From: Bacteroidales bacterium
GTDB taxonomy: Bacteria > Bacteroidota > Bacteroidia > Bacteroidales > ML635J-15
Direction of reading: 5' to 3'
Length of the DNA: 34,994 nucleotides
NCBI GenBank assembly: GCA_028701945.1
Contig: JAQVPT010000003.1
Span: forward strand, 1 to 34,994
Both the position numbers and the translations under genes were made by a program. Within the stretch, counting starts at the first letter, position 1; every line of letters starts with the position of its first letter. Under the pieces are notes generated by a model. It did no database searches. It was not told the origin of the DNA and was given only the letters and a program-made list of their open reading frames with translations. Below, piece after piece: positions 1 through 34,994 of this stretch.

Positions 1-2594
1 GAGATACGTGGCATTACAACAATTTGCGGTTTGTAATCCTCAAAAGCATTTGAATTTAATTGTGCCTCAGAATTTAGCAAATAAGGAGCTATACCATTTG
101 GGCTTGCAATTAATTTAGGATTCTCAATTTCAGTACCATTTGCGTCATACCAAACTGAACCTACACGGTATCCATTAACAGCACTAGGAGAAGATATATC
201 ATTAACATATACAACTGCATTATCTGGAATATTGCTAGGATGAGCTGTATTAGCTATAAGTCCTCTTTCGTCAGTATCACCAACAGTATAAGCCTCATGC
301 AATGTAAATTGGTCTTTAAGAACCATTTGGTTTGCATCGAATCTGTCAACACGAACACCTACATTAAAGATAAGATCTTTAAATGCAAATTTGTCTTGAA
401 TATAACCTGCAATATAGTTAGGCTCAAATGGTGCCATTGGTCTTTCAAGATATCCTTCTTCGCTTGTTTTGTTAAAGAAATCGTCAAAAGTAGGTTTATA
501 ATTTAATTTATCGCCTTTATAATCATAACCATAGTATGAAACATAACTACTTCCTTGGTTAAATAATTCATCAGGACTAAACCAGCTAAGGTCTAAAGAT
601 TCAGGATCATAAGAGTCTATATCAAGCCAATCAAGACTATTTACTGCTAAACCAAGACTTTCTCTCAATTTAATGTCAAATCTTGACTGAGATGATGCGT
701 CATAAAGTCTAGGATAATCTATTGTATCTAAAAATACTCCATTTTCATCTCTATATTGTATAGGATTATAAAGGTCTCTTTCGAGAATGTGATAATTTGT
801 CAAACTTCTTGCGAGTGTCCATAATCCAAATGGTCCAACCGCATAGTATGAGTCGCTTCTTTGCTCGAATTCAAATCCAAGACTAATCTCATGATTTTTT
901 ATGTCGGCAGAACCAGAAGCTGATACTCTAAACTGTGTTAAATCGTTCATTGAATATGATGTGTAAGGGTTTCCAGGACTAGCCCAGATACCATAAACGC
1001 TTGGTGCACCCATACCATTAAGTAAACCACCATTTTGCATAACAGAGTTTACATCTTTGGCATAGTAATCATCAAAATACTGGAAATACTGCTCAGTGTA
1101 TCTGGCAAGATCAGGATTTGATTCACCTGCTTCAAAATCTTCAATTCTATAAAACCACGTTTGTTGCAAATACGCTTCACTGCCTGTTAGCGAATCCTGT
1201 CCCCAGAAATAATATTTCTCTGGAGTAGTATTAAATTTGCCAACATGACCATACTCAAAGAAATTATCATTAAAATCTTTGTTATAGTACTTCTGATAAG
1301 TTTTTGAATAATCTACCTGAATTGTATAATAAGGATTCTTAATAATCGCTTCTTTTTCACTTTCTGAATTGTCTCTAAATTTTTGTGTTAATCTACCATA
1401 AACTCTCCAGTTATTGTATTTAATATTACCGTTATTATCAGAATTAAAAAGTTGGTTTGAATAAGAATATGCTCTCTGATCTCTATAATCTAGAGTACCA
1501 CCAAATGTTATATTAAGGTCTCTAATAGGAGAAATATCAATTTTTCCAGCAACATTAAAGCTTTTACTTTCTGCATTTTGTCTTGTTTTGTAATTTTGGA
1601 AAGCATCACTATGCAAGTATTCTGAGTTTTGATAAATAATTGCACCGTCATTTGATTGCACCAATTGTAGAGGATTATTTGTGATACTTTGAACAGCATC
1701 ATCGTTTGCTCTCCACTCGCCCACAGCTGATGGACCAGGGTCTTTAACAAGATTACCTTCAAGTGAAAGCAAGAAGCCAGCAACGGTTCTTTTTCTGTTT
1801 GTACCGTCTTCATTAATTGTCCAAATCGGACCTGACAACATTAATCCACCAAGATTGTACCCGTAAGGATCCAAAAATTGTGAAGTAACAAGTTCAGCAC
1901 CACCAAAATATTTTGAAGTAGGACCTTTTGTTGTAATTGAGATAATACCTCCAGTAGCATCACCATACTGAGCAGGTAATCCTCCCGTAATAACTTGAAC
2001 TTGCTCAGTTGCAGATTTTGGTACGGAACTTGATCCACGCACTTTAACACCATCAACATAATAAACAGTTCCTTCTGAACGGGCACCTCTAATAGAACCT
2101 ACTTCACCATTTTCGGAATACACACCACCAACTGTTGTAGCAACAGCAGCAGCCGAACGTCCCGGCATTTTTGCAATATCTTCGGAGGTTACTGTACCTC
2201 CCGACGCAGTTTGGTCTTTCGCAATAAGCGGTACTTTGTACTCTTTAATTTCAACTTCACCAAGCATCTCGGCCGACGGATTTAGTTTAAAATTCTGAAA
2301 AGTAATACTCCCAGCAGGAATTTGAACACTTGTGTACTGAAGTGTCGAATACCCAACATAAGAAGCAGACACTGTGTACTTACCAGCTGGTATAGGTTTA
2401 ATACTATAATTACCGTCAAAGTCTGTCATCCCTCCGGTAACAATATTCCCATTCTCTTCAATCGTCACGTTCGCAAACGGGATTGGTTCATCAGTTGTTG
2501 CATCACTTATGGTACCATTTAATGCCCCTTGAGCAAACAACCCTGCACTTGCTCCTGCAAATGCCATAATAATTAGTAGTAATTTTCGTAACAT
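1..2594 (-). CDS. TonB-dependent outer membrane receptor with N-terminal carboxypeptidase-regulatory-like domain (C-terminus beyond window)
   Basis: Manual minus-strand translation from ATG at 2594: MLRKLLLIIMAFAGASAGLFAQGALNGTISDATTDEPIPFANVTIEENG... then plug-like ...GGVYSENGEVGSIRGARSEGTVYYVDGVKV... The frame is still open at position 1 in the same phase (...YLLNSEAQLNSNAFEDYKPQIVVMPRI), so it is missing from the ORF list only because it has no stop in the window. Confidence 0.9.
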   Translation of the reverse strand, partial: MLRKLLLIIMAFAGASAGLFAQGALNGTISDATTDEPIPFANVTIEENGNIVTGGMTDFDGNYSIKPIPAGKYTVSASYVGYSTLQYTSVQIPAGSITFQNFKLNPSAEMLGEVEIKEYKVPLIAKDQTASGGTVTSEDIAKMPGRSAAAVATTVGGVYSENGEVGSIRGARSEGTVYYVDGVKVRGSSSVPKSATEQVQVITGGLPAQYGDATGGIISITTKGPTSKYFGGAELVTSQFLDPYGYNLGGLMLSGPIWTINEDGTNRKRTVAGFLLSLEGNLVKDPGPSAVGEWRANDDAVQSITNNPLQLVQSNDGAIIYQNSEYLHSDAFQNYKTRQNAESKSFNVAGKIDISPIRDLNITFGGTLDYRDQRAYSYSNQLFNSDNNGNIKYNNWRVYGRLTQKFRDNSESEKEAIIKNPYYTIQVDYSKTYQKYYNKDFNDNFFEYGHVGKFNTTPEKYYFWGQDSLTGSEAYLQQTWFYRIEDFEAGESNPDLARYTEQYFQYFDDYYAKDVNSVMQNGGLLNGMGAPSVYGIWASPGNPYTSYSMNDLTQFRVSASGSADIKNHEISLGFEFEQRSDSYYAVGPFGLWTLARSLTNYHILERDLYNPIQYRDENGVFLDTIDYPRLYDASSQSRFDIKLRESLGLAVNSLDWLDIDSYDPESLDLSWFSPDELFNQGSSYVSYYGYDYKGDKLNYKPTFDDFFNKTSEEGYLERPMAPFEPNYIAGYIQDKFAFKDLIFNVGVRVDRFDANQMVLKDQFTLHEAYTVGDTDERGLIANTAHPSNIPDNAVVYVNDISSPSAVNGYRVGSVWYDANGTEIENPKLIASPNGIAPYLLNSEAQLNSNAFEDYKPQIVVMPRI

Positions 2595-2752
2595 ATTAGA
2601 GTTTTACTTTATACAATAACTTAACCCAATTAGAAAAGGTGTAAATATAATACACAATTAATCATTGACCAAAATATTTGAACTTAAAAATCATCTTTTT
2701 TTTAAAATATATACTTAACATCGTTTAAATTAGATAAATATGAAATAAATAA

Positions 2753-3106
2753 TTATCTGGAATTCTTTACAGATTCGCGTTTCGACTTTTTCATGCGTTT
2801 CCAAGTGCGTTTTCCATCAATAATATCTTTACCTCCGCCATTTATTATTTTATTGTGTTTCTTAACTGCTTTTTTGTGTAATTTTCTATTTTTTTTATCT
2901 TTTTTCTGCTTCTCCTTTATTGTTGCGTCTTCTAATTTCATAATTCGTCTGTCTTCTCGAGTCGGTTTTATCCGCTTTGATCGTTGCGACTTCATGTACT
3001 TTTCGTTATCAATACTACGATTTGATTGTGAAAAGCTATTTACAGGCAATAAAATAAATATGACACAAGTTAATATTAGTAAGAATTTAGTTAATTTTGC
3101 ATCCAT
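2753..3106 (-). CDS. Small secreted highly basic hypothetical protein
   Basis: 117-aa ORF with an N-terminal signal peptide (KFLLILTCVIFILLPVNSFSQ) followed by a K/R-rich tail. Confidence 0.65.
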   Translation of the reverse strand: MDAKLTKFLLILTCVIFILLPVNSFSQSNRSIDNEKYMKSQRSKRIKPTREDRRIMKLEDATIKEKQKKDKKNRKLHKKAVKKHNKIINGGGKDIIDGKRTWKRMKKSKRESVKNSR

Positions 3107-3133
3107 ATTAAATCAAGAATAAAAATAAAAATT

Positions 3134-3562
3134 ATGCGGTCAAAGATAGTAATTATTTTAACAACAGCTATTTTGTTGTACGTTTTTCCTGCTTGTGATA
3201 AGGAAGATAGAATCCCTTATGTATATGTGAATTTTGTTGTTTATCCCGATTTGCCAGAATATGTAAGCATCAAAACCCCTGGAAATTTCGTCTATCTAAC
3301 TGGCGGCGTGAAAGGTATCGTCTTATATTGTCAGTTTACAGATGAGTATCTCGCTTACGAAAGGAATTGCCCAAACGATCCATATCAAAAGAATGCAATT
3401 CTTGACGTTGATTCGACAGGTCTTTTCCTTGTTTGCAGAAACTGTGACTCAAAATTCTCTATCTATGACGGCTCTATTGTCGAAAGTCCGTCAAAATATC
3501 CAGTTTTACGTTATCAAACCTATCTCGATAATCAGGCTCTTTACATTAATAATTATAATTAA
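3134..3562 (+). CDS. Rieske-like lipoprotein with a non-canonical cluster motif
   Basis: Lipobox-like N-terminus (ILLYVFPAC); C-terminal pattern NCPNDP...GLFLVCRNCDSKFSIYDGSIVESPSKYPVLRY resembles the Bacteroidota Rieske-fold lipoproteins. Confidence 0.7.
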   Translation: MRSKIVIILTTAILLYVFPACDKEDRIPYVYVNFVVYPDLPEYVSIKTPGNFVYLTGGVKGIVLYCQFTDEYLAYERNCPNDPYQKNAILDVDSTGLFLVCRNCDSKFSIYDGSIVESPSKYPVLRYQTYLDNQALYINNYN

Positions 3563-3709
3563 TCCCTTTTTTCGCACAAACACTATATTATTAATAGGTG
3601 CATGATATGATGCAAATTTATTTGCAAATGACTGATGTCCGATAAAATTAAAAAAGATATGTTTAGGTTGGATAAAAGGCAAGAAGTGCGTAGTTTAATA
3701 AGTTTTAAC

Positions 3710-3739
3710 AAAAAAAAACGGATTCATTTCTGAACCCGT
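3710..3739 (-). terminator. Intrinsic terminator downstream of ahcY
   Basis: ACGGATTCA-tttc-TGAACCCGT (one non-Watson-Crick position) at 3718-3739, with a run of A at 3710-3718 (U-tract on the minus strand). Confidence 0.8.
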
Positions 3740-3765
3740 AAATTAAAACATAATATTTTTATTAT

Positions 3766-5181
3766 CTAATAACGATAATGATCAGGTTTATAAGGTCCAT
3801 CAATAGGAACACCTAAGTAATCGGACTGTTCTTGAGTCATTTTTGTAAGTTTAACACCTATTTGCTCAAGGTGCAATCTTGCAACCTCTTCATCTAATTG
3901 TTTCGATAATCTGTAAACATCAACATCATAATCGTTTTGCCACAAATCTAATTGAGCAAGTGTTTGATTTGAGAAAGAGTTACTCATTACAAAAGATGGA
4001 TGTCCAGTAGCACAACCTAAATTAACAAGACGTCCTTGTGCTAGCATATAAAGAGAGTTACCTGTTGGGAAAGTGTATTTATCAACTTGAGGTTTAATTT
4101 CAATTTTCTTAACATCTTTTGCTGCATCAAGTTTTTCAACTTGAATTTCATTGTCGAAGTGTCCGATGTTACAAACAATAGACTGATCTTTCATTTGACG
4201 CATATGCTCAAGAGTCAAAACATGTTTATTTCCTGTTGTTGTTACAAAGATATTTCCAACTTTAAGAGCTTCTTCGATTGTAGTAACTTCAAAACCTTCC
4301 ATTGCAGCTTGCAAAGCACAAATTGGGTCAATCTCGGTAACAATAATTCTTGCACCGTAACCTTTCATAGATTTTGCTGAACCTTTTCCTACATCACCAT
4401 ACCCAAGTACGACTACTACTTTACCAGCAATCATAACATCAGTTGCACGTTTGATACCATCAGCCAAAGACTCACGGCAACCATAAAGGTTATCAAATTT
4501 TGATTTTGTTACTGAATCATTAACATTTATTGCTGGGAAAAGTAAAGTTCCTTTTTCCATCATTTGGTAAAGACGGTGCACTCCAGTAGTTGTTTCTTCA
4601 GATGTTCCTTTAAGTTCAGCAACTGCTCTTGTCCACTTGGAATTATCTTTAGCTAAAACTTTTTTTAGAGTTTCTAAAATAATTCTTTCTTCGTTATTGG
4701 TTGCTTCAACATTTAAAGTTGATGCGTCTTTTTCTGCAAAATATCCTTTGTGTACTAATAATGTAGCATCTCCACCATCATCAACAATTAGTTGTGGTCC
4801 TTTTCCTCCTGGGAATGATAAAGCTTGTAGAGTACACCACCAATATTCTTCCAAAGTTTCGCCCTTCCATGCAAAAACTGGCACGCCTGTTTCAGCAATT
4901 GCTGCTGCGGCATGATCTTGTGTCGAAAAAATATTACAGCTCGCCCATCTCACATCAGCACCAAGTTCTACCAATGTTTCAATTAAAACTGCGGTCTGTA
5001 TTGTCATGTGTAATGAACCAGTAATACGAGCTCCTTTAAGCGGTTTTTCTGCAGAGTATTTGTTGCGAATGCTCATCAATCCTGGCATCTCTTTCTCTGC
5101 GATTTCAATTTCTTTGCGTCCCCATGCGGCAAGACTCATGTCTTTTATTTTGTAGGGTAAATTGCTAATTAATTCTTCCAT
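3766..5181 (-). CDS. ahcY: Adenosylhomocysteinase (S-adenosyl-L-homocysteine hydrolase)
   Basis: 471 aa; [60 protein letters not shown]-terminal KPDHYRY. Confidence 0.97.
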
Positions 5182-5283
5182 CTATTATTGTTTTATATTT
5201 AATTTATAAATCTGTGCAAAAATAATCAGTTTTAATCAATTCACAAAATTATTTAATGTCTGCAAAAAAACTATCACTTTTTG

Positions 5284-5409
5284 AGTCTTTGATAAGAAGA
5301 CGTCAAAGACAAGGCTTTTGAAATTTCTGAAACTAAGGAGTTTACTTTTCGTAAATGACTGTTTCAGAAATGAGAGTAACGCCGTATTTGACGTTTTCTT
5401 GCAAAGACT
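5284..5409. repeat. Nested long inverted repeat between ribF and ahcY
   Basis: Outer arms 5284-5307 AGTCTTTGATAAGAAGACGTCAAA and 5387-5409 (reverse complement AGTCTTTGCAAGAAAACGTCAAA); inner perfect 11-bp arms ATTTCTGAAAC 5323-5333 / GTTTCAGAAAT 5361-5371; near the apex AGTTTAC..GTAAATGACT. Confidence 0.85.
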
Positions 5410-6310
5410 ATTTAAAATAAGCTATCGTATCTTCTTTGTCCTTGTGTAATTGCACTATCAAATCATCTACGTTGTCAAATTTAATCTCACTTCGTATCCT
5501 CTCTAAAAAGTTTATTTGTATTTCATGCCCATATAAATCAGAATTAAAATCTGGAATATGAAATTCTATACTTAATTGCTGCCCATTAAAACTTGGTCTT
5601 GTTCCAATATTCAACATCGCAGGTAAACTCTCATCACTTACTATTGCGGTACAAATATAAACTCCGTTAGCGGGTATAAGTTTATATTCATCAATATTCC
5701 CTAAATTAGCTGTCGGAAAACCAATTGTCCTTCCTATTTGATAGCCACTAACTACCGAACCAATTATCGAATAATTATAGCCTAAGAATTTATTAGCCTG
5801 TTTTACTTCTCCTTGTTCTAAAAGTTCGCGGATTTTTGAGGAGTTTACTTTAAGATTGTTCTCCAAAGTAAATTCTTTAGGAAAGCTTACAGGAAGATTT
5901 TTTCCAGTTTCGTCAAAACTTGTATCTCCTTTTTTACCAAAAGAATTATTATAACCCATTACTAACTCAGATGCAGCGAGTTTATTTATTAAAATATCAT
6001 TTATAAATTTTGCATTCTCGGTATTTGCAAGCTCATCATTAAAATTAAGAATTAAAAGGTTTTTTACTCCAATCGATTCAAATAATCTCAATTTCTCTTC
6101 ATAAGTGCTTAAGAGTTTTATAGGGCGACCAAAATGAATTGACGGATGTGGCCAAAGGCTTATAACTAATTCATCTGTGTTAGCAGAAATGGCTTTTTCT
6201 TGTAAATGTTTTATTAGAAATTTATGACCTAAATGAACTCCGTCAAAAAAACCTATCGTGCTAACGCAATTCTTTGGAATATTTTCGTTTATATTTGTAT
6301 ATATTTTCAA
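5408..6310 (-). CDS. ribF: Bifunctional riboflavin kinase/FMN adenylyltransferase
   Basis: 300 aa; STIGFFDGVHLGHKFLI nucleotidyltransferase motif, VSSSKIRELLEQGEV-like NSSKIRELLEQGEV, GRTIGFPTANL, NIGTRPSFNG kinase motifs. Confidence 0.95.
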   Translation of the reverse strand: MKIYTNINENIPKNCVSTIGFFDGVHLGHKFLIKHLQEKAISANTDELVISLWPHPSIHFGRPIKLLSTYEEKLRLFESIGVKNLLILNFNDELANTENAKFINDILINKLAASELVMGYNNSFGKKGDTSFDETGKNLPVSFPKEFTLENNLKVNSSKIRELLEQGEVKQANKFLGYNYSIIGSVVSGYQIGRTIGFPTANLGNIDEYKLIPANGVYICTAIVSDESLPAMLNIGTRPSFNGQQLSIEFHIPDFNSDLYGHEIQINFLERIRSEIKFDNVDDLIVQLHKDKEDTIAYFK

Positions 6311-6337
6311 ATTACAAATTTTTGCAAATTTAAAAAA

Positions 6338-7537
6338 ATGAAATCAATAATTATTAAATACAGAAAACAAATAATAAAAATTCTGATATCCTATATAATA
6401 ATAGGTGTAACCATTTCTTGCCAACATGGTTCAGAGAAAAGTATTGCTATAGGTGGAGAAATCTCATCATATTCCAACAAAACAATAGTTTTAGAGGTTC
6501 TGATGCCAAATAGTATTGACACTCTATTAATTACGAAAACAGATAAAAACGGGCATTTTGAATTTGTCATAGACAGCACTCCTGGAGGGTTTCAACGTAT
6601 AAAAATTGATGATAATAATATGATTTATTTGTATCTAAAAAATAATGACCAAATTACAATTACAGGCGATTATCCAAATCTTGCAAGAACTTATAAGATT
6701 ACAGGCTCTGACGAATCGCTACTTTTAAAAAACATGAACCTTAGGCTAATCGAAAGTACCGATAAATTAAATGGGCTAAAAAAACAAGTTGGTGAAGCAG
6801 CAACGACACTAGGGTATAATATGGACTCCTTAATGAATGAAATAAATTTGACGGCACAGGAACTTTATGATTCGGACAAAAAGTTTTTGATAGATTTCAT
6901 AAAAGATAAGTCGTCGTCACCTGTTATATATATGGCACTTTATCAATACATTGGCACTACTCCTATTCTGACACCCGAAAAAGATATTGAAATATTTGAA
7001 TTTGTTTTGCAAAAGCTTAAAGAGAATAGTCCCGATTTACCGCATATTTTATTACTTGAATCTGTTGTAAGTAATTATAAATTACAAATGCAACAATTAA
7101 ATCGTCAATATCTAAACATTTCTGTTGGAAGCGACGCTCCAGATTTTGAACTTACTGATGACAAAGGAGATAAGAGGTATCTTAGTAATTTTGCAGGAGA
7201 AAATGTGATTATTGCCTTTTGGTCATCATTGAATAAAACCTCGGTCAGTAATATTAAAAATCTTAAAGAAATTAACAAAAACTATAATTACAAGATTATT
7301 TTAATATCCCTCGACACAAATCAAGAAAAATGGCACAAAGCAATAAAATCAAATAAAATTGAGGATTTTGTCAATTTGTGCGATTTTAAATCATGGGAAA
7401 GCGCGGTTGCAAAAATATACGGTTTAAAATCATTACCCGCTTATATTGTCGTTGACTCTCAATCGCAAATCCAATTTCTTACTGACGATATTAATAATTT
7501 ACAAGAAAAGGTTTTTGAATTTAGTTATGCTAAATAA
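6338..7537 (+). CDS. Lipoprotein with DUF4369-like N-terminus and TlpA/AhpC-TSA-like thioredoxin fold
   Basis: ORF 6233-7537; the most plausible start is the ATG at 6338 (MKSIIIKYRKQIIKILISYIIIGVTISCQ, lipobox). C-terminal SVGSDAPDFELTDDKGDKRYLSNFAGENVIIAFWSS...LKSLPAYIVVD. Confidence 0.85.
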   Translation: MKSIIIKYRKQIIKILISYIIIGVTISCQHGSEKSIAIGGEISSYSNKTIVLEVLMPNSIDTLLITKTDKNGHFEFVIDSTPGGFQRIKIDDNNMIYLYLKNNDQITITGDYPNLARTYKITGSDESLLLKNMNLRLIESTDKLNGLKKQVGEAATTLGYNMDSLMNEINLTAQELYDSDKKFLIDFIKDKSSSPVIYMALYQYIGTTPILTPEKDIEIFEFVLQKLKENSPDLPHILLLESVVSNYKLQMQQLNRQYLNISVGSDAPDFELTDDKGDKRYLSNFAGENVIIAFWSSLNKTSVSNIKNLKEINKNYNYKIILISLDTNQEKWHKAIKSNKIEDFVNLCDFKSWESAVAKIYGLKSLPAYIVVDSQSQIQFLTDDINNLQEKVFEFSYAK

Positions 7538-10460
7538 TCACTTTCATAAATTGTTACTTATTTTTCTGCTAATTTGTTTTAGTGGATTAGCATTAGCACA
7601 ACAAGAATTTAGACAAGAAGTAAATCATAAAATAAATGTGGAACTCAATGTCATTAACAAAACCTTGAAAGGGCAAATTCAAACTGAATATATTAATAAT
7701 TCTCCCGACACACTCTTATTCCTTTATTACCACCTTTGGCCAAATGCATATAAAAACTTAGAAACGCCTTTTGCCCAGCAGCAACTACAAATTGGGTCTT
7801 CCGATTTTTATTATTCTGACGATGAGTACAAAGGACATATAACATGTGAAAACTGTAAAATAAACGGCAATAATGTCAAATTTATTGAAATAGGAGAAGG
7901 AATAGAAGATATAAAAATTTTACAATTGCCTAATCCTCTTTTACCTAGCGATACATTAGTGTTTAGTGCTAATTTTGTTGTGCAGATACCAAAACTTACA
8001 AGTCGATTAGGCTGGAGTAATAAAGATTTTTGCATTTCTCAGTGGTATCCAAAACCTGCTGTTTACGATTCTTACGGCTGGCATCCAATGTCATATCTTG
8101 ATGTAGGCGAATTTTATTCTGAATTTGGTCGCTTTGATGTTAATATTATTTTACCCGACAATTACTTAGTTGCGGCAACTGGTGACTTAACCAATAGACA
8201 AGAATTAAAACGACTTGAAAACTATGCCGATTTATGTAAAAAAATAAGTGTTAGGCAGGATATTATAAGCTTCGGAGACTCTACCAAAACAAAAACCTTA
8301 AATTTTGTTGCAAATAATGTTCATGATTTTGCATGGTTTTCTTCACCAGATTTTATTGTTGACAGAAAATTCCATTTTATGGAAACTCAAAATAGATATG
8401 TCAATTGCTGGGCATTTTATCATAAACATAATTTTGAGTTATGGTCAGAGGCAACTGATTATATTGCAAAAACAATTCATCTGATGAGTCAAAATGTTGG
8501 CGATTATCCATTTAATAATTGCACTGCCGTTGATGCTCCTTTGGGTGCAGGTGGAGGTATGGAATATCCGACAATTACAGTAGTTAGTGCAGATAATAAA
8601 CGTTCCTTAGAAAATGTGATTGCCCACGAAGTTATTCATAATTGGTTTTATGGTATGCTTGCAAGTAACGAAAGAGATAATCCATGGATTGACGAAGGTT
8701 TTACATCGTTTTATGAGTGCAAATATTTTGATCATTACTATCCCAACGAAGGAACATTTACTGGATTGATTAACAAAAACATTAAGATACACGGATTAGA
8801 AAAACTACCAGAAAGATATGCAAGGGAATTAGCCTGGAAATATTTAGTATCAGAGAACTTGCACCAAAACCCTAAGCTTAATTCTGAAGAGTTTTCAGTA
8901 TTTAATTATTTTATTTTATCATATTATAAACCTGTTATGGCTTTGTATAGTCTCGAAGAATACATTGGACACGATAATTTTCGCGAACTTATGAGAACTT
9001 TCTTTGATAAATACAAAAACACGCATATTTATCCCGAAGATTTAATCGAACATTTTTCATCTAACTCAAGTAAAGACATAACTTGGTTTTTTGATGATTT
9101 CTTACTTTCAAACAAAAAGCCAGACTATAAGATTTCTGGTTTAAGACAAGACAGCCTGATAATAAAAAATGTAGGAAAATGTTCGTCTCCTCTATTTTTA
9201 CAGATTGGCGACTCAATCATTATTAGCGATGGATTTACAGGCAAAAAAAGATTTTATATCGGGCAAAGCACTGATTTTGCAATTGACCCAGAATTTAAAA
9301 CTCTTGACCTTAATAGGTCTAATAATTATTACAGAAAAGGATTTTTAAAACCTAACAGACCTGTAAAACTCAGCATTGCAAATTTTATGGATAATCCACA
9401 AATTTTTCAGATACCAGTTTTGCCAATGCTTACATACAATACAGCAGATGGTTTTAGTCCAGGATTACTCATTTATACAAGTCCATTTCCTAAAAAGAAG
9501 TTTGAATTTCAGATTATGCCTTTATGGGGTATTAAAACTGGTTTATTGAACGGTTTTGCCAATATTTCGTATTTTATTCATCCTAAAGAAAAGATAATTA
9601 AAGAAATAGAGATTTTTACTTCCAGTCGCAGGTTTGGTCTAGGTGATGATATGAAAGGTTTTTATTTTAAATTTTCACAAGGACTTTGCATCAGGTTGAG
9701 AACAAATCCAAATAAAAACGTAACATCAGAGTTGATTATGCGAAATGTAACAGCAAACAGTTTTTATTTTTCCAAGAAGGTAAATTTGCATCAGGTTAAA
9801 TATGAATTTAATAATTATAGACTCATAAATCCATGGTCAATATCTGCAGATTTTCATGCAGGAAATGGGTTTAGTAAAATATCTGCCGAATTAATCAAAA
9901 CATTTAATTATAACGAAGATATCGGTTTACGAATTCGCTTATTTGCAGGTAAATTTTTGTATAGTTCAGATGTATATTATGGAAATTATAATTACAGGAT
10001 GTTCGGAAATACAGGCGATCAAGATTATTTTTATGACGAGCTATTTGTCGGCAGAACAGAAAATATTCGTCAAAATCCTGAAAACTTATGGGCACATCAA
10101 TATATTAGAAACGATGGCGGATATACGATGTTTTCACCATTAGGACAAACTGACAATTGGTTACTAGCACTAAATATTGACAGCGAAACTCCATTACGAG
10201 TGATTGATATTTATCTAAATATTGGAGCCTATCCACAAGAACTATCAGACCCAGTTGTAGTTTTATTCGAAACAGGTATTAAATTTAAAATTTTTAAGGA
10301 TTTTTTTAGTATGTATTTCCCAATATATGGCAGTAAAAATGTTTGGGACATTAGTAATGCTATTTATACAGAAAATTATCTGCAAAAAGTAAGATTTACA
10401 TTATCTTTGGACAAATTAAATTTATTGAATTACAGAAATAAACCATTTTTATTATTTTGA
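7527..10460 (+). CDS. M1-family (gluzincin) metallopeptidase
   Basis: ATG at 7527 gives a clean signal peptide (MLNNHFHKLLLIFLLICFSGLALAQ); GAGGGMEYP exopeptidase motif and VIAHEVIHNWFYG...NPWIDEGFTSFYE zinc motif. Overlaps the upstream stop codon. Confidence 0.93.
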   Translation: MLNNHFHKLLLIFLLICFSGLALAQQEFRQEVNHKINVELNVINKTLKGQIQTEYINNSPDTLLFLYYHLWPNAYKNLETPFAQQQLQIGSSDFYYSDDEYKGHITCENCKINGNNVKFIEIGEGIEDIKILQLPNPLLPSDTLVFSANFVVQIPKLTSRLGWSNKDFCISQWYPKPAVYDSYGWHPMSYLDVGEFYSEFGRFDVNIILPDNYLVAATGDLTNRQELKRLENYADLCKKISVRQDIISFGDSTKTKTLNFVANNVHDFAWFSSPDFIVDRKFHFMETQNRYVNCWAFYHKHNFELWSEATDYIAKTIHLMSQNVGDYPFNNCTAVDAPLGAGGGMEYPTITVVSADNKRSLENVIAHEVIHNWFYGMLASNERDNPWIDEGFTSFYECKYFDHYYPNEGTFTGLINKNIKIHGLEKLPERYARELAWKYLVSENLHQNPKLNSEEFSVFNYFILSYYKPVMALYSLEEYIGHDNFRELMRTFFDKYKNTHIYPEDLIEHFSSNSSKDITWFFDDFLLSNKKPDYKISGLRQDSLIIKNVGKCSSPLFLQIGDSIIISDGFTGKKRFYIGQSTDFAIDPEFKTLDLNRSNNYYRKGFLKPNRPVKLSIANFMDNPQIFQIPVLPMLTYNTADGFSPGLLIYTSPFPKKKFEFQIMPLWGIKTGLLNGFANISYFIHPKEKIIKEIEIFTSSRRFGLGDDMKGFYFKFSQGLCIRLRTNPNKNVTSELIMRNVTANSFYFSKKVNLHQVKYEFNNYRLINPWSISADFHAGNGFSKISAELIKTFNYNEDIGLRIRLFAGKFLYSSDVYYGNYNYRMFGNTGDQDYFYDELFVGRTENIRQNPENLWAHQYIRNDGGYTMFSPLGQTDNWLLALNIDSETPLRVIDIYLNIGAYPQELSDPVVVLFETGIKFKIFKDFFSMYFPIYGSKNVWDISNAIYTENYLQKVRFTLSLDKLNLLNYRNKPFLLF

Positions 10461-11227
10461 TAGGCAAAAACAGATATTATATTTCGGATGCACATCTCGG
10501 CATTGATGGAGAATATACTTCAGAGCAACGTGAAACTCTTTTGGTGAAATGGCTTGATGAAATAAGCCAAGATGCGGGGGAAATAAATCTTGTAGGCGAT
10601 ATTTTTGATTTTTGGTTTGAATATAAACATGTTGTTCCGGCCGGTTTCGTGAGATTACTTGCTAAACTGAGAGAACTGACAGATAGAGGAATTAAAATTA
10701 AATATTACACAGGAAATCATGATATGTGGATTTTTGGTTATTTGCCAAAGATTACGGGGGTTGATATTGTGCGTGGAACTGAAATTATCGAACTTGGAGA
10801 TAAGTTATTATTCATCGGACACGGTGATGGATTAGGCTCTTATGACAAAAAATATAATTTTCTGAAAAGTATTTTTAATTCAAAGTTTTTCCAATTTCTT
10901 TTTAAACTTGCACATCCGGAATTATCTTTTCGCATTGCTTTGGCGTGGTCTGCTACTAGTCGTAAGTCGCATAAATATCCCGCAAAAATCAATATTGAGG
11001 ACGAATGGTTAGTAAAATATGCAAAAACCATATTAGAAAATCAGCATATCGACTATTTTATATTTGGACATCGTCATATTCCACTTAAAATCTCAATTAG
11101 CGAAAAAACTACATTTATAAACCTCGGAGACTGGTTAATGAACTTTACTTATGCCGTTTATGACGGAGAAAAAATGGAATTATTGAGTTATAAAGAAAAT
11201 TTGAAATGTGAGCCAGTGATTCTGTAA
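10457..11227 (+). CDS. lpxH: UDP-2,3-diacylglucosamine diphosphatase family metallophosphoesterase
   Basis: YYISDAHLGI, LVGDIFDFWFEY, YYTGNHDMW, FIGHGDGLG, FIFGHRHIP motifs; TTG start overlapping the upstream TGA (TTGA). Confidence 0.85.
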   Translation: MIGKNRYYISDAHLGIDGEYTSEQRETLLVKWLDEISQDAGEINLVGDIFDFWFEYKHVVPAGFVRLLAKLRELTDRGIKIKYYTGNHDMWIFGYLPKITGVDIVRGTEIIELGDKLLFIGHGDGLGSYDKKYNFLKSIFNSKFFQFLFKLAHPELSFRIALAWSATSRKSHKYPAKINIEDEWLVKYAKTILENQHIDYFIFGHRHIPLKISISEKTTFINLGDWLMNFTYAVYDGEKMELLSYKENLKCEPVIL

Positions 11228-11265
11228 TCCAGTGATTCTGTGATCCAGTGATCCAGTGATTCTGT
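11210..11265. repeat. Octamer array 1 (7 units of RATCCAGT/GATTCTGT type)
   Basis: GAGCCAGT GATTCTGT AATCCAGT GATTCTGT GATCCAGT GATCCAGT GATTCTGT; starts within the last codons of lpxH. Confidence 0.9.
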
Positions 11266-11440
11266 ATCATCACATCAACTAATCCTCTCATCTTATTTTT
11301 GTTCTCTTTTCCTTAGTGTTCTTCGTGCTATTCCCTTGTGTGCTTAGTGGTAAAAATAAAAATGAAAACGCAAAGAACCGCAAAGAAAAACAAAACGCAA
11401 AGAACCGCAAAGAAAATGCTGCAATTAACTGCGGGGCAGA
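11266..11440. repeat. Repeat core A (~175 bp)
   Basis: ATCATCACATCAACTAATC...CCTTAGTGTTCTTCGTGCTATTCCCTTGTGTGCTTAGTGGTAAAAA...CGCAAAGAACCGCAAAGAAAA (x2)...GCTGCAATTAACTGCGGGGCAGA; near-identical to core B apart from a 26-bp internal duplication. Confidence 0.9.
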
Positions 11441-11504
11441 GATCCAGTGATCCAGTGATGCTGTGATTCTGTGATCCAGTGTTGCTGTAATCCAGTGATT
11501 CTGT
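11441..11504. repeat. Octamer array 2 (8 units)
   Basis: GATCCAGT GATCCAGT GATGCTGT GATTCTGT GATCCAGT GTTGCTGT AATCCAGT GATTCTGT. Confidence 0.9.
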
Positions 11505-11653
11505 ATAATCACATCAACTAATCTTCACATCTGTTTTTTTGTTCTCTTTTCCTTAGTGTTCTTCGTGCTATTCCCTTGTGTGCTTAGTGGTAAAAAGAAA
11601 AAAGAAAACGCAAAGAACCGCAAAGAAAATGCTGCAATTAACTGCAGGGCTGA
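11505..11653. repeat. Repeat core B (~149 bp)
   Basis: ATAATCACATCAACTAATCTTCACATCTGTTTTTTTGTTCTC...TTAGTGGTAAAAAGAAAAAAGAAAACGCAAAGAACCGCAAAGAAAATGCTGCAATTAACTGCAGGGCTGA. Confidence 0.9.
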
Positions 11654-11701
11654 GATCCAGTAATCCAGTGATGCTGTGATTCTGTGATCCAGTGATTCTG
11701 T
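11654..11701. repeat. Octamer array 3 (6 units)
   Basis: GATCCAGT AATCCAGT GATGCTGT GATTCTGT GATCCAGT GATTCTGT, followed by a truncated third core (11702-~11742). Confidence 0.9.
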
Positions 11702-11750
11702 ATAATCACATCAACTAATCTTCACATCTGTTTTTTTGTTCTTACTTCTT

Positions 11751-11836
11751 TTGTTCTTTTGTTCTCTTGTTCTCTTGTTCTCTTGTTCTCTTGTTCTTTT
11801 GTTCTCTTGTTCTCTTGTTCTCTTGTTCTCTTGTTC
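11751..11836. repeat. (TTGTTCTY)n octanucleotide microsatellite, 10 full units plus a partial
   Basis: Units ending T,C,C,C,C,T,C,C,C,C, i.e. two 40-bp higher-order repeats of five octamers. Confidence 0.92.
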
Positions 11837-11950
11837 AAACGTATTTTGCTTTCAATAATCCTAAACAACATTAAATTAACCGATTACCGATTACTGACAT
11901 TACTGATTACTGTTTTCTTCTTGTCCCATTACACGCATATTTCATAAAAA

Positions 11951-11990
11951 AAAACTCCTGCTCAAATTTGGCAGGAGTTTTTTTTTATGT
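11951..11990. terminator. Bidirectional intrinsic terminator (3' of rpmA)
   Basis: AAAACTCCTGC-tcaaatttg-GCAGGAGTTTT perfect stem flanked by A and T runs. Confidence 0.92.
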
Positions 11991-12001
11991 CGTAATGTAT
12001 A

Positions 12002-12520
12002 TTATTCAGCTTTTTTATCGTCTTTCTTTTCTGCTTTTGGTTTTGCAGTTGTTTTTGCAGCAGCAGGTTTTTTAGCAGTCGTTGCTTTTGGCTCAGCTTT
12101 TTTAGTAGCAGCTTTTGGCTTAACTTCTTTTTTTGCTGGTTCTTCTTTTTTGCTTTCTGTTTTTGGAGCAGCAACTTCAACTTCAACAGCAGCTTCTACA
12201 TCCTTAGGTGTTTCCACTTTAGGTGCTTTTACTTTAGCAACTGGCTTAGTTTCGATAACAGTTTCAACCTCAGACAATATAGAAACAAAAGATCTGTTGT
12301 TTCTTTTCTTTTGAAATTGAACAACTCCGGCTGTTAATGCAAAAAGAGTATGATCTCTACCCATTCCTACGTTTTCACCTGGATGATGAGTAGTTCCACG
12401 CTGGCGAACTATAATGTTTCCTGCGATAGCTTCTTGACCACCATATATTTTAACTCCTAATCTTTTACTTTCGGATTCACGACCGTTACGCGAACTACCG
12501 GCTCCTTTCTTATGTGCCAT
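12002..12520 (-). CDS. rpmA: 50S ribosomal protein L27 with extended low-complexity C-terminus
   Basis: [69 protein letters not shown]; then a K/A/E/P-rich tail of about 85-90 residues. Confidence 0.95.
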
Positions 12521-12537
12521 TTCTTACTTTTTTTAAA

Positions 12538-12849
12538 TTATGCGTTGATATCCTGAATTTCAATCTCTGTGTATTTCTGACGATGTCCGTTTAAAGTCTG
12601 GTATCCTTTTCTTCTTTTTTTCTTAAAAACCAGCACTGTGTCGCCTTGTACATGTTGCAGAACTTTTGCCGAAACATTAGCTTTTGCAACCAAAGGAGTA
12701 CCAACTGTTACTTTATCTTCATTGTCAACTAAAAGAACTCTATCGAATTTTAATTCGCTTCCCTCTTCGTTATCCAAACGGTTAACAAAAATCTTGTTGC
12801 CTTTTTCAACTTTGAATTGTTGTCCTGCTATTTCTACTATTGCGTACAT
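12538..12849 (-). CDS. rplU: 50S ribosomal protein L21
   Basis: MYAIVEIAGQQFKVEKGNKIFVNRLDNEEG...VLVFKKKRRKGYQTLNGHRQKYTEIEI. Confidence 0.96.
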   Translation of the reverse strand: MYAIVEIAGQQFKVEKGNKIFVNRLDNEEGSELKFDRVLLVDNEDKVTVGTPLVAKANVSAKVLQHVQGDTVLVFKKKRRKGYQTLNGHRQKYTEIEIQDINA

Positions 12850-13011
12850 GATTATAGTATTTATTTATATGTGTTATATTCAAAAATTTCGGACTGCAAA
12901 TGTAGAAAACTTATTTCTAATTACAAAAGAAAAATATTTATTTTTTTAAATATCTTACAAATATACTATTTTTTCCAATTCTCAGTTATATATTTGTACA
13001 AAATTTAAAAT

Positions 13012-13749
13012 TTGAAGAAGCTGATATTTATATCGATTTTTTTGCTGGGATTCATAATATCTTCTATTAGTCAAAAGCAAATACCAATGAATTTACCCAA
13101 ACTGGATAACCAGATTGCACACTTTGGCTATTCACTTGGATTAAATACAATGGACTTTGTAATTAGACCCTCCGATACTTTTTATACAGGATTTGATTCT
13201 ATTTATGCGGTCGAAATTGGTAGGTTTGTCGGGTTTAACATAAATATGATAGCAAACATAAAATTAACAAACTATTTAGATGTGCGTTTTTTACCTGGCT
13301 TAACATTCGGACAAAGAAATCTAGATTATAAATATCTTAAAAAAGGAGAATATCGTCTTCACAGTATGATGATAGAATCGACTTTTCTGGATTTTCCAAT
13401 TTTATTAAAATATCGTGCCCATAGAATAAACAATTGGCGTCCTTTTGTGATAGGAGGTGTTAATGCCCGTATTGATTTAGCTTCGCAAAAGAAAATAAAA
13501 CCAGAAGAGAGCCCCAAAATACGATTAAAACGATTTGATGCCTATTACGAAGTTGGAATCGGCACTGATTTCTTTCTTGAATATTTTATGTTTGGTATTG
13601 AACTCAAAGCCTCATGGGGTTTATTTAATATGGTGGCTTACGATGCCTCCCAATTTAGTCAATATTTTAAACGGCTAAATTCGCACATGCTGATTTTGTC
13701 TTTCCATTTTGAAGGAGGCAAGCTTGATAAAATTAAATGGTGGGAGTAA
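13012..13749 (+). CDS. porT: PorT-like type IX secretion outer membrane protein
   Basis: TTG start; MKKLIFISIFLLGFIISSISQ signal; IAHFGYSLGLNTMDFVIRPSD...DVRFLPGLTFGQRNLDY...FPILLKYRAHRINNWRPFVIGGVNARID matches the PorT-family pattern. Confidence 0.8.
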   Translation: MKKLIFISIFLLGFIISSISQKQIPMNLPKLDNQIAHFGYSLGLNTMDFVIRPSDTFYTGFDSIYAVEIGRFVGFNINMIANIKLTNYLDVRFLPGLTFGQRNLDYKYLKKGEYRLHSMMIESTFLDFPILLKYRAHRINNWRPFVIGGVNARIDLASQKKIKPEESPKIRLKRFDAYYEVGIGTDFFLEYFMFGIELKASWGLFNMVAYDASQFSQYFKRLNSHMLILSFHFEGGKLDKIKWWE

Positions 13750-13753
13750 TATA

Positions 13754-15331
13754 ATGGACAGAAAAGCAGATTTTATTTTTTTTCCTGAACAAATCTTTAG
13801 CAGAGATTCTGTTTTAAAAGAAATTGCAACAAAATTCGACTTGCGTGTAGAGGATATTGAAGATTATAAAATACTAAGACGCTCTGTTGATGCTCGGAAA
13901 TTAGTTAAATATAATATTAGGTTACAGTTTATTTTAAAAGGAGAAAAATTTACAGATGAAAAGATAAACTTTAATTTTAAAAATGTTCAGAAATTAAATG
14001 AAATTATTATCATTGGAGCGGGACCCGCAGGATACTTTGCTGCATTAGCTTGCTTGCAAAAAGGACTAAAACCAATCGTAGTCGAGCGTGGCAAATCTAT
14101 TGACGAAAGAAAACACGATATAGCTTTAATAAATCGTGAGCATATTATTAATGCGGAATCAAATTACGCTTTTGGCGAAGGTGGTGCAGGCACATACTCT
14201 GACGGAAAACTTTATACGAGAAGTAAAAAACGCGGCGATAATTTGGAAGTCTTACAACTTTTAAATTATTTTGGAGCCTCTGACGACATTCTTATTGACG
14301 CACATCCTCACATCGGTACAGATAAACTGCCCTCAATAATGAAAAACATTCGTACAAAAATTATTGAATGCGGAGGAGAAGTACACTTTAATACCAAAAT
14401 AATAGATTTCGGAATAGAAAACAACTCTATAAAATCGCTTATTTGTGAGGACGGTAGAGAATTTGTTGCTAATAATGTAATACTTGCAACTGGGCACTCG
14501 GCAAGAGACATTTATTACATTTTGCATGAGCGAAATGTTAAATTACAGGGAAAAGGATTTGCAATGGGTGTTCGAGTTGAGCATCCGCAAGATTTAATCG
14601 ACAGCATTCAATATAAATGCGAAGAAAGAGGGAAATATCTGCCAGCAGCAACCTACAATATTGTAACACAAGTTCAAGGTAGAGGCGTATATTCGTTTTG
14701 CATGTGTCCAGGAGGCACAATAGTAAGTGCTGCAACCGATAAAGATCAAATTGTAGTAAATGGGATGTCTAACTCACGGAGAAATTCGCCTTTTGCTAAC
14801 TCCGGAATAATTGTGGAATTACGTCCCGAAGATTTTTCAAATTATTCGGAAAATAAAGTTTTTTCAGGATTAGAATTTCAGAAAACTCTCGAACAAATGT
14901 CATATCAAAATAGTGCATCAGGATTGCGGGCTCCAGCACAAAGACTTTCCGATTTTGTAAAAGGTAGAATATCAAATGGACTTCCAGAAAGCTCTTATTA
15001 TCCTGGATTAATAAATAGCCCCTTACATTTTTGGTTACCTGAAATTATAAGCTCAAAACTAAAAATAGCTTTTAAAGAATTTGATAAACGAATGAAAGGA
15101 TTTGTAACAAATGAAGCTATTGTTGTTGGCGTCGAATCAAGAACAAGCAGTCCTATCCAGATTATTAGAGACAATGAAACACTGGAGAGTGTTAGCATTA
15201 GAGGGCTTTACCCTTGTGGCGAAGGAGCGGGATATGCCGGTGGAATTGTCAGTTCCGCAATAGACGGACTGCAAATTGTGGAACGGATTGCTGCTAAGAA
15301 ATTATCAACCAACAAGTTGGGGCACCTATAG
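13754..15331 (+). CDS. COG2509-type FAD-dependent dehydrogenase
   Basis: ATG at 13754; EIIIIGAGPAGYFAALACLQKGLKPIVVERGKSIDERKHDI...NYAFGEGGAGTYSDGKLYTRSKKRG; C-terminal GLYPCGEGAGYAGGIVSSAIDGL. Confidence 0.9.
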   Translation: MDRKADFIFFPEQIFSRDSVLKEIATKFDLRVEDIEDYKILRRSVDARKLVKYNIRLQFILKGEKFTDEKINFNFKNVQKLNEIIIIGAGPAGYFAALACLQKGLKPIVVERGKSIDERKHDIALINREHIINAESNYAFGEGGAGTYSDGKLYTRSKKRGDNLEVLQLLNYFGASDDILIDAHPHIGTDKLPSIMKNIRTKIIECGGEVHFNTKIIDFGIENNSIKSLICEDGREFVANNVILATGHSARDIYYILHERNVKLQGKGFAMGVRVEHPQDLIDSIQYKCEERGKYLPAATYNIVTQVQGRGVYSFCMCPGGTIVSAATDKDQIVVNGMSNSRRNSPFANSGIIVELRPEDFSNYSENKVFSGLEFQKTLEQMSYQNSASGLRAPAQRLSDFVKGRISNGLPESSYYPGLINSPLHFWLPEIISSKLKIAFKEFDKRMKGFVTNEAIVVGVESRTSSPIQIIRDNETLESVSIRGLYPCGEGAGYAGGIVSSAIDGLQIVERIAAKKLSTNKLGHL

Positions 15332-15575
15332 ACGAAAAATCGCTTATCAGTGAATGGCAATCGTAAAACATTTTCATCATACACAACTTAGCCGTATGCA
15401 AAAAGAAAAAGCTTGGTTTAACATTAAGTTTTAACTTAAGTGAGAGTTAGTAATAATTTGTCTCTCAATAGGGTTTTACAGCTAATGTTATTAGGGAACT
15501 TTAAAGAGAATTACGCACTAAACAATTAATCTACTTTGATTGACTCAACTGTAGTGTTTCATACATATAAGTTTG

Positions 15576-15725
15576 CTAATCAAATACCTCCCTCAAACAA
15601 GATTGCATTAACTGTTCTACCTGTGTTTGGCTATTCTCTATTTGTTGCTCAAGCTCATCACATAAAGACATGAGAGAGTTTACTTTGGCTACTATGGCTT
15701 GTTGTTCTTGAAAAGGTGGTAATGC
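15576..15725 (-). pseudogene. C-terminal remnant of a type I restriction-modification specificity subunit (HsdS)
   Basis: Minus-strand translation after an in-frame TAA: ALPPFQEQQAIVAKVNSLMSLCDELEQQIENSQTQVEQLMQSCLREVFD*, the typical C-terminal conserved region of HsdS. No start codon or target-recognition domain nearby. Confidence 0.8.
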
Positions 15726-15894
15726 TTATTCTATAATTATTATTTATGCTACTAGTTTTGATGATGTTTCATTTACTTTTAATCACTACTTAGCCTTAGT
15801 AGTAACACTTATATCGTAGTCCTCCTTAAGTATTATCTGCTAAGCTTTTATATGTAGCTAAACCTCTCTTGTGTATGCAATTTGTATGCAAATG

Positions 15895-15940
15895 AAAAAA
15901 GGCTTACAGAATTTAAAACTCTGCAAGCCTTGCGCTTTCT
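15895..15940. terminator. Probable intrinsic terminator 3' of tRNA-Met
   Basis: aaaaaaGGCTTaCAGaattTAAAActCTGcAAGCC stem-loop; A-run on plus gives a U-tract on minus. Confidence 0.65.
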
Positions 15941-15942
15941 TG

Positions 15943-16016
15943 TGGTCCCACTAGGGCATGATCCTAGGACCCCCTGATTATGAGTCAGGTGCTCTAACCA
16001 ACTGAGCTATGGGACC
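15943..16016 (-). tRNA. tRNA with CAT anticodon (probably elongator Met; Ile2 not excluded)
   Basis: GGTCCCATAGCTCAGTTGGTTAGAGCACCTGACTCATAATCAGGGGGTCCTAGGATCATGCCCTAGTGGGACCA folds as a cloverleaf, anticodon loop CTCATAA; no encoded CCA. Confidence 0.9.
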
Positions 16017-16085
16017 GATTGTTTCTTTAAAACAAGACTGCAAAAATATATATTTATTTCTATTATACAAAATAAATATTTTATT

Positions 16086-16541
16086 TTATTTTATTATGTT
16101 TAATTTTTCAGCAAATTGTATTAATTCGACCTTTGCATCATCAATTTTATCAAACTTTTTAAGTGCCATAATTGGAATGTTTTTTTCATTTAGAAGCATA
16201 ATCCTAAAATCCTTTACAGACTGAGTTTGCGAGTCATCTACCTGACTAAAAGCTAGCTTTGAACGTGTAGTCTTTGTTACTTCCAAACGCATTTCAGGTT
16301 TGATTTCTGTCCAATAACCCACTTTAAAAATACCAAAAAGATTGTTTGTAAATTTTGTCCGTTTATTTGCAAAATCAATTTGTGTACTTGTATTCGTAAA
16401 TGCCAAAAAACAACCGACAATCACAGTTGTTACGCCAATCCATGAATAAAAACATGAGTAAATTCCTAACAGAAGAATTACTACTCCAGCAAAAGAACCA
16501 ATTGGTCCAAAAGTCTTATCGAGTTTGTTGTTAATTACCAT
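16086..16541 (-). CDS. Small membrane protein of unknown function
   Basis: 151 aa, two N-terminal hydrophobic segments (GSFAGVVILLLGIYSCFY, IGVTTVIVGCFLAFT) then a soluble domain. Confidence 0.7.
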   Translation of the reverse strand: MVINNKLDKTFGPIGSFAGVVILLLGIYSCFYSWIGVTTVIVGCFLAFTNTSTQIDFANKRTKFTNNLFGIFKVGYWTEIKPEMRLEVTKTTRSKLAFSQVDDSQTQSVKDFRIMLLNEKNIPIMALKKFDKIDDAKVELIQFAEKLNIIK

Positions 16542-16780
16542 ATCTATTTTTTTGTAAATATATAATATTTTTATTTGTAAAAGACTTACTACGTATAATT
16601 TGAATTGTTAAAAAAAACACCCTCAGACAATACTATAAGAAAGGCAACTATCATCAACTATATATCAAAACACACTCTAAAAGCTAAGTTAAAACAACTT
16701 TTGTATAAAGTACATATTGTCGAATGGTGCATTAAATCAAAAATCATAACTTTGTGTGAAGTGATTTAATATAATTTAAC

Positions 16781-18538
16781 ATGAGAAAAACACTAAGCCT
16801 ATTAGTTTTGGTAAGCATTATAAGTAATGTATTTTCACAAAATAAACTTCCCTACCCTATTATATTTGTACATGGTTTAGCTGGTAGTGAAAACACTTTT
16901 GGCACGACCTTAGAGCATCTAAGAGACCATGACCATCTTGGTAATATAAATGTGTTTGATATTGTTTTAAATGCTGATGATAATACAGAAACTTCGTTAA
17001 TGTCTGCAGATGTAAAGTGGGCGGATTTCGTTTATGAGGATACAGAAATAAAACTTGGGCGAAGAAATTTTGTCAGCAGTATCGGTGATTATGTGCACGA
17101 ATGGACAGATTCAAATCTTTTTGCCTTAAATTTTAAAGAAGAAAACATTGAAGGTGCTAATGGGCTTTTGGGTGATCATTTTGATCAAAGTAATGAATCT
17201 GCAATTTTTAAACAGGGATATGCACTAAATAAAATGATACAAGAAGTTCTTGATTACACTGGTGCTGATAAAGTTATTTTAGTGGGGCACTCCATGGGTG
17301 GAATGTGCATACGCGAATACCTACAACGAACAGACGAAAACAATGTTCATATAAACTGGATTGATCCTACCACCGAAGATGGACATAAAGTCGCACGTGT
17401 TATTACAGTTGGAACGCCACATCTTGGGTCTAATACTTCTCCTGATCCTACAAAATCCACATCCCCAAACACTTTAGGTAATACCGAAGCAAATAGAGAT
17501 TTACTTTACAAATATGATAATTATACTTTTTGCAATGGATATCCACAAGGTATTTATATGTTTGGGGGGAACGAAAATTGTATCAAAGGTCAAGGCGGTC
17601 TTTTGGGGAATAGTACCTTTAAAAATGTTGATGTAAATTGTAACGGTAGCGAAACTGACGATATTATCGGAATAAATGAAAGTCCCGAAAGTTTTTCATA
17701 TAATCCCGATATGCCATTACCCACAAATATAAAATACACTTACGTAACATCTATTTGGATTGGCTGGGATGTCGGACTCGTCGGTGATGGGGCTGTGTCA
17801 ATTGATAGACAATGGCTTTATGATGAAAACAACAATCCCGTTCCAATAGGAATTACTGACACCATACTTACAGATTTATTCCACACAAGTGTACCAAAAG
17901 AGCCTTTTACAGTAATACGTGGTATGGATGAACCAAATTCGTTTTCGCAAGCTTATGGGCTAAAATTAAATCAGGAAACTATAGGATATATTACCTATCA
18001 ACAAGACGGCATTAGTTTAGACGAAGATATGTTTAAACTTCAATGCGAAGAAAATAGTGCAATCGCATTTGTTTTGAATGGCGAAGAGTCGGAGGTTAAT
18101 ACAATAGAATTTTATGATTTGAATGAGAATCTATTATTATCCAAAGATATTACAAGTATTGTAGATACAACATTTGTTACTGTTCCCCAGACAGGTAACG
18201 AAATATATGTAAAACTTATTGGAAATGCGACTTCAACAAGCTGGGAAAATCCTTACAAAATTTATTCATATCCTATTGACATTACCAATAATCCACTAAA
18301 CAATTATATTACAGCAAGCATTTTCCCAAATCCATCAAGTGGTACAGTTACAATTAAACTGTCAGATAAGCAGTTATGTAAATTGAGCATTTATAATAAT
18401 AATTCTACCAAAGTCTTTCAGACAGAAATACAGCAAACAAACGAATTTGACTTTAGCTTCTTACCAAATGGCATTTACACTGTAAAACTGGATATTGATA
18501 ACGAATCTATCACCAAAAAATTAATAATAATCAATTAG
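16781..18538 (+). CDS. Secreted alpha/beta-hydrolase (lipase/PGAP1-like) with type IX secretion C-terminal sorting domain
   Basis: Signal peptide; PIIFVHGLAGSENTF; VILVGHSMGGMCIREYL nucleophile elbow; C-term ITASIFPNPSSGTVTIKLSDKQLCKLSIYNNNSTKVFQTEIQQTNEFDFSFLPNGIYTVKLDIDNESITKKLIIIN. Confidence 0.88.
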   Translation: MRKTLSLLVLVSIISNVFSQNKLPYPIIFVHGLAGSENTFGTTLEHLRDHDHLGNINVFDIVLNADDNTETSLMSADVKWADFVYEDTEIKLGRRNFVSSIGDYVHEWTDSNLFALNFKEENIEGANGLLGDHFDQSNESAIFKQGYALNKMIQEVLDYTGADKVILVGHSMGGMCIREYLQRTDENNVHINWIDPTTEDGHKVARVITVGTPHLGSNTSPDPTKSTSPNTLGNTEANRDLLYKYDNYTFCNGYPQGIYMFGGNENCIKGQGGLLGNSTFKNVDVNCNGSETDDIIGINESPESFSYNPDMPLPTNIKYTYVTSIWIGWDVGLVGDGAVSIDRQWLYDENNNPVPIGITDTILTDLFHTSVPKEPFTVIRGMDEPNSFSQAYGLKLNQETIGYITYQQDGISLDEDMFKLQCEENSAIAFVLNGEESEVNTIEFYDLNENLLLSKDITSIVDTTFVTVPQTGNEIYVKLIGNATSTSWENPYKIYSYPIDITNNPLNNYITASIFPNPSSGTVTIKLSDKQLCKLSIYNNNSTKVFQTEIQQTNEFDFSFLPNGIYTVKLDIDNESITKKLIIIN

Positions 18539-19516
18539 TTAACAACTAATCTTATTGTTTTCTATTTTCTTTTTGATGGCTCTAATCATATCATCTGACA
18601 TTGTATCGAGATTATATTGAGGTTTCCAGCCCCATTCTTGACGTGCAGCACTATCATCTACCGACATTGGCCATGAGTCAGCAATTGCCTGACGATAATC
18701 TGGTTTATACTCAATTTCAAAACCTGGAACCCGTTTCGCAACAGCTGCTGCCAATTCTTTTGCTGAGAAACTCATCGCACCAACATTAAAATCACCATGA
18801 TGTTTTAATTTTGAGAAATCTGCCTGCATAAGATCAGTTGTGGCTTTCAGACAATCGGGCATATACATCATTGGTAAACGGGTATCTTCGTTAACAAAAC
18901 AGGTGTATTTACCTTTTTGAACTGCGTCAAAATATATTGCCACCGCATAATCAGTAGTTCCGCCACCAGGCATTGTTTCATGACTGACAATACCAGGATA
19001 TCTTAATCCTCTGACATCAAGTCCGTATTTTTGCACGTAATAATCTGCTAACAATTCACCGCTAACTTTAGTAATACCATACATAGTTGTTGGCCTCAAA
19101 ACTGTTTCCTGCGGAGTATTTTCGCGAGGAGTAGAAGGCCCAAAAACTGCGATTGAGCTTGGAGTCAAAACCTGCTTTAGTTTCAATTCACGTGCTACTT
19201 CCATAACATTGATAAAACCATTAATATTAACGTCCCATGCACGCATAGGATGACACTCGCCCACAGCAGACAAAATTGCTGCAAAATTTACGATTGCGTC
19301 AATTTTATGTTTTTTTACTATCTCGGCTAAACGCTGTGCATCAGTGATGTTAAGCTGCTCATACAATCCAGTTTCGGTAAGGATAGGACAAACATCATCC
19401 TTTAAATCTGCTGAAACGATATTGTCATTTCCGTAAATCCCTCTAAGTTTAACAACCAGTTCGGAGCCAATTTGTCCACCAGCACCAATTACAAGTATTC
19501 TTTTTATATCTGTCAT
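18539..19516 (-). CDS. SDR-type NAD-dependent epimerase family, L-threonine 3-dehydrogenase-like
   Basis: RILVIGAGGQIGSELV; YGITKVSGELLADYYVQKYGLDVRGLRYPGIVSHETMPGGGTTDYAVAIYFDAVQKGKYTCFVNEDTRLPMMYMPD. Confidence 0.88.
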   Translation of the reverse strand: MTDIKRILVIGAGGQIGSELVVKLRGIYGNDNIVSADLKDDVCPILTETGLYEQLNITDAQRLAEIVKKHKIDAIVNFAAILSAVGECHPMRAWDVNINGFINVMEVARELKLKQVLTPSSIAVFGPSTPRENTPQETVLRPTTMYGITKVSGELLADYYVQKYGLDVRGLRYPGIVSHETMPGGGTTDYAVAIYFDAVQKGKYTCFVNEDTRLPMMYMPDCLKATTDLMQADFSKLKHHGDFNVGAMSFSAKELAAAVAKRVPGFEIEYKPDYRQAIADSWPMSVDDSAARQEWGWKPQYNLDTMSDDMIRAIKKKIENNKISC

Positions 19517-19910
19517 GGATTAAAATTTTATTATGTACAAATCTAAGATTTTTCACAAAAGTAAAAAAAATTATTTATCATGTTATAGAACTGTTAATCA
19601 TATAATTCCAAATTTAACAAAATAAGAGACTGTCAAACAACGACAAATTACAAAGTAATCAGCGAAGCGAACCCTCATGCATTGCATTGAGCTGATTCAG
19701 ATTTGTCGAATCTGCCGTAATCAAAAAAGGAAGTCGGGAAATGGCTCCGCAAATTTTTTATCCCTTATTATAGAACAAGCCCTTAAAAAACCCAATAAAA
19801 TCGTCATGCCCACTTAATAATTAGTAAGTCAGTTCTTTAGAATAAGGCACAGAAAAAGAAATGTTTTCTTAAAAAGCTACTCAAAAAATATGGGCAAAAA
19901 CAATAAAAAC

Positions 19911-19958
19911 TTGTATCCTGGCAATTAAAGCATTATATTTGACCAAACGTTCAGTCAA
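19911..19958 (+). promoter_or_regulatory. tetR promoter with overlapping palindromic operator
   Basis: TTG (19911-19913), 20-nt spacer, TATATTTG (19934-19941) matches the Bacteroidota TTG/TAnnTTTG promoter; TTGAC-CA-AACGTT-CA-GTCAA palindrome at 19939-19958 overlaps the -7 element. Confidence 0.65.
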
Positions 19959-19969
19959 TAAAGTTAAAA

Positions 19970-20587
19970 ATGTCACCAAGAACAGCAAAACAATTCGAGG
20001 ATATAAGAGCCGACAAGAGAAAGCAAATTATTGAAGCGGCTCTTGTACTATTTGCAAACAAAGGATATCACGCCACATCAATAAGCATGATTGCTAAAGA
20101 AGCTGGCGTCTCAAAAGGATTAATGTATAATTATTTTAAGAGTAAAGAAGCACTATTGTATGTAATAACTGATGAGATTACAACAGATATTATGAGCATG
20201 ATGAACCCTGACCATGATGATGAGATCACAACTCAGGAAATGGAAGATTTTTTTACATTACTATTTAATTCGCTGAAAGAAAAAGCAGAACAATGGAAGT
20301 TATTTTATCAGATATCAATGCAAAAAGATGTTCTGGAATATTTGGCTCAACAAAATCAAAGCGAAAAAGCAACTAAAAACAATCAACTTATTTATAAGTA
20401 CTTTGCAGAAAGGTTTAAAAACCCACGAGTAGAGATGATGTTGTTTTCTTCGTTATTCAAAGGTTTTTCGATGCAGTATGTTTTTGAACCAGAGCTTTTT
20501 AGCAAAGAAATGATTTTAGGCCTAAAAGCAAAATTGATTGAAATAATTGTTAAAGATAAGATTTTTGACATCAAAAGCGACAAATAA
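19970..20587 (+). CDS. TetR/AcrR-family transcriptional regulator
   Basis: RKQIIEAALVLFANKGYHATSISMIAKEAGVSKGLMYNYFKSKEALLY HTH. Confidence 0.93.
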   Translation: MSPRTAKQFEDIRADKRKQIIEAALVLFANKGYHATSISMIAKEAGVSKGLMYNYFKSKEALLYVITDEITTDIMSMMNPDHDDEITTQEMEDFFTLLFNSLKEKAEQWKLFYQISMQKDVLEYLAQQNQSEKATKNNQLIYKYFAERFKNPRVEMMLFSSLFKGFSMQYVFEPELFSKEMILGLKAKLIEIIVKDKIFDIKSDK

Positions 20588-20670
20588 ATAATCTATTCGA
20601 AGACTCTGTGTACACAAAGCAAATTTAACATTACTTGATTGCCTCACAACGCATCAATTTTTGCAACAAA

Positions 20671-22614
20671 CTACATAATTACTCTTCCTTGCAAGTCGGA
20701 AATTTTTTTTATAACTTCGTTTAATTGACAAACTTTTGCAATTATAACAGAAATTTGATCGGATTCATTTTTTGATTTTGCGTCTTTAAGCATTTGCTGA
20801 AGGTGAGACTTTTCTTCCTTAACAATATTTAATTTATATTTAATAAAAATATCTTCGAGAACTTCATTCAGTTTACTTTCCTCATCAACAACCTGTGCAC
20901 CTTTTCTTTTCCAAATTTGACTTAGATAATGTTTTTGTGAACATAAATTTGCAGACAATTGACTTATTTCGGGGTCTTGATGCTGTGTAAAAAACTCTGC
21001 ACTAATAGTTTCATTAGACTTTATAATTTGCTCTGCAAGAATAAATATCTTCTGATTAAGCACATTCTTCATTTCTAACTCATCGTTTCTCAATTGGTCA
21101 ATAATGTAATCGGCAACTCTAACTTCGACATTTTCTTTAGTTTCATGATTTACAAAAATCACGACCTTATTACCATACAGTAACAAAAGCCTTATAATTT
21201 CATGTTCTTGTGGCTCGAAATATACTTTTTCTACAAATGCTGGAACGGGAGGTATGTTTTGAGAAGCTCCAGCAAGGATATTTCGACTTTCTTTACGTTT
21301 TAAATCATCTATTTTTCGGCGAGTAATCTTTCCTACCTCTGAATACAAGACAGTTTCATTAATATCCATTATGTTACTACATTCCTGAATATAAACAGAC
21401 TGTTTAATTTTATCGTCAATAACCGAAATAGATCTCACCATGTCAGAGATTAGTGCTGATCTCTTAATAGGGTCGTTTTTTGCTTCTTTACTTAATAATT
21501 GTGCCTTAAAACTAATAAAATCTTGCTCATTATTTTCGATATACTCTATAGTTTCAGAACTAGAGTGTTTCCTCGAAAAAGAGTCTGGGTCTTCTCCATC
21601 TGGGAAAAGTAATATCCTAACATTTAAACCTTGTTCTAAAAGCATATCCGTTCCTCGTAAAGAGGCCTTTATGCCAGCAGTATCACCATCGTATAAGATT
21701 GTAACATCATTAGTAAACCTATGAATTAATCGGATTTGGTCTTCGGTTAATGAGGTCCCTGATGAAGCCACAACGTTCTTAATATCAGCCATGTGAAGCG
21801 AAAGAACATCAGTATATCCCTCAACAAGGTAGCACTTTTCCTTTTTAATTATTTCGTTTTTTGCCTGAAACAAGCCATAAAGAACCTTACTTTTATTATA
21901 AATAATAGACTCGGGCGAGTTTAAGTATTTTGCTATTTTCTTATCAGATTTGAGTGTTCGTCCACCGAACCCTATTACCTGTCCCGATAAACTAAAAATA
22001 GGAAACATCACTCGACCAGCAAAACGGTCAAAATTATAATTTTCTTTAACAATCGAAAGCCCAGTTTTTTCTAAGAAATTAAGTTTATATCCTTTTTTTA
22101 GAGCATTACTTGTAAAAGCATCTTTTCCCTCAAGACCATATCCTAGCTTAAAATCAGTAATAATTTGTTTATTGAATCCTCTTTCGCGAAAATAGCTCAA
22201 ACCAACACTTATTCCTTCATCAGATTGCATTAAAGTTTCGGCAAAATATTCAGCAGCAAATTTTGTAACAATAAGCATACTTTCTTTTTCACTTCCAAGC
22301 TTTTTTTCTTCATCACTAAGCTCACGTTCATCGATTTCGATTCCGTATTTTTTTGCTAGATATTTAAGAGCTTCAGGATACGTAAGTTGTTCGTGTTCCA
22401 TAACAAAATTCACAGCATTACCACCTTTACCACAGCCAAAACACTTAAAAATCCCTTTCGCAGGACTTACGGTAAAAGATGGAGTTTTTTCATTATGAAA
22501 TGGACATAATCCCAAAAAATTACTACCTCTGCGTTTAAGATTAACAAAGATGTTAACAACATCCACTATCTCGGCTGCATCAAATATTTTCGATATTGTT
22601 AATGGATCAATCAT
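20671..22614 (-). CDS. dnaG: DNA primase
   Basis: VNLKRRGSNFLGLCPFHNEKTPSFTVSPAKGIFKCFGCGKGGNAVNFVMEHE zinc ribbon; GFGGRTL; LVEGYTDVLSLH; YDGDTAGIKA TOPRIM. Confidence 0.96.
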   Translation of the reverse strand: MIDPLTISKIFDAAEIVDVVNIFVNLKRRGSNFLGLCPFHNEKTPSFTVSPAKGIFKCFGCGKGGNAVNFVMEHEQLTYPEALKYLAKKYGIEIDERELSDEEKKLGSEKESMLIVTKFAAEYFAETLMQSDEGISVGLSYFRERGFNKQIITDFKLGYGLEGKDAFTSNALKKGYKLNFLEKTGLSIVKENYNFDRFAGRVMFPIFSLSGQVIGFGGRTLKSDKKIAKYLNSPESIIYNKSKVLYGLFQAKNEIIKKEKCYLVEGYTDVLSLHMADIKNVVASSGTSLTEDQIRLIHRFTNDVTILYDGDTAGIKASLRGTDMLLEQGLNVRILLFPDGEDPDSFSRKHSSSETIEYIENNEQDFISFKAQLLSKEAKNDPIKRSALISDMVRSISVIDDKIKQSVYIQECSNIMDINETVLYSEVGKITRRKIDDLKRKESRNILAGASQNIPPVPAFVEKVYFEPQEHEIIRLLLLYGNKVVIFVNHETKENVEVRVADYIIDQLRNDELEMKNVLNQKIFILAEQIIKSNETISAEFFTQHQDPEISQLSANLCSQKHYLSQIWKRKGAQVVDEESKLNEVLEDIFIKYKLNIVKEEKSHLQQMLKDAKSKNESDQISVIIAKVCQLNEVIKKISDLQGRVIM

Positions 22615-22703
22615 TCAAAAAAAAGTTAAAACAAAAGTAAATAAATAATTAAGGATGAACAAAACAAGATTAGCAAAAATCTAATTTTATAATTAAATTT
22701 TTT

Positions 22704-23183
22704 TTACTGTAAAATTAGATTACCAGTACTCTCAACATTACTGACGTTTCCAGCTCTATCAACAATATAGAATTTGTACAAGATAGTATCTCCACTAAAA
22801 GGATAATTTTCATCAAGATCATTAATTAGAATTTCACCTTTTAGCGTTTTATCATTTCCTTCTGGAGTAAACTTTGGAACATAATAATTAAGAGGTAAAA
22901 GCAGTTCAACAGGTATCAGCACTCCAGACATAAACTGATACTTCTCGAGAAAAATAGTGTTTTTTTGTGGTGATATTGTATCAAATCCGATATCACCGTC
23001 TCCATCAACAAATGAAAAATGAAGGGTCCCATTTAAAACTCTATTTTCCAATATATTAATAGTATCGTTAAAGGTAAAATCAACAAATTCGACTTTCGGA
23101 ATAGGTGAATATTGCTCAACACCGAAACAAGACATAATCGTTACCGGTAATACAATTAACAATATTATTTTCCAATATTTCAT
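22704..23183 (-). CDS. Hypothetical lipoprotein
   Basis: MKYWKIILLIVLPVTIMSCFG lipobox; VDGDGDIGFDT and ILYKFYIVDRAGNVSN; start chosen 5 codons inside the listed ORF. Confidence 0.7.
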   Translation of the reverse strand: MKYWKIILLIVLPVTIMSCFGVEQYSPIPKVEFVDFTFNDTINILENRVLNGTLHFSFVDGDGDIGFDTISPQKNTIFLEKYQFMSGVLIPVELLLPLNYYVPKFTPEGNDKTLKGEILINDLDENYPFSGDTILYKFYIVDRAGNVSNVESTGNLILQ

Positions 23184-23212
23184 AAAGCAAAAATACAAAA
23201 ATTTCCAGATAT

Positions 23213-23272
23213 AAAAAAGAAGCTGTCTATTCGCAATTGGCGAACTGACAACTTCATTTTTTTTATTTTAAT
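23213..23272. terminator. Bidirectional terminator after the rpoC-DUF3467 unit
   Basis: aaaaaaGAAGcTGTCtaTTCGCaattgGCGAActGACAaCTTCattttttt imperfect stem flanked by A and T runs. Confidence 0.8.
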
Positions 23273-23274
23273 TA

Positions 23275-23595
23275 TTATGCTTGAGCAGTCGGTCCGCCAA
23301 AATTCATAGGAATCGGATTCCCTTGCTTATTTGAGGACACCTTAATTGGTCCATTAACAGATTCATATTTTGAAATATTTTCCTGCAAAGCGGTCATAAG
23401 TCTTTTTGCATGTTCTGGAGTTAGGATAATTCTTGATTTTACCTTAGCTTTAGGCATACCAGGCATAATTCTAACAAAGTCCAATACAAACTCTGAAGTC
23501 GAATGAGTAATTACAGCGAGATTTGCATAAACCCCTTGACCTGTCTCTTCTGTCAGCTCAATATTTATTTGATTCTGTTTGTTTTTATCTTCCAT
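23275..23595 (-). CDS. DUF3467 family protein
   Basis: MEDKNKQNQINIELTEETGQGVYANLAVITHSTSEFVLDFVRIMPGMPKAKVKSRIILTPEHAKRLMTALQENI; ATG immediately after the rpoC stop. Confidence 0.9.
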   Translation of the reverse strand: MEDKNKQNQINIELTEETGQGVYANLAVITHSTSEFVLDFVRIMPGMPKAKVKSRIILTPEHAKRLMTALQENISKYESVNGPIKVSSNKQGNPIPMNFGGPTAQA

Positions 23596-23596
23596 T

Positions 23597-26500
23597 TTAT
23601 TTTTCTTTTGATATTTCAATTTGTTCTACTCGTTTTTGTTTTTCCATAACTTCCATTGGAGCAACACGAACGTTTTGAAGCGAACGCTGTCCTGTTCCAG
23701 CTGGGATCAAATGTCCAACAATAACGTTCTCTTTTAATCCTTCAAGTGTATCAACTTTAGCTCTGATTGCAGCTTCGTTAAGCACTTTAGTTGTTTCTTG
23801 GAACGATGCAGCAGACATAAAACTGTTTGTCTGAAGAGCCGCTCTAGTAATACCTTGTAGTATTTGGCTTGATGTAGCAGGTAATGCGTCTCTCACATCA
23901 ACAAGTTTAAGGTCTTTACGTCGAAGCATTGAATTTTCATCCCTTAAGCGACGATACGAAACCATTTGTCCCGCTTTAAAGTTTTCTGAGTCACCAGCGT
24001 CAACTACTACTTTTTTATCAAACAAGCTGTCATTTTCTTCACGGAAAGCCCATTTATCAGCAATCTGTTTTTCTAAGAACTGAGTATCTCCAGGTTCAAC
24101 AATAACAACTTTTCTCATCATTTGTCTTACAATAACTTCAAAGTGTTTATCGTTGATTTTCACACCTTGCAGACGATACACATCCTGAACCTCGTTTACA
24201 AGATACTCTTGAACTTCGGTTGGACCTTTAATAGCAAGTATGTCGCTAGGAGTAATAGCTCCATCAATTAGAGGTGTCCCAGCTTTGATATAATCATTTG
24301 GTTGAACAAGAATTTGCTTTGACAGTGGCACAAGATATTTCTTTGTTTTCCCGTCTTTTGGTTCTATTTCAATTTCACGATTACCTCTTTTAATCTTACC
24401 AAAAGATACTTCTCCGTCAATTTCGGAAACAACTGCAGGATTAGAAGGATTTCTAGCTTCAAATAATTCAGTAACTCTAGGCAAACCACCAGTTATGTCA
24501 CCACCTTTACCCACAATTCTAGGCATCTTTATTAACACATCCCCAGTTTTAATCTCTTCTTTCTCACTACGCATCAATCGAGCACCAACTGGAAGGTTAT
24601 ACGTGGCAATTACTTCTTTTTTCTTATTAACAATTTTTGCAACAGGAATTTTAGTTTTATCCTTTGTTTCAATAATGGTTTTTTCTGTAGTTCCAGTTTG
24701 AACCACCATTTCATCTTTAAAGTTAATATCCTCAGCAAGATCCTCATACACTAGTTTACCAGCGTGTTCTGATACAATTACAATATTGTAAAGATCCCAA
24801 TCACAAATTTTATCACCTTTGTTTACATTATCGCCTGATTTAAAGAACAGTTTTGCTCCATAAGGGATTGGCTTATTAACTAATTGGATTTTTGTTTTAG
24901 CATCTATAATTTTTAATTCTGCCATGCGTGTAACAACAATATCCACTTTTTGACCATCTTTCTCAATAAATTCAACAGTACGTAATTCATCAAATTCAAC
25001 AATCCCACTATATTTAGCAATGATAGAAGACTCACTAGCAACATTACCAGCTACCCCTCCCATGTGGAATGTTCTCAAAGTCAGCTGTGTACCTGGCTCC
25101 CCAATAGATTGAGCAGCAATAACACCAACAGCTTCGCCTTTTTGCACCATTTTTCTTGTAGCAAGATTACGCCCGTAACATTTTGCACAAACACCTTTAC
25201 GGCTTTCGCAAGTTAAAACCGAACGTATTTCTACCCTATCAATAGGTGATTCTTCTATTTTACGAGCTATTTTTTCAGTAATTTCATCACCTGACGAAAC
25301 AATAAGTTCTTCTGTTTGAGGATGATAAACATCGTGTACACTAGTACGCCCAAGGATTCTATCAGATAAAGATTCTATGACCTCTTCATCATTCTTTTTA
25401 AGTTCTGTAGCTACAAGTCCTCTAAGAGTTCCGCAATCTTCTTCATTAATAATAACATCTTGAGCGACATCAACTAATCGTCTAGTAAGATAACCAGCAT
25501 CTGCCGTTTTAAGAGCAGTATCAGCAAGCCCCTTACGAGCACCGTGAGTAGAAATAAAATATTCAAGAATAGAAAGTCCCTCTTTAAAGTTTGATAAAAT
25601 TGGGTTTTCAATAATCTCACTTGTCTGAACTCCAGATTTTTGTGGTTTAGCCATCAAGCCTCTCATTCCACACAACTGGCTAATCTGTTCTTTAGAACCC
25701 CTTGCACCAGAGTCAAGCATCATATAAACAGCATTAAATCCTTGGTCATCAGTAGAGAGTTTACGCATAACCTCAATACTTAAACGAGCATTAATATTTG
25801 TCCATACATCAATTACTTGATTATATCTTTCATTATCTGTAATAACCCCAATGTTATAATTGCCCATAATTTCGTCAACCTCAGCATAACCCTCAGCAAT
25901 TAAATCCTCTTTTTCAGGAGGAACAATAACGTCATCAAGATTAAAAGATAGACCGACTATAAAAGCATTAGAATACCCAAGGTCTTTGATATCATCAAGG
26001 AATTTAGCAGTTACGGCAGTACCAAACTGGCTTACAAGATTACCAATAATGTCTCTCAAAGATTTTTTGGTTAATACTGCATTAATATAACCATATTCTT
26101 TTGGCACGATTTGATTAAACAGTACTCTACCAGTGGTAGTGGAAATCATTTTTGTAACGTGCTCACAATTCTCATCAATATCCTCTGTTCGAACTTTTAT
26201 TTTAGCATGTAATCCAAGTCTGCCTTCATTATTGGCAATCACGACTTCCTCAGGCGAGTAAAATGTTTTACCTTCTCCTTCAACACCTGTACGCTCTTTA
26301 GTCATATAATACAGTCCTAAAACCATATCCTGAGAAGGTACAGTAATAGGAGCTCCATTAGCTGGATTAAGAATATTATGCGAAGCAAGCATTAAAACCT
26401 GAGCCTCTATAATTGCAGCATTACCCAAAGGAAGATGAACCGCCATTTGGTCACCATCAAAGTCGGCGTTAAAAGCAGTACAGACAAGAGGGTGCAACTG

Positions 26501-27877
26501 AATAGCTTTACCTTCGATAAGTTTAGGCTGGAAAGCCTGAATTCCAAGTCTGTGCAAAGTAGGAGCACGATTAAGAAGAACCGGATGTCCTTTAAGGATG
26601 TTTTCAAGTATATCCCAAATAACGGGGTCTTTTCGCTCTACAATTTTCTTGGCAGATTTTACTGTTTTAACAATGCCTCTTTCAGTTAATTTCCTAATAA
26701 TAAACGGCTTATATAACTCTGCCGCCATATCTTTTGGAATACCGCACTCATGCATTTTAAGTTCTGGTCCAACAACAATAACCGAACGAGCCGAAAAATC
26801 AACACGCTTACCTAATAAGTTTTGACGGAAACGTCCTTGTTTTCCTTTTAGACTATCGCTAAGAGATTTTAAAGGTCTATTAGCATCTGTTTTAACAGCA
26901 TTAGATTTTCTAGAGTTGTCGAATAATGAGTCAACAGCTTCTTGGAGCATCCTTTTTTCGTTACGTAATATAACTTCAGGTGCTTTAATTTCCAATAATC
27001 GCTTTAGACGATTATTTCTAATGATAACCCTTCTATATAAATCGTTAAGGTCGGATGTAGCAAAACGTCCTCCATCAAGAGGTACCAATGGTCTCAACTC
27101 AGGAGGTATCACTGGAACAATCTTAACAATCATCCATTCTGGCTTATTAATATCTTTTGATAATCTGAAAGCCTCAACCACAATAAGTCTTTTTAGTGCT
27201 TCACTTTTACGTTGCTGTGAAGTTTCTTTATTTGCTTTATCACGTAAATCATAAGATAGAAAATCTAAATCAATTCTTTGCAATAAATCAAAAATAGCCT
27301 CTGCTCCCATTTTAGCGATAAACTTATTTGGGTCAGCATCATCAAGCAACTGGTTTTCACGTGGCAGTGATTCTAAAATATCGAGATATTCGTCTTCTGT
27401 TAGAAAATCGAGTTCTAACACCCCATCAATTGCTTTGACACCGGGTTGAATAACAACATATCTTTCGTAATAGACAATCATATCCAGTTTTTTTGCTGGA
27501 AGCCCCAATAAATATCCAATTTTGTTCGGTAAAGTTTTAAAATACCAAATATGAGCAACAGGCACTTCTAACTTGATATGCCCTGTTCGTTCGCGACGCA
27601 CTTTTTTTTCAGTAACTTCAACACCACATCTATCACAAACGATACCCTTATATCTAATTCTCTTGTATTTACCACAATGACATTCGTAATCTTTAACTGG
27701 ACCAAAAATTCTTTCGCAAAACAAACCGTCTCTTTCGGGTTTATATGTACGATAATTTATAGTCTCTGGTTTTGTAACCTCTCCACTCGACTTTTCCTGA
27801 ATTTCTTCGGGAGAAGCAAGACTAATTGTTATTTTTGAGAAGTTTGAATTTACTTTATTATCTTTTCTAAAAGCCAT
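23597..27877 (-). CDS. rpoC: DNA-directed RNA polymerase subunit beta'
   Basis: [52 protein letters not shown]. Confidence 0.99.
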
Positions 27878-27908
27878 TTTATGAGCTATTTAAATATATA
27901 AAACAATA

Positions 27909-30900
27909 TTAATCAAGGTTCACTCTCAGGCACAATCCTCTCAATTCATGCAATAGCACATTGAGCGATTCCGGAATTCCTGGCACAGGCATTTGTTCAC
28001 CTTTTACAATGCTCTCATAGGTTTTTGCACGTCCCATAACGTCATCCGATTTGACAGTCAATATTTCCTGAAGGATATTAGCAGCACCAAATGCTTCAAG
28101 AGCCCAGACTTCCATTTCACCAAATCTTTGACCACCAAATTGTGCTTTACCACCAAGAGGTTGTTGCGTAATAAGAGAATATGGTCCTATGCTCCGAGCA
28201 TGCATTTTATCTTCGACCATGTGTCCAAGTTTTAGCATATAAATAATTCCAACTGTTGCAGGTTGGTCAAATTTTCTACCAGTACCGCCATCATACAAAT
28301 AAGTTTTACCATATTTTGGTACACCAGCTTTGTCGGTATATTCGTTTATATGTTCAATTTGTGCACCGTCAAAAATAGGTGTTGCAAACTTAACTCCCAA
28401 TACTTGACCAGCCCAACCAAGTACAGTTTCATAAATCTGCCCTAAGTTCATACGTGAAGGCACACCAAGTGGATTTAAAACGATATCAACAGGAGTACCA
28501 TCATCCAAGAAAGGCATATCTTCTTGACGGACAATTTTTGCCAAAATACCTTTATTTCCGTGTCGCCCTGCCATTTTATCACCAACTTTAATAGTACGTT
28601 TACTGGCTATATATATTTTTGCAAGCTGCATAATTCCAGCAGGAAGTTCATCACCAATAGTAATATCAAGTCTTCTACGCCTAAATTCACCTTCGTATTT
28701 CTTAAACTCAATCATATAATTGTACAATAGTTTTCCTATTGTAACATTTCTACTCTTATCGGTAGTCCATTTATTTGGACTAACAGTCAAGAAATCAACA
28801 TCTCCAAGTAACTTCTGTGTAAACTTTAGACCTTTTGGGATAATATCATTACCAAAATTATCTTTAACACCTTGCGAAGTTTTACCATTAACAAGAAGGA
28901 AGAGCTTTTCGATAAGCAATGACTTGAGTTTAGAGTTAGCCTCTAATTCCTGTTCATTGATATTCTCAAGTAAAATCTTATCCTGATTTTTAGCTTTTCT
29001 GTCTTTAATTGTTTTGGCAAATAATTTTTTGTCAATCACTACTCCACTAGTCGAAGGAGATGCTTTTAAAGATGCGTCTTTTACATCACCAGCTTTTTCT
29101 CCAAAAATTGCTCTAAGCAATTTCTCTTCAGGAGAAGGATCACTTTCACCTTTAGGGGTAATTTTACCAATTAATATATCGCCTGGCTTAACATAAGCTC
29201 CGATACGAATAATACCATTTTCATCAAGATCTTTTGTTGCCTGTTCACTAACGTTAGGAATATCCGAAGTCAACTCTTCCATTCCACGCTTTGTTTCTCT
29301 AACTTCTAGTTGATAATCTACTATATATATAGATGTAAACAAATCCTCACGAACGACTTTTTCGCTTATCACGATAGCATCCTCAAAGTTATAACCTTTC
29401 CAAGGCATAAAAGCAACTTTAAGGTTTCTTCCTAGTGCGAGTTCACCGTTTTCGGTTGCATACCCCTCTGTAAGAATTGTACCCTTAGAGACTTTTTGAC
29501 CTTTTGACACAATCGGTCTAAGGTTGATACAAGTATTTTGATTAGTTTTATGAAATTTTTGAACTAAATATTCTTTAATTTCATCAGTAAAATTAACAAA
29601 ACTTTCTTCTTCGTCTCTATCGTATCTAATAATAATTTTTTGTGCATCTACGTACTCGACAACACCTTCACCTTCTGCAACCAAAAGAATTCTCGAATCT
29701 TGAGCAACCATGTGTTCTATACCAGTTCCAACAAATGGAGCTTCTGGTTTAAGTAGCGGAACTGCCTGACGCATCATATTAGAGCCCATAAGAGCCCTAT
29801 TTGCATCATCATGTTCGAGGAAAGGAATCAATGAAGCTGCAATTGAGGCAATTTGGTTTGGAGCTACGTCCATTAAATTTATTTGACTAGGCTCTACCAC
29901 AATATAATCACCTTCGTTACGAGATCTAACCTTATCAGATTGGAATACTCCCGCATCGTCAATAACAGCATTAGCTTGAGCTATTACTTTATCTTCTTCT
30001 TCTTCTGCACTTAAATAAACGATATTATCAAAACTAGTTTTCCCATTAGCAACATTTCTATAGGGAGTTTCAATAAAACCAAGATTATTTATTTTTGCAT
30101 AAACACAAAGCGAGGATATTAATCCAATATTTGGTCCTTCTGGAGTTTCGATTGGACACAATCGTCCATAATGTGTAAAGTGAACGTCACGGACCTCAAA
30201 ACCAGCTCTTTCGCGAGACAAACCACCTGGGCCTAGAGCAGATAACCTTCTCTTGTGAGTCATTTCAGATAATGGATTAATTTGATCCATAAACTGCGAC
30301 AATTGATTTGTTCCAAAGAAGGAGTTAATTACAGAAGATAGTGTTTTTGAGTTAATAAGATCTATAGGATGAAAGACCTCATTGTCTCTGACATTCATTC
30401 TTTCACGGATTGTGCGAGCCATTCGGGCTAAACCGACACCAAATTGATTTCCAAGCTGTTCGCCAACAGTACGTACACGTCTATTGCTAAGATGATCAAT
30501 ATCATCAACATCAGCTTTTGAATTAATAAGCTCTATTAAATATTTAATTATCGCAATAATATCTTCGCGAGTCAAAACTTTCACGTCAATAGATGAATCA
30601 AGCGCGAGTTTATGATTAATTCGAAATCTTCCAACTTCTCCCAAATCATAACGTTTTTCGGAAAAGAAAAGTTTATCAATCACATCACGTGCGGTTGCCT
30701 CATCAGGTGGTTCAGTATTTCTCAATTGACGATAAATATGAACGACCGCCTCTTTTTCAGAATTACAAGGGTCTTTTTGTAAAGTATTATATATTATAGC
30801 ATAATCAGAAATTTTCTGATTTTCTTTATGTAGTAAAATAGTTTTTGTCCCTGAATCAACGATCATTTCCACGTGTTGATTCTCAATAATTGTTTCTCGG

Positions 30901-31712
30901 TCGATAACTACTTCGTTACGTTCAATAGAGACTACTTCGGCTGTATCTTCATCAACAAAGTCCTCAAACCAAGTTTTAAGTACTCTGGCGGCTAATCTAC
31001 GTCCGACCATTTTCTTAACAGCTGTTTTAGAAACTTTAACTTCGTCAGCAAGGTCAAATATTTCCAAAATATCTTTATCACTTTCAAAACCGATAGCTCT
31101 AAGCAGAGTAGTAACTGGCAATTTCTTTTTACGGTCGATGTAAGCAAACATCACCGAATTTATATCTGTGGCAAACTCAATCCACGAACCTCTAAAAGGA
31201 ATAACACGTGCAGAATACAGTTTAGTACCATTAGCATGCAGCGATTGGCTAAAGAAAACTCCAGGTGAACGGTGTAGTTGGGAAACGACAATTCGTTCAG
31301 CACCATTAATAACAAATGTTCCACTTGGGGTCATATAAGGTACGGTTCCAAGCCACACGTCTTGCACAGAAGTTTCAAAGTCTTCATGCTCTGCATCTGT
31401 ACAATACAATTTTAATTTCGCTTTTAGCGGAATACAATATGTCAGGCCTCTTTCGATACATTGCTCTATGCTATATCGGGGAGGGTCTAACGAGTAGTCC
31501 AAAAATTCTAGAACGAAATTATTCCTGGTGTCTGTAATTGGAAAATTATCCTGAAAAACCTTATAAAGTCCTTCGGATTTTCTCTGTTCTGCCGTTGAGT
31601 CTAATTGAAAAAACTCTTTAAACGATTCTATCTGTATCTCAAGAAAATCAGGGTATTCGAGCTGATTTTTTGTTGTTGAGAAATTGATTCTTTGTTTTTT
31701 ATTAACAGTCAT
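27909..31712 (-). CDS. rpoB: DNA-directed RNA polymerase subunit beta
   Basis: [62 protein letters not shown]. Confidence 0.99.
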
Positions 31713-31753
31713 TTATGCAATAATTAAATATGAACCTAAACATTAACAACGAA

Positions 31754-31785
31754 AGGTTTAAAACCCGAAACCGGGTTTTAAACCT
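31754..31785 (-). promoter_or_regulatory. Perfect 14-bp hairpin in rplL-rpoB intergenic region (attenuator or processing site)
   Basis: AGGTTTAAAACCCG-gttt-CGGGTTTTAAACCT (minus strand), no strong U-tract after it. Confidence 0.7.
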
Positions 31786-31807
31786 AAAATATATACAACT
31801 AAGTTGT

Positions 31808-32185
31808 TTATTTAAGTTCGACTTCTGCACCTGCTTCTTCTAATTGAGCTTTAAGTGCATTAGCCTCATCTTTTGGTACTCCTTCTTTGATTGGAGCTGG
31901 TGCTCCATCAACAAGAGCTTTTGCTTCTTTTAGTCCTAACCCTGTTAATTCCTTAACTAGTTTAACGATTTGCAATTTCTGAGCACCTGCTGAATTTAAG
32001 ATTACATCAAAATCTGTCTTTTCAACTTCGCCTGCACCTTCAGCTGCTGCTGCTGGTCCTGCAACTGCAACTGCTGCTGCTGCTGGCTCGATACCATAAT
32101 CATCTTTTAAGATATTTGCTAATTCGTTTACGTCCTTAACAGTAAGGTTAACTAATTCTTCTGCTAACTTCTTAAGATCTGCCAT
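31808..32185 (-). CDS. rplL: 50S ribosomal protein L7/L12
   Basis: [71 protein letters not shown]. Confidence 0.98.
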
Positions 32186-32220
32186 TTTAATTGAATTTTA
32201 CTTGTTTTTATACTAATTTT

Positions 32221-32739
32221 CTATTCTCTTTCAGACAAGGTTTTTACAAGCCCTGCCAACGTGTTTTTACCTGATTCTAGTTGTCCAAGAACGGTCTTCA
32301 TTGGTGATTGTAATAAACTAATAATATCGCCAATAAGTTCTTCTTTGGATTTTAGACTAGCTAATACATCCAGTAAATGTTCGCCAACATAAATTGATTC
32401 TTCAGCAAAAGCAGCTTTAAAAAGCGGCTTATCACTTTTTCTATTTAATTCCTTAATCAATTTACCTGGAACATTTGCAACATTACAAAACATTACCGAT
32501 GTGTTGTTATTTAGTACACCGAATAATTCTTGGTAATCTTTTCCAGATGCTTCCAAAGCCCTTTTGAAGTATGTATTCTTAACAACAATCAGTTCTATGT
32601 CTTTTTCAAAGCACTTTTTCCTAAGCTCAAAAGTCTGCTGAGCATTCAATCCTGAAACATCAGCCAAATAAAAATGGCTATACTCCTGCACTGTGGATTT
32701 TAGTTCTTCGATAAGCACTTGTTTGTCTTCTCGTTTCAT
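32221..32739 (-). CDS. rplJ: 50S ribosomal protein L10
   Basis: [63 protein letters not shown]; operon position. Confidence 0.95.
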
Positions 32740-33449
32740 ACGGACAATTTCATTTTACTAATAACTGATTTAGGGTCAATCTCGATTCCAGGACTCATGG
32801 TACTCGACATATAAATACTTCGAATATATGTACCTTTTGCAGCTACAGGCTTTAATTTAATGATTGTTTGTATCAGTTCTGATGCATTATCAAAAATTTT
32901 GTCTGCATCAAAAGACACTTTACCTATACCTGCATGGATAATTCCATATTTGTCCACTTTAAAATCAATTTTACCCTTTTTAACATCTTCAACAGCTTTT
33001 CCGATTTCCATAGTAACTGTTCCGGTTTTAGGATTAGGCATCAGACCTCTAGGACCCAATACTCTACCTAACTTACCGATTTTAGCCATAACTTGAGGCA
33101 TTGTGATAATGATATCGATATCTGTCCACCCTCCGGTGATTTTCTCGATATAGTCATCCAAGCCAACAAAATCGGCTCCTGCATCTTTAGCTTCTTGTTC
33201 TTTATCTGGAGTACATAATACCAACACACGTACCATTTTTCCAGTACCGTGAGGTAATGTAGTGATTCCACGAACCATTTGATTGGCTTTTCGAGGATCC
33301 ACTCCAAGACGAACGTCGATGTCAACAGATGCATCAAACTTAGTAAAAGATATTTCTTTAACTAAACTTGCAGCTTCCTGGAGATCGTACTTCTTGCCTT
33401 TTTCAACTTTAGCTAAAGCGTCTTTTCTTTTTTTGCTAATTTTTGTCAT
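32736..33449 (-). CDS. rplA: 50S ribosomal protein L1
   Basis: [50 protein letters not shown]; 4-nt overlap with rplJ. Confidence 0.98.
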
Positions 33450-33466
33450 TTCAAAAAGTACTTTAA

Positions 33467-33910
33467 TTAATTTTTAATTGGAGATTCTCCTTTAATTGTA
33501 ACCCCCATACTTCTAGCGGTGCCAGCCACCATGCTCATAGCTGATTCTATTGTAAAAGCATTTAAGTCAACCATTTTGCCTTCGGCTATGGTTTTAACCT
33601 GATCCCAGGTAATTGCTCCGACTTTATTTCTGTTAGGCTCTGGTGAACCTTTTTTCAGTTTAGCCATTTCCAATAATTGTACAGCTACCGGTGGAGTCTT
33701 AACGATAAAATCAAACGACTTATCACTATAAAAAGTAATAATCACAGGTAATACTTTCCCTGCCAACTCCTGTGTTCTGCCATTAAACTGTTTGCAGAAC
33801 TCCATTATATTTAAGCCTTTTGATCCTAATGCCGGCCCTACCGGTGGAGACGGATTTGCGGCACCTCCTTTAATTTGTAGTTTTATAAAACCACCAATTT
33901 GTTTTGCCAT
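33467..33910 (-). CDS. rplK: 50S ribosomal protein L11
   Basis: [38 protein letters not shown]. Confidence 0.98.
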
Positions 33911-33936
33911 AAACTTTGTTTCTTTTAAAATAAAGA

Positions 33937-34488
33937 TTACTCTTTTTCTACCTGTATAAATCTAAGTTCTAAAGGTGTCCTTCTTCCAAAAATCTTCACC
34001 ATCACCTTTAATTTTTTCTTTTCATCATACACTTCTTCTATCACACCACTAAATCCACTAAATGGACCGTCAACTACCTTAACAGGTTCACCAACATAAT
34101 ATGGAACGTTAATTTCTTCGTTACCATCAGCCAGTTCATCAACCTTACCAAGGATTCTAGCGACCTCATCGCTTCTTAAAGGTGTGGCTACTCCATCTTT
34201 GGTACCTAAAAACCCAATAACCCCAGTTACACTGCGTATAATGTGCTCTACTTCACCGTCTAGAACTGCATTTATCAAAATGTAACCTGGAAAGAAATTT
34301 CTTTCTTTATGTACAGGTTTTCCGTTTCTTACCTGATAGACTTTTTCAGTTGGAATAAGCACTTGAGGTATATGCTCAGAAAGCCCTAATCTCAAAATTT
34401 CATTTTCAAGATATTCTTTCACTTTCTTCTCCTTACCACTAAGGGCACGAACAACATACCATTTTTTTTCTATTTCTGCCATATCCAA
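33937..34488 (-). CDS. nusG: Transcription termination/antitermination protein NusG
   Basis: [22 protein letters not shown]...[10 protein letters not shown]...[22 protein letters not shown]; the second Met (MAEIEKKW) could be the true start. Confidence 0.96.
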
Positions 34489-34504
34489 CTAAAAAAATTT
34501 TGGT

Positions 34505-34699
34505 TTAATAAAACATGCCGTAAACGATTTTAAGCACTTCTTTGAATGTAAAGTCCATTAAAAACACAATAACGGCAAATATTAAGGAAGCAACCATTAC
34601 TACAACAGCACTGTTCTGAAGTTCCGACCATTTAGGCCAAGTAACTTTATGAACTAACTCGTTGTAAGTTTCTAAGAAATATGTTTTAATTTTACTCAT
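34505..34699 (-). CDS. secE: Preprotein translocase subunit SecE
   Basis: 64 aa; ETYNELVHKVTWPKWSELQNSAVVVMVASLIFAVIVFLMDF. Confidence 0.95.
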   Translation of the reverse strand: MSKIKTYFLETYNELVHKVTWPKWSELQNSAVVVMVASLIFAVIVFLMDFTFKEVLKIVYGMFY

Positions 34700-34720
34700 C
34701 TCTTATATTATTGTCTTATG

Positions 34721-34793
34721 CACGGGAGGAGCGACTCGAACGCCCGACACCTAGTTTTGGAGACTAGTGCTCTACCAACTGAGCTACACCCGT
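34721..34793 (-). tRNA. tRNA-Trp (CCA anticodon)
   Basis: ACGGGTGTAGCTCAGTTGGTAGAGCACTAGTCTCCAAAACTAGGTGTCGGGCGTTCGAGTCGCTCCTCCCGTG; loop CTCCAAA; one T-T mismatch in the acceptor stem. Confidence 0.95.
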
Positions 34794-34851
34794 AAACAAG
34801 CAAGTAAGAGCCAATAGAGGCATCTTACTCACTTATATACTTATATTATAA

Positions 34852-34994
34852 TCACTCAACGATTTCAATAATCTGTCCTGCACCTACAGTTCTACCACCT
34901 TCACGAATAGCAAAACGTAATCCAACGTTACAAGCAACAGGGTAGATTAATTCTACCGAAATAGAACATTATCACCAGGCATAACCATTTGTAC
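34852..34994 (-). CDS. tuf: Elongation factor Tu, C-terminal end, with an apparent 1-nt deletion
   Basis: Minus strand: [10 protein letters not shown] | (frameshift) [36 protein letters not shown]; stop TGA at 34852-34854. Confidence 0.9.

Follow-up and report, generated by a model that had tools for sequence, protein, structure and literature searches.

The window analysed here is a stretch of 34,994 nucleotides from a Bacteroidales bacterium, in which the gap between an lpxH-like gene and rpmA holds a repeat locus of ~720 bp (11207 to ~11925) that starts inside the last lpxH codons (Table 1). Profile matches agreed with the convergent lpxH-like and rpmA genes named in a preliminary description; the rpmA protein scored above the profile cut-off, and the lpxH-like protein scored below the lpxH equivalog cut-offs (NCBIfam NF003743/TIGR01854).

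Table 1. Features of the repeat locus and its neighbours (window positions).
Feature	Position	Strand	Basis
lpxH-like gene; last ~6 codons and stop fall within the first repeat units	10457..11227	+	ORF and empty-gap comparison with G019/G020
Octamer array 1, GTGATTCT/GTGATCCA units	11207..11266	+	Tandem Repeats Finder (TRF), lag analysis
Linker ATCATCACATCAACTAATC..., octamer register kept	11267..11295	+	Recurrent at other loci of the genome
Core 1, four + boxes CTTAGTG, CTTCGTG, CCTTGTG, CTTAGTG(G)	11312..11349	+	Box scan
Core 1, four - boxes CGCAAAG, doubled via a 27-bp duplication	11369..11412	-	Box scan, TRF
Octamer array 2	11429..11505	+	TRF, lag analysis
Core 2, four + boxes in a row	11552..11589	+	Box scan
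Core 2, two - boxes CGCAAAG	11609..11625	-	Box scan
Octamer array 3	11647..11701	+	TRF, lag analysis
Core 3, truncated: linker only, without boxes	11702..11745	+	Core alignment
Octamer array 4, TTGTTCTC/TTGTTCTT, ~11 units	11746..11836	+	TRF, 96% matches
Heptamer row CCGATTACCGATTACTGACATTACTGATTAC (GATTACC / CCGATTA), near the insert end	11880..11912	+	Sequence; at other loci the module comes next after the TTGTTC array
Hairpin terminator, native to the lpxH-rpmA gap, outside the insert	11943..11989		19-bp inverted repeat, kept in G019/G020
rpmA (ribosomal protein L27), convergent neighbour	12002..12520	-	TIGR00062, 120.9 bits

The results showed that three arrays of 8-bp units each lead into a common core, which begins with ATMATCACATCAACTAATC after each of arrays 1-3, and that two cores are near-identical (98% identity over 94 nt) and the third truncated, all as described before. 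The internal duplication of the core, previously given as 26 bp, has a period of 27. Array 4, into which the truncated core 3 passes, lies inside the earlier range of 11210-11836 but had gone undescribed, and the insert extends further, to the heptamer row. Arrays with a lag of 7 or 8 covered 321 of the 719 bases, against 0 in each of 300 dinucleotide shuffles. The window cores are rows of CTTNGTG/CTTTGCG boxes that fit C[TC][CT]NG[CT]G at a spacing of ~9-13 bp, with four + and four - boxes in core 1 and four + and two - boxes in core 2, the + boxes preceding the - boxes. The antiparallel CGCAAAG motifs proposed to fold back are present, but in the window cores folding does not exceed that of shuffled sequence (z about 0), unlike in related copies elsewhere (z -2.0 to -6.1).

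A protein-coding reading of the locus was rejected, as it holds no ORF besides the lpxH tail. The earlier picture of a non-coding locus filling the gap is right as to the lack of a separate ORF, but the first array overlaps lpxH, whose final codons and stop it provides. An Rfam RNA was rejected as well: the array region gave no score near gathering, and no match to a known Rfam family emerged. A promoter search at the locus found none. Phage or plasmid cargo was also rejected, with 0 phage matches and only a short plasmid match of 78%. GTGATTCTGTGATCCAGTGAT was not present in IMG/VR, where the word CTYTGTG gave at least 120 matches against 93 for its control, an uninformative contrast. Scanning named genomes with CACATCAACTAATCTTC returned matches across unrelated phyla, and we took them as chance.

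We then compared the gap with those of G019 and G020, the two relatives closest to the window in rpmA sequence (90% and 89% DNA identity). Both keep lpxH, the terminator and rpmA, the gap is just ~45-110 bases, and the repeat locus is missing, showing that the window repeat locus is an insert relative to the sister species. The lpxH-like protein ends in ...ENLKCEPVIL before the stop in the window, against ...KDKLK and ...KKKIQ in the relatives, and GTGATTCTGTAA in the first repeat units encodes its Val-Ile-Leu-stop. Repeat insertions of this kind can therefore rewrite the final codons of a neighbour gene. Comparison with the relatives lacking the insert also places the heptamer row inside it, with the right end near 11925, past the CCGATTA units. 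Clean ends or a target duplication were not seen in this comparison, and a duplication of target bases is unreadable at the window gap because the gap sequence has diverged as well.

The preliminary description had allowed that the copies might occur only here. We found dozens of partial copies in the window's own genome, G000 (54 places at E <= 10, many of them weak), and further ones with a like module order in the separately assembled G019 and G020. The recurrent order is a TTGTTC array, a GTGATTCT array, a ACATCAACTAATC linker, the box core, a TTGTTC array, a CTATCAATAATC linker and GATTACC/CGGTTCA heptamers. These copies bear on the idea that misassembly of short reads in a metagenome bin created the locus. 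Among the arrays fetched, several do sit at the end of a contig (C82, C135 and C233, for instance), but substitutions as well as the 27-bp duplication separate core 1 from core 2, and the block structure recurs in two other bins, making an artefact extremely improbable. The earlier reading is partly supported, being right on a composite, non-coding repeat locus that belongs to a dispersed set.

Besides G000, only two species of its genus have the GTGATTCT words. In these three species TTGTTC arrays are common too, whereas 58 others have few or none. As a minisatellite layer, the octamer arrays are distinct from the box words and limited to this lineage. In a contig sample picked for repeats, arrays lay in 6/18 convergent, 6/50 tandem and 0/12 divergent gaps (convergent vs rest, p=0.02). 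Changes in unit number between relatives were found at C220, another locus of the composite family, common to G000 and G019: unit counts there are ~16 vs 2-3 and 11 vs 9, with the TTGTTC array changed by whole units plus one inserted module. The box palindrome at C220 has hardly changed, with 95-100% identity in each 60-bp block against mostly 83-97% in the flanking gene. At C242 the box units are in tandem twice in G000 and present once in G019. Tandem repetition also involves whole blocks in G019 and G020 (146 bp x3 and ~57 bp), which multiply like the array-plus-core blocks in the window. The arrays therefore vary by whole units between species, in a minisatellite-like manner.

Variation within the arrays is concentrated at fixed unit positions. 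Adjacent GTGATTCT units differ with frequencies of 0.53 and 0.39 at positions 6 and 8 (0.15-0.33 elsewhere), and adjacent TTGTTCTA units with 0.54 and 0.47 at positions 7-8 (0.16-0.32 elsewhere). Such a pattern could come from binding or from slippage that requires a matching core. Geobacter metallireducens carries 'global regulator sites' of classes 1-4, made of paired octamer/heptamer words (GTTGCTYN, TCTCCGTSY) on opposite strands (PMC2700814). Like the window, these sites pair short tandem words on opposite strands; unlike it, they use other words, have no described composite alternation of long arrays, and are read as IHF/HU sites (PMC2700814). By analogy with those paired rows, and given the fixed-position variation, the 5-6 bp that stay constant in each word could be a nucleoid or regulatory protein site, with gene-end arrays shaping the chromosome or insulating genes. 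Neutral slippage with a matching core predicts the identical pattern, however, the words vary between families, and the arrays are confined to a few species of the genus, with most lacking them, and missing at the same gap in the sisters. We therefore regard arrayed binding sites as unlikely.

CTCTGTG/CTTTGTG words fill the intergenic DNA of many environmental genomes. The papers searched gave these dispersed words neither a family name nor an enzyme, and a search with the literal repeat strings gave nothing relevant. We scanned genomes of three phyla which, besides named records, were species representatives, many of them bins. CTTNGTGTYCTTNGTGG had 97 matches in 36/297 genomes of the window's phylum, Bacteroidota judging by the window's genes (reversed control, 5). 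CTYTGTGTYCTYTGTGG had 233 matches in 21/148 genomes of the phylum of a Desulfocapsa bin, presumably Desulfobacterota (control, 1), and 93 matches in 23/149 genomes of the phylum of Zavarzinella, presumably Planctomycetota (control, 2). The earlier statement that CTTNGTG-type words are dispersed repeats in other bacteria is borne out by these numbers, far above the reversed controls in three phyla. Among close opposite-strand box pairs in the three-phylum lists, 15/16 read '-,+', as CCACAGAG...CTCTGTGG (binomial p=5e-4).

Several box-word loci adjoin a gene for a GxxExxY protein, confirmed as TIGR04256/PF13366 (PDDEXK_3), a predicted PD-(D/E)XK nuclease on which almost no literature was found. 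We examined 60 GxxExxY genes from two phyla. Short words in inverted rows adjoined most of them at both ends, matching within one gene and differing from gene to gene. Inverted alignment of a gene's own flanks gave a median score of 32, against 16 for swapped flanks, and the arms exceeded the swapped-arm 95th percentile in 44/60 genes (p=9e-24). Windows moved outward by 300 or 700 bp matched in 0 and 1 of 58-59 cases. These moved-window controls rejected the reading that any gene might sit at an inverted repeat; Y1 genes gave 3/11, as expected for hairpin-flanked elements. At least two inverted boxes of the window consensus flanked both sides of 33/60 genes, against 0/60 at 800 bp.

The gene was found in 17/21 box-positive vs 36/127 box-negative genomes of the Desulfocapsa-bin phylum (Fisher p=7e-6) and in 31/36 vs 121/261 of the window's phylum (Fisher p=4e-6), so that 4/21 and 5/36 box-positive genomes lack it. 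Box and gene coincide exactly at G383:C4 (box 112880, gene 112916-113260, box 113421), and also at G180:C18 and G296:C1. The earlier view that no family could be named holds for Rfam, but the CTTNGTG/CTTTGCG words are now tied to inverted arms around GxxExxY nuclease genes, which are a likely source of these dispersed boxes.

Alignment of 40 GxxExxY proteins showed invariant residues of a PD-(D/E)XK site (E27, D67, E77, K79 and Q91). A structure model (pLDDT 96) gave weak Foldseek likeness to lambda exonuclease and the Cas4-like SSO0001 (E 5e-3, TM about 0.5), which we treat as only a hint from a predicted fold. In Sphingomonas parapaucimobilis an element lies between fabD and fabG as TTCACGCGAAGGCGCGAGGACGCGAAG-gene-ATCGCGTCTTCGCGGCTTCGCGTGAA, whereas S. 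paeninsulae and Rhizobium indigoferae have plain fabD-fabG, ~30 bases apart, showing one occupied/empty site pair within Sphingomonas. The element of Bacteroides finegoldii lies immediately 3' of the radA stop codon, a placement like that of the window locus at lpxH. Target-site duplications at 40 testable gene-bearing elements were not above those of swapped pairs.

Genome G383 has a gene-less 280-bp box element (L493-L512, e.g. L493:73-350) with ends GTACTGTCAAAA/TTTTGACATTACC, which is 97-98% identical between loci and shows 7-8 bp target duplications at four of them (AAGGCCAT, GAGCGGTC, CTGGATT and GCGCYGGT). Since such duplications are absent at the gene-bearing elements and present in this gene-less family, the boxes may serve more than one mover. 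The G383 copies are what would be expected of an ordinary MITE, mobilised in trans by a classical DDE transposase, with the boxes internal or subterminal. Such ends and duplications are missing both at the window locus and around the 40 testable GxxExxY elements, and we consider this origin very unlikely here. A RAYT/Y1 transposase is not favoured as the specific mover, as Y1_Tnp genes occur in 23/26 relatives, including array-free ones, and are not specific to array-bearing genomes.

To place the window locus in relation to the nuclease genes, we compared it with their elements. Like GxxExxY elements (TIGR04256/PF13366), it has the same box consensus at similar spacing and stands right after a stop codon; unlike them, it is gene-less, with boxes inside-out (+ then -, against -, gene, +) and set in octamer arrays. 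G000 carries one TIGR04256 match (E 2e-30), and tblastn found no GxxExxY reading or remnant in the window or the fetched G000 loci. Nuclease genes with GTGATTCT or TTGTTCTC octamers as their arms were not seen. The shared consensus, spacing, number and after-stop position of the boxes, together with the genomic GxxExxY match, suggest that the window cores are relatives of element ends. With no gene, inside-out boxes, no above-chance hairpin and octamers that the nuclease does not explain, they are not members. The whole is thus likely a minisatellite mosaic around relatives of GxxExxY element ends. The link between boxes and nuclease is strong in general; for the window locus we infer it, along with descent of the cores from such ends.

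A pure minisatellite without any mobile element would need only chance words, slippage and ectopic recombination, with the likeness to GxxExxY arms put down to convergence of short words. Changes in unit number were observed directly, nothing further is required to explain the octamer and TTGTTC layers, and one-sided synteny with sister species at several array loci is expected of recombining repeats. This account is nonetheless improbable, as a core packs four + and 2-4 - boxes of one consensus into <105 bp, and box words lie far over the reversed control in three phyla, framing one gene family.

We therefore favour, with moderate confidence, a two-layer intergenic mosaic, in which gene-less, rearranged relatives of GxxExxY element ends are combined with minisatellite growth. 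A full element would consist of 3-4 boxes in an inverted row (ACCACAGAG..CACAGAG type), a ~375-bp nuclease gene and a mirror row (CTCTGTG..CTCTGTGGT), spanning ~460 bp, with the nuclease as its only gene, and would often lie just past a gene's stop codon. In the first layer, the window cores would be gene-less, rearranged kin of these terminal rows. The nuclease may act on the box rows, or on hairpins formed by them, and this could let element ends and gene-less copies re-insert by recombination; that it makes the moves, and by this biochemical step, is our presumption. Movement may go by homing-like repair, hairpin processing or annealing recombination. In the second layer, with box rows and short words in place, replication slippage and unequal exchange would expand the 7-8 bp units and later whole array-plus-core blocks. 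If the nuclease link holds, the window records a layered history, with element ends first and minisatellite growth second.

More tentatively, GxxExxY genes and their matched inverted rows may form an unrecognised, very small, pan-bacterial element driven by a PD-(D/E)XK nuclease without a transposase, whose gene-less copies would be the source of the dispersed CTNNGTG-type repeats of Bacteroidota, Desulfobacterota and Planctomycetota, and of the window cores among them. The link would suggest a source for a common class of unexplained bacterial repeat, and it offers a candidate enzyme, whose predicted substrate would be the inverted arms around its own gene.

Among known repeat systems, cyanobacterial STRR heptamers are, like parts of the window locus, degenerate 7-bp intergenic arrays. 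Neisserial intergenic mosaic elements and pneumococcal BOX resemble it by description, as modular intergenic mosaics with a partly fixed module order; their modules are repeats of 20-150 bp, unlike the 7-8 bp words of the window. TAACTGA direct repeats also form degenerate 7-bp intergenic arrays, patchy over phyla including Bacteroidetes, but consist of a single word and lie mostly 5' of start codons in Beggiatoaceae (PMC4679880). The BrickBuilt MITE of Porphyromonas gingivalis is, like the window locus, an intergenic tandem array joined to leader and tail parts, but differs in its 23-bp unit, defined inverted-repeat ends and sequence (PMC4596501).

Several array loci showed further features. 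At L221 (G020:C45), L222 and L224, GC-rich modules (CGATGCACCGAGCGAAGCCGAGG; CGATGTGCTGAGCTTGTCGAAG) always interrupt the TTGTTC unit at the same point, TATTG^TGTTC, and were then multiplied in ~57-bp blocks. The mosaics at L220, L223 and L224 (G019) also hold REP-like CCCCTAAAGGGG modules. At four G000 loci (L140, L141, L142 and L154, on C185, C43, C239 and C156), synteny with a sister species was traceable on just one flank, as if the arrays were rearrangement breakpoints. Directly 3' of a stop codon, L037 (G020:C72) carries a ~30-unit GTGATACA array that closes with the inverted word AGAATCAC, and a long fold-back is expected there. Finally, L034 in G042, from a different family of the order, is an intergenic mosaic of unrelated short-word arrays (GATATTAGTTGATATTAGG, GGTAATTG and CTTAGTG), which suggests that the word-mosaic habit predates the genus.
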